Below are positions 1 through 64,000 of a DNA stretch of 64,000 nt, piece after piece. The position numbers were made by a program, and so were the translations under genes. The stretch is from the NCBI GenBank assembly GCA_006226495.1, contig SBGU01000053.1, forward strand, positions 1 to 64,000, in the 5' to 3' direction. Source of the stretch: Alphaproteobacteria bacterium. Lineage in GTDB: Bacteria; Pseudomonadota; Alphaproteobacteria; Sphingomonadales; Kordiimonadaceae. The first letter of the stretch is position 1, and every line of letters starts with the position of its first letter. The notes under the pieces were generated by a model that saw nothing but the letters and a program-made list of their open reading frames with translations, ran no database searches and was not told the origin of the DNA.

Positions 1-182
1 AGTTTAATTAAACTATTTGAATTTGACTATATGCGCGCAACATCGATCTGGCAAGCCGGAATCTGCGCCGTGCGTGTATCGCTAACTATGGTTTGCTCAC
101 GCCATTATGACTTGCCGCCATCGGGGGCGGGCGGCATGGTTTTGCCATGGGTCCGGTGGGGACCCCGTCCTGGGAGGGTAGA

Positions 183-938
183 ATGATCCAATCGAAATCA
201 CTGAAACTGTCGGCGCTGGCCATTGCGGCGTCGCTGGCGGTCGCGCTGCCGGCGATGGCCGACCATCATGGCGAGGCTGCGGTCAAGGCGGCTGTCGCAA
301 GTCCGGACCGCCCGGCTGCCGACAAGGAACGCGACGCCGGTCGCAAACCAGTCGAAGTTCTGACGTTTGCGGGGCTTGAACCCGGCATGACCGTGCTGGA
401 TGTCAATTCCGCCACCGGCTGGTACACCGAGGTGCTGGCGCGCGCCGTGGGCGAGAATGGCAAGGTCTATGCCCATAACGGCCCGTCCTATGCCGGGTAT
501 TTCAAGGACAAGATCCACGAACGCTACAAGGACCATCACCTGCCGAATGTGGAAGAAATCACGTCGGACAGCGAAGTGTTCGACCTGCCGGCCGGCTCTG
601 TCGACATGGCGACCATGATGCTGGCCTATCATGACTATTTCCTGCAAGGCGGACCGGACATGCCGGCGGTGCTGGCGTCCCTCAGGACTGTGCTGAAGGA
701 TGATGGCGTGGTGATCATCGTTGACCATGTGGCACCCGCAGGCACCGGCACCGAAGCCGGCGAAAAATACCACCGTATCGACCCGCATATCGTGCAGGAA
801 CAGATGGAAGCCGCCGGTTTCCACCTAGCGGCGGAATCGGATGTGCTGATGAACCCCGACGATCCCCTGAATGTCATGCCGTGGGAAGGCGACCTGCGTG
901 GCCACACCAGCCGCTTCGTCTATAAATTCACCAAATAG
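183..938 (+). CDS. Exported class I methyltransferase-fold protein
   Basis: A 251-residue protein. The start at 183 is preferred over the in-frame ATG at 147 because it follows a GGGAGG ribosome site and begins directly with a signal peptide (K-S-L-K, hydrophobic stretch, ALPAMA cleavage-like end near residue 23). The mature part starts with a short His-containing segment and then has a Rossmann methyltransferase layout: motif I region VLDVNSATGWYTEVLAR near residue 80, a central MATMMLAYHDYF segment and a VVIIVDHVAP strand near residue 180. Motif I lacks the usual GxGxG glycines, so SAM binding is uncertain. Similar exported proteins are annotated only as methyltransferases; the substrate is unknown. 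It is monocistronic and ends at a strong terminator. The fold is fairly sure, catalysis is not. Confidence 0.8.
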   Translation: MIQSKSLKLSALAIAASLAVALPAMADHHGEAAVKAAVASPDRPAADKERDAGRKPVEVLTFAGLEPGMTVLDVNSATGWYTEVLARAVGENGKVYAHNGPSYAGYFKDKIHERYKDHHLPNVEEITSDSEVFDLPAGSVDMATMMLAYHDYFLQGGPDMPAVLASLRTVLKDDGVVIIVDHVAPAGTGTEAGEKYHRIDPHIVQEQMEAAGFHLAAESDVLMNPDDPLNVMPWEGDLRGHTSRFVYKFTK

Positions 939-960
939 CGGCGACTGTCGCTGAAACGGA

Positions 961-988
961 AAGGGCGCCACAGGGCGCCCTTTTTGTT
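961..988 (+). terminator. Intrinsic terminator
   Basis: Nine-base stem AAGGGCGCC / GGCGCCCTT with a 4-nt loop, followed by a T run. It follows the methyltransferase-fold gene and may also serve the convergent GNAT gene. Confidence 0.85.
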
Positions 989-1003
989 TGTGCCGCCTGC
1001 CGC

Positions 1004-1492
1004 TCAGACCGGACGGATCATGTAGCTGGCGGGGCCATCATAGGAGGCGAGTTTTTTCTCGAGCGCCGGGCTCGTATGCGGCACAAAACCGTGCTTCTGC
1101 CAGAAAGGTTCGGTGCCATTGACCGCAACGATGCTGAGGCGGACGAAGCCGTTTTCGCGCGCGGTGCAGACCACATGCTCGACCGCGCGGGCCGACGCGC
1201 CGGTGCCGCGCGCAATGCCCAGAAGCGCGATATCATGCAAATGCAGGCAATCTGCGCCCATGGGGATGCCGCGCATCAGGGCATTGAGCGCGGGCGGTTC
1301 CTCGAACCGGGCCGGATGCGCCAGCGTATAGCCCACGGGCCCTGCGGGGCCATCCAGCACAAAACAGGCGCGCGGCATCAGGGTGAAACGTTCGCTCAGC
1401 ACCGCATCGTCTTCCGGATGGTCGACATGGATCACCGCAGCCAGGCGAATAACCGCCGGCACGTCCGATTCTGTCATCTGACGCCATTGCAT
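1004..1492 (-). CDS. GNAT family N-acetyltransferase
   Basis: Predicted acyl-CoA-dependent acetyltransferase of 162 residues. The ATG at 1492 (MQWRQMTESD) is chosen; a longer version would need a TTG start inside the end of grxD. The GNAT core is visible: beta strands in the N-terminal half, then the acetyl-CoA binding loop ARGTGAS (motif A, R-x-x-G-x-G/A type) around residue 100, and a terminal W-Q-K-H-G-F segment near residue 135, typical of the last GNAT strand and helix. It lies 37 nt downstream of grxD on the same strand and is probably cotranscribed with it. The substrate cannot be told from sequence. Confidence 0.82.
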   Translation of the reverse strand: MQWRQMTESDVPAVIRLAAVIHVDHPEDDAVLSERFTLMPRACFVLDGPAGPVGYTLAHPARFEEPPALNALMRGIPMGADCLHLHDIALLGIARGTGASARAVEHVVCTARENGFVRLSIVAVNGTEPFWQKHGFVPHTSPALEKKLASYDGPASYMIRPV

Positions 1493-1529
1493 ATCGATAT
1501 TGCCTGCCGGAGAAACGAGAGGAAGCCGC

Positions 1530-1862
1530 TTAGGCGGCTTCAACGCCCTTTTCGGTCATGAGCTGCTGCAGCTCGCCGCTTTCGAACATTTCGCGCACGA
1601 TGTCGCAGCCGCCGACAAATTCGCCTTTAACATAAAGCTGCGGGATGGTCGGCCAGTCGGAGAAAGCCTTGATGCCTTCGCGCAGGTCGAAATCCTCGAG
1701 CACGTTATAGGACTGGTAGGGCACGCGCATATGGTTCAGGACCTGGGCCACCACGCTCGAAAAACCGCACTGCGGGAAAATCGGGGTGCCTTTCATGAAC
1801 AGGACCACGTCGTCCTTGTTCACATAGTCCTGGATGCGTTCGAAAACCGGGTTGTCACTCAT
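1530..1862 (-). CDS. grxD: Monothiol glutaredoxin, Grx4 family
   Basis: A 110-residue monothiol glutaredoxin. The CGFS active site is at residues 33-36 (PQCGFSS), and the glutathione-binding pieces [19 protein letters not shown] follow, as in all CGFS glutaredoxins. These proteins carry a [2Fe-2S] cluster shared with glutathione and pass it to acceptor proteins or form heterodimers with BolA. The bolA-family gene lies just upstream on the same strand (114-nt gap), which supports a BolA-GrxD pair in iron-sulfur trafficking or iron sensing. Length and motifs are complete. Cytoplasmic. Confidence 0.96.
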
Positions 1863-1976
1863 GACGGGAATCCTTTGTCTGATTTCAGGGCTACAGATAA
1901 GCCCTGTGGGGCCTTATTCCAAGCCCCGAATTGTCATGGCAGCCGTGCATTCGCTGCAGCGGCGGTCCAAAATCGA

Positions 1977-2210
1977 TTATTCCGGTACGCTGGTCTGCAG
2001 CGCCAGCGCATGCAGTTCACCGCCCATACGGCCTTTCAGGCTTTTGTAAACAAGCTGATGCTGTTGCACGCGCGACATGCCGCGAAAGCCTTCGAACACC
2101 ACATGGGCGGCATAATGGTCGCCGTCGCCGCGCAGGTCCTCGATGCGCACCTGGGCGCCCGGCAGGCCTTCCTTGATCAGTTTGACAATATCGTCTGCCA
2201 CCATGGCCAT
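1977..2210 (-). CDS. BolA family protein
   Basis: A 77-residue BolA-like protein with the alpha-beta fold: an N-terminal helix (VADDIVKLIKEGLPGAQVRIED), strand region HYAAHVVFEGFRGMSRVQQHQLVY and a C-terminal helix ending ELHALALQT. It contains the conserved FxG..R..QHQLVY region with the histidine used as cluster ligand in BolA-Grx complexes. The short length and sequence match the alphaproteobacterial BolA class paired with CGFS glutaredoxins, and grxD follows. In many alphaproteobacteria this gene directly follows purL; here the purL end is about 7.7 kb away on the same strand. Confidence 0.93.
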   Translation of the reverse strand: MAMVADDIVKLIKEGLPGAQVRIEDLRGDGDHYAAHVVFEGFRGMSRVQQHQLVYKSLKGRMGGELHALALQTSVPE

Positions 2211-2651
2211 CGTTCATTCCCCTCGAAACCAAACCTTGAACCCACTATAGCAGGTCTTTTTTTTGCCCGTCACCTGCCAATGGCGGACAATGTGATCAAA
2301 TACCTAAATTTTTTATAGGTGCCTAAATCCTTAACAGAAATTAAAGTTTCATACTGTTGAGCCACTTTGGTGGCGCAAAGAAAGTTCACTTATTTTCCCG
2401 GCCTTGGGTCGGAACGGTGTTGCCGGGGGTGACCGGCTTATTTTCGTCGGTCGGCGGCACCGGGTTTCAGGGCAGGCTGAAAATATTCCAGCCATCGCAC
2501 CTTTCTCAAAGTGTCTGGGCCGGTTCCTTCGGGGGCTGGCCCAATTGTTTTGGTGCCATGGCGCGGGCATCGTGGGCTGGAAGCCGGGCATTGATTCCGG
2601 GGCGCCGATGGGCCACTCTGGGCATATGGATCAGTTGGCGGGCCGGGGCCT
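2211..2651. other. Intergenic region with AT-rich promoter-like segment
   Basis: No convincing gene in 441 bp. An AT-rich stretch (about 2285-2360) probably contains promoters for bolA leftwards and/or the glycosyltransferase rightwards. At 2358-2377 a dyad TTG-A-GCCAC-TTTG-GTGGC-G-CAA could be an operator or a small hairpin. The rest, 2380-2650, is GC-rich, open in several frames and shows no family signature. Confidence 0.5.
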
Positions 2652-3938
2652 ATGCATGAAAGTCGAACAATGGCCAATAAGCAAGCCGGCGGGCGGGCAC
2701 CGGGGCAGGAACGTCGCCACGCGGGCTGCCTGTTGCTGGCCAGCCATTTCAGGCCGCTGACCGGCGGCGCGCAGGCGGTCTATGATGCGCTGGCCCGCGA
2801 ACGCCCCGAGGATATCGCCATCCTGACCTCGGCCCGCAATGCAGCCACCGGCCAGCCGGTGGACGGTGTTGCCGAATTCGACGCCGCGGCGCCTTATCAT
2901 ATCGCCCGGGTCGAGGTAATGCGGCCCCCGCTTTTGCCGGCATCGCCCGGCGTAAGACACAAGCTGAAGTCCCGCCTGCTGGCGCGCCGCATTCGGCGTG
3001 ATGTCTGGAAAGCCCTGAAGGCCGAACTCAGGGTCACGGGTGCGCGCACGGTATGTATCGGCTCGCTGGACGGGCTTGGCTGGCTGGTCGAGCCGGTCCG
3101 GCGCCGCCTTGGCCTGCCGGTGATCCTGTTCACGCACGGCGAGGAAATTTCCCAGGCGGCCTATTCCGACAAGGCGGAGGACGCCCGCCGCACCGCGCTC
3201 AATGCCGCCGACGCGGTGATCGCGGTCAGCCGCTTCACAGCCGGGCTGATTTCCGAAAAATACGCGGTGCCGCCCCGCCGGGTGCATCTTTTGTCAAATG
3301 GTGTCGATTTCGACCGTTTTGCCACGCCCGCAAGAGGCGATGTGCGCGCGCGCTTCAATCTTGGCACCGGGCCCCTGGTGCTGAGCCTCGGGCGCCTGGT
3401 GCGCCGCAAGGGCTTTGACCGGCTGCTGGAGGCCTGGCCCGTGGTGCGCGGGGCCGTGCCCGGCGCGGTGCTTGCAGTTGCGGGCGAAGGGCCGCTGGGA
3501 CCGGAACTTGCCGGCCATGCGGCCATGCCGGAACTGGCCGGAAGTGTGCGGTTTCTTGGCAAGGTGCCGGACGATGTGGTGCCTGCGCTGATGCAGGCCG
3601 CCGATCTGTTCGCGATGCCGAACCGCACCATGCCGGACGGCGATACCGAAGGGTTCGGCCTGGTATTCCTGGAAGCCGCAGCGGCCGGCACACCGTCGGT
3701 GGCGGGCAATGCGGGCGGTGCGCCTGACGCGGTCAGGCATCTGGAAACCGGCCTGTTGGTCGACGGCAACAGCCCGACCGATATTGCGACCGCGATCGTG
3801 CGCATTCTTGGTGATGCCGACATCCGGGCCTCGATGGGCAAAGCCGCGCGCGACCATGCCCGCGGGGCCGACTGGTCGGCGCGCGCTGAAAGCTTCCTGT
3901 CCATATGTGAAAGCCTTCTGCACACGCATGAAGATTGA
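2652..3938 (+). CDS. Glycosyltransferase family 4 (GT-B)
   Basis: A 428-residue GT-B glycosyltransferase; an alternative ATG at 2670 would give 422 residues, and neither start has a strong ribosome site. The N-terminal half contains FRPLTGGAQAVYDAL near residue 38, the usual acceptor-side start of GT4 enzymes, and a HGEE segment. The C-terminal Rossmann half has LSLGRLVRRKGFDRLLEAW and the donor-site signature GFGLVFLEAAAAGTPSV with the paired glutamates (E-x7-E). These enzymes transfer a sugar from a nucleotide diphosphate to a lipid or polysaccharide acceptor. It precedes a hydrolase and opposes a GT2 gene, so a cell-surface glycan role is plausible; the exact sugar is unknown. Confidence 0.9.
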   Translation: MHESRTMANKQAGGRAPGQERRHAGCLLLASHFRPLTGGAQAVYDALARERPEDIAILTSARNAATGQPVDGVAEFDAAAPYHIARVEVMRPPLLPASPGVRHKLKSRLLARRIRRDVWKALKAELRVTGARTVCIGSLDGLGWLVEPVRRRLGLPVILFTHGEEISQAAYSDKAEDARRTALNAADAVIAVSRFTAGLISEKYAVPPRRVHLLSNGVDFDRFATPARGDVRARFNLGTGPLVLSLGRLVRRKGFDRLLEAWPVVRGAVPGAVLAVAGEGPLGPELAGHAAMPELAGSVRFLGKVPDDVVPALMQAADLFAMPNRTMPDGDTEGFGLVFLEAAAAGTPSVAGNAGGAPDAVRHLETGLLVDGNSPTDIATAIVRILGDADIRASMGKAARDHARGADWSARAESFLSICESLLHTHED

Positions 3939-4023
3939 TCCCTGCCGCCGCGCTTGTTAGTCTTCGTGCCCGGCCGGGCCTTGGGAAGGGTGCGAGAGCC
4001 GGGACAAGCAAGGGGAAGGTGTC

Positions 4024-4872
4024 ATGGACTGGCAGATGGTCGAAGCTGCGGGTGGCGTGCAAGTGCCCGTGAAATTTTTCGGAACCGAAGGCCGCGCGAA
4101 AGCCCTGTTCCTGATGTTGCCGGCCCTGGGCGTGCAGGCAAAATTCTATAGCAAACTGGCATCCGGCCTCGCGGAAAATGGCATTGCCACCGTGCTGATG
4201 GAACAGCGCGGCCACGGCGCCAGCCCGTACCGTGCCCGGCGTGGCACCCGTTTCGGTTTTGCCGATTTCCTGGATACCGACATTCCGGCCGCCATGCGCT
4301 GGGCCCGCGACCGTGTGCCCGCTGTGCCCCTGTATCTGGGCGGTCATTCGCTTGGCGGGCACCTGAGCTCGATCACCGCCGGGCGCAACCCGGGCGATGT
4401 GGCAGGTGTGGTGCATCTGGCCTGCGGTTTTCCCTATCACCGGCTGTATCCGGGCACGGCGGGCAAAAAAATCCGGACCCTGTGCAACATCCTGCCCATC
4501 GTGACCTTCGCCTGCGGCTATTTCCCCGGCGAGCGGTTCGGTTTTGGCGGCCGTGAATATGCCCGCCTGATGCGCGACTGGCGCGACTGGGCCGTGCATG
4601 GCAATTATGACTATGGCCATGTTCATGGGGTCGAGGCCGAGATTGCCGCCTATCAGGGGCCGGTAATGTCGCTGAGCTTCGAACAGGATGATTATGCGTC
4701 CGACCAGGCGGTGGAATATGCCTTCACCCGCTTCCAGCCCGCAAACGTGACCCACGCCAAGCTGGGGAAAGCGGAGCAGGGTGAACATCTGGGCCATTTT
4801 GGCTGGGCCAAGGCGCCTGCGGGTGTGGTGGCCAAACTGGCCCCCTGGCTGCATCAGGACACGGCGCGGTAG
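4024..4872 (+). CDS. Alpha/beta hydrolase, serine esterase/lipase-like
   Basis: A 282-residue alpha/beta hydrolase. The start at 4024 follows a clear AGGGGAAGG ribosome site. The fold is evident from LMLPALGVQAKFYSKLASGL (oxyanion region), the nucleophile elbow GGHSLGGHLS near residue 115, a QDD acid candidate near residue 222 and a LGHFGW histidine near residue 257. No signal peptide is seen, so it should be cytoplasmic. It starts 85 nt after the GT4 gene on the same strand. Its 3' end overlaps the convergent GT2 gene by 19 bp. The substrate is unknown. Confidence 0.86.
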   Translation: MDWQMVEAAGGVQVPVKFFGTEGRAKALFLMLPALGVQAKFYSKLASGLAENGIATVLMEQRGHGASPYRARRGTRFGFADFLDTDIPAAMRWARDRVPAVPLYLGGHSLGGHLSSITAGRNPGDVAGVVHLACGFPYHRLYPGTAGKKIRTLCNILPIVTFACGYFPGERFGFGGREYARLMRDWRDWAVHGNYDYGHVHGVEAEIAAYQGPVMSLSFEQDDYASDQAVEYAFTRFQPANVTHAKLGKAEQGEHLGHFGWAKAPAGVVAKLAPWLHQDTAR

Positions 4873-5744
4873 GCCGCGATCATCGCCATGATATCGCGCC
4901 GCGCCAGCCAGTCGAACAGGCGGCGGCTGCCGCCCCGGCGCAGGTCCAGGTGTTTTTCCCCCCAGGCGAACAGGCCGGCAATGTCGGCAGGCAGTTCGCG
5001 CGGCCGTCTGTCCGCCAGGTAAAGCCCGATCAGGCGGTTTTCAAAATGGCGCCGGCTGTAGCGGCGCATGCGCCTGTAATGCAGATAGATGTGCGACGGC
5101 TTCAGGGGCGACAGCGGCTCGAACAGGAAACCGGCGTCTTCGACCATCAGGATGCGGTCATAATTCCAGTCGCGTATCGGCCCCAGGTCGGTGGCCACCA
5201 TCGTGCCCAGAAGGGCATCGTCGCCCACCATGCCCCTGGGCAGGCGCGCACCGTCCGCGCGCAGGCGGCGCACAAAATCGCCGCTCAGGGCATAAAGCCC
5301 GCCCACGATGCCGGGTTCGGCGCGCAGGCTGGCGATCAGTTCATCGCGGGTGCGGCCGGCATAGGGCACGCCGCTGGCCGCATTGGCGGCGGGGTGCGCC
5401 AGAAGCGCGGTCCTCAGTGCCATCAGCGCGCCGGGCGCCAGGGTCAGGTCGCCGTCCATGAACATATACAGCCGGTATTCATGGCCATAATCATGCACGG
5501 CCAGGTTCCAGGCATTGCTTTTGCCGGGCGCCGGGATGTCATGCAGGAACACATTGTCATGCCGGCCCGCGAAGGCGCGCACCACATCGGCGGTGCCGTC
5601 CGTGCTGCCATTCACCAGCACATGGATGTCGGTCTCGTCCGCCCCCGCCTGGTCGCAGATGGACACCAGGGTCGCGCCAATCGCGGCCTGTTCATTATGG
5701 GCAAATATATAAAGGCCATAAGGGCGGGCCGGTGAGGCGGGCAT
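4854..5744 (-). CDS. Glycosyltransferase family 2 (GT-A)
   Basis: A 296-residue inverting GT-A glycosyltransferase. The ATG at 5744 is preferred over a GTG at 5804 because the GT2 domain begins just after it (YGLYIFAHNEQAAIGATL). Further landmarks are VLVNGSTDGTADVV near residue 45 and the metal/nucleotide DxD-type motif LYMFMDGDL near residue 95. The C-terminal part contains SHIYLHYRRMRRYSRRH and lacks membrane helices, so it probably works as a soluble or peripheral enzyme at the inner membrane. It converges on the hydrolase gene with a 19-bp tail overlap, so the two are not cotranscribed. Acceptor unknown. Confidence 0.88.
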   Translation of the reverse strand: MPASPARPYGLYIFAHNEQAAIGATLVSICDQAGADETDIHVLVNGSTDGTADVVRAFAGRHDNVFLHDIPAPGKSNAWNLAVHDYGHEYRLYMFMDGDLTLAPGALMALRTALLAHPAANAASGVPYAGRTRDELIASLRAEPGIVGGLYALSGDFVRRLRADGARLPRGMVGDDALLGTMVATDLGPIRDWNYDRILMVEDAGFLFEPLSPLKPSHIYLHYRRMRRYSRRHFENRLIGLYLADRRPRELPADIAGLFAWGEKHLDLRRGGSRRLFDWLARRDIMAMIAAYRAVS

Positions 5745-5874
5745 CGGCAGGGTCCTGGTCGTGAAGCTTGACCGAGAGGCTATAACAGCGCGCCGTGCCG
5801 GCACAGCGGTTTTTTTGCCTTCCCGCCCCGCCGCCCCACATTATGGGGTCTGGCATCATGAACGGGAGGGCAGC

Positions 5875-6291
5875 ATGACCGGACATATCGACCCCAGCGC
5901 AGAGCATTTCGCCGCCTTCAAGGCGCTCAATCGCGACCAGCCGATCCTGATGATTAATCTGGTGCGCCTGAAGGAAAAGGCCGTGTATGCCGACGGCACC
6001 GAAACCACGGGGGCGGCGGCCTACAAGGCGTATGGCAAGGAAAGCGGGCCCATTTTCCAGCGCGTGGGCGGCACCATTGTCTGGCGCGGCAAACCCGAAA
6101 CCCTGGTCATCGGCCCGGCGGACGAACACTGGGACCTGGCGTTTGTCGCCCGCTACCCCACGGCCCACGCCTTCCTCGAAATGGTCACCGACCCCGACTA
6201 CCGCAAGGCGGTCAAACACCGTCAGGCCGGCGTCGCAGACAGCCGCCTGATCCGCTGCGGCGAACTGGACGGTGCCGGCACCTTCGGCTGA
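5875..6291 (+). CDS. DUF1330 domain protein
   Basis: A 138-residue protein. The start at 5875 follows GGGAGGGC. The sequence QPILMINLVRLKEKAVY near residue 25, then GTIVWRGKPETLVIGP and DLAFVARYPTAHAFLEMVTDPDYRKAVKHR, matches the DUF1330 ferredoxin-like (dimeric alpha-beta barrel) family. The A-F-x-E-M-x-x-D-P-x-Y motif is typical. No activity is established for most members. It stands alone between a divergent GT2 gene and a small membrane-protein gene. Confidence 0.85.
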   Translation: MTGHIDPSAEHFAAFKALNRDQPILMINLVRLKEKAVYADGTETTGAAAYKAYGKESGPIFQRVGGTIVWRGKPETLVIGPADEHWDLAFVARYPTAHAFLEMVTDPDYRKAVKHRQAGVADSRLIRCGELDGAGTFG

Positions 6292-6345
6292 GGCCGCGGC
6301 AATTCGCCCGTTGCCGACAGGGGAATTGGCGGATAATGGTGGTTC

Positions 6346-6753
6346 ATGGAAGAACGCAAACACCTTGCAATCTATGGCCTATCATGGGGCCTTCTGCTGT
6401 TCGCCAGCATAGGCTGGATATTGGCGATCGATCGGCTTGGGCCGATTGGCGGACCCGACTATTGGGGGGCCGTCTGTGCAATCGCATTACCCTATCTGGC
6501 GATTTGCATTCTTGGCAACGTCATCGCGTGGTATGCGGCAGTTTGGCGGTGGCCGATGTTTGCTGTAGCGGCAGCCTATTGGTTGTTCATGATTTGGTTG
6601 GCGTGGGTGATTGAGCTTGATACTGACGCCTTTGGAGCTCTGGCGTTCGTGATCGTGCACTGGATTGTCGCCACAATTGTTTCGGTCGTCCTGATTGCGA
6701 TGGTCCTGACCGACCGCGATCTTGATGCGGTTTATGGCCGAGCCCGCCGCTGA
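6346..6753 (+). CDS. Small four-helix membrane protein, unknown
   Basis: A 135-residue protein that is almost entirely hydrophobic, with about four transmembrane segments: residues 8-28, 41-62, 69-90 and 98-120. It ends in a short charged tail (TDRDLDAVYGRARR). I do not recognise the family. Its codon use is visibly less GC-biased at third positions than in neighbouring genes (for example GTA, TTA and TTG codons), which may mean recent acquisition. A second membrane protein gene follows after 99 nt; the two may form a unit. Confidence 0.65.
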   Translation: MEERKHLAIYGLSWGLLLFASIGWILAIDRLGPIGGPDYWGAVCAIALPYLAICILGNVIAWYAAVWRWPMFAVAAAYWLFMIWLAWVIELDTDAFGALAFVIVHWIVATIVSVVLIAMVLTDRDLDAVYGRARR

Positions 6754-6852
6754 CAAGCAGCCGCTTGCCATCCCACCCGCCTGCGTCCTAAGCTTGCCTT
6801 CGGGTACCGGGGGCCAAGGGGGACGCCGGGCAATTGGGGGAGGGGCCACACT

Positions 6853-7305
6853 ATGCAGGTCACCTTGGGTAAAGTCGACATCATCATTCTTCTGGGCGCC
6901 TTGATGGCCATCATCGGCGCCTTTTCGCCGCTTCTGGATATCGCGCGCATCGGCAGCATCAGCTATGCCGACGCGGCGGACCCGCAGGTTTACCTCTTGC
7001 TGGCGTTTGCCGTGGGCGCCGGTGTGCTGGCGGTCATGGGCAAAAAGATGCTCAGCCTGTGTGCCGCCGCGGGCGCCTGGCTCGTGCTTTTGTGGCCGGT
7101 GCTCAAGAATATGGGCTCGGGCGATGACGACGGCCTTCTGGGCAAGGTGCGCGACCTGGCCACCGACCCGGTCGAACGGTTCGCCGGCCGCCTGTTCAAC
7201 AATATCCTCGACCTGGAATGGGGTGGCTACATGTTCCTGGCGGGCATGCTGTTGCTGCTCGCAGGCGCCATCATGGCCGCCCTCGCAGCCCGCAAGGCGG
7301 CCTGA
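6853..7305 (+). CDS. Small membrane protein, unknown
   Basis: A 150-residue protein with predicted membrane segments at about residues 9-27, 47-64, 68-84 and 123-146. Between the third and fourth is a soluble, charged stretch (GSGDDDGLLGKVRDLATDPVERFAGRLFNNILDLEW). It starts at an ATG after GGGGGAGGGGCC and ends at a strong terminator. No known domain is recognised. Confidence 0.7.
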   Translation: MQVTLGKVDIIILLGALMAIIGAFSPLLDIARIGSISYADAADPQVYLLLAFAVGAGVLAVMGKKMLSLCAAAGAWLVLLWPVLKNMGSGDDDGLLGKVRDLATDPVERFAGRLFNNILDLEWGGYMFLAGMLLLLAGAIMAALAARKAA

Positions 7306-7330
7306 ACCGGCAACTGCCAGAACCAGCAGC

Positions 7331-7361
7331 AAAAAAGGCGCCCGATTGAGGCGCCTTTTTC
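7331..7361. terminator. Bidirectional intrinsic terminator
   Basis: Stem AGGCGCC / GGCGCCT with a 7-nt loop, flanked by an A run on the left and a T run on the right. It can stop transcription from the membrane-protein gene on the left and from the lipoprotein gene on the right. Confidence 0.85.
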
Positions 7362-7383
7362 CTGAGCGTCGGGCCGGCCGCTG

Positions 7384-7839
7384 TTACGAGCCGGCTTTTT
7401 CGATAATCTCGTCGAAGGACAGGCCGTCCAGCTTGTCGCCGATCTTTTCATAAAGATCCTTCAGCATGTCGCCGCCGTTCGATGCCATGTCCTTCATCTT
7501 GTCGCCGGCATCATCGGCCATGTCTTCGCCGTCGTCCGCCATGTCATGCAGCGCTTTCATCAGCGCGCCTTCCTGTGCGGGCGTCAGCTTTTCCTTCATG
7601 TTCGCCAGGCTTTCCTTGAAGCTTTCGTAGCTGCTGGCATCGATGGTCAGCTCGTCGACCATCTCCTGCATGCTTTCCTTGGCTTCATCCATGGCCTCGG
7701 ACATCTTGTCCTTGGCCTGTTCCATGGTCTCGGACGCCGGCGCGGTGGTCTCGTCACTTTTGTCGGCCTTGTCCTCAGAGCCGCAAGCCGCCAGCGTAAG
7801 CAGGCTCAGGCCGGCAGTCAGCGCAATAAGGTTTTTCAT
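7384..7839 (-). CDS. Acidic helical lipoprotein, unknown
   Basis: A 151-residue lipoprotein. The ATG at 7839 follows GGGAGAG and begins a lipoprotein signal peptide with lipobox LAAC (Cys near residue 20). The mature protein is very acidic and almost wholly helical, with Met/Asp/Lys-rich repeats: an E-Q-A-K-D-K-M-S-E-A-M-D stretch near residues 40-60 and D-M-A-D-D near residues 105-120. This suggests coiled coils in the periplasm. No enzyme motif is seen and the family is not recognised. It is transcribed alone and ends at the bidirectional terminator. Confidence 0.75.
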   Translation of the reverse strand: MKNLIALTAGLSLLTLAACGSEDKADKSDETTAPASETMEQAKDKMSEAMDEAKESMQEMVDELTIDASSYESFKESLANMKEKLTPAQEGALMKALHDMADDGEDMADDAGDKMKDMASNGGDMLKDLYEKIGDKLDGLSFDEIIEKAGS

Positions 7840-8164
7840 GTGGTTCTCTCCCTTGTGGTTGTCCACGTGGGGAATAAGGTAAGCCATAGTTGTAGCGGAA
7901 TTGTGGCAAAAACATAAGGGGAGTATGTGGTTTGGGGCGGGGCGGGATAAATTATCCGACAGTCATAAAACGCCGCCCTTGGCCACCAAGGCCTTCCCGA
8001 CTGGCCCCGGACTGCAATGGGTGGGTGGGGTCAGGTCTGTACTATTAAGGGTAGTGCCGAAATTTCTGAAAGCGGGAAAAGGCAAACAGAGTATCCAACT
8101 TGACCGGTTTTAATAAGGACTGCATCCTTGAAAATGTAACCAGAGGTTATTTTGAGGGGAAAAC
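7840..8164. other. Intergenic region upstream of the tail-collar trio
   Basis: No gene in 325 bp. It contains two small dyads, GGATA-aat-TATCC (7948-7960) and CCTTGG-cca-CCAAGG (7978-7992), that could be regulator sites. The segment just before 8165 provides a good ribosome site (GAGGGG). No clear -35/-10 pair can be assigned. Confidence 0.45.
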
Positions 8165-8725
8165 ATGTCAACGCCATATATCGGGGAGGTGAAGGCCTTC
8201 CCATACAACTTTGTGCCGCAAGGCTGGCTGCCATGCGATGGCACCGTTTACAATTATCAGAAAAGGACCGAACTGGGAGACCTCTATGCGGTTCTCGGTA
8301 ATCTGTATGGCGGTATGGCCAGCGCCTATACTTTCGGCGTACCGAATCTGAACGGCCGGTCGCCGACCGGTGGCGCCCAGAGCAAGAGCGGCAATACTGT
8401 CGGGGTCGGCATCAGTGGCGGCACGGATGGCAACATCCTGACCGGGGTGCCCCAGCACAACCACCTCTTTACCCTTGCGTCTGCGGTCGGCAATCAGCCC
8501 AGTGCGGCCGGCAACATGGTCGCCACCAGCATCGGGCCGAGCGGTTCCTATTTCTACGCGCAAACTGCCAGCGGTACGCTGTCTGACAAAATGATCGGGA
8601 CAGTGGGGCCAGCCAACCCGGTGCCCGTGGAGAATATGCAACCCTTCATGGCGTTCAATTTCTATATTGCCTATGTCGGCTACTTTCCGCCGCATGCCAA
8701 TTCGGAAAAGGGAGACGGGAAATGA
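8165..8725 (+). CDS. Phage tail collar domain protein 1 (Mdp-like)
   Basis: A 186-residue tail-collar-fold protein. The N-terminal half has the family signature: YIGEVKAFPYN, GWLPCDGT near residue 20, then LGNLYGG and the F-x-x-P-N-L strand before RSPTG. The end carries NMQPFMAFNFYIAYVG, the conserved P-F-x-x-x-N-x-x-I closing motif. Such proteins resemble the collar region of phage short-tail fibres and the microcystin-dependent protein MdpB. There is no signal peptide and no other phage gene nearby. It is first of three tandem paralogues; the next gene starts by ATGA overlap, so they are probably translated together. Confidence 0.88.
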   Translation: MSTPYIGEVKAFPYNFVPQGWLPCDGTVYNYQKRTELGDLYAVLGNLYGGMASAYTFGVPNLNGRSPTGGAQSKSGNTVGVGISGGTDGNILTGVPQHNHLFTLASAVGNQPSAAGNMVATSIGPSGSYFYAQTASGTLSDKMIGTVGPANPVPVENMQPFMAFNFYIAYVGYFPPHANSEKGDGK

Positions 8726-9270
8726 CGGTTTTTCCACAATTCGATGTCTATGTTGGCGATATTCGGCCGGTCAGCTTCTCCTTTGCGCCACCGGGCTGGG
8801 CCCTGTGCCAGGGGCAGACCTTGGCGATCAAGAGTAACGAGGAGCTTTTCAGCGTCATTGGCACCACCTATGGCGGCGATGGCATCACCACCTTTTGTCT
8901 GCCCAATTTGTGCAGCCGTGCCATGGTGGCGACCGGTCCGACGACAGGTGTAAAGGGCGCGATCAATTACACGCTTGGTGAAACCGGCGGTGAAGAGGTG
9001 AATGTTCTCGGGCCGGAAAATCTTCCGGCGCACAGCCACAAGGTGTCCTCTGGCACCGACCTGCCGCCGCAACCGGGTCCACATCCCTATTTTGGCCCGG
9101 TGGTTGCGCAGGGCATGATGTCCTATGCGGATGATAGCCAGACGCCGACGATGCTGGACCCGGACACATTGTCGTCGACAGGTGCCGGCCTTGGGGTGGC
9201 CAACATTCAACCGTATCTTGTCATAAACTATATCATTGCCGTGGTTGGGCTTTTCCCACACAGGGGCTAG
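8722..9270 (+). CDS. Phage tail collar domain protein 2 (Mdp-like)
   Basis: A 182-residue paralogue of its neighbours. Landmarks are VYVGDIRPVSFSFAPPGW near residue 9, ALCQGQTLAI (the C-D-G-T position reads C-Q-G-Q), GTTYGGDGITTFCLPNL near residue 50, then LPAHSHKV near residue 107, the collar His motif, and NIQPYLVINYIIAVVG at the end. It starts within the stop codon of collar protein 1 (ATGA) and is followed 9 nt later by collar protein 3. The changed C-Q-G-Q and a distinct middle loop suggest a different role in a shared assembly, perhaps one chain of a mixed fibre. Confidence 0.88.
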   Translation: MTVFPQFDVYVGDIRPVSFSFAPPGWALCQGQTLAIKSNEELFSVIGTTYGGDGITTFCLPNLCSRAMVATGPTTGVKGAINYTLGETGGEEVNVLGPENLPAHSHKVSSGTDLPPQPGPHPYFGPVVAQGMMSYADDSQTPTMLDPDTLSSTGAGLGVANIQPYLVINYIIAVVGLFPHRG

Positions 9271-9279
9271 GAGGACAGA

Positions 9280-9858
9280 ATGAGTGAAGCATTTCTGGGA
9301 GAAATCCGGCTGTTTGCGGGAAATTATGTTCCGGATCAATGGCATATCTGCGACGGCACCATATTCAATGTCAATGACAATATGCCGCTGTTCGGCTTGC
9401 TTGGCGCCATCTATGGCGGCAATGGCCATACGACATTTGCCTTGCCCGATCTGCGCTACAAACTGCCGATTCAGTATGGCAAGGGGCTCGGCCTCAGCCT
9501 CTATCAGATCGGGCAGACCGGAGGCGGTGTCACCAAGACGTTCGATATCAAACACATGCCCGCACATACCCACCCTGTGGTCACCGCGAATGTGAATGCG
9601 ACGGCCCTCAATCCCGATGACGGGCAGTTGCTGGCCATCGCCTATGCCTCATCGGGCCCGCCGGCGCAGCGTCGGAAAAACATGTATTATCAGGACAATT
9701 CGATTGTCGGCCATATGTACATGGCGTCCGATGCTGTGCAGGAAACCGGGGGTGGACCGCAAGAGGTCGAGAATACCCAGCCGTTCCTGACCCTGAATTA
9801 CATCATCTGTGTCGGCAAACCCGACAACCAGACTATCTTCTATCCCCAGCGCCAGTGA
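9280..9858 (+). CDS. Phage tail collar domain protein 3 (Mdp-like)
   Basis: A 192-residue collar-fold paralogue with FLGEIRLFAGNYVPDQW, HICDGTIF near residue 24, GAIYGGNGHTTFALPDLR near residue 46, MPAHTHPV near residue 96 and NTQPFLTLNYIICVG near the C-terminus. The start follows a perfect AGGAGG-type site (TAGGAGGACAG). It is last of the trio and is followed by a strong terminator, so the three genes form one transcription unit. Function is not established for chromosomal members outside phages; a secreted or surface fibre-like protein is a guess. Confidence 0.88.
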   Translation: MSEAFLGEIRLFAGNYVPDQWHICDGTIFNVNDNMPLFGLLGAIYGGNGHTTFALPDLRYKLPIQYGKGLGLSLYQIGQTGGGVTKTFDIKHMPAHTHPVVTANVNATALNPDDGQLLAIAYASSGPPAQRRKNMYYQDNSIVGHMYMASDAVQETGGGPQEVENTQPFLTLNYIICVGKPDNQTIFYPQRQ

Positions 9859-9887
9859 TCAGGGTATCTCTGTCGGCTGGCAAAGAG

Positions 9888-9921
9888 AAAAAAAGGCGCC
9901 CCTTGAGGCGCCTTTTTGTTT
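9888..9921. terminator. Bidirectional intrinsic terminator
   Basis: Stem AGGCGCC / GGCGCCT (9894-9900 with 9907-9913) flanked by an A run and a T run. It separates the tail-collar operon from the convergent purL gene and can act in both directions. Confidence 0.88.
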
Positions 9922-9942
9922 GATCGGCTCTGGCTGCCCGGC

Positions 9943-12138
9943 TTATTCAGCGGCGTTCATATAGTTCGGGAACCAGCCCTGGTGGGCGGCTTTGAGGTCG
10001 CTCATGGCCAGGTCGATGGCGCCGTCGTTCACGCGCAAGCGCTCGCCGCCGGTGGTGCCCAGCATGGTGACCGGGATGCCGGCGTCGCGGGCTTCCTGGC
10101 GGATGGTGGTGGCCAGTTCGGCGTCCACGGCGATCAGGTAGCGGGCCTGGGTTTCGCTGAACAATTGCACATGCAGGGGCAGTTCGTCGCCCACACTGAT
10201 GCTGGCCCCCATGCCGCCCGCGATGGCCATGTCGGCCAGCGCCGCGATCAGGCCGCCGTCACTGAGGTCGTGACAGGTGGTAACCTGGCCGTTTTCGATG
10301 AGCGCGCGCACAAAGTCACCATTGCGACGTTCGACCATCAGGTCCACCAGCGGCGGCAGGCCCTTGTCCTCGCCCAGGATTTCCTTCTGGTAGAGGCTGG
10401 CGCCCAGTTCGTTTTTGGTTTCGCCGATCATCAGGATCATGTCGCCCGCGCGGTCGAAACCGATGGTGGCCATACGGTCGATATCGGCCATCACACCGAC
10501 GCCGCCGATGGCGGGGGTCGGCAGGATGCCCTTGCCGTTGGTTTCGTTATAGAGGGACACGTTGCCGGACACGATCGGGTAATCGAGCGTGCGGCAGGCT
10601 TCGCCCATGCCCTCGAGGCAGCCGACAAACTGGCCCATGATTTCCGGGCGTTCGGGGTTGCCGAAGTTCAGGCAGTTGGTGATCGCGAGCGGCAGGGCAC
10701 CGACGGCGGTGATATTGCGCCAGGTTTCCGCCACCGCCTGTTTGCCGCCTTCAACCGGGTCGGCATAGCAGTAGCGCGGGGTCACGTCGGTCGAGATGGC
10801 GAGGCCCTTCATGGTGCCATGTATGCGCACCACAGCGGCATCGCCGCCCGGGCGCTGGATGGTGTCGCCCATGACCATATGGTCATACTGTTCCCAGATC
10901 CAGCGGCGCGAGCACAGGTTCGGGCCCCCCACCAGGTCCATCACGGCCTTACCCAGGTCAGCCGGGGCCGCCACATCAACCGCGTCGCGCTTCGGCGTCG
11001 GTTTGGACGGGCGGTCATACTGGGGGGCGTCCTCGACCAGGCTGTCGATCGGCAGGTCGCCCACCACTTCGCCCTTGAACTTCAGGGTCAGCTTGCCGGT
11101 GGTGGTGATATGGCCGATGACCGCGAAATCCAGCTCCCATTTTTCGAAGATGGCCTTGGCCATGTCTTCGCGGCCCGGTTTCAGGACCATGAGCATGCGC
11201 TCCTGGCTTTCCGACAGGCACATTTCATAGGGGGTCATGTTGGCTTCGCGCTGCGGCACATGGTCGAGGATCAGCTCGAAGCCGACACCGCCCTTGGACG
11301 CCATTTCCACCGACGAGGAGGTGAGGCCGGCGGCGCCCATGTCCTGAATCGCGACGATGGCATCGGTCGCCATCAGCTCGAGGCAGGCCTCGATCAGCAG
11401 TTTTTCGGTGAAGGGATCGCCCACCTGCACGGTCGGGCGTTTTTCTTCACTGTCTTCGGTGAATTCGGCCGACGCCATGGTGGCGCCGTGAATGCCGTCG
11501 CGCCCGGTTTTGGAGCCAACATAAACCACCGGGTTGCCGACACCGGCAGCGGCGGAATAGAAGATCTTGTCGGTGTCCGCCAGGCCCACGGTCATGGCGT
11601 TCACAAGGATGTTGCCATTGTAGGACGCATCGAAATTGGTTTCGCCGCCCACGGTGGGCACACCCACGCAGTTGCCGTAACCACCGATGCCGGCCACAAC
11701 ACCGGCCACCAGGTGGCGGGTTTTCGGATGGTCGGGTTCACCGAAACGCAGCGCGTTCATGTTGGCCACCGGGCGTGCGCCCATGGTGAACACGTCGCGC
11801 AAAATGCCGCCAACACCCGTTGCCGCGCCCTGGTAGGGCTCGATATACGAGGGGTGGTTATGGCTTTCCATCTTGAAGATAGCGGCCTGGCCGTCGCCAA
11901 TGTCGATAACACCGGCGTTCTCGCCCGGACCCTGGATAACCCAGGGCGCCTTGGTCGGCAGTTTCTTCAGATGGATGCGCGAGGATTTGTAGGAACAGTG
12001 TTCCGACCACATGACGCTGTAGATACCAAGTTCGGTGATCGTGGGCGTGCGGCCAAGCGCCTTGAGGATGCGGTCATATTCCGCGGTCGTCAGGCCATGT
12101 TCCTTCACGAGTTCAGGGGTAATCTGGATATCGGTCAT
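9943..12138 (-). CDS. purL: Phosphoribosylformylglycinamidine synthase subunit PurL
   Basis: A 731-residue small-type PurL, the ATP-dependent synthetase subunit that converts FGAR to FGAM in step 4 of purine synthesis. It receives ammonia from PurQ, with PurS as bridging subunit. Diagnostic pieces are [14 protein letters not shown] near residue 45, [21 protein letters not shown] near residue 76, the [19 protein letters not shown]-grasp-like region near residue 263 and [10 protein letters not shown]. Length fits the PurLQS system rather than the fused large PurL. It is the last gene of purC-purS-purQ-purL, 14 nt after purQ. Confidence 0.97.
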
Positions 12139-12152
12139 AATTCTGCTCCCCC

Positions 12153-12815
12153 TCAGCCCAGCGTATGCAATACGGATTCGAACAGCACGCGGCCATCAGT
12201 GCCGCCAAGCGCCGGTTCGATCATGCGTTCGGGGTGGGGCATCATGCCAAGCACGTTGCCTTTCTCGTTCAGGATGCCGGCGATGCGGCGCTGGGCGCCG
12301 TTGACGTCATCGTTATAGCGGAAGGCAACCTGGCCTTCGCCTTCAAGACGGTCGAGCGTGTCGGCGTCCGCAAAATAGTTGCCGTCATGGTGCGCGACCG
12401 GGATCGTGACCGTGGTGCCGGCTTCATAATTGCGGGTGAACATGCTGTCGCCGTTCTCGACCGTCATTTCGACGTCGCGGCAAACGAAGTGCAGGTTGGC
12501 GTTGCGCATCAAGGCACCCGGCAACAGTCCGGCTTCGGTGAGGATCTGGAAGCCGTTGCACACACCCAGGGTCGGAACCCCGGCGTTTGCGCGTTTGATG
12601 ACTTCCTTCATCACATGGCTGCGGGCAGACATGGCGCCGCAGCGCAGATAGTCGCCATAGGAAAAACCGCCCGGCAGCGCGATGAAATCGACTTCAGGGA
12701 AGTCATATTCCTGGTGCCAGACCATGACCGGCTTCTGCCCCGTGATCTTCTCAAGGGCGACAGCCATATCCCGGTCGCAGTTCGAACCGGGAAAGACAAT
12801 AACGGCGGATTTCAT
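12153..12815 (-). CDS. purQ: Phosphoribosylformylglycinamidine synthase subunit PurQ
   Basis: A 220-residue class I glutamine amidotransferase that supplies ammonia to PurL. It begins [17 protein letters not shown], and shows the nucleophile region [22 protein letters not shown] (Cys near residue 86) and the catalytic HPERM near the C-terminus ([15 protein letters not shown]). The gene starts 6 nt after purS and is followed by purL, the normal alphaproteobacterial order. Cytoplasmic. Confidence 0.97.
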
Positions 12816-12821
12816 GGGCCG

Positions 12822-13061
12822 TTACTCCAGCTCGATGCTGTAGTTTTCGATCACCGTGTTGGCGAGCAGTTTCTTGCACATTTCGTCCACTTCGGCCTCG
12901 GCCTTGGCGCGGTCGGAATGCTGGAGGTCAAGCTCGATATATTTGCCCTGGCGGGCCGCATCGACACCGCCGAAGCCCATGTTGCCGAGCGCATGCTCGA
13001 TCGCCTTGCCTTGCGGGTCGAGAACACCGTTTTTAAGGGTGATATGAATGCGGGCTTTCAT
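12822..13061 (-). CDS. purS: Phosphoribosylformylglycinamidine synthase subunit PurS
   Basis: A 79-residue PurS, the small dimeric subunit that joins PurQ to PurL in the FGAM synthase complex. The start at 13061 (MKARIHITLKNGVLDPQGKAIEHAL) is set by homology and lies 4 nt after the purC stop. The conserved VLDPQG...AL and IELDL pieces are present and the length is exactly typical. Confidence 0.95.
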   Translation of the reverse strand: MKARIHITLKNGVLDPQGKAIEHALGNMGFGGVDAARQGKYIELDLQHSDRAKAEAEVDEMCKKLLANTVIENYSIELE

Positions 13062-13065
13062 CGGG

Positions 13066-13833
13066 CTATTTTCCTTTGTTCTGGTGGTCGGCGAATTCGG
13101 TGATGTCGGCGTTCGGCAGGATGCCCAGACGGCGCGCGACTTCCTTGTAGGCTTCCATCTCGCCACCCAGATCGCGGCGGAAACGGTCCTTGTCCAGCTT
13201 TTCGCCGGTTTTCATGTCCCACAGGCGGCAGCCATCGGGGCTGATCTCGTCAGCCAGCACGGTCATGACATCGTCGCCTTCATACAGGCGGCCGAATTCC
13301 AGCTTGAAGTCCACCAGCTTGATGCCGATGCCGGCAAACAGGCCCGACATGAAGTCGTTGACGCGCAGTGCATAATGGGTGATGTCCTCGAGCTCTTCCG
13401 GGGTGGCCCAGCCGAAGGTCAGGATATGTTCTTCGGCGATCAGCGGGTCGCCCAGCTCGTCCGACTTGTAGCAGAATTCGATCAGCGGGTTCGGCAGGAT
13501 CGTGCCTTCCTCGATGCCGAGGCGGGACGACAGGCCACCGGCGGCCACGTTGCGCACGATCACTTCAACCGGGATGATCTCCACGGCCTTGACCAGTTGC
13601 TCGCGCATCGACAGGCGTTCGATGAAATGGGTCGGAATGCCGATATCGCCAAGCGCCTTGAAGATATATTCCGAGATATGGTTGTTGACCACGCCCTTGC
13701 CGGCGAGGGTGCCCTTTTTCTGGGCGTTGAAAGCGGTGGCATCGTCCTTGAAATACTGGATGATGGTGCCGGGTTCGGGGCCTTCGAACAATACTTTGGC
13801 CTTGCCTTCGTAAATCTTGTTACGGCGGGACAT
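13066..13833 (-). CDS. purC: SAICAR synthetase
   Basis: A 255-residue phosphoribosylaminoimidazole-succinocarboxamide synthase, which joins aspartate to CAIR with ATP. The start at 13833 follows AAGGAG and gives the usual N-terminus [16 protein letters not shown] (the KxYEGKAK phosphate loop); the 33 codons upstream look non-coding. Later motifs are [18 protein letters not shown] and [10 protein letters not shown], both standard. It is first of the operon and transcribed divergently from the zeta subunit gene. Confidence 0.97.
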
Positions 13834-14043
13834 TCGGTGCCTGCTCCTTGGCTTGGAGGGGTGATGGGGTTGCGCGGGCGCGAACATAGCGGAAGAGGGT
13901 GCCGCCCACAATCTTTCTGTCATATTTTGCAATAAGATTTGGCATTGTTCGGCAAATGCGCATAGAAATTGCCAGCGTTGCCGAAATGGCTATGATATTC
14001 AGGTGGCTCGCCACAACAGACTCGGACAGGAGGTAAGAGTAGC

Positions 14044-14367
14044 ATGACAACGTTTGATGACCGCGAAAAGGTATTCGAAGGCAAATTTGCCCATGACGCG
14101 GAACTGATGTTCAAGGCGCGCGCGCGCCGCAACCGCCTGTTCGGCGAATGGCTGGCCGGCGAGTTCGGCCTCTCGGGCGACGAGGTGAAAGCCTATGCCG
14201 CCGAGGTGGTGAAATCCGACCTTGAAGAAGAAGGCGATGCCGACGTTCTGCGGAAGGTCGTGGCCGACTGCCAGGCGCGCGGTGTGGACCTGTCCGAACA
14301 CCGACTCGAAAAGCACCTCCTGAGCTTCATGGACGAAGCCATGCGCCAGATCATGGCGCAAAGCTGA
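14044..14367 (+). CDS. F1-ATPase inhibitor zeta subunit (DUF1476)
   Basis: A 107-residue DUF1476 protein. It starts MTTFDDREKVFEGKFAHDAELMFKA, the family's hallmark N-terminus, and is all-helical to its end. In Paracoccus and relatives this protein binds F1 and blocks ATP hydrolysis by the ATP synthase, its N-terminal segment acting as the inhibitory part. It lies divergent from purC, a common arrangement in alphaproteobacteria. The start follows AGGAGGTAAGAG and the gene ends near a strong terminator. Confidence 0.93.
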   Translation: MTTFDDREKVFEGKFAHDAELMFKARARRNRLFGEWLAGEFGLSGDEVKAYAAEVVKSDLEEEGDADVLRKVVADCQARGVDLSEHRLEKHLLSFMDEAMRQIMAQS

Positions 14368-14427
14368 TCGTCTTCCGGTCAGGCGCCGCTTGCATCCCGA
14401 TAGGGACGGGCAGGCAGCCGAAAAGGA

Positions 14428-14454
14428 AACGGGGCCAGACGGCCCCGTTTTTTT
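14428..14454 (+). terminator. Intrinsic terminator
   Basis: Stem ACGGGGCC / GGCCCCGT with a 4-nt loop and seven T residues, downstream of the zeta subunit gene. In the other direction, after the PEP-CTERM gene, the T tract is weaker. Confidence 0.85.
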
Positions 14455-14480
14455 ATGGAATATGGTCAGGAAAGCGGCCT

Positions 14481-15164
14481 TCAGGCGCTTTTGGCTTCCT
14501 GGGGCGCGGTGCGGCGGCGCTTGCGGTCGCGGCGCGCCATCAATGCCAGGCCCGGCAACAGCAACAGGGCCGATGCGGGTTCCGGTACCGATGCAGGCGG
14601 GTTGCTCGGCGACGGGGTCTGCCCGCTGTTGGCAGAGACCAGCGAAAAACCTGTCGACTTGTTGCCCTGGTTGAAGTTGCTGTTCGAATAGCCGTAGCCG
14701 CCGCTTGGCAACAGCACATAGCTGTTGTTGTTCACGGTCAGATACAGGCCGATATAATAGGTGCCGGCGGTCGAGAAGAAGGTGCCGGAACCGGTGGCCA
14801 TGCTGACGTTGGTGCCATTGCTGGCACTGTTGGCGCCATAGGTGTTGGTGATCCAGGTCCAACTGTTGCCGTCCGTGCTGGCTTTCCAGCGCAGGGTGAA
14901 CTTCGACAGGCTCGAAAGATCACAGATCGAATAGCTCTGGCTCGGGTTGTTGGCGTTATAATAGGTCGATGCACAGGCATCGAGCTCGATAGTCTCGCCA
15001 AGCACCACGGGGTCGTAGCTGCCGGGGTCCGACGATACGTCCCAGTTCTGGGAATTGGAGGAGCCGCTGGTTGCACTGGCGGCACTCGACACCGCCATCA
15101 GGGCGGCGGTACACAAGGACAGTTTACTGACCAAACCACGTACAGACACAGTATTTGTCTCCAT
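14481..15164 (-). CDS. PEP-CTERM sorted surface protein, paralogue 1
   Basis: A 227-residue secreted protein. The start at 15164 is chosen because a signal peptide (KLSLCTAALMAVSSAASA) follows shortly after. The C-terminus is a textbook PEP-CTERM signal: VPEPASALLLLPGLALMA then a run of Arg/Lys, preceded by a Pro/Ser linker. Exosortase is expected to cleave at the motif. The middle domain has DPGSY, VVLGE, LDAC and SICDLS motifs, with two Cys that may form a disulfide, then GTYYIGLYLTVNN. Paralogues 2 and 3 share this unnamed domain. An extended -10 promoter lies upstream. No exosortase gene is in the window; the function is probably extracellular matrix or surface decoration. Confidence 0.85.
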   Translation of the reverse strand: METNTVSVRGLVSKLSLCTAALMAVSSAASATSGSSNSQNWDVSSDPGSYDPVVLGETIELDACASTYYNANNPSQSYSICDLSSLSKFTLRWKASTDGNSWTWITNTYGANSASNGTNVSMATGSGTFFSTAGTYYIGLYLTVNNNSYVLLPSGGYGYSNSNFNQGNKSTGFSLVSANSGQTPSPSNPPASVPEPASALLLLPGLALMARRDRKRRRTAPQEAKSA

Positions 15165-15216
15165 GGCGACTTGCTGTAACCGGCCTTCCGGACAGAATTC
15201 GCCCATAATTGATGCC

Positions 15217-15225
15217 ATTATATCA
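15217..15225 (-). promoter_or_regulatory. Extended -10 promoter of PEP-CTERM paralogue 1
   Basis: On the minus strand the sequence reads TGATATAAT, a perfect TGn-TATAAT extended -10 element, about 53 bp before the start codon. No good -35 is needed or seen. Confidence 0.55.
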
Positions 15226-15315
15226 TCGCAATTATTAAAAATCTCATAAAATGTGGCGGTGAAAAATATAGCCGGAACAGGCGACTAGGGGACGGTTTTG
15301 CCATATTGATGCCGC

Positions 15316-15341
15316 AAATAAAAAGGGCCCCGGCGGGCCCT
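15316..15341 (-). terminator. Intrinsic terminator of PEP-CTERM paralogue 2
   Basis: On the minus strand AGGGCCC / GGGCCCT stem with a 4-nt loop followed by TTTTTATTT, 27 nt after the stop codon. It separates paralogue 2 from paralogue 1, so the two are transcribed separately. Confidence 0.82.
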
Positions 15342-15367
15342 GATCCTTGTTGTTTTCTGTGTGGCCT

Positions 15368-16015
15368 TCAGGCGGCCTGTTGCCGGCCCCGGCGGCGGCG
15401 TTCGCGCCGGGCGATGAAGGCAAGGCCCGGCAGCAGCAGCAGCGCAGACGCGGGCTCCGGCACAGAGGGCGGAACGGGCGAGGGTTCGGGGCTGCCGGCC
15501 ACAAATGTTGCGCTGGTATAATAACCGGACACGTTGCCGCTGTCGCTGTAGGTATAGACCGAACCACCGGGCGTGCTGATCCACTTGCCGTTATTTACGG
15601 TCACGACCAGGCCGATATAATAGGTGCCGGCGCTGCTGAAATAGCTGCCGGAGCCCGACGCGACACTGACACTGAGGCCATTGCCGGTATTGCTGCCGGA
15701 ATAGGTGGCCGGCGAGGTAATGTAGGTCCAGTTGTAGGCGTCGGTGGATGCGACCCAGGTGATGGTGAACTGGCTCAGGCTTGACAACTGGCACAGCGAA
15801 TAGCTTGAGTTGCCGCCATAAAAGGTCGAGCCGCAGGCATCAAGCTCAATATCGTCGCCCAGAACAATCGGATCGCTATAGTTGCCGGGGTCGGCATCTA
15901 CGTCCCAGTCGCTGCCATGCGCAAACGCGGCCGTGCTGAGCACAACCGACAACGCGCCAGCGAATACTGCAGACGTGATTTTGGAAATGGTACGCAAAAG
16001 CACTTGGCCCTCCAT
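15368..16015 (-). CDS. PEP-CTERM sorted surface protein, paralogue 2
   Basis: A 215-residue secreted protein with signal peptide (residues about 8-32, ending STAAFA) and C-terminal PEP-CTERM sorting signal SVPEPASALLLLPGLAFIARR plus basic tail. The mature domain matches paralogue 1: DPGNY, IVLGDD, LDACGSTFY, SLCQLSSLSQFTITWVASTD, and GTYYIGLVVTVNNG. Both cysteines are kept. It is divergent from the first TPR lipoprotein gene across a 249-bp shared region and has its own promoter and terminator. Ser/Thr/Gly/Tyr content is high, as in exosortase substrates that are glycosylated. Confidence 0.86.
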   Translation of the reverse strand: MEGQVLLRTISKITSAVFAGALSVVLSTAAFAHGSDWDVDADPGNYSDPIVLGDDIELDACGSTFYGGNSSYSLCQLSSLSQFTITWVASTDAYNWTYITSPATYSGSNTGNGLSVSVASGSGSYFSSAGTYYIGLVVTVNNGKWISTPGGSVYTYSDSGNVSGYYTSATFVAGSPEPSPVPPSVPEPASALLLLPGLAFIARRERRRRGRQQAA

Positions 16016-16070
16016 TCAACATCAATGGCTAGGACGGCTGCCACGCGCCCCTTGAAGACCCCACATTTCC

Positions 16071-16099
16071 TTACTATCAAGGCGTGCCGAGGGGTACAA
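16071..16099 (-). promoter_or_regulatory. Putative sigma-70 promoter of PEP-CTERM paralogue 2
   Basis: On the minus strand TTGTAC (16094-16099) and TAGTAA (16071-16076) are separated by 17 bp. The start codon lies about 56 bp downstream. It is a moderate match to a housekeeping promoter. Confidence 0.4.
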
Positions 16100-16264
16100 G
16101 TCGTAAGTGCATAAAAATTGGCATTTTTTTTAAGATAAACTGGCCAATTGCGATATTTTTCCCTTATCGTTGCGTCGGGGGCAGGCTTGCCCGGCCAGCG
16201 TCGGACGGGTTCGATGAGAACCCGGGACCTGGCCGCCAGGGATCGATCGGGGATATCACGGCTT

Positions 16265-18358
16265 ATGCGCTACAAAGTTGCAGCTTCATTGATGTTATCG
16301 GTGTCATTGCTGGCCGCCTGTTCCGGCGAAGACGGCAACGACAAAGAGAAGGTCGATTATGCTTCCTTCGACGATGCCGCCGTGTCCAGGCTGGTGGACG
16401 AAGGCAACTATGCCAAGGCCATTGAAATCATCAAGGGCCAGGAAGACCTGGGTGTTGCCGACCAGACCGATTACCTGACCCTGATGCGTATTTTCCTTGA
16501 ACAGCAGAATGGTATCGCCGCCGAGGTGGCGATCGAACGCGCCATCGGCAAGGGGGCTGACAAGGCATCGCTTGCGCTGCCGCGCGCACGGGCGCTTTTC
16601 ATGCAGGGCCGGGCCCGCGAAGCCCGCCAGGTGCTTGAAGACGGCTATTCCGACGATACGTCGGTGGGCGAGGTGGCGCTTCTCTTGGGCGATATCGCCA
16701 ACAATGATGGCAAGCGTGACGAGGCCCGCGCCCAGTATCTGAAGGCGACAGAGGCGCTGGACAGCGACTATCGCGGGCATCTGGCACTGGCGCTTCTCGA
16801 ACTTGGCAGCAACAATCTGGATGCGGCCGCAAGTGCGGCGGACGCCGCCGGCGCACTGGCGCCCGATAACGGACTGGTGGCCTATGCCCAGGGCATGGTG
16901 GCCCGCTATCGCGGTCAGGCCGAGGCGGCACTTGTCTTCCTGAACAAGGCTGTCGAGGTACAGCCCTCGAACCTGCTGGCACATCTCGAGCTTGCCAGCA
17001 TCAATATCGATCTCGGTAGTAACGAAGATGCCCAGAAGGAACTGGACATCATCTATGGCATGGCGCCCGAACATCCGATGGCGCACTATTATACAGCGCT
17101 GTTGCAGGCCCAGAAGGGTGAGCTGCAGAAAGCCGAGGCGCTGCTCCTCAGGACCGGGGATCTGACCAAGACCTTCCCGCCGGCGGTGCGCACCTATGGC
17201 CTTGTGGCCTATCAGTTGCAGAAATATTCGACGGCCGAGCCCTATCTCGAACGCTATCTGGCACAGGTGCCGGCCGACCGGCTGGTCCGGCTCGCGCTTG
17301 CGGAATGCCTCACGAACCGCAGCAAGGCGCGCGAAGCCATGCAGGTGCTGACGCCGCTCCTGGGCAAGGACAGCCAGGACCAGGATGCCTTCATCCAGGC
17401 TGCGGCTGCATCTGCTGCAGCGGGTGACCTTCAGGCGTCGCGCGGCTATTTTGAAAAGGCCGAGGGCCTGCAGGCACCTGATGGTCCCGACACCCCGGCG
17501 CGCCGGCGCCTTCTGGCGGCCAAGCTGGCATTGGCCGATTATGTGCAGGGCGATGCCGAGGGCGCCAAGGCCAAACTGACAGCCATGTATGCAGATGCCG
17601 ACGCCGGCAAGGATTTGCCAGACCGCGAAGGCCTCTTGATCCTGGGCAACATGCAGCTTGAAACCGGCGATCTGGACGCTGCGGTGAAAACCGCGGAGCG
17701 TCTCTTGGCGGCAGACGAAAAAAGCGTGGTCGGCCTGAACCTTCTGGGCGCCGCGCGGTACCGCCAGCGCCAGTATGATGCGGCGGTCGACGCCTATTCG
17801 AAGGCCCTTGCCATCAACCCTGACTATCAGTCAGCACTGAAGAACCGGGCGCTTGCCTACCTGCAGGCCGAAAAATACACGGAGGCCCGCAGTGATCTGG
17901 AGCAACTGGTGAAGGCAGCGCCGGGCGACCCGCAGGTCAGGGGCATGCTGGGCTGGGCCTATCTGTCGCTGGACCGCCCGAAAGACGCGCTGCCGCACCT
18001 CAAGCAGGCGCAGGCGGCGCTGCCGACATCCGTGACCATCACCACCGATTATGCCGAGGCGCTGGCCGGCTCGGGCCTCGTCTCGGCTGCCATCGAACAG
18101 GCCAAGGCTGCGAAAAAGCTTGCCGGCGGCCGTGAGGAAATTCTCAAATATCTGGATGGCCTGCTGGAAACCTGGGAAAAACAGGAAGCCGAACGCGCGG
18201 AAGCCGACCGGCTTTTGAAGGAAAAGGCGCGCGAGGAACTGGCGCGCCAGCGCGAGGAACGCGAAAAGAAACTCAAGGACGCCGAAGCGGCTGCCGCGGC
18301 GGATGCCGTCAAGGACAAGGGCGAACCCGGGGAAGACAAGCCGCAGGGCAGGCAATAA
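16265..18358 (+). CDS. PEP-CTERM system TPR lipoprotein, PrsT-like, copy 1
   Basis: A 697-residue lipoprotein. The start at 16265 is used because it directly begins a lipoprotein signal peptide with lipobox LAAC (Cys near residue 18). The rest is tandem TPR helices through residue ~630, with typical pairs such as GDIANNDGKRDEARAQYLKA and ALAINPDYQSALKNRALAY, and a highly charged coiled-coil tail (K/E/R-rich, residues ~635-690). Architecture and N-terminal pattern (FDDAAVSRLVDEGNYAKAIEIIKG) fit the PrsT family linked to exosortase systems, although this protein is shorter than typical members. It is divergent from PEP-CTERM paralogue 2. A scaffold role in export or assembly of matrix is inferred. 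Confidence 0.82.
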   Translation: MRYKVAASLMLSVSLLAACSGEDGNDKEKVDYASFDDAAVSRLVDEGNYAKAIEIIKGQEDLGVADQTDYLTLMRIFLEQQNGIAAEVAIERAIGKGADKASLALPRARALFMQGRAREARQVLEDGYSDDTSVGEVALLLGDIANNDGKRDEARAQYLKATEALDSDYRGHLALALLELGSNNLDAAASAADAAGALAPDNGLVAYAQGMVARYRGQAEAALVFLNKAVEVQPSNLLAHLELASINIDLGSNEDAQKELDIIYGMAPEHPMAHYYTALLQAQKGELQKAEALLLRTGDLTKTFPPAVRTYGLVAYQLQKYSTAEPYLERYLAQVPADRLVRLALAECLTNRSKAREAMQVLTPLLGKDSQDQDAFIQAAAASAAAGDLQASRGYFEKAEGLQAPDGPDTPARRRLLAAKLALADYVQGDAEGAKAKLTAMYADADAGKDLPDREGLLILGNMQLETGDLDAAVKTAERLLAADEKSVVGLNLLGAARYRQRQYDAAVDAYSKALAINPDYQSALKNRALAYLQAEKYTEARSDLEQLVKAAPGDPQVRGMLGWAYLSLDRPKDALPHLKQAQAALPTSVTITTDYAEALAGSGLVSAAIEQAKAAKKLAGGREEILKYLDGLLETWEKQEAERAEADRLLKEKAREELARQREEREKKLKDAEAAAAADAVKDKGEPGEDKPQGRQ

Positions 18359-18410
18359 GGCAATGGCCGGTCCCGGTCGTTCGCCGGGAAAAAACAATCC
18401 GGAAATACAA

Positions 18411-18437
18411 AGGGCCGCAGTTCGCGGCCCTTTTCAT
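18411..18437. terminator. Intrinsic terminator between TPR copy 1 and PEP-CTERM paralogue 3
   Basis: Stem AGGGCCGC / GCGGCCCT with a 5-nt loop, then TTTTC on the plus strand and AAAG-type flank in the other direction. It stands between two convergent genes and may work both ways. Confidence 0.78.
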
Positions 18438-18483
18438 TTATTTGCCTGTTCCGGCTATTTGCCTGTCCCGGTTGCGCCCGGTC

Positions 18484-19140
18484 CTAGCGGACCCTGACGG
18501 GCACCACGCGGCGGCGGCGTTCCTGCCAGTAAAGGCCCAGAAGCATGGGCAACAGAATGAGGAAGCCAGCGGGTTCCGGCACACTTGCCGGCGGGTTCGA
18601 CGGCGACGGGTCGGTGGACGGCGGCGTGGTGCCGGCTGCAGCCACCGTGAAGACTGCAGAATAGGTCCAGTCGGTATAATAGCCATTGCCGGTCTGGATC
18701 ACTGTGCCGTTAGAGGCGGTCATGGTATTGCCCTGGCCCCAGGTGCTGAAGGCCACGCCGACATAATAGGTGCCTGGCTCGAAAATATAGCTGGTGCCTG
18801 CACCGGTCGCGATCGTGTATTCGAGGCCATTTGCGCTGTCGACCTGGCTGCCGTTCAGGCTCGCCACATCGATCCACTGATCATAATACTGGAGCTGCTT
18901 GCGGATCACGAGGCCCATCCAGTATTTGGCGTCCGACACGATATCGCACAGGCTGTAGCCCTGGATGGTGCTGCCGCAGATATCGAAGGAGAAATTCTCA
19001 CCCAGCACAAGGGTGCCGTAGGTGCCGGGGTCGGCGACAATCGGCTCGCCATAAGTGGCCTGCGCGCCCGTCGAGGTGGCAAGGGGCGAGAGCATCATGC
19101 CAAGGCCGATAACCAGGGTCTTGAAGCGCGAAAATACCAT
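18484..19140 (-). CDS. PEP-CTERM sorted surface protein, paralogue 3
   Basis: A 218-residue secreted protein. The signal peptide is residues 1-28 (LVIGLGMMLSPLATSTGAQA), and the C-terminal exosortase signal is SVPEPAGFLILLPMLLGLYW followed by ERRRR. The mature domain keeps the paralogue pattern ADPGTY, LVLGE, FDICGST, YSLCDIVSDAKYWMGLVIRK, and GTYYVGVAFSTWG, with both cysteines. It is more divergent in the middle than paralogues 1 and 2. It is divergent from TPR lipoprotein copy 2, repeating the arrangement seen around 16015-16265, and converges on TPR copy 1. Confidence 0.84.
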   Translation of the reverse strand: MVFSRFKTLVIGLGMMLSPLATSTGAQATYGEPIVADPGTYGTLVLGENFSFDICGSTIQGYSLCDIVSDAKYWMGLVIRKQLQYYDQWIDVASLNGSQVDSANGLEYTIATGAGTSYIFEPGTYYVGVAFSTWGQGNTMTASNGTVIQTGNGYYTDWTYSAVFTVAAAGTTPPSTDPSPSNPPASVPEPAGFLILLPMLLGLYWQERRRRVVPVRVR

Positions 19141-19253
19141 GATCTTACTAGGCTCCGTTCAATCGTTTGCATGCACCATAGCCGGTTTTTCTTAAAAATC
19201 CTCTAAAATCTTGCGTTGGGCCCCGGAATTGCTCGGTTTTTCCCGGGAAGAAA

Positions 19254-19282
19254 TTGCAAAAGCACAGTCCGGCCCCTATGCT
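19254..19282 (+). promoter_or_regulatory. Sigma-70 promoter of TPR lipoprotein copy 2
   Basis: TTGCAA and TATGCT hexamers separated by exactly 17 bp. The expected start point near 19289 leaves a 5' leader of about 95 nt before the ATG at 19385. Confidence 0.5.
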
Positions 19283-19384
19283 GGCGGTATGGCGCCGAAA
19301 TATACATTAATTCTGGCTAGTTAACCGAGCTTTGGGTTGTATGTTCGGGCGATGAGGGGCAGGCGATGGAAGAGGGCGGGCACT

Positions 19385-21487
19385 ATGGCGTTTGAGGCGA
19401 GTATGATTCGGTATCTGGCTGTAGGTGGCCTACTGATGGTTGCGGCCTGTGGCGGCAACGATGTGGAAAAGGAACGCGCTGCGCTGGCCGCGTATGACGA
19501 TGCCAAGCTGGCCGAACTGGCCGATGCCGGTAATTTCGATGAAGTGGTCCGCTCGATCAACGCCAAGAAACAGTTGGGGGTTGATACCGCTGCCGACAAC
19601 ATGTTGTTGCTCAGGATACGGCTGGACCGCCGCGACGGCATCGGTGCCGAGGCCATTGTCGAAAAATTGCTGGCGGAAGGCGCAGAGCCCGGCCCGCTTG
19701 CCGTGCCCCAGGCGCAGGCGCTGTTCATACAGGGGCGTATTGATCCGGCACGCAAGGCGCTGGAACAGGAAGGCATCCCCGAGGCAGACCAGTTGGAGCT
19801 TTATCTCCTGAAGGGTGACATCGCCCGCCTTCGGGGGGAAGATTCGCTGGCACGCATTGCCTATGGGCAGGCCATCGAGGCCGGTCCGCAGGACTTTCGG
19901 GGCTATCTGTCCCTTGGCCTCCTGAATTACCGCGAAGGCCGGCTGGATGAATCCGATGCCCTGGCCGACAAGGCGCTGGCGCTGGCGCCGGAAGACCCCA
20001 TGGTCAACTATCTTGCCGGTGCCTCGGCACGCCACCAGGGGCGGTTCGACGACGCCGTCGCAAGGCTGAAACTGGCGACACGGGACAATCCGGGCAATCT
20101 GCTCGCCGAACTTGAACTCGCGAGTGTCTATATCGAACTGGACCGGCGGGAAGAAGCCGAAGCGGCCCTTGATGTCGTCTATGCTCAGGCGCCGGATAAT
20201 ACCATGGCCTTCTATCTGTCGTCGCTTCTGGCGGCACGGCAGGGTAAGGCGGAACAGGCCGAAGCGCTGTTGCTGCGTGCGGGGGACCTGACCCGGGACT
20301 TTATGCCAGCAGTGCGGGCCTATGGGCTGGTGCTGTCGGACCTTGGCAAATACAGCCAGGCGCAGAAGCCGCTGATGCGGTATCTGCAGTCGGTGCCCAC
20401 GGACAATATGGTACGCCTCAGGCTTGCCGATGCCATGATCAAGCGCGGCAATCCGCGCCATGCGCTCGAAATTCTGGCGCCGCTCCTGAAGGAAGGCGAG
20501 GAATTGCCAGCGGCGCAGGCTCTTGCCGCATCGGCACGTGCCGCAAGCGGCGATACCAAGGCTGCGGAAAAGCTTTTCCAGTCGGCAGCGGCGCTCGCGG
20601 GCGACAGCGGGGCTGACGCCGGTTTCAGGCACGAGGCGGCCAAGAAGGCGGCGGTGTCGCGTTTCCTGGGCGGCGACCGCAAGGGGGCGATCGCGGACCT
20701 CAGGAAACTCGCAGCCGGCGCGCCTGATGATGGCGACCTGCAGGTGCTGCTGGCCAACTATCTTGTGCAGGTTGGCGATTTTTCCGGCGCAGAAGCCCAG
20801 GTGCCCCATATCGGCGACCCGGAAAAAAGCGCCGTTGCCGCCAATATGGCGGGATATATCCGTTTTGCAGAGGGCCAATACGAAGCGTCCCTGCCTTTCT
20901 ATGCCAAGGCCATCGAGCTTAACCCCGGCTATGCCTCCGCGCTCAAGAACAGGGGGCTTGCCAATGTGGTGCTGCGCCGCTTCGGCGATGCGCTGCCCGA
21001 TCTGCAGGCTGCAGAAAAATTCATGCCGAACGATCCGCAGCTTCATGCGCTTCTCGGGCGCACACTTCTTGAGGTCGGGCGACCGGTCGATGCGCTGCCG
21101 CACCTGAAGGCGGCACAGGCGGGCTTGCCCAATTCACCCATCGTGCTGGCGGACCAGGCGGAAACCCTGGCAGCCCTTGGGTTCCCCATGCAGGCCATCA
21201 CCATGGCGGCGGATGCGCGCAAGCTGGCGCCGACGGACGAAAAGTTCGCAGCCTATCTGGATGGCAAGGTCAAGGAATGGCAAATCCAGGACGAAAGGCT
21301 GAGGGCTGAACGCCAGCAGGCTGAAGAAGCCAAGGCCAAGGCCGTGCGCGAGGCGATGGAAAAGGCCGCTGAAACCCGCGCCGCCATCAAGGAAGACAGC
21401 AAGGCCAAGGACGCGCCACAGCCTGCACCAGAGCCCGCACCGGCACAGCCGGAAGACGATGGCGAAGACACGGGCGAACCCCAATAA
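19385..21487 (+). CDS. PEP-CTERM system TPR lipoprotein, PrsT-like, copy 2
   Basis: A 700-residue paralogue of the TPR lipoprotein at 16265. The start at 19385 has a GAGGG site; an ATG at 19403 would also give a lipobox protein (VAAC). TPR repeats run from about residue 30 to 640, for example LKGDIARLRGEDSLARIAYGQA and AIELNPGYASALKNRGLANV. The latter matches copy 1 nearly residue for residue. The C-terminus is a charged coil followed by a Pro/Ala/Glu tail, whereas copy 1 ends in Lys/Glu. It is divergent from PEP-CTERM paralogue 3. It is expected on the periplasmic face of the inner or outer membrane, as part of exosortase-linked matrix export. Confidence 0.82.
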   Translation: MAFEASMIRYLAVGGLLMVAACGGNDVEKERAALAAYDDAKLAELADAGNFDEVVRSINAKKQLGVDTAADNMLLLRIRLDRRDGIGAEAIVEKLLAEGAEPGPLAVPQAQALFIQGRIDPARKALEQEGIPEADQLELYLLKGDIARLRGEDSLARIAYGQAIEAGPQDFRGYLSLGLLNYREGRLDESDALADKALALAPEDPMVNYLAGASARHQGRFDDAVARLKLATRDNPGNLLAELELASVYIELDRREEAEAALDVVYAQAPDNTMAFYLSSLLAARQGKAEQAEALLLRAGDLTRDFMPAVRAYGLVLSDLGKYSQAQKPLMRYLQSVPTDNMVRLRLADAMIKRGNPRHALEILAPLLKEGEELPAAQALAASARAASGDTKAAEKLFQSAAALAGDSGADAGFRHEAAKKAAVSRFLGGDRKGAIADLRKLAAGAPDDGDLQVLLANYLVQVGDFSGAEAQVPHIGDPEKSAVAANMAGYIRFAEGQYEASLPFYAKAIELNPGYASALKNRGLANVVLRRFGDALPDLQAAEKFMPNDPQLHALLGRTLLEVGRPVDALPHLKAAQAGLPNSPIVLADQAETLAALGFPMQAITMAADARKLAPTDEKFAAYLDGKVKEWQIQDERLRAERQQAEEAKAKAVREAMEKAAETRAAIKEDSKAKDAPQPAPEPAPAQPEDDGEDTGEPQ

Positions 21488-21599
21488 TTTTCGTCAGTCG
21501 CACGGGTGCGGCGCGCTGTTGCTGATGCAACAAAATAAAGCTTGAGCGAGGCAGGGGGCTGTGGTCCCCTGTCGGCCACCTCAACCGCTGGAATTTCCT

Positions 21600-22784
21600 A
21601 TGCCCGCGCTTTTCCTGTCCATATTCCTGGTGATGGGTTCCTTCGCCATCCTCCTGCCGTCTGTGATGTATGTGCTGGCCAACATGGGGGTCAGTCCGTC
21701 CATGTCGACCCCGGTTCTGGCGGGCTATAGCGTGGCGCAGTTCCTGGCCGGGCCGTTCTGGGGGCGTATCTCAGACAGGCATGGCAGGCGGCCTGTGTTG
21801 CTGGTCACCCTGTTCGGCTGTGCCGCCAGTTACCTCGCCATGGCGCTTTTTGCCCACAGTGTGGTGGGTGTGTTCACCTGTTTTGCGGTTGCCGGCCTGT
21901 TTTCCGGCAACAGTGCCGTTGTATATGCCGCCGTCACTGACCTGACGGGCCGGGAAAACCGGGCGCGCGGCATGGGTTTCATGGGTGCGGGCATCGGGCT
22001 TGCCTTCACCCTGGGTCCGGCGCTTGGGGCCTGGCTGGGCGGTGACCATGTCGCGGATGCGACCCTGCATGCGCCGGCGCTGGCATCGGCGGCCGCCAGC
22101 GCCATCGGCCTTCTGGTGGTGGGGCTCAGCTTCCGTGAAAGCCTGGACCGATCCGGTGAACAGCCGGATGGCACGGTCGGGCGCATCGATGCCTTCCGCC
22201 GCATCGGCACCAGTCCGGCCCTGACCCAGATGGCGCTGATGATGCTGATCTTCACCATTGCGCTGGCGATGATGGAGCCGATCATGCCGCTTCTGACCCG
22301 CGACCGGTTCGGCTGGGGGCCGCGTGAAATGGGCCAGGTGTTTGCCTATATCGGGTTTGTGCTGGTGCTGGTGCAGGGTGGTTTGGTTGGCCGGCTGGTA
22401 AAACGGTTCGGGGAACAGGCACTGGTGCGCGCGGGGCTTGTATCCATGCTGTTCGGGCTTCTGGCCCTGACCTTCGATACCCAGAAAGCCGGCATTTTCA
22501 TTGGCCTGACGCTGACGAGCATCGGCGGGGCCCTGTTCAATACCGCCATGCTGGCGCTGGCGTCGCACCGGGCAACCAGCGGCGACCGCGGGCTGGTGAT
22601 GGGGGCGTTTCAGTCGATGCAGTCGCTCGGGCGTTCTGCCGGGCCACTGGTGACCGGCTATTTCTACCAGATCATGCATACCTTGCCGCTGCTGGCGGGC
22701 GCCGCCGGCATGGCCCTTCTGATCGGCTGGTTCCTGGTGCTGGCGCGCAAGGTGGCGCTTGAGGACGAGGAGACGGCGGCGTGA
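21600..22784 (+). CDS. MFS transporter
   Basis: A 394-residue major facilitator with about 12 transmembrane helices. The loop 2-3 motif A is clear (GRISDRHGRRPVLLVTL near residue 60) and the fifth helix carries GAGIGLAFTLGPALGAWLGG, the drug:H+ antiporter-type motif C. It therefore resembles DHA1/TetA-like exporters, though the substrate cannot be read. The next gene, a dipeptide epimerase, starts inside its stop codon (GTGA overlap), so the two are cotranscribed and transport may relate to peptides or amino acids. Confidence 0.88.
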   Translation: MPALFLSIFLVMGSFAILLPSVMYVLANMGVSPSMSTPVLAGYSVAQFLAGPFWGRISDRHGRRPVLLVTLFGCAASYLAMALFAHSVVGVFTCFAVAGLFSGNSAVVYAAVTDLTGRENRARGMGFMGAGIGLAFTLGPALGAWLGGDHVADATLHAPALASAAASAIGLLVVGLSFRESLDRSGEQPDGTVGRIDAFRRIGTSPALTQMALMMLIFTIALAMMEPIMPLLTRDRFGWGPREMGQVFAYIGFVLVLVQGGLVGRLVKRFGEQALVRAGLVSMLFGLLALTFDTQKAGIFIGLTLTSIGGALFNTAMLALASHRATSGDRGLVMGAFQSMQSLGRSAGPLVTGYFYQIMHTLPLLAGAAGMALLIGWFLVLARKVALEDEETAA

Positions 22785-23773
22785 GCCGGTCGCTTACTGG
22801 TGCCGCGCGCACCGAGGACTGGCCGCTCAGGGAAGCCTTCGTGATTTCGCGCTCCAGCCGCACCCATGTCGGGGTGGTGTATCTGGAAATCACCGACGGG
22901 CTGCACACCGGGCGCGGCGAATGCCAGCCCAACAGCCGCTATGACGACACGCCCGAACAGGTGGTGGCGGCGCTGAATGCACTTTTGGCGAAGGGCCTGA
23001 ATTCGGATGCAGATGTGGCCGGGCTGGACCTCAGCCCCGCGGGCAAAAACGCGCTTGATTGTGCGCTGTGGGACCTGCGGGCCAAGGTTGCAGGCAAAAG
23101 GGCCTGGGAACTGGCGGGCCTACCGGCGCCAACATCCATCGCGACGGTATTCACCCTGTCCCTTGGCACGCCAGAGGCGATGGCGGCGGCAGCCGTGCGT
23201 GCCGTGGCGGACGGCAAGACCCGGCTGAAGCTGAAGCTGGGTGGTGCGGGCGACGATGCCCGCGTGGCCGCGGTGCGCGCCGCAGCACCACACGCAAGAC
23301 TGGTCGCCGACGCCAACGAGGCCTGGACGCCTGCGATGCTGGTACCCTACATGCAGGCGCTGGCCGATGCCGGGGTCGAGCTTCTGGAACAGCCCTTGCC
23401 GGCGGGCGCCGATGCCATGCTGGCCGAAGTGGCGCGGCCCTTGCCGGTGTGCGCCGACGAAAGCTGCCACACGCTGGCGGACATCGCCGGCCTTCGGCAC
23501 AAATATGACATGGTCAATATCAAGCTGGACAAATGTGGCGGGCTGACGAACGCGCTGGCGCTGGAAGCCGCCGCGCGCGATGCCGGCATGGGCATCATGG
23601 TGGGCTGCATGCTGGGCACGTCGCTGGCGATGGCGCCGGCGATGCTGGTGGCTGCCCGTGCCGAATGGGCCGATATCGATGGTCCTTTGCTGCTGGCGCG
23701 CGACCGTGATCACAATTTGTCGTTCGACGCCCACTATTGCGCCAGTGTTCCGACCGCAGCGCTATGGGGCTGA
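22781..23773 (+). CDS. Dipeptide epimerase (L-Ala-D/L-Glu epimerase type)
   Basis: A 330-residue enolase-superfamily protein starting at GTG, overlapping the MFS stop by 4 nt. Active-site landmarks are in order: the KxK pair in TRLKLKLGG near residue 150, metal ligands in VADANEAW near 180, EQPLP near 205 and CADES near 230, and the opposite-face lysine in NIKLDKCGG near 250. The final DIDGPLLL supplies the DxD-like piece that binds the dipeptide amino group. The family epimerises the D-Glu of L-Ala-D-Glu from peptidoglycan, letting the cell recycle or eat murein peptides. Exact dipeptide preference is not provable here. Confidence 0.9.
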   Translation: MSRSLTGAARTEDWPLREAFVISRSSRTHVGVVYLEITDGLHTGRGECQPNSRYDDTPEQVVAALNALLAKGLNSDADVAGLDLSPAGKNALDCALWDLRAKVAGKRAWELAGLPAPTSIATVFTLSLGTPEAMAAAAVRAVADGKTRLKLKLGGAGDDARVAAVRAAAPHARLVADANEAWTPAMLVPYMQALADAGVELLEQPLPAGADAMLAEVARPLPVCADESCHTLADIAGLRHKYDMVNIKLDKCGGLTNALALEAAARDAGMGIMVGCMLGTSLAMAPAMLVAARAEWADIDGPLLLARDRDHNLSFDAHYCASVPTAALWG

Positions 23774-23874
23774 CACGCCCCGGTGCGGCTTGTGTACCCG
23801 CAGGCTTATGGCTTGCATTGCGACATCGAATCTGAAACTATTCGCCAAAATGTGATCACATTATGGAGGGGAGC

Positions 23875-25617
23875 ATGTCCATTCGATCATCCATCAGCCT
23901 TGTTGCCATGCTGGCGGGGGCGCTCAGTCTTGCCGGCTGCGGTGAAGATACGGGCCACGAGGCTGCCGACCTGGTGCTGAAGCATGGCACCATCTATACC
24001 GTTGATGACCTGCATACCGTGGCAGAAGCCGTGGCGGTGCGCGACGGTGCCATTGTCTATGTAGGGTCGGACGACGGTGTTGCGGCCTATATCGGCAAGG
24101 GTACCCGTGTCGAGGACCTGGGTGGCAAGGCCGTGTTCCCGGGCTTCACCGACAGCCATGTGCATCTGCCGGACGGCGGTGCCAGCATCATCGGGCTTGG
24201 CCTTGGTGGTATTGAAAGTGCTGAAGAGGTTCTGGCCCGGACCAAGGCTTTCGCCGACGCACACCCGGACATGCCGGTGATTTTCGGGGCAGGGTGGGAA
24301 CTCAGCCTGTTCCCGGGCGCCAACCCGTCCAGGGAAATGCTGGATGCCGTCGTGTCCGACCGGCCGGTGATCCTGCAGGCCGCTGACGGCCATAACAGTT
24401 GGGCCAACACGAAGGCCTTTGAAGCCGCCGGCATTACCGCCGCGACCGAAGACCCGCAAAATGGCCGGTTCGAGCGCGATGCGAACGGCAACCCCACAGG
24501 CACCATCCGCGAAGCCGCGCAGGCGCTGATCATGAAAATCGTGCCGGAGCCGACCCTTGAGGATGTGAAAACCTATCTTGCCGCCGGGATCGATTATCAG
24601 CTTGCGAACGGCATCACCGCGTCGATCGATGCCGCCATCATGGCGGACAAGAACGAGGAAGCCTACCTGGCCGCCGCCGAAAACCCGGACCTGCCGGAAC
24701 GGGTGCGGGTCAGCCTTCTGGCGTCCGATCATATGGTCAGTTCGATCGTTACCACCGACAATGTGCCCGCGACCCTGGAAACGCTGGAAAAACGCCGCCA
24801 GGCCTACCGCGACCGCAGCAAAGGGCGGGTCGACGCCGAAGCGGTGAAGATTTTTGTCGATGGCGTGATCGAGAATTATACCGCCGCGATGGTCGAACCC
24901 TATGTCGGCACACCCATGGGCCCGGAATACAAGGGCGACATGAACCTGACCGCCGATGCGCTTAATGCCTATGTGACCGCGCTGGATGCCGCCGGTTTCC
25001 AGGTCCATATGCATGCGCTGGGCGACCAGGCCGTGCGCTCGGGCCTTGATGCTATCGAAGCCGCGGAAAATACCAACGGCACAAAAGACCGCCGGCCGCA
25101 TCTGGCGCATCTTGAAGTGGTCCGCGATATCGACATCCAGCGTTTTGCCGGCCTGAACGCCACCGCCAACCTGCAGACCCTGTGGCATTTCCGCGATGCC
25201 TATATCACTGACCTCACGGAACCCTACCTGCCGGACGATGTGAAGCGCTGGATCTATCCGGCCAAGAGCTTCAAGCTTGCGGACACGCGCATCGCCTGGG
25301 GCAGCGACTGGCCGGTATCGACCAGCAATCCCTTCATGTCGATCGAGGTGGCGGTCACCCGCAAGGACCCGAACGATCCGGCCTCGACCCCCCTGGTGCC
25401 CGAAGAGGCGCTGAGCGTGAACGACATGATCAAGGCCCTGACCATGGGCGGCGCCTATCTGATGAACCAGGATGCGATCCGGGGGTCGCTTGAGGTCGGT
25501 AAACGCGCCGACATCATCATCGTCGACGCCGACCCCTACAAGGTGGCGCCCGAAGCGATCAGCGACATCCAGGTGCTGGAAACCTTCGTCGACGGCAAAA
25601 GCGTGTTCAAGCGCTGA
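23875..25617 (+). CDS. Lipoprotein amidohydrolase, YtcJ-like
   Basis: A 580-residue metal-dependent hydrolase of the YtcJ-like amidohydrolase group, starting after GGAGGGG. Unusually for the superfamily it has a lipoprotein signal peptide with lipobox LAGC near residue 22, so it should be membrane-anchored outside the cytoplasm. Catalytic landmarks: PGFTDSHVHLPDGG (metal HxH) near residue 90, VHMHALGDQAV near residue 380, LAHLEVV near 415 and the aspartate in AWGSDWPVS near 475. The C-terminal strand IIIVDADPYKVAPEAI closes the small beta domain. Substrate unknown. It follows the epimerase by about 100 nt and ends at a strong terminator. Confidence 0.87.
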   Translation: MSIRSSISLVAMLAGALSLAGCGEDTGHEAADLVLKHGTIYTVDDLHTVAEAVAVRDGAIVYVGSDDGVAAYIGKGTRVEDLGGKAVFPGFTDSHVHLPDGGASIIGLGLGGIESAEEVLARTKAFADAHPDMPVIFGAGWELSLFPGANPSREMLDAVVSDRPVILQAADGHNSWANTKAFEAAGITAATEDPQNGRFERDANGNPTGTIREAAQALIMKIVPEPTLEDVKTYLAAGIDYQLANGITASIDAAIMADKNEEAYLAAAENPDLPERVRVSLLASDHMVSSIVTTDNVPATLETLEKRRQAYRDRSKGRVDAEAVKIFVDGVIENYTAAMVEPYVGTPMGPEYKGDMNLTADALNAYVTALDAAGFQVHMHALGDQAVRSGLDAIEAAENTNGTKDRRPHLAHLEVVRDIDIQRFAGLNATANLQTLWHFRDAYITDLTEPYLPDDVKRWIYPAKSFKLADTRIAWGSDWPVSTSNPFMSIEVAVTRKDPNDPASTPLVPEEALSVNDMIKALTMGGAYLMNQDAIRGSLEVGKRADIIIVDADPYKVAPEAISDIQVLETFVDGKSVFKR

Positions 25618-25630
25618 CGCAAAAAAAACA

Positions 25631-25655
25631 AAGGGCGCCGGAAGGCGCCCTTTTT
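25631..25655. terminator. Bidirectional intrinsic terminator
   Basis: Nine-base stem AAGGGCGCC / GGCGCCCTT with a GGAA (GNRA) tetraloop, flanked by an A run and a T run. It separates the convergent amidohydrolase and Lrp-type genes. Confidence 0.88.
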
Positions 25656-25675
25656 GCATGGCCCGTTACCGTGCC

Positions 25676-25951
25676 TCAGATATCGTCAGGCCCGCCGCGT
25701 ACACCATCTTCCGTGAAGGCATTCAGGCCGATGATCGTGTAGGTGTCCTTCACCCCGGGCGCGGTCTGGATCGTTTTGGTGATGAAACGGCCGATCTCCT
25801 GCGCGTCGCTCAGTTGGAACTGGGCCAGAAGGTCATACTGGCCGGAGGTGGAATAACAACTGCGCACCTCGGGGACCTCGTCGGCCAGGTAGGCGGCAAC
25901 ATCATAGGTGCGCCCCAGTTCACACTTGATCATGACAAATACGGTTTTCAT
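25676..25951 (-). CDS. Stand-alone Lrp/AsnC ligand-binding (RAM) domain protein
   Basis: A 91-residue protein corresponding only to the Lrp/AsnC C-terminal ligand-binding domain, with no DNA-binding part. The start at 25951 is set by homology (MKTVFVMIKCELGRTYDVAAYL). The alpha-beta sandwich is clear, with VPEVRSCYSTSGQYDLLAQFQL typical of the effector-binding half. Stand-alone RAM proteins assemble into rings and bind amino acids; they are thought to modulate Lrp-type regulators. It converges on the amidohydrolase gene. Confidence 0.9.
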   Translation of the reverse strand: MKTVFVMIKCELGRTYDVAAYLADEVPEVRSCYSTSGQYDLLAQFQLSDAQEIGRFITKTIQTAPGVKDTYTIIGLNAFTEDGVRGGPDDI

Positions 25952-26087
25952 TCGTGCGGTCCCACTCGTTTGATACCCGTTGCTTGTATCCAATCGTGTG
26001 CGCATTGTGAAGCCGCGAAAGGGCTTATTGTGGAACCGTCCCAATGTGGTGTAGGCAACAGGGGTACGGTAAGGGAGGAAAGTACGT

Positions 26088-27677
26088 ATGTATGATGTGG
26101 TTATTGTCGGCGGCGGCCATAACGGCCTGACCTGCGCGGCCTATCTTGCAAAAGCCGGGCTGAAGGTCGTGGTGCTGGAACGGCGCGATGTGGTGGGCGG
26201 CGCAGCCGTGACGGAAGAATTCCATCCCGGTTTCCGCAATTCGGCGGCGTCCTATACCGTCAGCCTTTTGAATCCGAAGGTGATCGCGGACCTGAACCTG
26301 CATGCGCACGGCCTGAAGGTGGTCGAACGCAAGATGTCCAACTTCTTCCCGCTCGGCGACGACAATTACCTGACCTTCCCGGTTGGCACCGAAAACAAGC
26401 AGCGCGAATTTGCGCGCTTTTCGGAAGCCGACGCCAAGGCTCTGGTGCGGTTTGAAAGCGATATCGAGGCTGTGGCCGACCAGTTGCGCGCCCAGCTTCT
26501 GAAGTCGCCGCCCAACGCAGGTGGTGGCCTGCGCGACCTGATGCAGGCCGGCATGCTGGGCCTGAATGCGCTCAGGCAGCCCATCGAGCTGCAGCGCCTG
26601 ATGCTGGATATGGTCGGCGACAGTTGCGGCGACATGCTGGACCGCTATTTCGAAACCGACGTCATCAAGGCGGCCTATGCGTTTGACGGCATCGTCGGCG
26701 CCTATACAAGCCCCTATGCGGTTGGCACCGCCTATGTGCTGTTGCACCATGCCTTTGGCGAGGTGAACGGCAAAAAAGGTGTGTGGGGCCATGCCATCGG
26801 CGGAATGGGTGCGATCAGCCAGGCCATGTGCAAGGCAGCGGAAGCCGCAGGCGCCGAGGTGCGCACATCGAGCCCGGTTTCGGAAATCATCACCGAAAAG
26901 GGCCGCGCGGTCGGTGTCGTGCTCGAGGACGGTACCCGTATCGACGGCAGGATGATCGCCGCCAACGTGGCGCCCAAACTGTTGTTCGGCAAGCTGGTCG
27001 ACCCCGCGTTGCTGCCGGCCGATTTCAAAAGCCGGGTCACGAACCTGAAAAGCGGGTCGGGCACATTCCGCATGAATGTGGCCTTGTCCGAACTGCCGCA
27101 ATTCACCTGCCTGCCGTCAGACGGGCAGGGGCTGCATCATACCTCGGGCATCATCATCGGGCCGAGCATGGAGTATCTGGACCGCGCCTACACCGACGCG
27201 CGCCAGCATGGCTGGTCGAAAGACCCGATTGTCGAGATGCTGATCCCGTCCACTCTGGACGACAGCCTGGCGCCCGAAGGCCAGCATGTGGCCAGCCTGT
27301 TCTGCCAGCAGTTTGCGCCGCACCTGCCTGATGGCAGAAGCTGGGACGCTTGCCGGGACGACGTGGCCGACCTGATCATCGACACGGTCAACCGGTACGC
27401 GCCGAATTTCAAAGACAGCGTGATTGCGCGGCAGATTCATTCGCCCTTGGACCTTGAGCGCAAGTTCGGGCTGGTGGACGGCGACATCTTCCACGGCCAG
27501 TTGACGCCCAACCAGCTTTTCAGCGCGCGACCGGTGCTGGGCCATGCCGATCACCGCCTGCCGGTGCCCGCGCTTTACCTGTGTGGTTCCGGTGCCCATC
27601 CGGGTGGCGGGGTCACGGGTGTGCCCGGTCATAACGCGGCAGTAACTATTTTGCGCGATTATAAGCGCCGCAGGTAG
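26088..27677 (+). CDS. FAD-dependent oxidoreductase, phytoene desaturase/PYROXD2-like
   Basis: A 529-residue flavoprotein. The N-terminal dinucleotide fold is DVVIVGGGHNGLTCAAYLAKAG followed by the ERRDVVGGAA segment. Internal pieces GGMGAISQAMCKAAEAAGAEV near residue 240 and the C-terminal YLCGSGAHPGGGVTGVPGHNAA, the FAD-closing motif, place it in the NAD(P)/FAD phytoene desaturase-like family near PYROXD2. No carotenoid genes are near, so the usual annotation should not be read as carotenoid synthesis. Cytoplasmic. It begins with GGGAGGAAAG and is followed by a 110-nt gap before the STAS gene. Confidence 0.88.
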   Translation: MYDVVIVGGGHNGLTCAAYLAKAGLKVVVLERRDVVGGAAVTEEFHPGFRNSAASYTVSLLNPKVIADLNLHAHGLKVVERKMSNFFPLGDDNYLTFPVGTENKQREFARFSEADAKALVRFESDIEAVADQLRAQLLKSPPNAGGGLRDLMQAGMLGLNALRQPIELQRLMLDMVGDSCGDMLDRYFETDVIKAAYAFDGIVGAYTSPYAVGTAYVLLHHAFGEVNGKKGVWGHAIGGMGAISQAMCKAAEAAGAEVRTSSPVSEIITEKGRAVGVVLEDGTRIDGRMIAANVAPKLLFGKLVDPALLPADFKSRVTNLKSGSGTFRMNVALSELPQFTCLPSDGQGLHHTSGIIIGPSMEYLDRAYTDARQHGWSKDPIVEMLIPSTLDDSLAPEGQHVASLFCQQFAPHLPDGRSWDACRDDVADLIIDTVNRYAPNFKDSVIARQIHSPLDLERKFGLVDGDIFHGQLTPNQLFSARPVLGHADHRLPVPALYLCGSGAHPGGGVTGVPGHNAAVTILRDYKRRR

Positions 27678-27790
27678 AGAATCGGGGGTCGCGGCGTTTT
27701 GCGGTTGGCATTTTTCGACCGAAAGACGAGTGACAAACAGATGTCGATGCCGGAATATGGACCGGCAGACCGACCAAAAAGGAAATGACG

Positions 27791-28090
27791 ATGGAATACA
27801 AGATCGAAACCACCGGTGACGCCGCCAAGGTTGTTTTTTCGGGTGATATTACCTTTTCGGAAAATGTGAGCTTCCGCCAGCTTCTGAAAGACCTGTCGGC
27901 GAAAAATGTCAAAAGCTGTGTTTTCGACCTCTCGAAAGTCGGCATGGTCGATTCTGCCGGCCTTGGCATGTTCCTGATCGCCCGCGAACAGGCTGAAAAC
28001 GGCGGCTGGAAACTCAGCGTGACCGGTGCCCAGGGCCATGTGGCCAGCATGCTGAAGCTGACCAAACTGTCCGACCTGCTGCAAAGCTAG
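27791..28090 (+). CDS. STAS-domain anti-sigma factor antagonist
   Basis: A 99-residue SpoIIAA/RsbV-like protein. The ATG at 27791 is chosen because it has 7 nt spacing from AAGGA; the ATG at 27785 is too close. The STAS signature is VFDLSKVGMVDSAGLGMFLIAREQ, where the Ser of DSAG is the usual phosphorylation site. In partner switching the dephosphorylated antagonist binds the kinase/anti-sigma protein and frees its target. The phosphatase and HATPase genes follow directly (12 nt and 1-nt overlap), making a complete module. Confidence 0.92.
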   Translation: MEYKIETTGDAAKVVFSGDITFSENVSFRQLLKDLSAKNVKSCVFDLSKVGMVDSAGLGMFLIAREQAENGGWKLSVTGAQGHVASMLKLTKLSDLLQS

Positions 28091-28102
28091 GCCATCGGGG
28101 CC

Positions 28103-29341
28103 ATGACCAGAATCAATCAGTCTCCGGACGTCAGTCCGGAGGACCGCCCGGTAGAAAGGGGCCAGTTGACGGCGGGTGTCGAGGACGCCCGCATCCTGGT
28201 TGTCGACGATATGCTGCTGATGCGCCAGATGATCGGCATGTGCCTCAGCCGCGGGGGCTTCCGTAACCTGGCCTATGCCGAAAATGGCGAAGAAGCCCTG
28301 CAGATCATTGCCGAAAGTCCGCCGGACCTTCTGGTCCTGGACCTCAAGATGCCCAAGTTGGATGGTTATGAGGTCTGCCGGGCGCTGCGTGCCAACCCGG
28401 CAACTGCGGCGCTGCCGATCCTGGTTCAGTCGGCGTCCGAAACCCCGGAAGAACGGGTCGAGGTTTTTGCCGCCGGCGCGACCGACTTTGTGTCCAAGCC
28501 CATCAACCAGCCGGAACTGCTGGCCAGGGCCCGCATGCATCTGGAAAACAGGTTCCTGATCAAGCGCCTGTCGTCGTTTCATGAACGCATGCATGCCGAA
28601 CTGTCGATCGCGCGCGGCATGCAGCATTCGCTGTTGCCGGAACCCGACGGGCTGGAAAGCATTGAGGCCGAAACCGGCACCCGCATCGAAGCCGCCTACC
28701 AGGCCTCGTTCGAACTGGGCGGCGATCTCTGGGGTTGCTGGACCTTGCCCGGCAACAGGCTCGGGCTTTTTGTGCTCGATATCTCCGGCCATGGTGTGAC
28801 TGCGGCCCTCAATACTTTCCGTGTGCATGCCACCATGGCCCGTTTTGGCGGTCGTGTGCGCACCGATCCGGCGCAATTCCTGACCGAGCTGAATGCGGCG
28901 CTGAAGCCGCATTTCCCGCTCGGGATGTTTGCCACCATGTTCTATGCAGTGCTCAATCATGGTACCGGCAAGCTGACCTATGCCGGCGCTGGCGCCCCGC
29001 GCCCCATGATCGTGGGCAGCGGCGGGCTTCGTTTTCTCGATTCGAGCGGTCTGCCGGTCGGGATTCTGACATCACCCAGCTATGAAAACCGCACCGAACA
29101 GCTTGCGGCCGGCGAAAGCCTGTTCTGTTATTCCGACGTGCTGATCGAGGCGCCGGCCAGGGACAAGAGTTTCCTGGGCGAAGACGGCCTCGCCGATCTG
29201 GTGCAGGATGTGCTGGCTGAGGGCCCGCGCGAGACACTGGTTGCCCGCCTTCTGGACCGTTTTTTCACGGGCCGCGAGCGTGTCTTGCCTGATGACCTGA
29301 CGGCTGTTGCCGTGCATCGGGTCAAGACGGGGAAAGCGTAA
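28103..29341 (+). CDS. Receiver-PP2C (SpoIIE) phosphatase response regulator
   Basis: A 412-residue two-domain regulator. The receiver is residues ~30-145: acidic pair in RILVVDDMLL, phospho-acceptor in PPDLLVLDLKMPKLDGYEV, Lys in FVSKPINQ. After a helical linker comes a SpoIIE-type PP2C phosphatase (residues ~185-405) with metal-binding GGDLWG and FVLDISGHGVTAA, and a terminal DDLTAVAV. It should dephosphorylate the STAS antagonist encoded just upstream when its receiver is phosphorylated. The cognate histidine kinase is not in the window. The stop overlaps the next start (TAATG). Confidence 0.94.
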   Translation: MTRINQSPDVSPEDRPVERGQLTAGVEDARILVVDDMLLMRQMIGMCLSRGGFRNLAYAENGEEALQIIAESPPDLLVLDLKMPKLDGYEVCRALRANPATAALPILVQSASETPEERVEVFAAGATDFVSKPINQPELLARARMHLENRFLIKRLSSFHERMHAELSIARGMQHSLLPEPDGLESIEAETGTRIEAAYQASFELGGDLWGCWTLPGNRLGLFVLDISGHGVTAALNTFRVHATMARFGGRVRTDPAQFLTELNAALKPHFPLGMFATMFYAVLNHGTGKLTYAGAGAPRPMIVGSGGLRFLDSSGLPVGILTSPSYENRTEQLAAGESLFCYSDVLIEAPARDKSFLGEDGLADLVQDVLAEGPRETLVARLLDRFFTGRERVLPDDLTAVAVHRVKTGKA

Positions 29342-30249
29342 TGGCGGAACCGCTTCCCGGTGCAGAACCCGTGTCTGTTATATCCGTTTACCGCACGCCG
29401 CGCTGGCGCGACCTTGTCGCGGCCTGCCTGAAAGAAGGCGAGGCTGGCGGACAGCTTTTCAAGGACAGCGAATTTCTCTCGGGCAGCGTGGCGACCGATT
29501 CCGTCGATCTGCAGCTCATCATCATTGAAACCGGGAACGACCTCGACTTTTTCCGCGCCGCCATGACCTGCATCGATGCGGGTTTTCTGCAAGCCGGCGG
29601 GCCGGTCATTGCGGTTGTGGGCCCCGAAGCCCGCAAGCTGGATGATATCCTGCTGATGATGGGGGCGTCGCGGGTTATCGAGGACAGCATCAACCAGGCC
29701 GGTCTGGCCCGGCTGATTGCCTCCGACGCCGTGGACTATCACCATGCCCGGCGGCTGCGCGCCGATATCGAACGCCGGGCCATGGCCATAGGCGAGGTCA
29801 CCCAGGGCACCTTTCGGCTGAGAAGCCGGCGCGAGGCGCAGAATCTGTCGACCCTGCTGTCGTTCGGCAGTCGCGACCCGCGCCCGGTCGCCATGGGCCT
29901 GTCGGAACTTATCATCAACGGCATCGAACATGGCTGCCTGCGCATCGGGCACGACGAAAAGGGCAAGCTGATCGAAGAAGGCAAACTGACGGCCGAAATC
30001 CGCCGCCGCAGGGGCTTGCCCGAATATGCCGGGCGGATGGTGACCGTTCGTTATGAACGTTTCGATGACCGGCTGGAATTCATCATCAGCGATCCGGGCG
30101 ATGGTTTCGACTTTGTCGCCATGGCCAACCATGAAGCCGCACATCTGAAGAAACATGGCCGCGGCATCCTGATGGCGCGCAGTTGTTTCGACCGGCTGGA
30201 ATTTTCCGGCAATGGCAACACCGTGAAAGTGGTCCACCTGCTGACATAG
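29341..30249 (+). CDS. HATPase serine kinase with degenerate receiver-like N-terminus
   Basis: A 302-residue protein whose C-terminal half is a GHKL ATPase of the anti-sigma kinase type: N box MGLSELIINGIEHGCL near residue 190, G1 box ISDPGDGFDF near 255, and HGRGILMARS near 275. Residues ~10-135 have a receiver-like pattern of alternating strands and helices (VSVISVYRTP, LQLIIIETGND, GPVIAVVG, GASRVIEDSINQAGLARLI) but lack a clear acidic pair and phospho-Asp. It should phosphorylate the STAS partner and hold a downstream target. It overlaps the phosphatase gene by 1 nt. The final target is not apparent in the window. Confidence 0.85.
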   Translation: MAEPLPGAEPVSVISVYRTPRWRDLVAACLKEGEAGGQLFKDSEFLSGSVATDSVDLQLIIIETGNDLDFFRAAMTCIDAGFLQAGGPVIAVVGPEARKLDDILLMMGASRVIEDSINQAGLARLIASDAVDYHHARRLRADIERRAMAIGEVTQGTFRLRSRREAQNLSTLLSFGSRDPRPVAMGLSELIINGIEHGCLRIGHDEKGKLIEEGKLTAEIRRRRGLPEYAGRMVTVRYERFDDRLEFIISDPGDGFDFVAMANHEAAHLKKHGRGILMARSCFDRLEFSGNGNTVKVVHLLT

Positions 30250-30264
30250 GCACCTGCCGGCATG

Positions 30265-31161
30265 TCAGCCATTGCCGGCAAAGGCCGCGGCATGGTCGTG
30301 CAGCATGTCCGACAGATAGTCATACATGGCGCGAATACGGGCATTGCGCCTGAGTTCGGCATGCGCCACCAGCCAGATGTCGGCACTGAACACCGTAAGG
30401 CCTTCGAATAAACGTACCAGATTGTCATTCTCGGCCGCCAGCATGCAGGGATAGGCGCCGATGCCGATGCCTTCCTCGACCGCCGACGCCAGCGCCAGCA
30501 TGCTGTTCGACCGGAAAGCCGCCGACTGCGACAGGGCATAGACCCGGCGCGGGTCGGTTTTGGTGTGGGCCAGGATCTCGTCGTGCGGCAGGATGAAACT
30601 ATGGTCCTTCAGTTCCTTGGTCGACTGGGGTGCGCCATGTTCCGCCAGATAGTCGCGGGTGGCATAATAGCCGTAATTCATGGTCACCGTGCGTTTGGCC
30701 ACCAGGTCGTTCTGCACGGGCCGGAACATCCTGAGGGCAATGTCGGCCTCGCGCCTCAGAAGGTCGGATGCCGCGTTATCGACCTTTATATCGACCGTGA
30801 TGCCGGGATATTGCGCGCGGAACGGCTTCAGCTTGCGCACCAGCCAACCGGCGCCCACACTTTCGATGCAGGAAATCATCACGCTGCCGGACAGGTTGGT
30901 ATCCTGCCCGGTGATCAGCCGTTCGATGGCATGCACATCGTCCTGCATGTGGCGCGCGTGGCGCAATAGCTGGTCGCCAAGCGCGGTCATCTCAAGCCCC
31001 GTGCGGGTGCGCGAGAAAAGTTCGACGCCGACATCGTCCTCAAGCGCGGTCAGGCGCCGCGACAGGGTTGGCTGGCTGACATTCAGTTTGCGGGCAGCGG
31101 CAGACAGGCTGCCATTCTCCGCCATCGCCAGGAAATATTTCAGGTCGTCCCACGCGATCAT
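30265..31161 (-). CDS. LysR family transcriptional regulator
   Basis: A 298-residue LysR regulator. The winged helix is at residues 1-60 (DLKYFLAMAENGSLSAAARKLNVSQPTLSRRLTALEDDVGVELFSR), followed by a linker helix and a periplasmic-binding-protein-like effector domain from about residue 92 (GSVMISCIESVGAGWLVRKL). It is divergent from an exported TPR protein gene, with several inverted repeats in the 148-bp gap that could be its operator. It converges on the HATPase gene with a 15-nt gap. Effector unknown. Confidence 0.93.
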   Translation of the reverse strand: MIAWDDLKYFLAMAENGSLSAAARKLNVSQPTLSRRLTALEDDVGVELFSRTRTGLEMTALGDQLLRHARHMQDDVHAIERLITGQDTNLSGSVMISCIESVGAGWLVRKLKPFRAQYPGITVDIKVDNAASDLLRREADIALRMFRPVQNDLVAKRTVTMNYGYYATRDYLAEHGAPQSTKELKDHSFILPHDEILAHTKTDPRRVYALSQSAAFRSNSMLALASAVEEGIGIGAYPCMLAAENDNLVRLFEGLTVFSADIWLVAHAELRRNARIRAMYDYLSDMLHDHAAAFAGNG

Positions 31162-31178
31162 CGCTCACTTTTCCTTCA

Positions 31179-31236
31179 ATTCAATTTTGAATAGGATACA
31201 TGCATATATCAGCAATTTCCATCCGAATATGTATCC
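31179..31236. promoter_or_regulatory. Candidate LysR operator dyads
   Basis: Two dyads lie between the divergent LysR and TPR genes: ATTCAA-TT-TTGAAT at 31179-31192, and a perfect 8-bp inverted repeat GGATACAT (31194-31201) / ATGTATCC (31229-31236). LysR regulators usually bind such repeats upstream of their own and the divergent gene. Confidence 0.45.
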
Positions 31237-31309
31237 CCCATATGCCCCTTCAGGCGGCGCATTGCCGACTTGCACGCACGGGAGCGTGCCAACCGCGAGG
31301 AGACAAAAC

Positions 31310-31795
31310 ATGTTCGGGACTGCAAAAAACCTTACTGCCAAACTGCTTGCCATCGGCCTCGGTATCGCTGCATTCGGTGGCGCGGCCAACGCCCAGGTTC
31401 TTTATATGGCGAAGGACCTCAACTATGAAAAGGCCATGTCGGCCCTGAAATCGGGTGATCTTGAAACCGCATCGCTGCACCTGCATAAGGCGGCCAGCTT
31501 CGATATCGGCGCGGAACGCCTGCTGCCGGTGCTCAACAACCTGTGTGCGGTCGAATATGCGCTCGGGCGGCTCGACAGCGCCGAAGCGGCCTGCGACCGT
31601 GCACTCAGCGAGGATCGCCACTATTGGCGCGCTTATGTGAACCGCGGCAATATCCTGAAGGCGCGCGGAAACCTTGATGGTGCCCGTGCCGATTATGCCC
31701 GCGCCGTGAAACTGTCGGGCGGTGCCGACCTGCCGGTCGAATTGCTGGCCCGGCTCGACAGCGGCGAAGAAAGACTTGTCGCCAATGTGAACTGA
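31310..31795 (+). CDS. Exported TPR protein
   Basis: A 161-residue protein. The start at 31310 follows GAGGAGAC and begins a Sec signal peptide ending GGAANA-Q near residue 28. The mature part has about three TPR units: NYEKAMSALKSGDLETASLHLHKA, LNNLCAVEYALGRLDSAEAACDRAL and YWRAYVNRGNILKARGNLDGARADYARAV. It should be periplasmic and act in protein contacts. It is divergent from the LysR gene, which may control it. Its TPR sequences are too generic to tie it to the PrsT-like proteins. Confidence 0.85.
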   Translation: MFGTAKNLTAKLLAIGLGIAAFGGAANAQVLYMAKDLNYEKAMSALKSGDLETASLHLHKAASFDIGAERLLPVLNNLCAVEYALGRLDSAEAACDRALSEDRHYWRAYVNRGNILKARGNLDGARADYARAVKLSGGADLPVELLARLDSGEERLVANVN

Positions 31796-31996
31796 CGCAG
31801 TTCACACCTGACCGCATGACGGGGTGGTGCCACGCTATGGTACCGCCCCGTCGCGCGTGCCGATGGGGATGGCAGGACCCCATGCGGCCGATCAACCATA
31901 TCTTGCCAAAGGGGCCGTTCCCGCGTTTGATGCCGGGAACGGAATATTGTTTGTTCCGCGTGGGATGGACCAACTGACTGGAAGGACCTGGGGACT

Positions 31997-32404
31997 ATGG
32001 ACAAAGCCATTCTGTATCCGATGGTGGCGCTCGTGGCGCTGACTGTCGGTGTGACCTTGCTGCTGGTAAAACGGCGCTTCGGCGCCATCAAGGCCGGCGA
32101 CACAAAAGACCTTAAATATTTCAAGACATTCCAGGGGCAGGGTGAGCCCGAATATGTGCAGGTTGCCCAGCGCAACATGATCAACCTGTTCGAAACGCCT
32201 GTGCTGTTTTATGTGGGTTGCCTGGCGGCCGCTGTGTTCGGCGCGGTCGATACCGTCACTGTATGGGCGGCCTGGGCCTATGTGGCGATCCGCGTGGTGC
32301 ATACCATTGTGCATGTCACCAGCAACAATGTGCCGCGCCGCGCGCAACTGTTTTTTCTCAGTTTTGTGCCCATCGTGGTCATCTGGGTGAAGGTGGCGAT
32401 CTAG
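31997..32404 (+). CDS. MAPEG family membrane protein
   Basis: A 135-residue membrane protein with four helices (residues ~7-25, 69-88, 90-108, 117-135). The cytoplasmic motif VAQRNMINLFETPVLFYVG is the MAPEG signature (Q-R-x-x-x-N-x-x-E), associated with glutathione binding in eukaryotic members. Bacterial homologues have no fixed substrate. It is monocistronic, with a strong terminator 23 nt after the stop. Confidence 0.9.
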   Translation: MDKAILYPMVALVALTVGVTLLLVKRRFGAIKAGDTKDLKYFKTFQGQGEPEYVQVAQRNMINLFETPVLFYVGCLAAAVFGAVDTVTVWAAWAYVAIRVVHTIVHVTSNNVPRRAQLFFLSFVPIVVIWVKVAI

Positions 32405-32427
32405 CCGCGTGTTTGCCTGGAAAACAA

Positions 32428-32461
32428 AACGCCCCGGTGCCCCGCGCGCCGGGGCGTTTTT
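32428..32461 (+). terminator. Intrinsic terminator
   Basis: Ten-base stem AACGCCCCGG / CCGGGGCGTT with an 11-nt loop and a T run. It follows the MAPEG gene and also sits at the end of the convergent HMG-CoA lyase gene. Confidence 0.85.
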
Positions 32462-32463
32462 AT

Positions 32464-33390
32464 TCAGGCCGCGCGGTCACCCACCGGGAAGCCGCCGGCC
32501 TGCGATACCATCGACGGGGCAGGGCGCCCGAGCACGGTTTCGACCCAGCGCGCCAGTTCGATCATTTTATCGAGCGACACGCCGGTTTCCACGTCCGACC
32601 GGTCCAGCATATAAAGAAGGTCCTCGGTGCCGATATTGCCGGTGGCGCGCGGGGCGAACGGGCACCCGCCAAGGCCGGCGACCGAGCTGTCCAGGATATG
32701 CACACCCGCTTCATAGGCCGCCCAGGCGTTGGCGATGCCGGTATTGCGGGTATTGTGGAAATGCGCGCGCAGGGTCACGCCCGGCAGTTCTTCGCGAAGC
32801 CGCTTCACAAGCGCGGTCACCTTCTGGGGCACGGCAACACCGATGGTGTCGGCGATTGCAATTTCGCGCGGGGACACTTCGGCCAGGTCCCTGGCCATGG
32901 CGACCACGATTTCGGGGTCGACCTCGCCCTCGAACGGGCAGCCGAAGGCGGTGGAGATGGTCACCTGGGCGCCAACACCATCGCGTTTCGCAAGCGTGAT
33001 GATCTCCTTGGCGACCGTGACGGATTCATCGCGGGTCTGGCCCTGGTTCTTTTCCCCGAATGTGTTCGAGGCGGTGACCACACAGCCAACCTCGTCGACA
33101 CCGCGCTTGTTGCCTTCGCGCGTTGCCAGCGCGCGCAGGTATCCGCGTTTGTTCAGCACCAGGCCGACATAGTCGATGCCCTTGATGTCCGGCAGGTCGG
33201 CGATCACGGCTTCGGCGTCGGCCATCTGGGGCACCAGCTTCGGATGCACGAAACTTGCGACCTCAAGCCGCTTGATGCCGGCATCCATGGCGCCCTTGAT
33301 CAGCTTCAGCTTGTCGGCGGTGGTGAACAGGGTCTTTTCGTTCTGCAGCCCGTCGCGCGCGCCAACTTCGACAATTTCAACCTTCGCCAT
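32464..33390 (-). CDS. Hydroxymethylglutaryl-CoA lyase
   Basis: A 308-residue lyase cleaving HMG-CoA to acetoacetate and acetyl-CoA, the last step of leucine breakdown. The start region reads GTG-ATG-ATG-ATG; spacing from AAGGAG favours the last or second-last ATG (33390 or 33393). HMGL landmarks: EVGARDGLQNE (substrate/metal RDG) at residues ~6-17, VASFVHPKLVPQMAD, AHFHNTRNTGIANAWAA (metal HxH) near residue 205 and the GLGGCPFAPRATGN catalytic-Cys loop near residue 240. Other leucine pathway genes are not adjacent, so it seems isolated. Cytoplasmic. Confidence 0.93.
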   Translation of the reverse strand: MAKVEIVEVGARDGLQNEKTLFTTADKLKLIKGAMDAGIKRLEVASFVHPKLVPQMADAEAVIADLPDIKGIDYVGLVLNKRGYLRALATREGNKRGVDEVGCVVTASNTFGEKNQGQTRDESVTVAKEIITLAKRDGVGAQVTISTAFGCPFEGEVDPEIVVAMARDLAEVSPREIAIADTIGVAVPQKVTALVKRLREELPGVTLRAHFHNTRNTGIANAWAAYEAGVHILDSSVAGLGGCPFAPRATGNIGTEDLLYMLDRSDVETGVSLDKMIELARWVETVLGRPAPSMVSQAGGFPVGDRAA

Positions 33391-33730
33391 CATCATCACT
33401 CCTTGCTGATCGTCGCCGTCTTATAGGCCATTCCGGGCGGGCGGGAAAGCCTTTGCTGCGCTGCAGCGAACGACTCGGCTTTTGCGCTTTGGCCGGCGGC
33501 GCCGCAGTGGGCCCGTGAAATATGTCATAAAATTAGATATGAATATCAAGGGGCTGGCGACGGCTTTTCAGGCAACTTCTATCCTGTTTGGCGAAGGTGC
33601 GGGCATCTGTTAGGCTGGGAATCCGCTCTAAAAAACTATCGGCCATAACGATAGAGATGCCTGTGCCCGGTCGCTGACGAAACATCCTGTTTCGCCTGGC
33701 GGTGTCAACGTGATTGGGACGGAGGATCAC
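33391..33730. other. Intergenic region before the EF-G-like gene
   Basis: No gene in 340 bp between divergent genes. It probably holds both promoters. A short dyad GATAT-ga-ATATC is at 33536-33547, and an AT-rich stretch runs from about 33520 to 33550. No clear promoter hexamers are assigned. Confidence 0.45.
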
Positions 33731-35740
33731 ATGACCCAAGGCATCCAGAACGGCCCGCGGGTGGTAGCGCTCGTGGGCCCCTATACAAGCGGCAAGACCA
33801 CACTGCTTGAGAATATTCTTTATATGACAGAGACCACCCGCCGCCGTGCCAATGGCGAGCGGGTTTTTGGTGACGACAGCGCGGAAGCCAAATCGCTTTC
33901 CATGGGTGTCGACATCAATCTCGCTTCGGTTCTTTATCTGGGCGACCAGTATATATTCATCGACTGCCCCGGTTCCGTGGAATTTTCGCAGGAAATGCGC
34001 AACGCCGTGCATGCCGCCGATATCGCGGTGGTGGTGGCGGAACCCGAACCCGAGAAGATACAGGCCCTGAGCCCGCTTCTCAGGGACCTGGAGAACGACG
34101 GCATCCCGCACCTTCTGTTCATCAACAAGATCGACCATTCGAACGTGCATGTGCGCGATCTGGCCGCGGCGGTGGACGATGTCAGCGCGCTGCCGGCGGT
34201 GCTGAGGCATATCCCGATCCGGGACGGCGGCAGCATCACAGGCTATGTCGACCTGGCGCACAAGCGCGCCTACAGTTACGGCATGGACGGCAAAAGTGAA
34301 CTGATCGACATGCCGGCGACACTGGCGGAACAGGTGAAGGACGAACGTTTCCACATGCTGGAAACCATTGCCGACTTCCATGACGAGTTGATGGAAGAAC
34401 TGCTGGAAGACATCGATCCGCCGTGCGACGAGGTGTTCAAGGACCTGGCCGATGATATGCGCCAGGGCCGCATCATGCCGATCCTGATGGGCTGTGCGAC
34501 CCAGGGCTATGGCCTCAGGCGCCTGATGAAAGCGCTCCGGCACGAGATGCCGGGTTTCGAGCTGGCCTCCAAACGCATGATGCCGACGGACGGCGAAAGC
34601 AGTTCGGCCTATATCTTCAAGACCCGGCACCTGCCGCACATGGGCAAAATGTCCTGCGGGCGCGTGATCAAGGGCACCATCAGCGACGGCTTGCACCTGG
34701 GTGGCAACAAGATCAGCGGGCTTTACCGCCTGCATGGCACCGAGGTCAAAAAAACCGCGCTGGCCGACGCCGGCGAAGTGGTGCTGATCCCGCGGCTGGA
34801 TGGTGTGCGCACGGGCGAAACCCTGGGCGGGCGCGGGGCGCCAAAACCGGCATCGTTGCAGCCCGTTTATTCAGTGTCCCTGCAGGTCAACGACCGCAAG
34901 GACGAAGCCCGGCTTTCGGAAGCACTCAGCAAGCTTCTGGAGGAAGATACCTCCTACGAGACCGAACATTGTGTCGACACGGGGCAACTGCTTCTGTGGG
35001 GGCAGGGCGAAATCCATATGCGGGCGGCGATGGCGCGGCTGAGGGAAAAATACGGCCTGGATGTGGCTTTCGGCAAACCCCGGGTGCCCTACAAGGAAAC
35101 CATCCGGCGCAGCAAAATCCAGCATTCCCGCTACAAGAAACAGTCAGGCGGCCATGGCCAGTTCGGCGATGTGATCGTCGAGATCAGGCCGCAGGCACCG
35201 GGCACCGGTTTCTGTTTCTCGGAAAAGGTCACGGGCGGGGCCATTCCCAAACAATATATCCCCAGCGTCGAAGCCGGCGTGAAGGATTATCTGAGCCACG
35301 GGCCGCTCGGGTTCCCGGTTGTTGATGTGGCGGTCGAATTGCAGGACGGCCAGTATCATTCGGTCGACAGTTCCGACATGGCCTTCAAGATGGCGGGTCG
35401 TATGGCCATGGTCGAGGCCATGCCCGACTGTGACCCCATCCTCCTGGAGCCGGTTGAAAAAGTGCAGGTGATGGCGCCCACGGCCCATATGGCCAAGATC
35501 AACAGCCTGATCGCCAGCCGGCGCGGGCAGATCCTCGGCTTCAATTCCCGACCGGGCTGGCCCGGCTGGGAACAGATTGAGGCCGAGATGCCGTCGGCAG
35601 AAATTCAGGACATGATCATCGAGCTTCGGTCCCTGACCCAGGGCACCGGCACGTTCCAGCATCGTTTCGATCACCTGACCGAACTGGGCGGTCGCCTGAA
35701 GGACAAGGTGCTGAGCGAACGGGAGCTCCTGGCACGCTGA
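33731..35740 (+). CDS. Elongation factor G-like GTPase (non-canonical)
   Basis: A 669-residue EF-G paralogue starting after GGAGGATCAC. G1 is GPYTSGKTTLLE near residue 14 and G4 is FINKID near 125. G3, canonically DTPGH, reads DCPGS near residue 78, so the catalytic His is a Ser. The effector region (AEAKSLSMGVDINLAS) also departs from the RGITI of true EF-G. Domains II-V follow, including VPYKETIRR and a HGQFGDVIVEIRP domain IV start. A group of alphaproteobacterial EF-G-like proteins has this DCPGS form; translocase activity is doubtful and the role unknown. The genuine fusA is expected elsewhere. Monocistronic. Confidence 0.9.
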   Translation: MTQGIQNGPRVVALVGPYTSGKTTLLENILYMTETTRRRANGERVFGDDSAEAKSLSMGVDINLASVLYLGDQYIFIDCPGSVEFSQEMRNAVHAADIAVVVAEPEPEKIQALSPLLRDLENDGIPHLLFINKIDHSNVHVRDLAAAVDDVSALPAVLRHIPIRDGGSITGYVDLAHKRAYSYGMDGKSELIDMPATLAEQVKDERFHMLETIADFHDELMEELLEDIDPPCDEVFKDLADDMRQGRIMPILMGCATQGYGLRRLMKALRHEMPGFELASKRMMPTDGESSSAYIFKTRHLPHMGKMSCGRVIKGTISDGLHLGGNKISGLYRLHGTEVKKTALADAGEVVLIPRLDGVRTGETLGGRGAPKPASLQPVYSVSLQVNDRKDEARLSEALSKLLEEDTSYETEHCVDTGQLLLWGQGEIHMRAAMARLREKYGLDVAFGKPRVPYKETIRRSKIQHSRYKKQSGGHGQFGDVIVEIRPQAPGTGFCFSEKVTGGAIPKQYIPSVEAGVKDYLSHGPLGFPVVDVAVELQDGQYHSVDSSDMAFKMAGRMAMVEAMPDCDPILLEPVEKVQVMAPTAHMAKINSLIASRRGQILGFNSRPGWPGWEQIEAEMPSAEIQDMIIELRSLTQGTGTFQHRFDHLTELGGRLKDKVLSERELLAR

Positions 35741-35745
35741 GGGGC

Positions 35746-35767
35746 AGGGCCCTTCGGGGCCCTTTCC
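35746..35767 (+). terminator. Putative terminator hairpin with UUCG tetraloop
   Basis: Stem AGGGCCC / GGGCCCT closing a TTCG loop, followed by a short TTTCC tract, 6 nt after the EF-G-like stop. The T tract is short, so it may be a weak terminator or a 3' stabiliser. Confidence 0.6.
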
Positions 35768-35841
35768 ACACACTGTCAAAAAAACTTGTAAGCTTTTCTG
35801 TATCCTCCAGTCTGTAAGGGTATCAGCAGACGATAGGGAGG

Positions 35842-37302
35842 ATGGAAAAGGTGAAGCTTTTTTCCCGGGTAACGACAGCAATCCTGGTCGGCCTGGCGGG
35901 CATGGGGTCCGCCAGCGCCGTTCAGGCACAAGAGGAAACGGTGGCGCCCGCCCTGGCGCGCTGCCACATAGACGGCGTCCGTGAATGGGCGCAATGCGCA
36001 ACCCTTTCCGTCCCCCTTGATTATGACGATCCCAGTGGCGGCAGCATCGAGCTTTTTGTCGCGGTCATTCCGGCGCTTAGCGGCAATCCGTCGCCGGACC
36101 CGCTGTTCGTGTTCGCGGGTGGCCCGGGGCAGGCGGCCGCAGAATATGGTGTGCTTGTGGATGCCGCTTTTTCGCCCATTCATTCGGGGCGGGATATCGT
36201 GCTGATGGACCAGCGTGGCACCGGGCGCTCGACCCCGCTGGCCTGTGATGCAAGCGACGTGCTGGACCGGGACGACCTGATGGCAGCCATTGCCAAATGC
36301 CATGCGGGCCTGGGCATCGATGCCAGCCATTTCACCATGGAAGCTGTGGTGCGGGATGCCGAGGCGGTGCGCGCCTTCCTCGGCGCGGGCAAACTGAACC
36401 TGTGGGGCGGTTCCTGGGGCACCCGCACGGCGGCCCTTTACTTGAAACGCTACCCGGGGCATGTGCGGTCGGTCATCGTGGATGGTGTGTTGCCGCCCGA
36501 TGTGCCGCTTCTGACCTCGTCGGCCAAAAGTGCCGAACGCGCGAAACGGCTGTTGAGCGACGCCTGCCGCGCATCCGATGCCTGCAGCAGGACCTATGGC
36601 GACCTTGATGTACAGGTTGCCAGCCTGATGCAGAAGGCGGATGCCGGTGAACTTCAGTTCACCGGGCCTGACCCTGTGTCCGGCAAGCCGATGGACCTGC
36701 CGATCGATTTCCAGTCGGCGGTCGAGGGCGTGCGGTCCGTGCTGTATTCGGCACCCGGCACGGTGGTTCTTCCCTATGCCATCGATGCCGCCAACAAGGG
36801 CGACCTGAAGCCCTTTGTGGCCGGCATGGCCGCCGGTAATGCCATGTCCGAAAGCATGTATCTGGGGGCCACCCTGTCGATCCTGTGTGGCGAGGAAGTG
36901 CCGCGCGTGACCGCAGTCGACGCCGAAGCTGCGGGGCAAGGCAGTTTCGCACGCGACAGTTATTACCGCTTCTGGTCCCAGGCCTGCGGGAACTGGACCG
37001 CGAAGCGGCCGGCGCCGGATGCCTTCGAAGCCATGGCGGGTGATGTACCCTTGCTGGCCCTGTCGGGCGAACTGGACCCTGTCACGCCGCCCGCGATGGC
37101 GGAACATCTGGTGGCCGGTTTCCCGAACGGCCGGGCGATCACGGTCAGGGGCAATGGCCATATCAGCAGCTATGCCGGCTGCATGCCGGGGCTGATTGCC
37201 GAATTTATCGACACGCTTGATGCCGCCGCGCTGGACACCAGTTGCCTTGACCATATGGAACGCCCGTCCATCGTGACCGGGCTCAATGGCGGCACACAAT
37301 AG
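35842..37302 (+). CDS. Exported alpha/beta hydrolase, S33 peptidase-like
   Basis: A 486-residue exported hydrolase with a Sec signal peptide (residues ~8-28, ending VQAQ). The S33/tripeptidyl aminopeptidase pattern is visible: oxyanion FAGGPGQAA near residue 93, DQRGTGRS near 118, nucleophile WGGSWGTRTA near 190, acid in SGELDPVTPP near 413 and His in GNGHISS near 438. It likely removes N-terminal residues (proline-type) from peptides in the periplasm or medium, or hydrolyses esters. An ABC-2 exporter begins 15 nt downstream, so the genes form one unit, possibly for a peptide or antibiotic-like compound. Confidence 0.87.
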   Translation: MEKVKLFSRVTTAILVGLAGMGSASAVQAQEETVAPALARCHIDGVREWAQCATLSVPLDYDDPSGGSIELFVAVIPALSGNPSPDPLFVFAGGPGQAAAEYGVLVDAAFSPIHSGRDIVLMDQRGTGRSTPLACDASDVLDRDDLMAAIAKCHAGLGIDASHFTMEAVVRDAEAVRAFLGAGKLNLWGGSWGTRTAALYLKRYPGHVRSVIVDGVLPPDVPLLTSSAKSAERAKRLLSDACRASDACSRTYGDLDVQVASLMQKADAGELQFTGPDPVSGKPMDLPIDFQSAVEGVRSVLYSAPGTVVLPYAIDAANKGDLKPFVAGMAAGNAMSESMYLGATLSILCGEEVPRVTAVDAEAAGQGSFARDSYYRFWSQACGNWTAKRPAPDAFEAMAGDVPLLALSGELDPVTPPAMAEHLVAGFPNGRAITVRGNGHISSYAGCMPGLIAEFIDTLDAAALDTSCLDHMERPSIVTGLNGGTQ

Positions 37303-37317
37303 GGGCAGGGGGAAACC

Positions 37318-38052
37318 ATGATCATCATAGACCATATCGCCAAGAATTTCGGCGACATCCAGGCCGTGCGCGATGTCAGCCTTGAGGCCCGCGACGGCGC
37401 CATCACCACCTTGCTGGGCGCCAACGGCTCGGGCAAGACCACAACCCTGCGCACCGTGGCCGGGCTTCTGAAGCCCAGCACCGGGACCGTGAAGGTGGAC
37501 GGCATCGCGGTGGCGGACGACCCGCTGGCCGCCCAGCGCCGGCTGGGCATTTTCCCGGACCAGTTCGGGCTTTATACCCGGCTGACCACCCGGGAACATC
37601 TGGCCTATTATGGCGAACTGCATGGCCTCAGTGGTGCGGCGCTTGACGGTGCCATTACCGATGTGGCGGGACTCCTGCACATGCAGGACATCCTGGACCG
37701 CCGCACCGAAGGGTTCAGCCAGGGCCAGCGCATGAAGGTGGCCCTGGCACGCGCGATCGTGCACCGGCCGCAGAATGTGGTGCTGGATGAACCCACGCGC
37801 GGCCTTGATGTCATGAGCGTGCGGCTGTTGCGCCGCATCCTGACCGACCTTCGGGAAGCAGGGCATTGTGTACTGCTTTCAAGCCATGTCATGGCCGAAG
37901 TCGAAATCCTGTCCGACCATGTGGTGATGATGGTCGACGGTGTCGTGTGTGCCGCAGGCACCGCCGCCGAGCTTGTCGCGAAAAGCGGCCAGCCGAACCT
38001 TGAAGAAGCCTTCGTGCATCTGACCGAAACCCATGAAAGGACCGCAGCATGA
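37318..38052 (+). CDS. ABC transporter ATP-binding protein, NatA-like
   Basis: A 244-residue ABC ATPase. Walker A GANGSGKTT is near residue 34, signature FSQGQRMKVALARA near 137 and Walker B VVLDEPTRGLDVMS near 157, with the H-loop in LLSSHVMAEVE near 190. It resembles NatA, the ATPase of the NatAB ABC-2 exporter. It overlaps the permease gene by 4 nt (ATGA) and follows the S33 hydrolase gene by 15 nt. Inner face of the cytoplasmic membrane. Confidence 0.93.
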   Translation: MIIIDHIAKNFGDIQAVRDVSLEARDGAITTLLGANGSGKTTTLRTVAGLLKPSTGTVKVDGIAVADDPLAAQRRLGIFPDQFGLYTRLTTREHLAYYGELHGLSGAALDGAITDVAGLLHMQDILDRRTEGFSQGQRMKVALARAIVHRPQNVVLDEPTRGLDVMSVRLLRRILTDLREAGHCVLLSSHVMAEVEILSDHVVMMVDGVVCAAGTAAELVAKSGQPNLEEAFVHLTETHERTAA

Positions 38053-39218
38053 ACCCGACCTGGCTTGTGGTGCTCAGAAAAGAGCTGAAGGACATGGTGC
38101 GCGACAAGCGTGCCGTGCTGGCGATTGCCTATTATGCCTTCGGTGTGCCGCTTCTGATGGCCTTTGTCCTGTTCCTGATGAGCGACGACCGCGGCGAATA
38201 CGACCGGCTGCAGGTGGCGATTGTCGGGCAGGAACAGGCGCCGGGCCTGGTATCCTTCATGGCCAATGCCGGCATCGAGGTGCAGGAAGCCATGGTCGGC
38301 GCGAACCCGGAAAAGCTGCCGTCCGGCGCCGATGCGCTGGTCATTCTGCCCAAAACCTATGCCGACGACCTTGTGGCCGGCAAACAGGTGAAAATCCGGC
38401 TGTTTGTCGACGAAACCACCAAGGGCGGCGCCAAGCGCGGCTCGGTGGTTGAACGCACAATCCAGGCTTATGGCGCCCAGATCGCCACCGTGCGGCTGGT
38501 GAACCGGGGCGTGCCGCCCACCCTGACCATGCCGTTTTCAGTGGTGACCGCCGACCTGGCCAACAGCCAGTTTGTGGTGAAGATGCTCGGTTACAGCCTT
38601 GTGCTTCTGTTCATGTTTGCGCCCTTTGTGTCGGGCATGAGCGTGGCACTGGATGCCCTGGCCGGCGAGCGTGAACGCCAGAGCCTGCAATCCCTGATGG
38701 CCCAGCCCGTCGGTGCGCGGGATGTCGTGATCGGCAAGTGGCTGACCGTCGCCATTTTCAGCTTCGCGGGTTCGTCGCTTGCGATGGCGGTGAACCTGAC
38801 CGTGCTGAATTTCCTGCCGCACGATGTGCTGCCGTTCCCCTTGAAGGCCAGTGTGCCCGGGCTGTTGCTGGCTTTCAGCCAGATGGCCTGCCTCAGCCTG
38901 TTCGTGAGCGGGCTTTTGCTGACCGTCAGCATCCATGCCAAAAGCTTCAAGGAAGGCCAGACCTACATGTCGCTGTTCATGATGCTGCCGGTGCTGGTGG
39001 GCTACAGCAAGATGTATGGCGACGCCAAGATCCCGGCGGCGGCCAACTATCTGCCGATCTTCGCCGATGTCGAAAGCCTGTCGCGCATCCTGTTCGTGGG
39101 GGAACCGTCGGCGGAATTCATCCTGGCGGCCATGGTCTCCAGCCTGATCGGCGCGGCCTTGTGTATCGGCATCACCACGCGCCGGCTGACCAGCGAACAA
39201 TTGCTGGCCGACGCCTGA
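38049..39218 (+). CDS. ABC-2 type permease, NatB-like
   Basis: A 389-residue ABC-2 membrane protein. One helix near residues 21-41 is followed by a large extracytoplasmic domain to about residue 175, then five or more helices to the C-terminus, as in NatB/YhaP permeases. The segment SGMSVALDALAGERERQSLQSLMAQPVGARDVVIGKWL (about residue 195-235) contains the E-R-x-x-x-x-L-x-x-L-x-x-x-P signature of ABC-2 permeases. It overlaps the NatA-like ATPase gene. NatAB exports Na+ in Bacillus; the substrate here is open. Confidence 0.92.
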   Translation: MNPTWLVVLRKELKDMVRDKRAVLAIAYYAFGVPLLMAFVLFLMSDDRGEYDRLQVAIVGQEQAPGLVSFMANAGIEVQEAMVGANPEKLPSGADALVILPKTYADDLVAGKQVKIRLFVDETTKGGAKRGSVVERTIQAYGAQIATVRLVNRGVPPTLTMPFSVVTADLANSQFVVKMLGYSLVLLFMFAPFVSGMSVALDALAGERERQSLQSLMAQPVGARDVVIGKWLTVAIFSFAGSSLAMAVNLTVLNFLPHDVLPFPLKASVPGLLLAFSQMACLSLFVSGLLLTVSIHAKSFKEGQTYMSLFMMLPVLVGYSKMYGDAKIPAAANYLPIFADVESLSRILFVGEPSAEFILAAMVSSLIGAALCIGITTRRLTSEQLLADA

Positions 39219-39251
39219 GGCGGTTCGGGGCAGGGGCAAAAGCAGGGACCT

Positions 39252-39731
39252 ATGGACCTTTCCGCCATCCTTTCAGAGCACGGGGCCATGCTGGGCCGGA
39301 TCGTCGCTTCCTATGAAGCCGATCCGGCACTGCAGCAGGAACTGATGCAGGAAGTGTCCCTGACCCTGTGGCGCGCGTTGCCAAAATATAATGCCAGCGG
39401 CAGCCTGAAGGCCTTTGTGGCGCGCGTGGCCCAGAACCGCTGCATCAGCCATGTCGGCAAGGCCGCCGCGGCACCGCGCCGGGCCGAACTGGACGACGAA
39501 ATGGTGGCCGATAGCCCGCATCCGGAAGAAAGCCTGAGCCGCGAACAGCAGCGGCAGGCGCTTCTGATTGCAGTCAGGCGCTTGCCCCTGCCGCTCCGGC
39601 AGGTGACGACCCTGGCGCTGGAAGGCCTCAGCCACCGGGACATCGCCGATGCGCTGGGGATCAGTGAAAACAATGCCATGGTCCGCTTCAGCCGGGCCAA
39701 GACGCTTCTGCGCGACCTTGTGGCGCGGTAA
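39252..39731 (+). CDS. ECF-type RNA polymerase sigma factor
   Basis: A 159-residue sigma factor. Region 2 spans residues ~8-75, with DPALQQELMQEVSLTLWRAL (the core-binding and -10 contact helices) and GSLKAFVARVAQNRCISHVG. Region 4 spans ~100-157, with LPLPLRQVTTLALEGLSHRDIADALGISENNAMVRFSRAKTLL, the -35 helix-turn-helix. It lies 33 nt after the ABC permease and 11 nt before a two-part membrane protein gene that may act as its anti-sigma. There is no N-terminal signal or extra domain. Confidence 0.93.
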   Translation: MDLSAILSEHGAMLGRIVASYEADPALQQELMQEVSLTLWRALPKYNASGSLKAFVARVAQNRCISHVGKAAAAPRRAELDDEMVADSPHPEESLSREQQRQALLIAVRRLPLPLRQVTTLALEGLSHRDIADALGISENNAMVRFSRAKTLLRDLVAR

Positions 39732-39742
39732 GGGGAACACGC

Positions 39743-40384
39743 ATGGACAAAAAACCGGAAAAAACCGACATGCCGGACTTTGGCGATCTTGCCAGCCTGT
39801 GGCAGGAAGGCCCGGCCATGGACATGAGCGCGCTGGCGCGGCGGACCCGTTTCCTGGGCTGGCGCACACGCATTTTTGCCGCCTTCGAAGCTACATTCTG
39901 TCTTGCCATGGTCGTCTTTGCCATATTCGCGCTCGACTGGTCCAGGGCATCGCACCAGATTGTCGGTGCCTTCTGCATCCTGTTCAGCCTTGCGGGCGCC
40001 TGGGTCGCCATTGAATCGCGCCGGGGTGCATGGGACGTGTCTGCGGGGTCTGCCCGCGACCTTGTGGCGCTGCAGATCCGCCGTGCCCGCGCCGGCATCC
40101 GCTACATGCGCCTGAATGTGCTGTTCGGTTATGCCAGCCTTTTGCTGATCCCGCTTGGCTATTGGAAGCTGGTCCAGGACCTTGGCGGCTGGCGTTCGGA
40201 ACGAATGATTGGCTTGCACGCCATGTTTCTGTTCCTGATCAGCTTTGTGATCGGTTTCCATGTATTCACGCGCTATTACACGCGCCGAAAACAGGCGGAA
40301 ATTGCCGCCTTTTCCAAGCTGTTGCAGGAAATGTCGGACGAGATATCAGCCGCTGCGGACGAGACGGCGGATGAAGCCTCGTAA
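39743..40384 (+). CDS. Membrane protein, putative partner of the ECF sigma factor
   Basis: A 213-residue membrane protein with hydrophobic segments at about residues 46-64, 69-88, 120-140 and 152-172, and a soluble helical N-terminus (DLASLWQEGPAMDMSALARR) and C-terminus (KQAEIAAFSKLLQEMSDEI). No zinc-type anti-sigma HxxxCxxC motif is seen. Position directly after a sigma gene suggests an anti-sigma or sensor, which is inference only. Its last 39 nt overlap the 3' end of the convergent mnmC gene. Confidence 0.72.
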   Translation: MDKKPEKTDMPDFGDLASLWQEGPAMDMSALARRTRFLGWRTRIFAAFEATFCLAMVVFAIFALDWSRASHQIVGAFCILFSLAGAWVAIESRRGAWDVSAGSARDLVALQIRRARAGIRYMRLNVLFGYASLLLIPLGYWKLVQDLGGWRSERMIGLHAMFLFLISFVIGFHVFTRYYTRRKQAEIAAFSKLLQEMSDEISAAADETADEAS

Positions 40385-42238
40385 GGGGCTGACCGCCGGC
40401 AACAGGTCCATCGGCAGTGGCAATGGCTCGCCTGTCATCAGGGCCGCCAGATAGTCACCCAGAAGCGGGCCATATTGGTATCCCTTGGAGCCAAGGCCGG
40501 TCAGCATATAAAGGCCGGACACGGCGTCGGGCGCACCAAGGCCAGGCGCGCGGGCATCGATCGCCATCGGCTGGTAACGGTCGGCGGCGGCCTGCCAATC
40601 GGGCACGGCACCCGCAAACGGCAGGTGGTCCGCCGTGGTCGCGCGCACACCGGCCCACGAATGGCTGATCGCATCATCCGGAACCTCGCACCCTGTCGCG
40701 GCAGCAAGTGCCGTCAGGATACGCTGCCGGTCTTCTGGCTGCGGCGCATAATCGGTATCGCACACACTGTGCAAACGGTCGAAGGTCGAGCCGATGGTAC
40801 GCCCGCCGTCTATGGCGGCGGTCACGTAGCCGCCAAAGGCAAAGCTGCAGGCCGGCAGCGCGGCAAGCCGGTCAACATCCACACATTCCACCTGGCCCCG
40901 GTTGGGCCGCAGTTCTATATGGTCGCCTGTGCCGGCAAGTGCGCCGCTTCCAAGCCCGGCAGCAACGACCACATTCGGTGCTTCATGGACGGTGTTGCCG
41001 TCCTGGTCCAGCAGGCGCCAGCCGGCGTCCGTGGCTTCAAGGCGGTCGATATCGGCTTTGACCATGGGAATGCCGCTCAACAGCGCCGCCAGCGCGGCCC
41101 TCGTGTCCAGGCTGCCGCCCATGGGCAGGTGGAAACCTTCCGTATTCGGCTGCAGCCAGTCGGCGCCCCATTTCAGGTGTGTGGCCACCCGCGCCAGCCG
41201 GTCGGCACTTTCGTCGCCCTTGGGCAACTGGTCGATACCCCGCGCCGCGGCCCAGGTGCCGGCGAACGGCGGGAAGGCCGCCGCATAGGCATGGGCCGAG
41301 GTGAAGAAGCTGGCAACCGGCTGGTCATCCAGCAGGAAACGCGGTGCCAGGATCGCGGCCGGTACATGGCTGGCAACCGGTTTTGTGCCCGCGACCATCG
41401 TGACCTGCCGGCCCCGGCGAACAAGGGCCGCCGCGACACTGGCACCCGCGATGCCGGCACCGATCACCGCGACAGGCCCGTCACGCATCGGCGCACCCGG
41501 CAGGGCCCAGTCGGGGCAGGGCGCGCCTGTGGCCATGGTCGGTGTTTCCATCACACCCACCAGTCGTTCGCGCTTGCGGCCATATCCCGGCACCTTGTCG
41601 ACATGGAAGCCGCGTGCCTGCAGCCCCCGCCGCACAAAACCCGCCGCCGTGAAGGTGGCAAAGCGGGTGCCGGTGTGCGACAGACGGGCAATCTGGTCCA
41701 GAACTGCATCAGACCACATGTCCGGGTTCCTGGCGGGCGCGAAGCCGTCCAGGTACCAGGCATCCACATGGGCCGAAAGGCTGCTGAAGGCCTGCTCGGC
41801 GGTGCCGAACATCAGGATCAGGGTGATCTGGCCATCCTCGAAGTGCCGTGTGTGGAAACCCGCCGCCGGTGGCGGCCAGGCGGCGGACAGTTGTTCGGCA
41901 AAGGGCGCAACCTCGGGGAAGGTGGCATGGGCCGCTGCAAGTGCTGCGCGGTCCAGCGGATAACCTTCCACCGAAATGAAGGTCAGGCGCCCGCGCGTGC
42001 CGCTTTCTTTCCAGGCCTTCCAGGTGGCCAGGAAATTCAGCCCGGTGCCAAAACCGGTTTCAGCGATGACAAAATGGTCGCGGTCCTGCCATATGGCGGG
42101 TGCGCCCGTGCCTTCGATGAATACAAAGCGGGTTTCTTCAAGCCCGTTTTCGGCGGAATAATAGACATCGCCGAAACGCGGCGCGACCGGGGCATTGCCC
42201 CGCCACTCGAGCTCATCTTTTGCGACTGTTTCCACCAT
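40346..42238 (-). CDS. mnmC: Bifunctional tRNA mnm5s2U biosynthesis protein MnmC
   Basis: A 630-residue fused enzyme acting on wobble uridine of some tRNAs. The N-terminal methyltransferase (residues ~1-235) has SAM motif ETGFGTGLNFLATW near residue 60 and WYLDGFAPARNPDMW near 170. The C-terminal FAD oxidase (residues ~250-630) starts with VIGAGIAGASVAAALVRRG and has SWAGVRATTADHLPFAG and LTGLGSKGYQYGPLLGDYLAAL near the end. The C-part removes carboxymethyl from cmnm5U and the N-part methylates nm5U. It overlaps the convergent membrane-protein gene by 39 bp at the 3' end. Confidence 0.94.
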   Translation of the reverse strand: MVETVAKDELEWRGNAPVAPRFGDVYYSAENGLEETRFVFIEGTGAPAIWQDRDHFVIAETGFGTGLNFLATWKAWKESGTRGRLTFISVEGYPLDRAALAAAHATFPEVAPFAEQLSAAWPPPAAGFHTRHFEDGQITLILMFGTAEQAFSSLSAHVDAWYLDGFAPARNPDMWSDAVLDQIARLSHTGTRFATFTAAGFVRRGLQARGFHVDKVPGYGRKRERLVGVMETPTMATGAPCPDWALPGAPMRDGPVAVIGAGIAGASVAAALVRRGRQVTMVAGTKPVASHVPAAILAPRFLLDDQPVASFFTSAHAYAAAFPPFAGTWAAARGIDQLPKGDESADRLARVATHLKWGADWLQPNTEGFHLPMGGSLDTRAALAALLSGIPMVKADIDRLEATDAGWRLLDQDGNTVHEAPNVVVAAGLGSGALAGTGDHIELRPNRGQVECVDVDRLAALPACSFAFGGYVTAAIDGGRTIGSTFDRLHSVCDTDYAPQPEDRQRILTALAAATGCEVPDDAISHSWAGVRATTADHLPFAGAVPDWQAAADRYQPMAIDARAPGLGAPDAVSGLYMLTGLGSKGYQYGPLLGDYLAALMTGEPLPLPMDLLPAVSPLRGFIRRLVRSG

Positions 42239-42351
42239 TGTAACGGTCCGGCGAATTCGGGGATCGGTGGGCGACCTTCTAAACCATCACTTGGCTTTTG
42301 TCTGCTTTCAATTATTGTTGTTATTTCAGGCAAGGGATTGGGATAAGCTTT

Positions 42352-42876
42352 ATGTTGTACGAACTTGACGGTGTCAGGCCCGAATTTGCGGACGAAACGG
42401 CATGGGTCGCGCCCTCTGCGGCCGTGATCGGTCGGGTCCATCTCGCGGCAGGCGCCAGCGTCTGGTTCAATGTCACCATCCGGGGCGACAACGACCCCAT
42501 CACCATCGGTGAAGACAGCAATATCCAGGATAACTCGGTCCTGCATGCCGATCCCGGTGTGCCAACCACGATCGGCAAGGGTGTCACCATCGGTCACAAG
42601 GTCATGCTGCATGGCTGTACCGTCGGCGACAATACGCTGATCGGCATGGGCGCCACGGTCCTCAACCGCGCGGTCATCGGCAAGGACAGCATCGTGGGGG
42701 CAGGCGCGCTGGTGACCGAGGGCAAAAGCTTCCCCGACGGCGTGCTGATCGTGGGTGCGCCGGCTCGCGTCATCCGGGAACTCAAGCCCGAAGAAAAGGA
42801 AATGATCCGCATGTCGGCCAAAATCTATGTCGATAATGCAACACGTTTCGCCCGTGGACTGAAGGAAGTGATTTAG
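42352..42876 (+). CDS. Gamma carbonic anhydrase family protein
   Basis: A 174-residue left-handed beta-helix protein of the gamma-CA (Cam/YrdA/PaaY) group. Hexapeptide repeats run through the sequence, and the three zinc-ligand histidines are present in SVLHADPG, TIGHKVML and MLHGCTV (residues ~63-86). The terminal part is a helix. Family members form trimers and may catalyse CO2 hydration or act structurally. The start at 42352 is the first ATG that begins the repeat fold. Divergent from mnmC. Confidence 0.9.
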   Translation: MLYELDGVRPEFADETAWVAPSAAVIGRVHLAAGASVWFNVTIRGDNDPITIGEDSNIQDNSVLHADPGVPTTIGKGVTIGHKVMLHGCTVGDNTLIGMGATVLNRAVIGKDSIVGAGALVTEGKSFPDGVLIVGAPARVIRELKPEEKEMIRMSAKIYVDNATRFARGLKEVI

Positions 42877-42947
42877 CATTAGGCAAACGGCGGATTTCAG
42901 CGTATGGCCTCACGCCGACCGGAAAGAAGCCGTAAACGAGTTTATAG

Positions 42948-43910
42948 ATGAGCCTTGATATCACTGACGTAGAAGAACTCAGGAGTATCGACCTGGAAGC
43001 GCGGGTGGAAATCGCACGCAAGGTCGGCCGTGTGCTCGCGCGCCAGAATAGTGGCGACAGCGACCGCGATGCGATCGAGCTTGCGCGTCTGTTGGTCGAG
43101 GATGTGGCGGTTTCCGTGCGCGAGGCGCTGTCGCGCGAGCTGAAATCCTGCAATTTCCTGCCCAAGGATATCATCGCCCGGCTGGCACAGGATATCGACC
43201 AGGTATCCATGCCGTTCCTCGTGGCCTCGCAGGCCATGGACGACAATATCCTCGAGGAAATCGTGCGCAGTTGCGGCGACGGCGCCCAGACCGCCATCGC
43301 ACGCCGGAACGGGCTGTCGGAAGCCGTGGGGTATGCGATCAGCGATGTCGGCAGCCAGGATGCGGTCGAAACCCTGGTGGACAATGACAGTGCTTTCCTG
43401 TCCGAGCGTTCCTGCGCCCGGGTCGTGGACCGTTTCCCGGAAGAACGCAGCCTCATGGAAAAGCTGGCATCCCGCGCCGACCTGCCGGCGGCGCTGGTAG
43501 AACGGGTGATCTTCAAGGTTTCCAAACATTATGGCGAATATCTGAACCAGAAGTTCGGGCTGTCGACCGACTATGCCTCCTATCTGGTGTCCATGGCCAA
43601 CCGGCAGGTTTTCTCCCGCACCCTCGAGATGGCGCCGCTGTCGGAGATCGAGAATTACCTGACCCAGCTTCATGGCATGAAGGGGCTGACCTCCGACGTG
43701 CTTTTGAACTATCTGCAGAACAGCAATGTGCGGCTTTTCACCATGGCGCTGTCGGTGCTGATGGGCCGCCCCTATGACGTTATGGAAATGGCGCTTGCCA
43801 AAGGTGACAAGAAGCTGCTGGCGCGGCTTCTGGAAACTGCGGGCTTTTCCAAATCGGTTATCGGTGTGCTGCTGATCGCCTACGAGCGCCTGTTGCCGAG
43901 CGGGAAATAG
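42948..43910 (+). CDS. DUF2336 domain protein
   Basis: A 320-residue, all-helical DUF2336 protein typical of alphaproteobacteria, with VGRVLARQNSGDSDRDAIELARLLVEDVAVSVREALSRELKSC near the N-terminus and HEAT-like helices after. The DUF2336 class is not biochemically defined; members are often near motility or regulatory genes. There is no signal peptide or membrane helix. The 3' flank carries the sigma-54 enhancer dyads, which begin 2 nt after its stop. Confidence 0.82.
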   Translation: MSLDITDVEELRSIDLEARVEIARKVGRVLARQNSGDSDRDAIELARLLVEDVAVSVREALSRELKSCNFLPKDIIARLAQDIDQVSMPFLVASQAMDDNILEEIVRSCGDGAQTAIARRNGLSEAVGYAISDVGSQDAVETLVDNDSAFLSERSCARVVDRFPEERSLMEKLASRADLPAALVERVIFKVSKHYGEYLNQKFGLSTDYASYLVSMANRQVFSRTLEMAPLSEIENYLTQLHGMKGLTSDVLLNYLQNSNVRLFTMALSVLMGRPYDVMEMALAKGDKKLLARLLETAGFSKSVIGVLLIAYERLLPSGK

Positions 43911-43911
43911 C

Positions 43912-43980
43912 TGTCCCAAATCGGGACATGTACCAATTTGGTACATTTCAAATTTATGCAGACTGTCCCAAGATGGGGCA
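43912..43980 (+). promoter_or_regulatory. Three 17-bp dyads, putative sigma-54 activator sites
   Basis: Three dyads of identical length fit one consensus TGTCCCAA-N-TTGGGACA: TGTCCCAAATCGGGACA (43912-43928), TGTACCAATTTGGTACA (43929-43945, directly abutting) and TGTCCCAAGATGGGGCA (43964-43980). Their centres lie about 127, 110 and 75 bp upstream of the predicted start point. The middle one resembles an NtrC site (TGCACC-N5-GGTGCA). Such distal repeated sites are how sigma-54 enhancer-binding proteins work. The activator itself is not identified. Confidence 0.72.
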
Positions 43981-44020
43981 GGTAATCGGCAACTCATTGA
44001 TATTGCTATGGATTGGTTTC

Positions 44021-44035
44021 TGGCACATGCCTTGC
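44021..44035 (+). promoter_or_regulatory. Sigma-54 (-24/-12) promoter
   Basis: The sequence TGGCACATGCCTTGC has the GG and GC elements at the exact spacing of the consensus TGGCACG-N4-TTGC, with one mismatch (A for the last G of the left half). The start point is expected near 44047. It is preceded by three activator dyads and followed by a predicted small RNA. Confidence 0.8.
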
Positions 44036-44046
44036 GATTGTCTGTG

Positions 44047-44172
44047 TGCCTGTCGGGTTTTGCCTGAGATCCGGGAGGTACTCGAAACGAGTTACGTGCC
44101 GATCATTTGCCTGAGTGATCAGCACCGGAACTGTGCGGCGGACGGGTTAATCCCCTGTCCGCCCGTTTTTTT
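44047..44172 (+). ncRNA. Predicted sigma-54-dependent small RNA
   Basis: A transcript of about 125 nt is predicted from the sigma-54 promoter to a strong terminator. It has no ATG. The sequence TTTGCCTGAG occurs twice (44059-44068 and 44106-44115) and each copy sits in a hairpin loop: CGGG/TCCG stem around the first, GATCA/TGATC stem around the second. A third hairpin, ACTCG-AAA-CGAGT, lies between them. Repeated loop sequences suggest a target-binding seed. Its targets are unknown. Alternatively this could be an attenuated leader of the acyltransferase gene. Confidence 0.7.
44137..44172 (+). terminator. Intrinsic terminator of the predicted small RNA
   Basis: Stem GGCGGAC / GTCCGCC (44137-44143 with 44157-44163) extended inside by GGG / CCC, followed by CG and seven T residues. 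It precedes the next gene by about 90 nt. Confidence 0.85.
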
Positions 44173-44264
44173 ATGGGGTCTTGGCGAACAGCGTGGTTTC
44201 GGCTAGGGTGCGCGGCCCGCAGCGGGAAACGGGATGCTGTATCGGGTAGGGGCAGGGAAGTCAG

Positions 44265-44846
44265 GTGTCCGAAAAACTGATCTATGACAGCCGCTTTTTC
44301 AGCGGTGTGCTGCATTATGTTGGCAAGGCCTTCCTGTGGGCCGGGCGCTGGCGCCTTGTCGGGCACCTGCCGGATACGCCGAAATTTGTTGCGATCGCAG
44401 CGCCACATTCCAGCAACTGGGACTTTCCCCTGTTCATGGCTGTCGTGGGCGCCTTCCGCATTCGTGTGCGTTTCCTCGGCAAACACAGCCTGTTCGAAGG
44501 CCCGTTCGGCTGGCTGTTCTATTGGCTGGGCGGCATTCCGGTCCGGCGCGAAAGCGCGGGGGCACGTGACCTGGTGGACGAAGCCGTAACGGCCTTTACG
44601 AACCACGAGCAGATGATCCTGGGCCTGGCACCCGAAGGCACCCGGTCGAAGGTCGAGCGCTGGAAAAGCGGTTATTACCGGATCGCGATCGCGGCTGGTG
44701 TGCCGATCCAGCTTGCGTTTGTTGATTCCACCACACGCGAAATCGGCCTTGGCCCCTTATTCCTGCCGACCGGCGACATGGCGGCCGACACGGCCACCAT
44801 CCAGGCTTTTTATGAAGGCAAAACCGGCGTGCGCCGCAAGGGCTAG
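44265..44846 (+). CDS. Lysophospholipid acyltransferase family protein
   Basis: A 193-residue acyltransferase of the PlsC-like superfamily starting at a GTG after GGGAAG. The catalytic HSSNWD (H-x4-D) is at residue ~48 and the phosphate-contact APEGTRSK at ~123, while FLGKHSLFEGPFGWLF and GGIPVRR complete the family pattern. It lacks an obvious transmembrane anchor and is shorter than PlsC. It probably moves an acyl chain to a glycerol- or polyol-phosphate. It follows the predicted sRNA terminator and converges on the FAD dehydrogenase gene. Confidence 0.88.
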   Translation: MSEKLIYDSRFFSGVLHYVGKAFLWAGRWRLVGHLPDTPKFVAIAAPHSSNWDFPLFMAVVGAFRIRVRFLGKHSLFEGPFGWLFYWLGGIPVRRESAGARDLVDEAVTAFTNHEQMILGLAPEGTRSKVERWKSGYYRIAIAAGVPIQLAFVDSTTREIGLGPLFLPTGDMAADTATIQAFYEGKTGVRRKG

Positions 44847-46261
44847 CCGAACAGCACACCCGGGTTCAGGATGTTGTTGGGGTCAAGCGCGGCCTTGATG
44901 GCGCGCATGGCCGCCAGTTCGGCTGGCGGTTTCAGGCGCGTGAGTTCGTCCCGCTTCAACGTGCCGATGCCGTGCTCGGCGGAAATCGAGCCTCCCATCG
45001 ATACCACGATATCATGCACCATGGCATTCATGGCTTCCCACTGGGCCAGGAAGGCCTGTTTGTCGCCACCCTTGGGCTGCATGATGTTGAAATGGATATT
45101 GCCGTCGCCCAGGTGCCCGAAGGGCGTGGTGCGGCTGCCGGGATAGCCGGCTTCGATGGCGGCTGTGGCTTCCGCAAGGAACGCGGGCACCTTGGACACC
45201 GGCACCGAAATATCGTGCTTGATGCTGCCGCCTTCATGTTTCTGGGCTTCCGACATGCTTTCGCGCAGGCGCCAGAAGTCCTGGCCCTGCCCAACCGTGG
45301 CGGCAATGGCGCCGTCGAGAATGCGGCCTGCGTCCAGTTCGGCTTCGAGCCATGCCTCAAGCGCGGTGGCGAGGCCGGGGTCCGGGCGGCTGGTGGCGAC
45401 ATCCGTGAGCACGCACCAGGGATAGGGGGCATCCAGGGGATCACGCGCACCGGGGATATGGCTGAATACCATCTCAAGCCCGCCACGCGGCATCAACTCG
45501 AACGCCGACACCCGGTCCCCCGTTGCTTCGCGAAGCGAGGACAGGAGTTTGAGCGCGACAGCCGGGCTTTCGACCGCCAGCCAGCAGGTGTGTTTCTGCC
45601 GTTCGGGCGGCGACAGTTTGAAGGTGGCTTTGGTGACGATACCAAGCGTGCCCTCGGCCCCCACCAGCAACTGGGCAAGGTTATAGCCGGTGTTGTCTTT
45701 CCTGAGCGACGACAGGCTGTTCACGATCTCGCCCGTCGGCAGCACGGCTTCGATGCCCAGCACCAGCGCGCGGGTGGTGCCGTATCTCAATACATGCACG
45801 CCGCCGGCGTTTGTGGAGATCACACCGCCCGCGGTGCAACTGCCTTCAGACGCCAGCGACAGCGGGAACAGGCGGTCGACATCCGCCGCCGCCGCCTGCA
45901 GGGCCGCGACCGGCGCGCCCGCTTCGGCGGTGATGGAAAAATCTTCGGCGTCCACCGCCAAGATGCGGTTCATGCGCTTGGTGCTGACCAGAATTTCGTC
46001 CCGGCCCTCAAGCCCCGGTGTGCCGCCACCCACAAGGCCGGTGTTGCCGCCCTGTGGCACGATATTGATCCGGTGTTCCTGGCAGTAACGCACGATGGCC
46101 GACAGCGTTTTTGTATCCGCCGGCATCAGCATCAAGGGGCAGTTGCCCTGGAATTTGTCACGCCATTCTGTCAGGTGCGGCGCCAGTTCGGCGGCGTCCT
46201 GGCTTGCCCCGCCGGGGCCGGCAATCTTGATCAGCGCATCCATATGCTTGGGGTCGATCAT
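44843..46261 (-). CDS. FAD-linked 2-hydroxyacid dehydrogenase (GlcD/D2HGDH-like)
   Basis: A 472-residue FAD oxidoreductase. The FAD-binding PCMH-type N-terminus carries NIVPQGGNTGLVGGG near residue 80 and SEGSCTAGGVISTNAGGVHVLRYG near 148. The C-terminal FAD-oxidase half has TPFGHLGDGNIHFN near residue 385 and SAEHGIGTLKRDEL near 440. The closest classes are D-2-hydroxyglutarate, D-lactate and glycolate dehydrogenases; choosing between them needs a tree. The start at 46261 lies 1 nt after the tsaC stop, so the genes are coupled. Its 3' end overlaps the acyltransferase gene by 4 nt. Confidence 0.9.
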   Translation of the reverse strand: MIDPKHMDALIKIAGPGGASQDAAELAPHLTEWRDKFQGNCPLMLMPADTKTLSAIVRYCQEHRINIVPQGGNTGLVGGGTPGLEGRDEILVSTKRMNRILAVDAEDFSITAEAGAPVAALQAAAADVDRLFPLSLASEGSCTAGGVISTNAGGVHVLRYGTTRALVLGIEAVLPTGEIVNSLSSLRKDNTGYNLAQLLVGAEGTLGIVTKATFKLSPPERQKHTCWLAVESPAVALKLLSSLREATGDRVSAFELMPRGGLEMVFSHIPGARDPLDAPYPWCVLTDVATSRPDPGLATALEAWLEAELDAGRILDGAIAATVGQGQDFWRLRESMSEAQKHEGGSIKHDISVPVSKVPAFLAEATAAIEAGYPGSRTTPFGHLGDGNIHFNIMQPKGGDKQAFLAQWEAMNAMVHDIVVSMGGSISAEHGIGTLKRDELTRLKPPAELAAMRAIKAALDPNNILNPGVLFG

Positions 46262-46262
46262 A

Positions 46263-47216
46263 TCAGTCCCTCGGGGCGGCGGCGCGCGCCAGTCGGTCGT
46301 TGATGGCGATGCCGACGCCTTCGTTCGGTACCGGCGCCACGGCAATCGTGTCTTGGCCAAACGTATCGGCTTTTCGCAATGTTTCAAACAGGTTGTGGGC
46401 GGCTTCTGACAGATTACCTGAGGCACTGAGGCTGATATCGCCCGCCACATCCCCAAACCCGATCAGGATTTCGCCTGCCTGTCTTTCGGTCGCATTCAGC
46501 CTGACGGCGGCCGTCGGCGCATAATGGCTCGCAAGCTGCCCGGGCGCCGTAATCGTGCTGTCGTCGCGGGCATAAACCGGTTGGCCGGTCGCGGCCGTGA
46601 TGTCGTCGGGCGTGATGCTGCCGGGCCTCAGCAGATACAGTTTTTCATCCCGCACCCCCACGATGGTGCTTTCGATCCCGACCCCGGTGCGGCCGCCGTC
46701 GAGAATCAGCGGCAGGCGCCCGGACAGGCCTTCCAGCACATCGGCGGCACTTGTGGGCGACAATTTGCCGGACGGATTGGCACTGGGTGCCGCGATCGGG
46801 CGGTCCAGTTTGGCGATGATTTTGCGTGTGATGTCACTGTCCGGCGACCGCACGGCCAGGGTGTCAAGGCCCGCCGTCACGGTGGGGGCGATGCCGGCAT
46901 CGGCACGGCGCGGCAACACGATGGTCAGGGGGCCCGGCCAGAAGGCGCCCATCAGGCTGCGGGCAAGTGACGTTACGGCGACATAGCGTGCCGCCATATC
47001 GGCATCGGTGACATGGCAGATCAGCGGGTTGTGGGCCGGGCGTCCCTTGGCGGCATAAATCTTTTGCACTGCAGCATCATTCAGCGCATCGGCGGCAAGG
47101 CCATAGACGGTTTCGGTCGGGACCGCGACCAGTTCACCGGCAACAAGCTGCTGGACGGCGGCGGAAATCGCGCCATCTTCATGGGCAGAAACGACTTGTG
47201 TTTTAAATGTTGCCAT
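46263..47216 (-). CDS. tsaC: L-threonylcarbamoyladenylate synthase, Sua5 type
   Basis: A 317-residue protein. The N-terminal YrdC domain (residues ~10-205) has VPTETVYGLAADAL and APSANPSGKLSPTSA; the C-terminal Sua5 domain follows to the end, making it the long Sua5 form rather than the short TsaC. It makes threonylcarbamoyl-AMP from Thr, bicarbonate and ATP for t6A37 of ANN-decoding tRNAs. The start at 47216 is fixed by homology. The downstream dehydrogenase is coupled with a 1-nt gap. Confidence 0.94.
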   Translation of the reverse strand: MATFKTQVVSAHEDGAISAAVQQLVAGELVAVPTETVYGLAADALNDAAVQKIYAAKGRPAHNPLICHVTDADMAARYVAVTSLARSLMGAFWPGPLTIVLPRRADAGIAPTVTAGLDTLAVRSPDSDITRKIIAKLDRPIAAPSANPSGKLSPTSAADVLEGLSGRLPLILDGGRTGVGIESTIVGVRDEKLYLLRPGSITPDDITAATGQPVYARDDSTITAPGQLASHYAPTAAVRLNATERQAGEILIGFGDVAGDISLSASGNLSEAAHNLFETLRKADTFGQDTIAVAPVPNEGVGIAINDRLARAAAPRD

Positions 47217-47335
47217 GCACAAATTTCACCCGAAATGACGGCGGCAGGCGAACGCAATGTTGCTTCGCCCCTTGCTGATAGGCCAGCCAAGGCTGGCTGA
47301 CAATGGTTTTAACGGGAATTCGGGAAGTTTGGAAC

Positions 47336-49129
47336 ATGAGCGAGTATCGCGCACCCCTGGAAGAAATACGCTTTGCCCTCGAGACAGTTGGTGGCCTGAA
47401 GGACTGGACGTCCCTGCCGGGTTTCGAGGAAGCGAGCGAGGATCTGGCCCTGGCGGTGCTCGAGGAAGCGGGCAAGCTTGCGGGTGAAGTGATCGCGCCC
47501 ACCAACAGGATCGGCGACGAAATCGGCGCCAAGCTGACCGAAGGTGGTGTCGTCAGCCCCGATGCCTTCAAGCCCATGCACCAGGCCTATGTGGAAGGCG
47601 GCTGGCCGACCCTGTCGGCAGACCCGGAACTGGGCGGGCAGGGCCTGCCGGGCACCCTGTCGATTGCGGTCACCGAAATGGTGACATCCGCCAACATGGC
47701 CTACAGCCTGATGCCGCTTCTGACCAGCGGCGCCATCGAGGCCATCAATGCCCACGGCACCGATGACCAGCGCCAGATGTACCTGCCCAAAATGATCGAC
47801 GGCACCTGGTCGGGCGCCATGAACCTCACTGAACCGGCTGCCGGCTCGGACGTTGGCGCCCTGCGCGCCAAGGCTGAACGGCAGGCGGACGGCAGCTATT
47901 TGGTGACCGGCCAGAAGATTTTCATCACCTGGGGCGACCATGACCTCGTGGAGAATGTCATCCACCTTGTGCTGGCGCGTCTGCCGGATGCGCCGGCCGG
48001 CACCGGCGGCATCAGCATGTTCCTGGTGCCGAAATACCATGTGAATGCGGACGGTTCGCTGGGCGCGCGCAACGATGTGCGTGTGGTCAGTCTTGAACAC
48101 AAGCTGGGCATTCATGCAAGCCCGACCTGTGTGATGAGCTTCGGCGACGAAGGCAAATGTGTCGGTTATATCGTGGGTGAAGAGAACAAGGGCATGCGCA
48201 ACATGTTCACCATGATGAACCATGCCCGTATCGGTGTCGGTCTGCAGGGTGTTTCGGTGGCCGAACGTGCCTACCAGCAGTCGGTCGCGTTCGCGCGCGA
48301 CCGGGTGCAATCGGCCGCCATCGGCGCCAAAACCCGCGATGCGGTGACCATTATCCACCACCCCGATGTGCGCCGCATGCTGATGACCATGCGCGCCACA
48401 ACCGATGCTGCCCGCGCCATCATCTACCGGAACGTCTGGGCCGCAGACCGGGCCCACAAGGCGGCGGATATTGACGTGCGCAAACAGGCGCAGGGTGAAG
48501 CCGACCTTCTGACCCCCATCTCCAAGGCCTATGCGACCGATATCGGCTGCGAGGCCGCGTCGCTTGGTGTGCAGATCCATGGCGGCATGGGGTTCATCGA
48601 AGACACCGGCGCGGCGCAGCATTACCGCGACATCCGTATCGCACCCATATACGAGGGCACCAACGGTATCCAGGCGCTCGATCTGGTTGGCCGCAAGCTC
48701 AATATGGACGGCGGCCAGCACTGGCAGGCGCTGATCGCGGAAATGCGCGCGTTCGCAGATGGGATGGGCGGCGCACTTGCCGGCCAGAAAGCCGGGCTGA
48801 CGGCGGGTATCGACGCGCTGGCGGAAGCTGCGGATACGCTTTTCAAAAATGGTTTCGATGGCATTGTCGACACGGCAGGGGCGGCGGTGCCGTACCTGCG
48901 GCTGTTCGGCACCGTCCTGGGTGCCTACCTTCTGTGCCTGCAAGCGGCGGAGGCCGAAAAGCGCCTTACGTCCGGTGACGGCAAACCGGCGTTCCTCAAG
49001 TCCAAGATCACGGTTGCGCAGTTTTTTGTCGAACAACTGTTGCCTTCTGCGACGGCGCTTCTAGGTCCTGTGAAGGCGGGTGCCGCCAGCCTGATGGCCA
49101 TGGCCGAGGATGATTTCGCGCGCCACTAG
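47336..49129 (+). CDS. Acyl-CoA dehydrogenase, DmdC-like long form
   Basis: A 597-residue acyl-CoA dehydrogenase, longer than the classic ~390 residues because of an extra C-terminal domain. FAD-site motifs: NLTEPAAGSDVGALR near residue 163 and QKIFITWGDHDL near 198; catalytic Glu is in APIYEGTNGIQALDLVGRKL near residue 440. The length and the GMRNMFTMMNHARIGVG segment match DmdC-type (3-methylmercaptopropionyl-CoA) and related medium-chain enzymes. The actual substrate is not provable. The start at 47336 is the homology start. An MBL hydrolase gene follows by 53 nt. Confidence 0.92.
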   Translation: MSEYRAPLEEIRFALETVGGLKDWTSLPGFEEASEDLALAVLEEAGKLAGEVIAPTNRIGDEIGAKLTEGGVVSPDAFKPMHQAYVEGGWPTLSADPELGGQGLPGTLSIAVTEMVTSANMAYSLMPLLTSGAIEAINAHGTDDQRQMYLPKMIDGTWSGAMNLTEPAAGSDVGALRAKAERQADGSYLVTGQKIFITWGDHDLVENVIHLVLARLPDAPAGTGGISMFLVPKYHVNADGSLGARNDVRVVSLEHKLGIHASPTCVMSFGDEGKCVGYIVGEENKGMRNMFTMMNHARIGVGLQGVSVAERAYQQSVAFARDRVQSAAIGAKTRDAVTIIHHPDVRRMLMTMRATTDAARAIIYRNVWAADRAHKAADIDVRKQAQGEADLLTPISKAYATDIGCEAASLGVQIHGGMGFIEDTGAAQHYRDIRIAPIYEGTNGIQALDLVGRKLNMDGGQHWQALIAEMRAFADGMGGALAGQKAGLTAGIDALAEAADTLFKNGFDGIVDTAGAAVPYLRLFGTVLGAYLLCLQAAEAEKRLTSGDGKPAFLKSKITVAQFFVEQLLPSATALLGPVKAGAASLMAMAEDDFARH

Positions 49130-49182
49130 GCGCAGAATGGGCGAAAAGGCCGGGCACGGCACAGGACCGAGAAAGAGGGATC

Positions 49183-50385
49183 ATGGCAGAAGATCAAGCC
49201 GCAGAAGAAACCGTCGCCCCCGATCAGGCGGCGGAGGACACCAATGTCGTCGATCACCGCAGCCCGGCAGCCGAGGTTGATGACGGCCTCAGGTACCCGT
49301 TCGAGGGCACGCCAGAAGCCGGTTCGGTGATCGAGGTGGCCAAAGGTGTCTTCTGGGCCCGCATCCCGTTGCCCTGGTCGCTCGATCATATCAATGTCTA
49401 TCTGTTCGACGAGGGCGACGGCTGGACCATTGTCGACACCGGGTCGAACGGCAGCCGCGGCATCGAAGCCTGGGAAGCCATCGAAGCCAGCGTGTTTGGC
49501 GGCAAGCCGGTCACCCGCGTGATCGCGACCCACTTGCACCCCGACCATCTGGGCCTGGCGGGCTGGCTGGTCGAACGCCACAAGGCGTCCTTTGCCATGA
49601 CCATGACCGAATATCTGATGGCCAGCCACCTGTGGGCCGGGGCGGCGCAGGAATTCCCGGAACATGAGCTTGAATATCTGTTCTCGATGGGCGTGGACCG
49701 GCAGTATGAGCCGATGATCCGCAGCGCTGGGTTCGGCAACTATAAACGCGGTGTGCACAGCATTCCGCCGGTGTTCACCCGATTGGAGGACGGCTCGGAG
49801 ATCGACCTCGGCAACCGCCGCTGGCGCGTGATCATGGGCCGGGGCCATTCGCCCGAACATGCCTGCCTTCTGTGTCTTGACGAGCCCTTGTTCATTTCGG
49901 GCGATCAGGTGTTGCCGCGGATCACGTCAAATGTGTCGGTCTATGCCCGTGAACCCATGGCAAATCCGCTGGCACACTGGATCGCCAGTCTTGACCGGCT
50001 GAAGCAGATCGGCGGCGACCCGCTGGTATTGCCGGCGCACGGGCAGGTCTTCTACGGTCTGCATGCGCGCCTTGATGCGCTGATCGACGGGCATCTGAGG
50101 AAACTGCGCTCTTTGCATGGCCGCATCGCCGAAAAGCCGCGCTCGCCTGTGCAGACTTTTCCGGCGCTGTTTCGGCGCAAGATCACCGGTTTCGACTTTT
50201 TCCTGGCGCTGGGCGAGGCGGTGTCCCACATCAACCTCCTGGAATCGGTTGGCCTGGCGTCCCGCAGTTTCGACGACGGTGTCTACCGCTTCGAGGCGCA
50301 GGGAACCTACGATGAAACCGATGTCATGGCATCCGTGATGGCGCTCAAGGGTGTGCCTTTGAGGTCACTGGCCGACTTTGAATGA
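49183..50385 (+). CDS. Metallo-beta-lactamase fold hydrolase
   Basis: A 400-residue MBL-fold enzyme. The zinc-site motif THLHPDHLG (HxHxDH) is near residue 117, with further ligands in GRGHSPEH, SGDQVLP and PAHGQVFY. An acidic, low-complexity N-terminus of about 35 residues precedes the domain. It starts with GAGGG and follows the acyl-CoA dehydrogenase by 53 nt, so it may be a thioesterase or a lactonase-like step in the same pathway, which is inference. No signal peptide. Confidence 0.9.
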   Translation: MAEDQAAEETVAPDQAAEDTNVVDHRSPAAEVDDGLRYPFEGTPEAGSVIEVAKGVFWARIPLPWSLDHINVYLFDEGDGWTIVDTGSNGSRGIEAWEAIEASVFGGKPVTRVIATHLHPDHLGLAGWLVERHKASFAMTMTEYLMASHLWAGAAQEFPEHELEYLFSMGVDRQYEPMIRSAGFGNYKRGVHSIPPVFTRLEDGSEIDLGNRRWRVIMGRGHSPEHACLLCLDEPLFISGDQVLPRITSNVSVYAREPMANPLAHWIASLDRLKQIGGDPLVLPAHGQVFYGLHARLDALIDGHLRKLRSLHGRIAEKPRSPVQTFPALFRRKITGFDFFLALGEAVSHINLLESVGLASRSFDDGVYRFEAQGTYDETDVMASVMALKGVPLRSLADFE

Positions 50386-50498
50386 CGGCAGGCTGCTGGA
50401 TTTCTTCCGCCGATTAGCTTTGCGTGCCGGCCATCTGCGGCCTATAACACCGCTTAGTGACTTGGGGCCAGATTGGCAAAACAGGATTGAGGTTATTT

Positions 50499-50756
50499 AT
50501 GAGCGACGCAAAGGGCGGACCGCAGGACTTGGCGCACATGAGTTTCGAGGAGGCCATGTCGGCCCTTGAACAAGTGGTGGCCCGGCTCGAATCCGGCAAT
50601 GCCTCGCTCGAACAATCCATCGAGCTTTACACGCGCGGCACGGCCCTTAAGGCCCACTGCGAAGCCAAGCTCAAGGACGCCCAGGCCAAGATCGAAAAAA
50701 TCACGCTGGATGACGCCGGCGCAGCAAAAAGCACGGCGCCGTTTGATGTCGATTAG
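50499..50756 (+). CDS. xseB: Exodeoxyribonuclease VII small subunit
   Basis: An 85-residue XseB. The start at 50499 gives the usual form, with SFEEAMSALEQVVARLESGNASLEQSIELYTRGTALKAHCEAKL as the two-helix hairpin that binds XseA. The xseA gene is not here, as is normal in alphaproteobacteria. It is followed directly by ispA, whose GTG start begins 10 nt downstream. Confidence 0.95.
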   Translation: MSDAKGGPQDLAHMSFEEAMSALEQVVARLESGNASLEQSIELYTRGTALKAHCEAKLKDAQAKIEKITLDDAGAAKSTAPFDVD

Positions 50757-50766
50757 GAGTGCGCAG

Positions 50767-51660
50767 GTGCAAAGCGGTCCGCTTCAGGAGGCCCTTTCCG
50801 CGACGTCGACTGCTGTCGAACGTGTGCTGGACCCCATTCTGGCGATCCCGCCCGGGCCTGAGGCCCGCGTGGTTGAAGCCATGCGCTATTCCGTGTTTTC
50901 GGGCGGCAAGCGCCTGAGGCCGTTCCTGGTGCTCGCGAGCGCCGAGCTGTTTGATGTCGAACGCGCCCACGCCCTGCGGGTCGCGGCGGCCATCGAATGC
51001 ATCCACTGTTATTCCCTGATCCATGACGACCTGCCGGCGATGGACGACGACGACCTGCGCCGGGGCAAACCCACAGTGCACAAGGCGTTCGACGAAGCCA
51101 CCGCCATCCTGGCCGGTGACGCGCTGGTGTCGCTGGCGTTTGAAATCCTGGCCGACGACGCCACCCACAGCGATCCGTTTGTGCGGCTTGAACTGGTGCG
51201 CAAGCTGGCGCACGCCTCGGGCCATCACGGCATGGTCGGCGGTCAGATGATCGACCTGAGCGCCGAGCGCATGGGCCTTGATGAAGCCGCCATCCACCGG
51301 CTGCAACAGATGAAAACCGGCGCCCTGATCAGTTTTTCGGCGGAATCCGGCGCCATCATGGGGCATGCGGGCAAACAGGCGCGCGCCGCGCTGCATGGTT
51401 ATGCACGCGACCTGGGGCTGGCGTTCCAGATTGCCGACGACCTGTTGGATGTTGAAGGTTCGCCCGAAGAAGTGGGCAAGGCCACAGGAAAAGATGCCGA
51501 CGCGGGCAAGGCCACCCTTGTCGGTCTTATGGGGGTTGAGAGGGCGCGCCAGCAGGCGGTGGTGCTGACCGACCAGGCTATCGCACATCTGTCCATGTTC
51601 GACGAACGGGCCTCGCTTTTGCGCGCCGTTGCACATTTTGCTATAAATCGTCGCACCTGA
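50767..51660 (+). CDS. ispA: Polyprenyl synthetase (farnesyl diphosphate synthase)
   Basis: A 297-residue prenyltransferase. GTG at 50767 with TAGGAG 7 nt upstream is preferred over the ATG at 50746, which would overlap xseB and has no good site. The first aspartate-rich motif is HDDLPAMDDDD near residue 86 and the second is QIADDLLD near residue 225; SGGKRLRPFL is the pyrophosphate-binding piece. It condenses IPP with DMAPP/GPP to make farnesyl diphosphate for quinones and undecaprenyl-PP. Part of the xseB-ispA-dxs run. Confidence 0.93.
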   Translation: MQSGPLQEALSATSTAVERVLDPILAIPPGPEARVVEAMRYSVFSGGKRLRPFLVLASAELFDVERAHALRVAAAIECIHCYSLIHDDLPAMDDDDLRRGKPTVHKAFDEATAILAGDALVSLAFEILADDATHSDPFVRLELVRKLAHASGHHGMVGGQMIDLSAERMGLDEAAIHRLQQMKTGALISFSAESGAIMGHAGKQARAALHGYARDLGLAFQIADDLLDVEGSPEEVGKATGKDADAGKATLVGLMGVERARQQAVVLTDQAIAHLSMFDERASLLRAVAHFAINRRT

Positions 51661-51708
51661 AGGCTATGTGTGCCGCCGCTGACATAAAAAGACTATAATA
51701 GGCGTGTA

Positions 51709-53667
51709 ATGAAGGATGACATTGTGAGTGTACGCCCAGAAACGCCCCTCCTGGACCAGGTGCTGACCCCGGCTGACCTGCGCAAACTGCCGAAAACCAA
51801 GTTGCGGCAACTGGCGGACGAATTGCGCCAGGAGATGATCAGCGCCGTTTCGGTGACCGGTGGCCACTTTGGCGCGGGCCTTGGTGTGGTCGAACTGACC
51901 GTTGCCTTGCATTATGTCTTCAACACGCCCGACGACCGGCTGATCTGGGATGTGGGCCACCAGGCCTATCCGCACAAGATTCTGACCGGACGGCGCGAGC
52001 GTATCCGCACCATTCGCCAGGGCGGGGGGCTTTCGCCCTTCACCAAGCGTGCGGAAAGCGAGTTTGATCCGTTCGGCGCCGGCCACAGCTCGACCTCCAT
52101 TTCCGCCGCGCTGGGCATGGCTGTCGCAAACAAACTGGCGGACAAGCCGGGCAAGGCCATTGCCGTGATCGGCGACGGCGCCATGAGCGCGGGCATGGCC
52201 TATGAAGCCATGAACAATGCCGAACAGGCCGGCAACCGCCTGATCGTGATCCTGAACGACAATGACATGTCGATCGCACCCGCCGTGGGGGCGCTGAGCG
52301 CCTATCTGGCCAAGATCGTCAGCTCGCACACCTTCATGAGCATCCGCGATTTCGGCAAGAAGATGATTTCGATGCTGCCGCGTCCGCTGGCGGACCGCGC
52401 GCGCCAGGCCGAAGAATATGCCCGTGGCATGGCCGCCGGTGGTGGCACCCTGTTCGATGAGCTGGGTTTCTATTATGTCGGCCCCATCGACGGCCACAAT
52501 ATGGACCATCTGCTGCCGGTCTTGGAAAACGTGCGCGACGCTATCGATGGCCCCATCCTGGTGCATGTGGTCACCGAAAAGGGCCATGGCCACCCGTTCG
52601 CCGAACCGAACCAGGAAAAATACCATGCCGTGCCCCAGTTCAATGTGGTGACCGGCGAGAAGAAAAAATCGGCGCCGGCTGCGCCGACCTTCACCAACAT
52701 CTTCGCCAAGGCCCTGATGCAGGAAGCCGAAAAGGACGACAAGGTTGTGGCGATCACCGCCGCCATGCCGTCCGGCACCGGCCTCGATAAGTTCGCCAAG
52801 GCCTTTCCTGACCGCACGTTCGATGTCGGTATCGCCGAACAGCATGCCGTGACCTTCGCGGCCGGCATGGCGGCAGAGGGCTACAAACCTTTCTGCGCCA
52901 TCTATTCCACCTTCCTGCAGCGGGCCTACGACCAGGTTGTGCATGATGTTGCGGTTCAGAACCTGCCGGTGCGTTTTGCGATCGACCGTGCCGGCCTTGT
53001 GGGCGCCGATGGCCCGACCCATGCCGGCAGCTTCGATGTGACGTATCTGGCCAGCCTGCCGAACATGGTGGTGATGGCCGCTGCCGACGAAGCCGAACTG
53101 ATGCATATGGTGGCGACTGCCGCCGCCCTTGATGACCGTCCGTCCGCTGTGCGCTATCCGCGCGGTGAAGGCAGCGGTGTCGCGCTGCCGGCTGAAGGCA
53201 AGGTGCTGGAAATCGGCAAGGGCCGCATTGTCAGGAAAGGCAGCAAGATCGCCATCCTGTCCCTGGGGGCGCGGCTTCAGGAAGCGCTGAAAGCCGCTGA
53301 TGACCTTGAAGCCCGGGGCTTGTCGACCACCGTGGCCGATGCCCGCTTTGCCAAGCCAGTAGACGAACAGTTGATCCGCAACCTGGCTGCCAGCCACGAG
53401 CTTGTTATCACCATTGAAGAAGGCTCCATCGGCGGTTTTGGCGCCCATGTCATGGACTTCATGGCCGGCGAGGGCATTCTGGATGGCAACCTGAAGGTTC
53501 GGGCGCTCAAGCTGCCGGATGTGTTCCAGGACCATGACAAGCCTGAAAAAATGTATGCCGAAGCCGGCCTTGATGCCGCAGGCATTGTCGCCGCCGTCCT
53601 GAAGGCGCTGGGCCGCAATGATGTCGGCCAGGCTGACGACGGTCCGTCTGCGGCCGCCCAGGTCTAG
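51709..53667 (+). CDS. dxs: 1-deoxy-D-xylulose-5-phosphate synthase
   Basis: A 652-residue Dxs, the TPP enzyme that joins pyruvate and glyceraldehyde-3-P at the start of the MEP isoprenoid pathway. The TPP-binding motif is [16 protein letters not shown] near residue 158, [13 protein letters not shown] near 126, the catalytic-Glu segment [14 protein letters not shown] near 375, and [19 protein letters not shown] near 425. It is in the xseB-ispA-dxs-tlyA run, so supply of IPP precursors and use by IspA are linked genetically. Confidence 0.96.
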
Positions 53668-53681
53668 GGGCGGGCAGGGCG

Positions 53682-54428
53682 ATGGCTGGCAAACTTCGGG
53701 CCGATGTCGCGCTCGTTGACCGTGGGCTTGTCGAAAGCCGGGCCAAGGCCCAGGCGCTTATCATGGCGGGCCTCGTCTTTACGGGCGAAACCAAGATTCT
53801 GAAGGCAGGGCAGGCCATCAAGGACGACCAGCCGCTTGATGTCAGGGGCAAGGACCATCCGTGGGTCAGCCGTGGTGGCCTGAAGCTTGAAAAAGGCCTG
53901 CAAACCTTTCCGGTCGACCCCAGGGGCGCCGTGGTGGTGGATGTTGGTTCGTCCACCGGCGGTTTCACCGATGTCGCGCTCGAAGCCGGCGCGGCCAGGG
54001 TTTATGCGGTTGATGTCGGCACCGGCCAGCTTGCCTGGAAGCTGAGGCAGGACGAGCGTGTGGTGGTGCTGGAGAAAACCAACGCCCGCTACCTGACAAG
54101 CGAGTTGATCCCCGACCCCATCGACCTTGTTGTCTGTGATGCCAGTTTCATTTCGCTGAAAACCGTACTGCCGGCGGCACTCGCGCTGGTGAAACCGGGC
54201 GGTGCGTTGATCGCGCTTATCAAACCGCAGTTCGAGGTTGGGCGCGAGAATGTCGGCAAGGGTGGCGTGGTGCGCGACCCCGACCTGCACAAGGCTGTGT
54301 GCGACGATATCCGGGCCTGGCTGGATGGCCTTGAAGGCTGGCAGGCCGTGGGCATCACGGAAAGCCCGATCAAAGGGCCGGAGGGCAATGTGGAATTCCT
54401 GATTTATGGGGTCAAAAACGGTGGCTGA
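53682..54428 (+). CDS. tlyA: TlyA family rRNA 2'-O-methyltransferase
   Basis: A 248-residue protein with an S4 RNA-binding domain (residues ~5-65, VDRGLVESRAKAQALIMAGLV) and an FtsJ-type methyltransferase. SAM motif VDVGSSTGGFTDVAL is near residue 87, and the K-D-K-E tetrad is in GLKLEKG, VCDASFIS, LIKPQFE and NVEFLI. TlyA methylates 16S C1409 and 23S C1920 in mycobacteria; in alphaproteobacteria the gene usually follows dxs as here. The next gene overlaps its last 23 bp. Confidence 0.93.
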   Translation: MAGKLRADVALVDRGLVESRAKAQALIMAGLVFTGETKILKAGQAIKDDQPLDVRGKDHPWVSRGGLKLEKGLQTFPVDPRGAVVVDVGSSTGGFTDVALEAGAARVYAVDVGTGQLAWKLRQDERVVVLEKTNARYLTSELIPDPIDLVVCDASFISLKTVLPAALALVKPGGALIALIKPQFEVGRENVGKGGVVRDPDLHKAVCDDIRAWLDGLEGWQAVGITESPIKGPEGNVEFLIYGVKNGG

Positions 54429-55686
54429 ACGCCTTGAAGTAACCATCGAAAGCCTTGGTGCGCAAGGTGACGGCGTCGGCACCCTTGATGGCGTGCAGGT
54501 GTTTGTACCCTTCACTTCGCCCGGCGACGTGGCACTGGCTGAAGTAACGACCCGCAACAGGAACGGCATCTATACCGAACTGGTGGAACTGAAGGCCGAA
54601 GGGCCGGGCCGGGCAAAACCCGCCTGTGCGCATTTTGGCACCTGTGGCGGCTGCCAGTTGCAATTCCTGTCGGACGAGACCTATCGTGCCTGGGTCAGGG
54701 AACGTGCGGCTACCGCGCTGGCGCATCACGGTTTTTCGGCCGATCTGGTGCTGGACCCGGTTATCAGTCCCGCCGCATCGCGCCGGCGCGTGGCCATGAA
54801 GGCGCTCAAGACCGTGTCGGGTGTCATCCTCGGCTTCAACGAACGCCAGAGCCACCGGCTGGTGGATGTGGAAACATGTCCCGTCACCCGGCCGGAACTC
54901 ACCAGCCTGATGCAGCCCCTGCGCGCGATCCTGAACGACCTGCTGGCGCAGGCCATGAATGCCACCGTGCATATGACCCTGACCCATTTGGGGGTCGACC
55001 TGCTGATTGATGCGCCGATGGCGCTTGATCTCGCCGCCCGGGAAAAACTGGTGGATTTCGCGAACACACATGACCTTGCGGCCCTGCACTGGCAGGACCA
55101 GGGGTTCCTGGACCCTGTCGCCATCCGGCGCACGCCGGTCATGAACCTGTCCGGTGTGCTGGCCGCCTTGCCGCCGGCATCCTTCATTCAGGCGACCGAC
55201 GAGGGTGAAGCGGCGCTTGTAAAGGCCGTGCTGGACGCCTGCGACGGCTTCAAGCGGGTGGCCGACCTGTTTTCCGGTATTGGTACCTTCACTTTCCCGC
55301 TGGCGCGCACGCACCAGGTGCTGGCGGTCGAAGGTGCCAAGGTGGCCATCGATGCGCTCGCCGGTGCATCGAACGTCGCGACCGGCCTCAAGCAGATCGT
55401 ACCGTTGCACCGGGACCTTTACCGCAGGCCGCTGACACCGAAGGAACTGTCTGCGTTCGAAGCCGTTGTGTTCGACCCGCCGCGTGCGGGGGCGAAGGAA
55501 CAGGTGGCCGAGCTTGCCAAATCAGACGTCAAGCGCGTGGTGGCGGTGTCGTGCAACCCCAATACCTTCAGCCGCGATGCCCGTACCCTTGCGGATGGCG
55601 GCTATAGCCTCGACAGTGTTTTGCCGGTCGACCAGTTCCTCTGGTCCCCGCATCTTGAGCTTGTGGGTGTGTTCAGCCGGGTTTGA
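54406..55686 (+). CDS. TRAM/Fe-S RNA 5-methyluridine methyltransferase (RlmD-like)
   Basis: A 426-residue TrmA/RlmC/RlmD-family enzyme. TRAM domain at residues ~5-60, then the four-Cys cluster in CAHFGTCGGCQLQ near residue 75 with a fourth Cys in VETCPVT near 160. The methyltransferase has DLFSGIGTFTFPLA near residue 288, FDPPRAGAKEQV near 355 and the catalytic VSCNPNTFSRD near 382. The Fe-S type indicates 23S rRNA m5U formation like RlmD, or tRNA/rRNA dual use. It overlaps tlyA by 23 nt; a GTG at 54421 is an alternative start. Confidence 0.9.
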   Translation: MGSKTVAERLEVTIESLGAQGDGVGTLDGVQVFVPFTSPGDVALAEVTTRNRNGIYTELVELKAEGPGRAKPACAHFGTCGGCQLQFLSDETYRAWVRERAATALAHHGFSADLVLDPVISPAASRRRVAMKALKTVSGVILGFNERQSHRLVDVETCPVTRPELTSLMQPLRAILNDLLAQAMNATVHMTLTHLGVDLLIDAPMALDLAAREKLVDFANTHDLAALHWQDQGFLDPVAIRRTPVMNLSGVLAALPPASFIQATDEGEAALVKAVLDACDGFKRVADLFSGIGTFTFPLARTHQVLAVEGAKVAIDALAGASNVATGLKQIVPLHRDLYRRPLTPKELSAFEAVVFDPPRAGAKEQVAELAKSDVKRVVAVSCNPNTFSRDARTLADGGYSLDSVLPVDQFLWSPHLELVGVFSRV

Positions 55687-55751
55687 CCCGCGTCAATGCG
55701 GTCGTGGTACATGTGTGTTAGTCTTCTTTTCTCAACAAGGGAGATCGAACC

Positions 55752-56186
55752 ATGTTCCAGAAACCGTCACTGATGCTCAGAATCGCGGTTGGCAAGCTGG
55801 TTGGTTTAGTGTTCGGGCTTGTCGGCTTTTTTATGCTGCCCCTGTTCATGCCGGATGCGGACATCATGTTCCGGCTGGGCATCCTGTTCTGGTACACCAC
55901 CTTGGGCGCTGTCGTTGGCCTGTTTGGGGTCGTCAGCTACCACCCCGTCCTGAAACTGCCCATGCCCTGGTGGTTCCGCTCGGCATTCTTCGGCGCCTGG
56001 CTCAATTTTGTGCTGATGCTGTTCCTGCATGACCGCTTCATGGCTATGCTGGTGAATACCTTCGGCGCGGGCTCGGCGTTCAATTCCGCCTGGTGGATGG
56101 TAGCCGAAGGTGCCATCGTCGGCCTGGTGTGCGGCTATTTCGCCACCCGCTTCGGTGGCGACGGGCCAGAGACTGCGGGCCGTTAG
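55752..56186 (+). CDS. Small membrane protein, unknown
   Basis: A 144-residue membrane protein with segments at about residues 12-32, 44-63, 77-95 and 113-131, and a very short soluble tail (DGPETAGR). The start follows AAGGGAGAT. It is not recognised as a named family. It converges on a hydrolase gene with a 4-bp overlap at the stop codons. Confidence 0.72.
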   Translation: MFQKPSLMLRIAVGKLVGLVFGLVGFFMLPLFMPDADIMFRLGILFWYTTLGAVVGLFGVVSYHPVLKLPMPWWFRSAFFGAWLNFVLMLFLHDRFMAMLVNTFGAGSAFNSAWWMVAEGAIVGLVCGYFATRFGGDGPETAGR

Positions 56187-57196
56187 CGCGTGAAGGTCGC
56201 CTGTGCCACCACGGTATCGCCGGGGATTTCTTCTGGGCCCAGCACGCGCTCGATAAAGCTGTTCACTGCGCTCGCGGAAATGGCGGGGATCTCCTCCATC
56301 GGGATATGGCCGACGTTGGGGTAAACCACCAGTTCGCTGTCCCTGATGCGTTTCTGTAGCGCATAGCCCACCTCGACCGGGATCAGGCTGTCCTTTTCGC
56401 CCCACAGGATCAGGGTCGGCATGGCGATATGGTCCACATTCACGGTGGGTTTGGCGTCCCGGTACCAGGCGAAGCGAATACCGGTGGCCCGGCGGTTGCC
56501 GGGATGGCGCGCCAGGTCCCAGTAGCGGTCGATCATGGCATCGTCGATGATCGTGGGGTCAGCCACGGTTTTCGTCAGCCCCTCGATCACCAGGCTGCGC
56601 GGCGTGATGTTTTCCAGAATCCAGCTTGCATACCATTTGCCTGCCAGGTTGAAGGCGGCCGGGCGGTCGACCTTGGCCATGGCTTCCTCTGGCACCGGCG
56701 TGCCGGCGGCATCCACCAGGATCAGGCCGCGCAGGTCTTCGGGGTATTTGACGGCATAGGCAAGGCTGACCCCGCCGCCCATCGAATTGCCGCCCAGGAA
56801 AAACCGGTCCAGGCTCAGGCTTTCGGTGAATTCATTCACGAAGGCGACCATGCCGTCATAGGTATAGTCGTCCGCGGGCGTGGCGCCGGTCAGGCCATGG
56901 CCCGGCTCGTCCACCGTGATGATGCGGTAGGCGCCCTTCAGTTCCCGCACCCAGGGCTCCCACGTATGCAGGGAGGCGTTCGAGCCATGCAACAGCACGA
57001 TCACCGGCCCGGCCTTGTTGCCCTGGTCGCGGTAATGTGCCACGGCACCGGACGGCAGGGTCACGAAATTGGAGGCCCCGGTGCCATATTTGGCCACCAG
57101 ATCCTGATGCGGAATGTCCGGCGTCCAGGCATAGGCGACAAGGCCGCCCACGGCCAGGACGACCACCAGCAGGATGATTTTGAACCATTTCAGCAT
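56183..57196 (-). CDS. Membrane-anchored alpha/beta hydrolase
   Basis: A 337-residue hydrolase. The ATG at 57196 with GGGGGAAG is preferred. Residues ~5-22 form a single N-terminal membrane anchor (IILLVVVLAVGGLVAYAW), so the catalytic domain is periplasmic. Oxyanion LLHGSNAS is near residue 85, nucleophile GGNSMGGGVS near 150, acid WGEKDSLIP near 280 and His in NVGHIPMEE near 308, a complete triad. Substrate unknown; related proteins include epoxide and ester hydrolases. It overlaps the convergent membrane-protein gene by 4 bp. Confidence 0.9.
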   Translation of the reverse strand: MLKWFKIILLVVVLAVGGLVAYAWTPDIPHQDLVAKYGTGASNFVTLPSGAVAHYRDQGNKAGPVIVLLHGSNASLHTWEPWVRELKGAYRIITVDEPGHGLTGATPADDYTYDGMVAFVNEFTESLSLDRFFLGGNSMGGGVSLAYAVKYPEDLRGLILVDAAGTPVPEEAMAKVDRPAAFNLAGKWYASWILENITPRSLVIEGLTKTVADPTIIDDAMIDRYWDLARHPGNRRATGIRFAWYRDAKPTVNVDHIAMPTLILWGEKDSLIPVEVGYALQKRIRDSELVVYPNVGHIPMEEIPAISASAVNSFIERVLGPEEIPGDTVVAQATFTR

Positions 57197-57350
57197 GCGC
57201 GCTTCCCCCAAGGTTTGGCGAGAGTGTAGCCTACGCACACGGCTTTTGCCATCCTGTCGCACAGGCGGCTAAACCAAGGGGCAGGTGGCCTGTGCGGGAC
57301 CGTTATATTATGTTATTATGTATCGTGTTGGTGTGAAGGGAGGAAACAGG

Positions 57351-58280
57351 ATGCGGCAGCGGCGGTCATTCATGAACAGGCGCAGGGTGCTTCAGGGCCT
57401 TTCGGCGCTTGCGATGGCGCCCTTGCTGCCGCATCCTTCCCGCGCTGCGGTCGCCGCACCTTTGCGGATGATACCGTCGAGCGGCGAATTGCTGCCGCCC
57501 GTCGGCCTTGGCAGTTGGATCACTTTCAATGTCGGCAACGATCCCGTGGGCCTTGCGCAGTCGGTTGCGGTCATGCGGGCATTTTTCGCGGGCGGCGGGC
57601 GGCTGATCGACTGTTCACCCATGTATGGTTCGTCGCAGGCGACCATTGGCCATGGCCTCAGGGAGCTGGGCCAGCCTGACGGCCTGTTCGCGGCTGACAA
57701 GATCTGGACCAGCGGGCGGGCGCGCGCGGCTGCCCAGCTTGCGGAAACCCGGGCCCGCTGGGGTGTTGAGCGCTTCAGCCTGTTGCAGGTGCATAATCTG
57801 GAAGACTGGCAGAGCCATTTGCCGGTCCTGTTCGAGATGAAGGCACGCGGCGAGTTGCGTTATGTTGGTGTCACCACATCCCACGGGCGGCGCCACGCTG
57901 AACTGGAACGCATCATGACTTCAGAGCCGCTCGATTTTGTGCAGCTTACCTACAATCTCGCCGACCGCGAGGCCGAGGCACGCCTGCTGCCGCTTGCGCA
58001 AGAGCGTGGCATCGCCGTGATCGCCAACCGGCCTTATGACGGCGGGCGCCTCATACGGCGCCTGAAGCGCGACAGGCTGCCCGCATGGGCGCGCGAGGCG
58101 GGCATGGCCACCTGGGCCGACTTTGCCCTCGGATACCTTCTGGCCCATCCGGGCCTGACGACCGTGATCCCGGCCACCACGCGGGTGGGCCATGTCAGCG
58201 AAAATGTCGCGGCCGGGCAGGGTGGCCTGCCGGACGATGCGACGCGCCAGCGCATGCGGGCCTATATGGATGCGCTTTGA
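57351..58280 (+). CDS. Tat-exported aldo/keto reductase
   Basis: A 309-residue protein. The start at 57351 follows GGGAGGAAAC. The N-terminus is MNRRRVLQGLSALAMA, a twin-arginine signal (RRRVLQGL), so it is exported folded, which fits a cofactor-bound enzyme. The AKR tetrad can be traced: D in RLIDCSPMYGSS, Y just after, K in AADKIWTSG and H in LLQVHNLEDW. The barrel is kept, and LTTVIPATTRVGHVSENVAA ends the domain. Substrate unknown. It overlaps the DUF6064 gene by 1 nt. Confidence 0.87.
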   Translation: MRQRRSFMNRRRVLQGLSALAMAPLLPHPSRAAVAAPLRMIPSSGELLPPVGLGSWITFNVGNDPVGLAQSVAVMRAFFAGGGRLIDCSPMYGSSQATIGHGLRELGQPDGLFAADKIWTSGRARAAAQLAETRARWGVERFSLLQVHNLEDWQSHLPVLFEMKARGELRYVGVTTSHGRRHAELERIMTSEPLDFVQLTYNLADREAEARLLPLAQERGIAVIANRPYDGGRLIRRLKRDRLPAWAREAGMATWADFALGYLLAHPGLTTVIPATTRVGHVSENVAAGQGGLPDDATRQRMRAYMDAL

Positions 58281-58939
58281 TGGCGGATTGGCTCAGCTAC
58301 AATATCCAGGATTTCCTGATGTATGCGCCCGGCACCTATTACCGGCTGTTCGGGCTTTATAACGCCGCCATCTGGCCAACGCAGCTATTGGCCGGGGCCG
58401 GCACGCTGTTTCTTCTTTGGCAGCTTAACCAGCAGGGCCGGCATATGGTGCGCATGGCCTATCTGTTGCTGGCGGTCGCGTTCGGCGCGGTTGCGGCCGG
58501 CTATTTCTGGTCCTGGTACAGCGGCATCAACTGGGCCGCCCCCTATTTTGCCGGCGCCTTCGCCCTGCAGGCGTTGCTGTTGTTCGGGGCCGCCATAACG
58601 GCAGGGCCGGTGGCGCCCTGGGAGGGTCCGCCCGTGTGGCAGCGTGCCACCGGCATCCTGGTGCTGCTTGCCGCGGTTTTTGCCGTGCCGCTGCTGCCGC
58701 CCCTTGACGGGCGTCCTTACGGGCAAGCGGAACTGTTCGGCCTGATGCCGGACCCCACGGTTATCGGCACTTTTGGCGCCTTCATGGCGCTGGGCCGCGT
58801 GCGCTGGTTCCTCTATGTCGTGCCGGCGCTGTGGGCTGCAATCGGCGGCGCCTTCCTGTGGGCGATGGAAAGCCCGCTCTGGTGGCTGATGCCGGCGGCT
58901 GCGCTGATGGCGCTTGGGGTGCGGTTGTTGCCGCGCTGA
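58280..58939 (+). CDS. DUF6064 membrane protein
   Basis: A 219-residue membrane protein that starts at TGATG overlapping the previous stop. It has about six hydrophobic helices (residues ~32-50, 60-80, 86-108, 118-136, 152-165, 172-216). The N-terminus YRLFGLYNAAIWPTQLLAGAG matches the DUF6064 family. No function is known. Being coupled to a Tat-exported aldo-keto reductase, it may hold or serve that enzyme. Confidence 0.82.
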   Translation: MADWLSYNIQDFLMYAPGTYYRLFGLYNAAIWPTQLLAGAGTLFLLWQLNQQGRHMVRMAYLLLAVAFGAVAAGYFWSWYSGINWAAPYFAGAFALQALLLFGAAITAGPVAPWEGPPVWQRATGILVLLAAVFAVPLLPPLDGRPYGQAELFGLMPDPTVIGTFGAFMALGRVRWFLYVVPALWAAIGGAFLWAMESPLWWLMPAAALMALGVRLLPR

Positions 58940-58947
58940 CCGCCTGC

Positions 58948-59943
58948 CTAGTGTTTGCCGGTGCAGGTGTGGATTTCGATGGTGGTGTGCACGATGCGGC
59001 TTTGGGCGGGCAGAAGCCTGCGATAATGGTCCGGGTGCCGGGGCTCGTGGCTGACAATGGCGATGGCGGCGGCATGGATGCCGGGCCCGATCGACCAGAC
59101 ATGCAGGTCCGCGACCTTGTCTTCGCTATCCTGTTCGATGGCGGTGCGCACGGCGTCCAGGTGCGTGTCACCGACCTGGCGGTCCAGAAGCACGGCACCG
59201 GCACCACGCATCAGCGACACCGACCAGCGCGCGACCAGAATGGCACCCACGATGCCCATGGTCGGGTCCAGCCAGGCTGCACCCCAGTATTTGCCCGCGA
59301 ACAGCGCCGCGATGGCCAGCACGGAGGTCAGCGCATCTGCCAGCACATGCATATAGGCGGCACGCAGGTTGTGGTCGTGATGGTGATGTTCGTGGTCATG
59401 CTCGTGGTCATCATGGTGCGCATGATGATGCGCCTGGCCATGGTCGTGCTCATGACCGTGTCCGTGATCATGCCCATGGTCATGGGGCGTGCCGGCCAGC
59501 GCCCAGGCGCTGATGCCGTTGACCACCAGCCCGATGAAAGCAACCAGCAGGGCCTGGTCGAAGGCAATGGCACGCGGGTTGATGAGATAGGTGACACTTT
59601 CGACCGCCATGCTGACGGCAAAGGCACCCAGAAGCACCGCGCTTGCAAACCCGGCAAGGCTGTTGATCTTGCCGGTGCCGAACGCAAAGCCCCGGTCATG
59701 CGCCAGTTTGCGGGCATAGATATAGGCAAGCACGCTGATGCCCAGCGCCACAGCATGCGAGGCCATATGCAGGCCGTCCGCCAGCAGCGCCATCGAGCCG
59801 TAAACCAGCCCGGCGATCACCTCGACCACCATCATCACCAGGGTGACAAGCATGATGATGAAGGACCTCTTTTCCCCGGCCTGTTTCCTGTCCTGGCCAA
59901 AAACATGGTCATGTTGCCAGTCGGTCAGGTTGTGGGAATGCAT
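58948..59943 (-). CDS. dmeF: CDF Co(II)/Ni(II) efflux transporter, DmeF-like
   Basis: A 331-residue cation diffusion facilitator. The start has HSHNLTDWQHDHVF, the DmeF hallmark, then six membrane helices (from residue ~28). A metal-binding loop rich in His and Asp (HDHGHDHGHGHEHDHG...) spans residues ~155-195, and the transport-site HxxxD pairs are in LLADGLHMASHAVAL and HVLADALTSVLA. It exports Co2+ and Ni2+ in alphaproteobacteria, usually under DmeR. No dmeR is seen next to it, so its regulation is open. Confidence 0.9.
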   Translation of the reverse strand: MHSHNLTDWQHDHVFGQDRKQAGEKRSFIIMLVTLVMMVVEVIAGLVYGSMALLADGLHMASHAVALGISVLAYIYARKLAHDRGFAFGTGKINSLAGFASAVLLGAFAVSMAVESVTYLINPRAIAFDQALLVAFIGLVVNGISAWALAGTPHDHGHDHGHGHEHDHGQAHHHAHHDDHEHDHEHHHHDHNLRAAYMHVLADALTSVLAIAALFAGKYWGAAWLDPTMGIVGAILVARWSVSLMRGAGAVLLDRQVGDTHLDAVRTAIEQDSEDKVADLHVWSIGPGIHAAAIAIVSHEPRHPDHYRRLLPAQSRIVHTTIEIHTCTGKH

Positions 59944-59980
59944 GAGGGTATCCTTGTAACTATATAAGAAATATTGGTTT

Positions 59981-61054
59981 TTACCCGCACTGCGCGCGGT
60001 GCAGCATCATATGGTCGGCCAGCACGACGGCCATCATGGCTTCGGCCACCGGCACGGCGCGGATGCCGACGCAGGGGTCGTGCCGGCCCTTGGTCATCAC
60101 TTCCGTGGCTTCGCCAGCGCGGGTCACGCTTTTGCGCGGGGTCAGGATCGAACTGGTGGGTTTGACCGCAAACCGTACCACAATCGGCTGGCCGGTCGAA
60201 ATGCCGCCCAAGATGCCGCCGGCCTTGTTGGACAGGAATTTGGGTTTGCCGTCCGGTCCCGGCACCATTTCGTCGGCATTTTCTTCGCCGGTCAGGCAGG
60301 CGGCTTCAAAACCGGCACCGATTTCGACCGCCTTGACGGCGTTGATGCTCATCATCGCGGTGGCAAGGTCGGCGTCCAGCTTGCCATAAACAGGCGCACC
60401 CCAGCCGGCGGGCACACCTTCGGCAACCACTTCGATGACGGCACCGATGGAACTGCCCGATTTGCGGATGGCGTCCAGTTCCGTCGCCCATTCAGCGGCG
60501 GTTCCGGCATCGGGGCAGAAGAAGGGGTTATTGTTCACTTCGGCCCAGTCGAAACGGTCGTAATCGATCTTGTGGCGGCCCATCTGCACCATGGCGGCGC
60601 GGATGGTGATGCCGGCACCCAGGATCTTGCGGGCCACGGCGCCGGCGGCAACGCGGGCCGCGGTTTCCCGCGCGCTTGAACGGCCGCCACCCCGGTGGTC
60701 GCGGATGCCGTATTTGGCGATATAGGTATAGTCGGCATGGCCCGGGCGGAAGGTTTCGGCGATATTGCCATAATCCTTCGAACGCTGGTCCATGTTCTCG
60801 ATCATCAATTGCACGGGGGTGCCGGTGGTCTTGCCGTCAAACACGCCGGACAGGATTTTCACCGCGTCGGGCTCGCGCCGCTGGGTCGTGTATTTCGACT
60901 GGCCGGGCTTGCGCTTGTCCAGGAAGCCCTGGATGTCGGCCTCGGCAAGGTCGAGCATCGGCGGCACACCATCGACCGTGCAGCCGAGCGCCGGCCCGTG
61001 GCTTTCGCCCCAGGTGGTGAAACGGAACAGACGGCCGAAGGTGTTGTAGGACAT
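59981..61054 (-). CDS. aroC: Chorismate synthase
   Basis: A 357-residue AroC, which turns EPSP into chorismate with reduced FMN as the last shikimate step. The N-terminus [16 protein letters not shown] is diagnostic; the central [19 protein letters not shown] and [17 protein letters not shown] near the end also match. It lies 21 nt downstream of fabI on the same strand, a common alphaproteobacterial order. Confidence 0.97.
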
Positions 61055-61075
61055 ACGCTTTCCCGAAGTTCAGGG

Positions 61076-61915
61076 TTACTCTTTCGCTTCTTTGTCTTTG
61101 GCGTCGAGGACGGCAAGCACGGCTTTCATCGTGTCATCGTCAATCGGCATGCCGGTGATGTTGAAGCCGGCATCGACATAATGCACTTCGCCGGTCACGC
61201 CCGACGACATGTTCGACAGCAGGTAAAGGCCGGCACCCGCCACGTCGTCCAGGTTGATATTCCGGCGTAGCGGCGAGTTGCCTTCATTGTATTTGAGGAG
61301 CATACGGAAATCGCCAACACCCGACGCCGCAAGGGTCTTCATCGGGCCGGCCGAGATGCAGTTGACGCGGATACCCTGTTCACCCAGGTCGCGCGCCATA
61401 TAGCGAGTGCTGCACTCAAGGGCGGCCTTGGCCACGCCCATCACATTATAGTGCGGCACAACCTTTTCGGCGCCGTAATAGGACAGGGTCAGCATCGTGC
61501 CGCCGTTTTTCATCAGCTTTTCGGCGCGCTGGGCGACTGCCACGAAGCTGTAGGCGGAGATGTTCATGGTCATCAGGAAGTTGTTCAGGCTGGTATCGAT
61601 ATAACGGCCCCTGAGCTCGTTCTTGTCGGAATAGCCGATGGCGTGCACGACAAAGTCGAGATTGTCCCAGCGTTGGCCGACGGTCTCGAACAGGGCGTCG
61701 ATGGAAGCGCCGTCCGATACGTCACATTCTGCCAGGAAGTCGCTGCCGACCGATTGTGCGAGCGGGCGTACCCGTTTCTCGAGCGCTTCCCCCTGATAGG
61801 AGAAGGCGAGCTCGGCGCCCTGTTCGGCACAGGCCTTTGCAATGCCCCAGGCCATCGAGCGGTCGTTGGCGACACCCATAATCAGGCCCCGTTTGCCTTC
61901 CATCAATTTTGTCAT
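61076..61915 (-). CDS. fabI: Enoyl-[acyl-carrier-protein] reductase (NADH)
   Basis: A 279-residue FabI. Start at 61915 follows GAGGGC; the 4 residues upstream in frame are not needed. NADH fold: RGLIMGVANDRSMAWGIAKA near residue 12, and the catalytic Y-x6-K is in YNVMGVAKAALE near residue 160. It reduces trans-2-enoyl-ACP in fatty-acid elongation. It is between aroC and a BrkB-family membrane gene on the same strand, a typical alphaproteobacterial order. Confidence 0.97.
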   Translation of the reverse strand: MTKLMEGKRGLIMGVANDRSMAWGIAKACAEQGAELAFSYQGEALEKRVRPLAQSVGSDFLAECDVSDGASIDALFETVGQRWDNLDFVVHAIGYSDKNELRGRYIDTSLNNFLMTMNISAYSFVAVAQRAEKLMKNGGTMLTLSYYGAEKVVPHYNVMGVAKAALECSTRYMARDLGEQGIRVNCISAGPMKTLAASGVGDFRMLLKYNEGNSPLRRNINLDDVAGAGLYLLSNMSSGVTGEVHYVDAGFNITGMPIDDDTMKAVLAVLDAKDKEAKE

Positions 61916-61982
61916 GATTGCCCTCATCTTATTGCTTCAGCCGGATTTTGTGCGGCGCATCCTACACGAAAGGCGCATGCGG

Positions 61983-62921
61983 TCAATTTTTCTTATCCAC
62001 CGTAGCGGCAGCCTGTTCTTTTGCCGCCGCTGCCTCTGCGGCTTCCGCGAGCCGCGCCTGGTTGCGCACGAAAGTATAGGCCGCATTCAGCTCGGCGCCG
62101 AGCACAAAGCCGAGGCTGACTAGAAAACAGAAAAGCTGCAGCACCACCACACCCGCGAGCGAGCCATACGTGACATCATAGGTGTTGGCATACTTGAGGT
62201 AAACCGACAGCCCGCGCGCGGTTAGCAGCAATATGACGAGGCTCAGGATCGTGCCCGGCAGCCGGAAAGGTTTTTTCACTCGGCGCGGTGTCAGCGCCAG
62301 ATACAGCACATAAAGCCCGAACAGCAGCACCACCGGGCTCACGAGCAGGCTGACATAGCGCCAAAGCGCCATCATGCCGCCGGTGATTTCGTCCGGGAAC
62401 ATGGAATTGAGCGCGGTCAGCATCGGTGGGCCCAGTACCTGGACCGACATGGCGGTCAGCATGGCGACGGCCCCGATGACAACAATGCCCAGGCTTTCCA
62501 GCCGGCGTACCCAGGCCGCGCGGGCATGTTCGCGGCCAAACGCCTTGATCAGCACTTCGCGTCCGGCCTCGATGCCATTGGCGGCGGTCCAGATGGAGAA
62601 GAGGATCGAGCCGGTGAGGATTTCAGCGCCCGTGTTGTTGATGATGCCGACGATGGGTCCCTCGACCACGACCGCCACTTCGGGCGGCAGGATGGACAAC
62701 AGGAAGGCGATGGCTTCAAGCCCGCGTTCGGTTTGCCCCAGTACGCCGGACAGGGCGACCAGAAAAATCACGAAGGGAAACAGGGACAGCATGGTCAGGA
62801 AGGCCATGTTGCCGGCCGCCACCATGGCGCCGTTTTCCATGAAGCGCCTGAGCGCGCGGCCCCAGATGCGGCCATGGCGCGCGACGCGCGGAAAACGGGC
62901 CATCAGGGCGGCAAGCGGCAT
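61983..62921 (-). CDS. YihY/BrkB family membrane protein
   Basis: A 312-residue membrane protein with six main helices and a charged C-terminal tail of Ala, Glu and Lys. The segment FMENGAMVAAGNMAFLTMLSLFPFVIFLVAL near residues 28-60 is the BrkB/YihY motif, and GSLAGVVVLQLFCFLVSLGFVLGAELNAAY near 250-280 is its end. The start at 62921 overlaps the DnaJ stop by 1 nt (TGATG), giving translational coupling. Members are envelope proteins without an agreed activity. Confidence 0.9.
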   Translation of the reverse strand: MPLAALMARFPRVARHGRIWGRALRRFMENGAMVAAGNMAFLTMLSLFPFVIFLVALSGVLGQTERGLEAIAFLLSILPPEVAVVVEGPIVGIINNTGAEILTGSILFSIWTAANGIEAGREVLIKAFGREHARAAWVRRLESLGIVVIGAVAMLTAMSVQVLGPPMLTALNSMFPDEITGGMMALWRYVSLLVSPVVLLFGLYVLYLALTPRRVKKPFRLPGTILSLVILLLTARGLSVYLKYANTYDVTYGSLAGVVVLQLFCFLVSLGFVLGAELNAAYTFVRNQARLAEAAEAAAAKEQAAATVDKKN

Positions 62922-63889
62922 CAGGTCAGGCCTGCCTTCCGGCGCATCTTGGCGCCGTCGTGCCGGCCCCACTGTTTGATCAGCTCTTCAAGGTCGGCGT
63001 CCCGGTCGTCTGGCAGCATGACCTTGAGGCTGACATACATATGGCCAACCTCACTGCCACGCTTGACGCCCTTGTCCTTCAGGCGCAGGCGCCGACCGGT
63101 CGAACTGCCGCGCGGGATGCGCACGGTCAGCCGGCCCTTGGGGGTGGGCACATCGATATCGCCGCCCAAGACCGCTTCATCCAGCGAGATGGGCAATTCA
63201 AGATGAATGTCGTTGCCGACCCTCTTGAAATAGGGGTGGGGGGAAACCTCGACTTCAATCAGCGCATCACCCTTGGGGGCACCGCCAAAGCCCGGGCCGC
63301 CTTGCCCGGCAAGACGGATCACCTGGCCGTTCTGGATACCTTCCGGCACCTTGATATCGACATCGCGGCCGTCATTCAGGTGCAGGCGCCGTTTGCCACC
63401 GGTGATCGATTCCTCGAACCCGATGGTGATCTGGTAGCTGATATCCAGGCCCTTCTTGCGGCCAGAGCCTTCGAACGGGTTCGAGCGCGCGTCGCCCCGG
63501 TCGCCCGAATGGGATTTGCCGCCCGCAGTGCCACGCCGTCCCGTGAAGCGGAAAAAGTCGCTGAACAGGTCTTCGGCCTCGTCGAAATCGAAGCTGGTGC
63601 GGCGTTCGCCGCCCGCGCTGCGGCTGGAGCGGAAACCGCCAAAACCGCCCGCGCCGGGGCCACGCTCGGCGCCATTTTCGTCGATGTCGCCACGGTCATA
63701 ACGCTTGCGCTGGGCTTCATCGCCCAGAATGCTGTAGGCAGCCGAGACTTCCTTGAACCGGTCCGCAACCTTGACATCGTCCTTGTTGCGGTCCGGATGC
63801 AGCTTTTTCGCGAGCTCCCGATAAGCCTTCTTGATCTGGTCCTGGGAGGCGGATTTCTCGACACCCAAAATTTTATAAAGGTCGTTCAT
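62921..63889 (-). CDS. DnaJ C-terminal domain co-chaperone, CbpA type
   Basis: A 322-residue type II (no zinc finger) DnaJ. J-domain at residues 1-68 with HPD in KLHPDRNKDD (residue ~31); Gly/Phe/Ser/Arg-rich linker to residue ~140; then the C-terminal substrate domain with TIGFEESITGGKRRLHLN and the GGPGFGGAPKGDALIEVEV strand. It activates DnaK and holds unfolded substrate. The first gene of the DnaJ-BrkB-fabI-aroC run, coupled with the BrkB gene by TGATG. Confidence 0.93.
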   Translation of the reverse strand: MNDLYKILGVEKSASQDQIKKAYRELAKKLHPDRNKDDVKVADRFKEVSAAYSILGDEAQRKRYDRGDIDENGAERGPGAGGFGGFRSSRSAGGERRTSFDFDEAEDLFSDFFRFTGRRGTAGGKSHSGDRGDARSNPFEGSGRKKGLDISYQITIGFEESITGGKRRLHLNDGRDVDIKVPEGIQNGQVIRLAGQGGPGFGGAPKGDALIEVEVSPHPYFKRVGNDIHLELPISLDEAVLGGDIDVPTPKGRLTVRIPRGSSTGRRLRLKDKGVKRGSEVGHMYVSLKVMLPDDRDADLEELIKQWGRHDGAKMRRKAGLT

Positions 63890-64000
63890 AGGATTGTTTC
63901 AACACCTGAAACCGGATACTGACTCAACTGATAAGCCATATTGCAGGCGCAATGCCAGAGGCTTACAGACTGGATATAGCAAAAGTTTGGCGAACCGGAG

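Follow-up and report, generated by a model that had tools for sequence, protein, structure and literature searches.

We describe a locus in the Kordiimonadaceae that probably encodes a family of trans-acting, base-pairing small RNAs (sRNAs) whose members pair with Tad-pilus mRNAs where translation begins and probably repress them; we assign this reading a probability of about 0.73. The locus lies in the window, the whole stretch of 64,000 nt that was analysed, which comes from a genome of 4.3 Mb in 60 contigs. Comparison of related sequences supports a conserved RNA with its promoter, loops and stems, and an enrichment of complementary sites at Tad gene starts. We infer in addition that the RNA is transcribed, that it pairs with its targets in the cell, presumably with a chaperone, that the outcome is repression rather than activation, and that an activator answering to a signal of its own controls the promoter.

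Architecture of the predicted sRNA locus

The predicted sRNA occupies 44046..44172 on the + strand. Its start is placed by promoter spacing and its end by the terminator, both of them predictions, and the match of covariance model R1, which was built with the window's own sequence among others, has the same bounds. Folding yields hairpin 1 (44046..44081, +), which presents TTTTGCCTGAGATC, and hairpin 2 (44095..44128, +), which presents TTTGCCTGAG. The two copies of TTTGCCTGAG lie at 44059..44068 and 44106..44115 (+), exactly where the first-pass annotation had put them, and the arms of the two loop hairpins read CGGG/TCCG and GATCA/TGATC. By chance, an exact 10-mer repeat in 126 nt is expected ~0.006 times (~6,800 position pairs / 4^10). 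An intrinsic terminator, GGCGGACGGG ... CCTGTCCGCC + T7 (44137..44172, +), ends the locus with arms at 44137-44146 and 44154-44163 followed by seven T. The stretch 44044-44172 (129 nt) folds at -61.3 kcal/mol (z -5.6), a value that 0 of 200 dinucleotide shuffles equalled.

ATG is absent throughout 44046-44172, and the annotated ATG-free segment of ~125 nt does lie between a sigma-54 promoter (44021-44035) and terminator arms spanning 44137-44163. We rejected a coding reading of the region: the 92-aa ORF that covers it begins 5' of the promoter, and variable-length stems together with the lack of an ATG speak against a conserved peptide. A third hairpin, ACTCG-AAA-CGAGT, had been proposed between the two loop hairpins. 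Its sequence is present at 44080-44092, but the hairpin is predicted in only 2 of 11 folded sequences (G006 and G004, in a set made of the window and ten relatives) and does not form in the window's own fold. Conservation extends to both loop hairpins and to the terminator; the middle hairpin is not general.

Constant loops on variable stems

When 11 sequences are aligned, columns without any change are confined, the terminator apart, to the TTGCCT block of loop copy 1 and the TTGCCTGA block of loop copy 2, each unchanged in 11/11. Loops read TTGCCTGA in 49 of the 50 listed, and the remaining one, loop 1 of G023, reads TGTGCCTGA; copy 2 has the form TTCGCCTGA in G009. The stems around these loops change in sequence from species to species and mostly remain paired. 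When flanks were shuffled, 10 or fewer of 200 shuffles were as good as the native flanks in 15 of 25 species for hairpin 1 (median z -1.8) and in 20 of 25 for hairpin 2 (median z -3.0). Besides 24 family genomes, this set takes in the MAG NORP254, and G008 and G009 are not part of it; support is absent for hairpin 2 of G017 (101/200) and hairpin 1 of NORP254 (67/200). RNAalifold saw two-sided changes at one pair in hairpin 1 and at three in the terminator, a small number that reflects the failure of the sequence-based alignment to position the outer stems.

This constancy of the loops, together with variable stems that mostly beat shuffles, supports the multi-seed regulatory layout that had been proposed. 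The opposite pattern, a terminator conserved alone while loops and stems are lost, was looked for and is not what the family presents, as both loops are found in 26 of 29 family genomes and the stems mostly fold better than shuffled ones.

Distribution and gene context

A covariance model built from nine sequences identified the sRNA at E<1e-4 in 25 of 29 Kordiimonadaceae genomes, the window's own included, mostly beside DUF2336 and acyltransferase genes, the junction at which the annotation had suggested searching. G008 was added by eye as a 26th carrier (E 0.09; 4.6e-6 in a smaller search). Among the same 29 genomes, G022 and G025 gave no match to the model, and the weak match in G024 (E 0.38) was judged not to be the sRNA. 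Outside the family, a search of 385 sampled genomes of the class under stricter filters returned a real match only in the window's own genome; three non-family matches under these filters (E<=0.001) were terminator-like and lacked the two loops. With blastn, 10 of 59 genomes matched (the window's own, which is among the ten, and 58 relatives); the matches in G022 and G039 were short and of other sequence, which leaves seven relatives of nine.

An exact scan for the two-loop pattern in a collection of species genomes returned 33 stretches; among their sources, Kordiimonas species and Kordiimonadales MAGs are the nearest named relatives of the window's genome, which we therefore place in the Kordiimonadaceae. 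Eight of the 33 carry a sigma-54 promoter at -39 to -43, and all eight can be placed in the Kordiimonadales, either from the name or because they are identical with a family genome. A T-run follows seven of them; the eighth (L047, from K. marina) ends at the edge of the locus. The other 25 lack a sigma-54 promoter at that distance and are not of this type. A Bacteroidetes MAG, Ww25, holds tandem copies of a TTGCCTGAGATC...TTGCCTGA pattern with a period of ~84 nt (L055, L056), without promoter or T-run, and single copies of this repeat type occur in L038 and L060; the repeat is apparently unrelated to the sRNA.

Upstream of the sRNA in the window lies a DUF2336 protein gene (42948..43910, +; PF10098, 3.1e-44) and downstream an acyltransferase gene (44265..44846, +; PF01553, 2.4e-15). 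Counted within 1.5 kb on each side, the former is present at 24 of 26 sRNA loci and the latter at 20 of 26, with neither at the locus of G019. We regard both as conserved context, without assigning the DUF2336 gene a part in the circuit.

Sigma-54 promoter and upstream palindromes

The promoter is of the sigma-54 (-24/-12) class, TGGCACatgccTTGC (44021..44035, +), and is TGGC-type in 24 of 26 family loci; G013 and G008 deviate. Upstream of it stand three palindromes of 17 nt each, identical or nearly identical to TGTnnCAnnnTGnnACA (43912-43928, 43929-43945 and 43964-43980, +), which are likely enhancer sites for a sigma-54 activator. Between palindromes and promoter is an IHF-like site, TATCAATGAGTTG (43990..44002, - strand), assigned by what we take to be the IHF consensus. 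Across 25 loci, the upstream 150 nt contain 2.48 copies of the palindrome per locus, against 0.06 in mononucleotide shuffles, at a threshold of at least 8 of 10 fixed bases. The copies often sit near -109, -91 and -56 from the start of the -24 element, and a looser IHF-like form occurs at -30 to -32 in 16 of the 25 loci. A stricter tandem palindrome pattern has 1-4 occurrences per genome in four genomes, and the sRNA locus is included in all four.

The window's genome has 11 matches to PF00158. The seven strongest were scanned, and four of these score above named NCBIfam cut-offs (NtrC, NtrX, FlbD and PspF), while L334, the LuxO-like L337 and the PEP-CTERM-regulator-like L338 fall below. The fetched flanks of the 11 genes contain no matching palindrome. 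Besides the LuxO-like activator L337, this genome holds LuxO-operator-like palindromes, TTGCATCATGCAA (twice) and TTGCATGCTGCAA, at G000:C31:98176, C32:17427 and C47:109911 (L345-L347). The first two have similar surroundings, and none of the three is followed by a sigma-54 promoter within the next 400 nt on either strand.

Complementary sites at Tad-pilus gene starts

The window's genome has 16 other TTTGCCTGAG sites, most of them inside genes; a glycine riboswitch and the cpaA leader are among them. The cpaA site, in complement, directly precedes a prepilin peptidase gene (PF01478) with the leader CTCAGGCAAAAGCACAGGCACCATTCAGGCAAACATTCAGGCACACCATG. We found cpaA in 26 of 29 family genomes. 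TCAGGCA lies within ~30 nt of its start in 12 of the 26 and TCAGGT in eight more (read by eye); the TCAGGT-type sites pair with the loop only via G-U and may be no more than Shine-Dalgarno sequences. Four sRNA carriers have neither motif near the cpaA start (G002, G019, G020 and G026). In G024 and G025, cpaA is present and both the sRNA and the site are absent. Most family genomes also have, by eye, a terminator-like hairpin of the GCCGCCGGGGG...CCGGCGGC + T run type between cpaA and the preceding gene (L166-L191).

We then counted 7-mers from -30 to +30 around 380 starts in 20 Tad loci of ~20 kb, from 20 of the 26 cpaA genomes, a set chosen after the cpaA-site survey, with ORFs called by a simple rule. 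TCAGGCA and CAGGCAA were the joint commonest 7-mers, at 27 each. In antisense, TCAGGCA occurs at 2 of the 380 starts, and 630 permutations of its letters average 1.2 at the same starts. The counts over genomes are not independent because the genomes share ancestry. By gene, the motif is found at 8 of 17 cpaA starts (cpaA went uncalled in three of the 20 loci), at 9 of 18 tadG-like starts and at 1 of 7 in a second tadG-like group; other genes of the Tad loci have it at 9 of 338 starts (antisense 2). In the window, the sRNA loci and the activator loci it is found at 1 of 156 starts (antisense also 1). Six tadG-like proteins were scanned; the group matches PF13400, most with VWA domains, and the protein of G013 falls just under the PF13400 cut-off. 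Conserved complementary sites in predicted target mRNAs, the mark of a trans-acting sRNA, are thus found in this family, and the suggestion that the complement of the loop might lie in 5' regions elsewhere holds, with sites near start codons concentrated in Tad-pilus genes.

Predicted cognate pairing and apparent covariation of loop and site

The longest contiguous helices between a cpaA leader and the sRNA of the same genome, G-U included, are 16 nt (G011) and 17 nt (G004). Of 23 cpaA leaders, eight paired better than all 200 shuffles and 15 had 10 or fewer of 200 shuffles as good, two of these (G002 and G027) via a stretch other than the TCAGG site; the remaining eight did not reach this level. 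The own RNA scored above the mean of the other 24 RNAs on 16 of the 23 leaders and below it on seven, among them that of the window's genome (27.5 vs 29.5). For ten tadG leaders, picked mostly for visible sites, 0-7 of 200 shuffles matched the own sRNA; three anchors were not found. Whole-leader duplex energies were mixed, with cpaA first in 6 of 16 compared genomes where it was called, and are a poor discriminator of targets.

Six leaders were ranked over 25 RNAs. The own RNA came first for G011 and G001, second for G010, G004 (a tie) and G023, and seventh for G003. In G001, loop 1 reads TTGCCTGATATC, against TTGCCTGAGATC in G003 and in the similar NORP254 RNA, and the cpaA site reads GATATCAGGCA, against GATCTCAGGCA in G003; on the G001 leader the own RNA scores 29 vs 22 for the next best. 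G023 combines loop TGTGCCTGA with cpaA site TCAGGCACA, and its own RNA scores 23 vs 24 for that of G001. Loop and cpaA site appear to have changed together in G001 and, less clearly, in G023.

Alternative readings of loops and sites

The two loops could act together, as a bivalent ligand for mRNAs with tandem copies of the complement, with loop and sites coevolving species by species. Tandem complements do occur: cpaA in the window's genome is preceded by four CAGGCA, tadG in G010 by two and a BTLCP protease gene in G009 by three, which lie 45-85 nt upstream. We consider this elaboration possible and rather unlikely. If it held, one sRNA would clamp two sites per leader, and the result would be a steep, cooperative switch for surface attachment.

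The sign of regulation is not revealed by the sequence, and the sRNA might pair as proposed and activate its targets, by opening leader structure or by protecting the mRNA. This strikes us as improbable, at perhaps the level of an outside chance, as the sites fall on the ribosome-binding region or the earliest codons, where pairing by the sRNA NfeR1 represses, according to the part of its description available (PMC10746234).

Alternatively, TCAGGCA before cpaA and tadG could be a local Shine-Dalgarno variant that resembles the loop by coincidence, the RNA acting on other targets. CAGG or AGG does stand at ribosome-binding distance, TCAGGT does so in eight genomes, and on cpaA the own RNA does no better than the mean of other RNAs in 7 of 23 genomes. 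However, the matches extend beyond any Shine-Dalgarno sequence (CCAGATCTCAGGCAGA in G011, AGCAGATTTCAGGCAAA in G004), several sites are 3' of the start codon (tadG of G013, G018 and G007), and the motif is rare at the other genes of the same loci. We give this coincidence very little credence. Least credible is that the loops bind a protein, which the RNA titrates in the manner of a CsrA sponge, with the mRNA sites unrelated: two identical loops in variable stems would suit a sponge as well as a multi-seed RNA, but gene starts bear the reverse complement rather than the loop sequence, loop and site show a joint change in G001 and a less clear one in G023, and the presented core of the listed loops has no GGA, the motif of CsrA sites in the hairpin loops of Csr/Rsm sponges.

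Wider target searches

If the sRNA pairs with mRNAs at their starts, further targets may exist outside cpaA and tadG. ATG-proximal complements numbered 496 against 284 for an AGT control, a weak excess in a weak test, and G022, which is without the sRNA, has the same excess (12 vs 4). GATCTCAGGCA lay inside genes at 50 of 59 places examined. The window's own genome has 172 TCAGGCA...ATG sites; of 20 chosen by eye among the matches listed, two are near a called start. Searches for double sites, in which ~40 of 124 places were examined, again fell mostly inside genes. They point to the BTLCP protease gene of G009, a small protein of G011 that is DUF3892-like though under the Pfam cut-off, its look-alike in G010, which has no Pfam match, a DUF2336 paralogue in G004 and a TPR lipoprotein in G002, all of which are leads only.

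Three further sites are recorded here as observations. At L093 (G010:C7:53719), a gene for a small receiver-like protein (PF00072, under the cut-off), the first of a pair with a downstream look-alike, has two TCAGGCA sites in its leader. At L251 (G028:C2:387511), a gene that by eye looks like rpoN has GATCTCAGGCAAAG within its first codons (in one genome only); if real, this site would create a feedback loop. A glycine riboswitch aptamer (RF00504, 67 bits; L001:1484-1580, - strand, G000:C3) contains CTCTCAGGCAAAAGG, 12 nt of which (TCTCAGGCAAAA) are complementary to sRNA loop 1. The sRNA could touch glycine metabolism via this riboswitch; the complementarity is probably due to chance, because the stretch belongs to what we take to be the general glycine riboswitch consensus.

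Relation to known sRNAs

A search of all Rfam families, which we take to include an alpha-r14 model, gave no match at the gathering score, the best relaxed match having E 1.8. The Qrr quorum-regulatory sRNAs of Vibrio have a sigma-54 promoter and upstream activator sites, as does the Kordiimonadaceae sRNA. However, the LuxO operator upstream of Qrr is TTGCAnnnTGCAA, and the palindromes at the sRNA locus have other cores; the loops and predicted targets differ as well, and no Rfam match links the two. AbcR1 and AbcR2, which act at translation starts, resemble the RNA described here as alphaproteobacterial sRNAs that work through short motifs, as far as the available parts of the sources describe them, but their motif, promoter and targets are different, again without an Rfam match for the Kordiimonadaceae sRNA.

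The closest likeness is to the alpha-r14 sRNAs. In the part of the source available, NfeR1 of Sinorhizobium meliloti has three hairpins whose stems vary and which all carry one identical motif, the anti-Shine-Dalgarno sequence CCUCCUCCC. The same text names LsrB as the activator of NfeR1 and NtrC as its repressor, and has it silence the mRNAs of ntrBC and of ABC transporters, in one target at the translation initiation region (PMC10746234). An identical motif repeated in hairpin loops on variable stems is also what we find here, and the earlier impression that no such layout had been described does not survive this comparison. Unlike NfeR1 as there described, the Kordiimonadaceae RNA has two UUGCCUGA loops, a sigma-54 promoter and predicted Tad-pilus targets, and CCUCCUCCC is absent from its listed loops. 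In the open-licence literature we found no description of a Kordiimonas or Kordiimonadales sRNA, of a DUF2336-linked sRNA or of a Flp-pilus base-pairing sRNA, and the best matches in the broader open-licence sRNA literature did not include a description of the Kordiimonadaceae RNA. sRNAs that base-pair through several loops are a known kind; what appears to be new is this family, with its seed and its regulon.

A model for control of Tad pili

In the repressing sRNA that we favour, a sigma-54 activator bound to the upstream palindromes, probably with help from IHF, would switch on an RNA of ~127 nt made up of a terminator and two hairpins that each expose UUGCCUGA(G). The loops would base-pair with (C)UCAGGCAA in Tad-pilus mRNAs, on the ribosome-binding site or immediately downstream of it; the mRNAs are predicted to be those of the cpaA prepilin peptidase, the tadG-like protein and probably others. 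Pairing would begin in the stretch from the ribosome-binding region into the first codons and keep the mRNA from being translated, as NfeR1 does according to the part of that source available (PMC10746234), and under sigma-54 control the sRNA would shut down pilus assembly whenever the activator is on.

Loop and target sites appear to co-vary across species, and the family may therefore offer a natural data set for the coevolution of sRNA seeds and targets. Because its loop sequence is complementary to the starts of Tad-pilus mRNAs, the sRNA probably decides when attachment pili are produced. If our reading is correct, a group of marine bacteria has a new sRNA family whose predicted regulon is clear, and Tad pili, with which cells attach permanently to surfaces, would be under a post-transcriptional switch gated by sigma-54.
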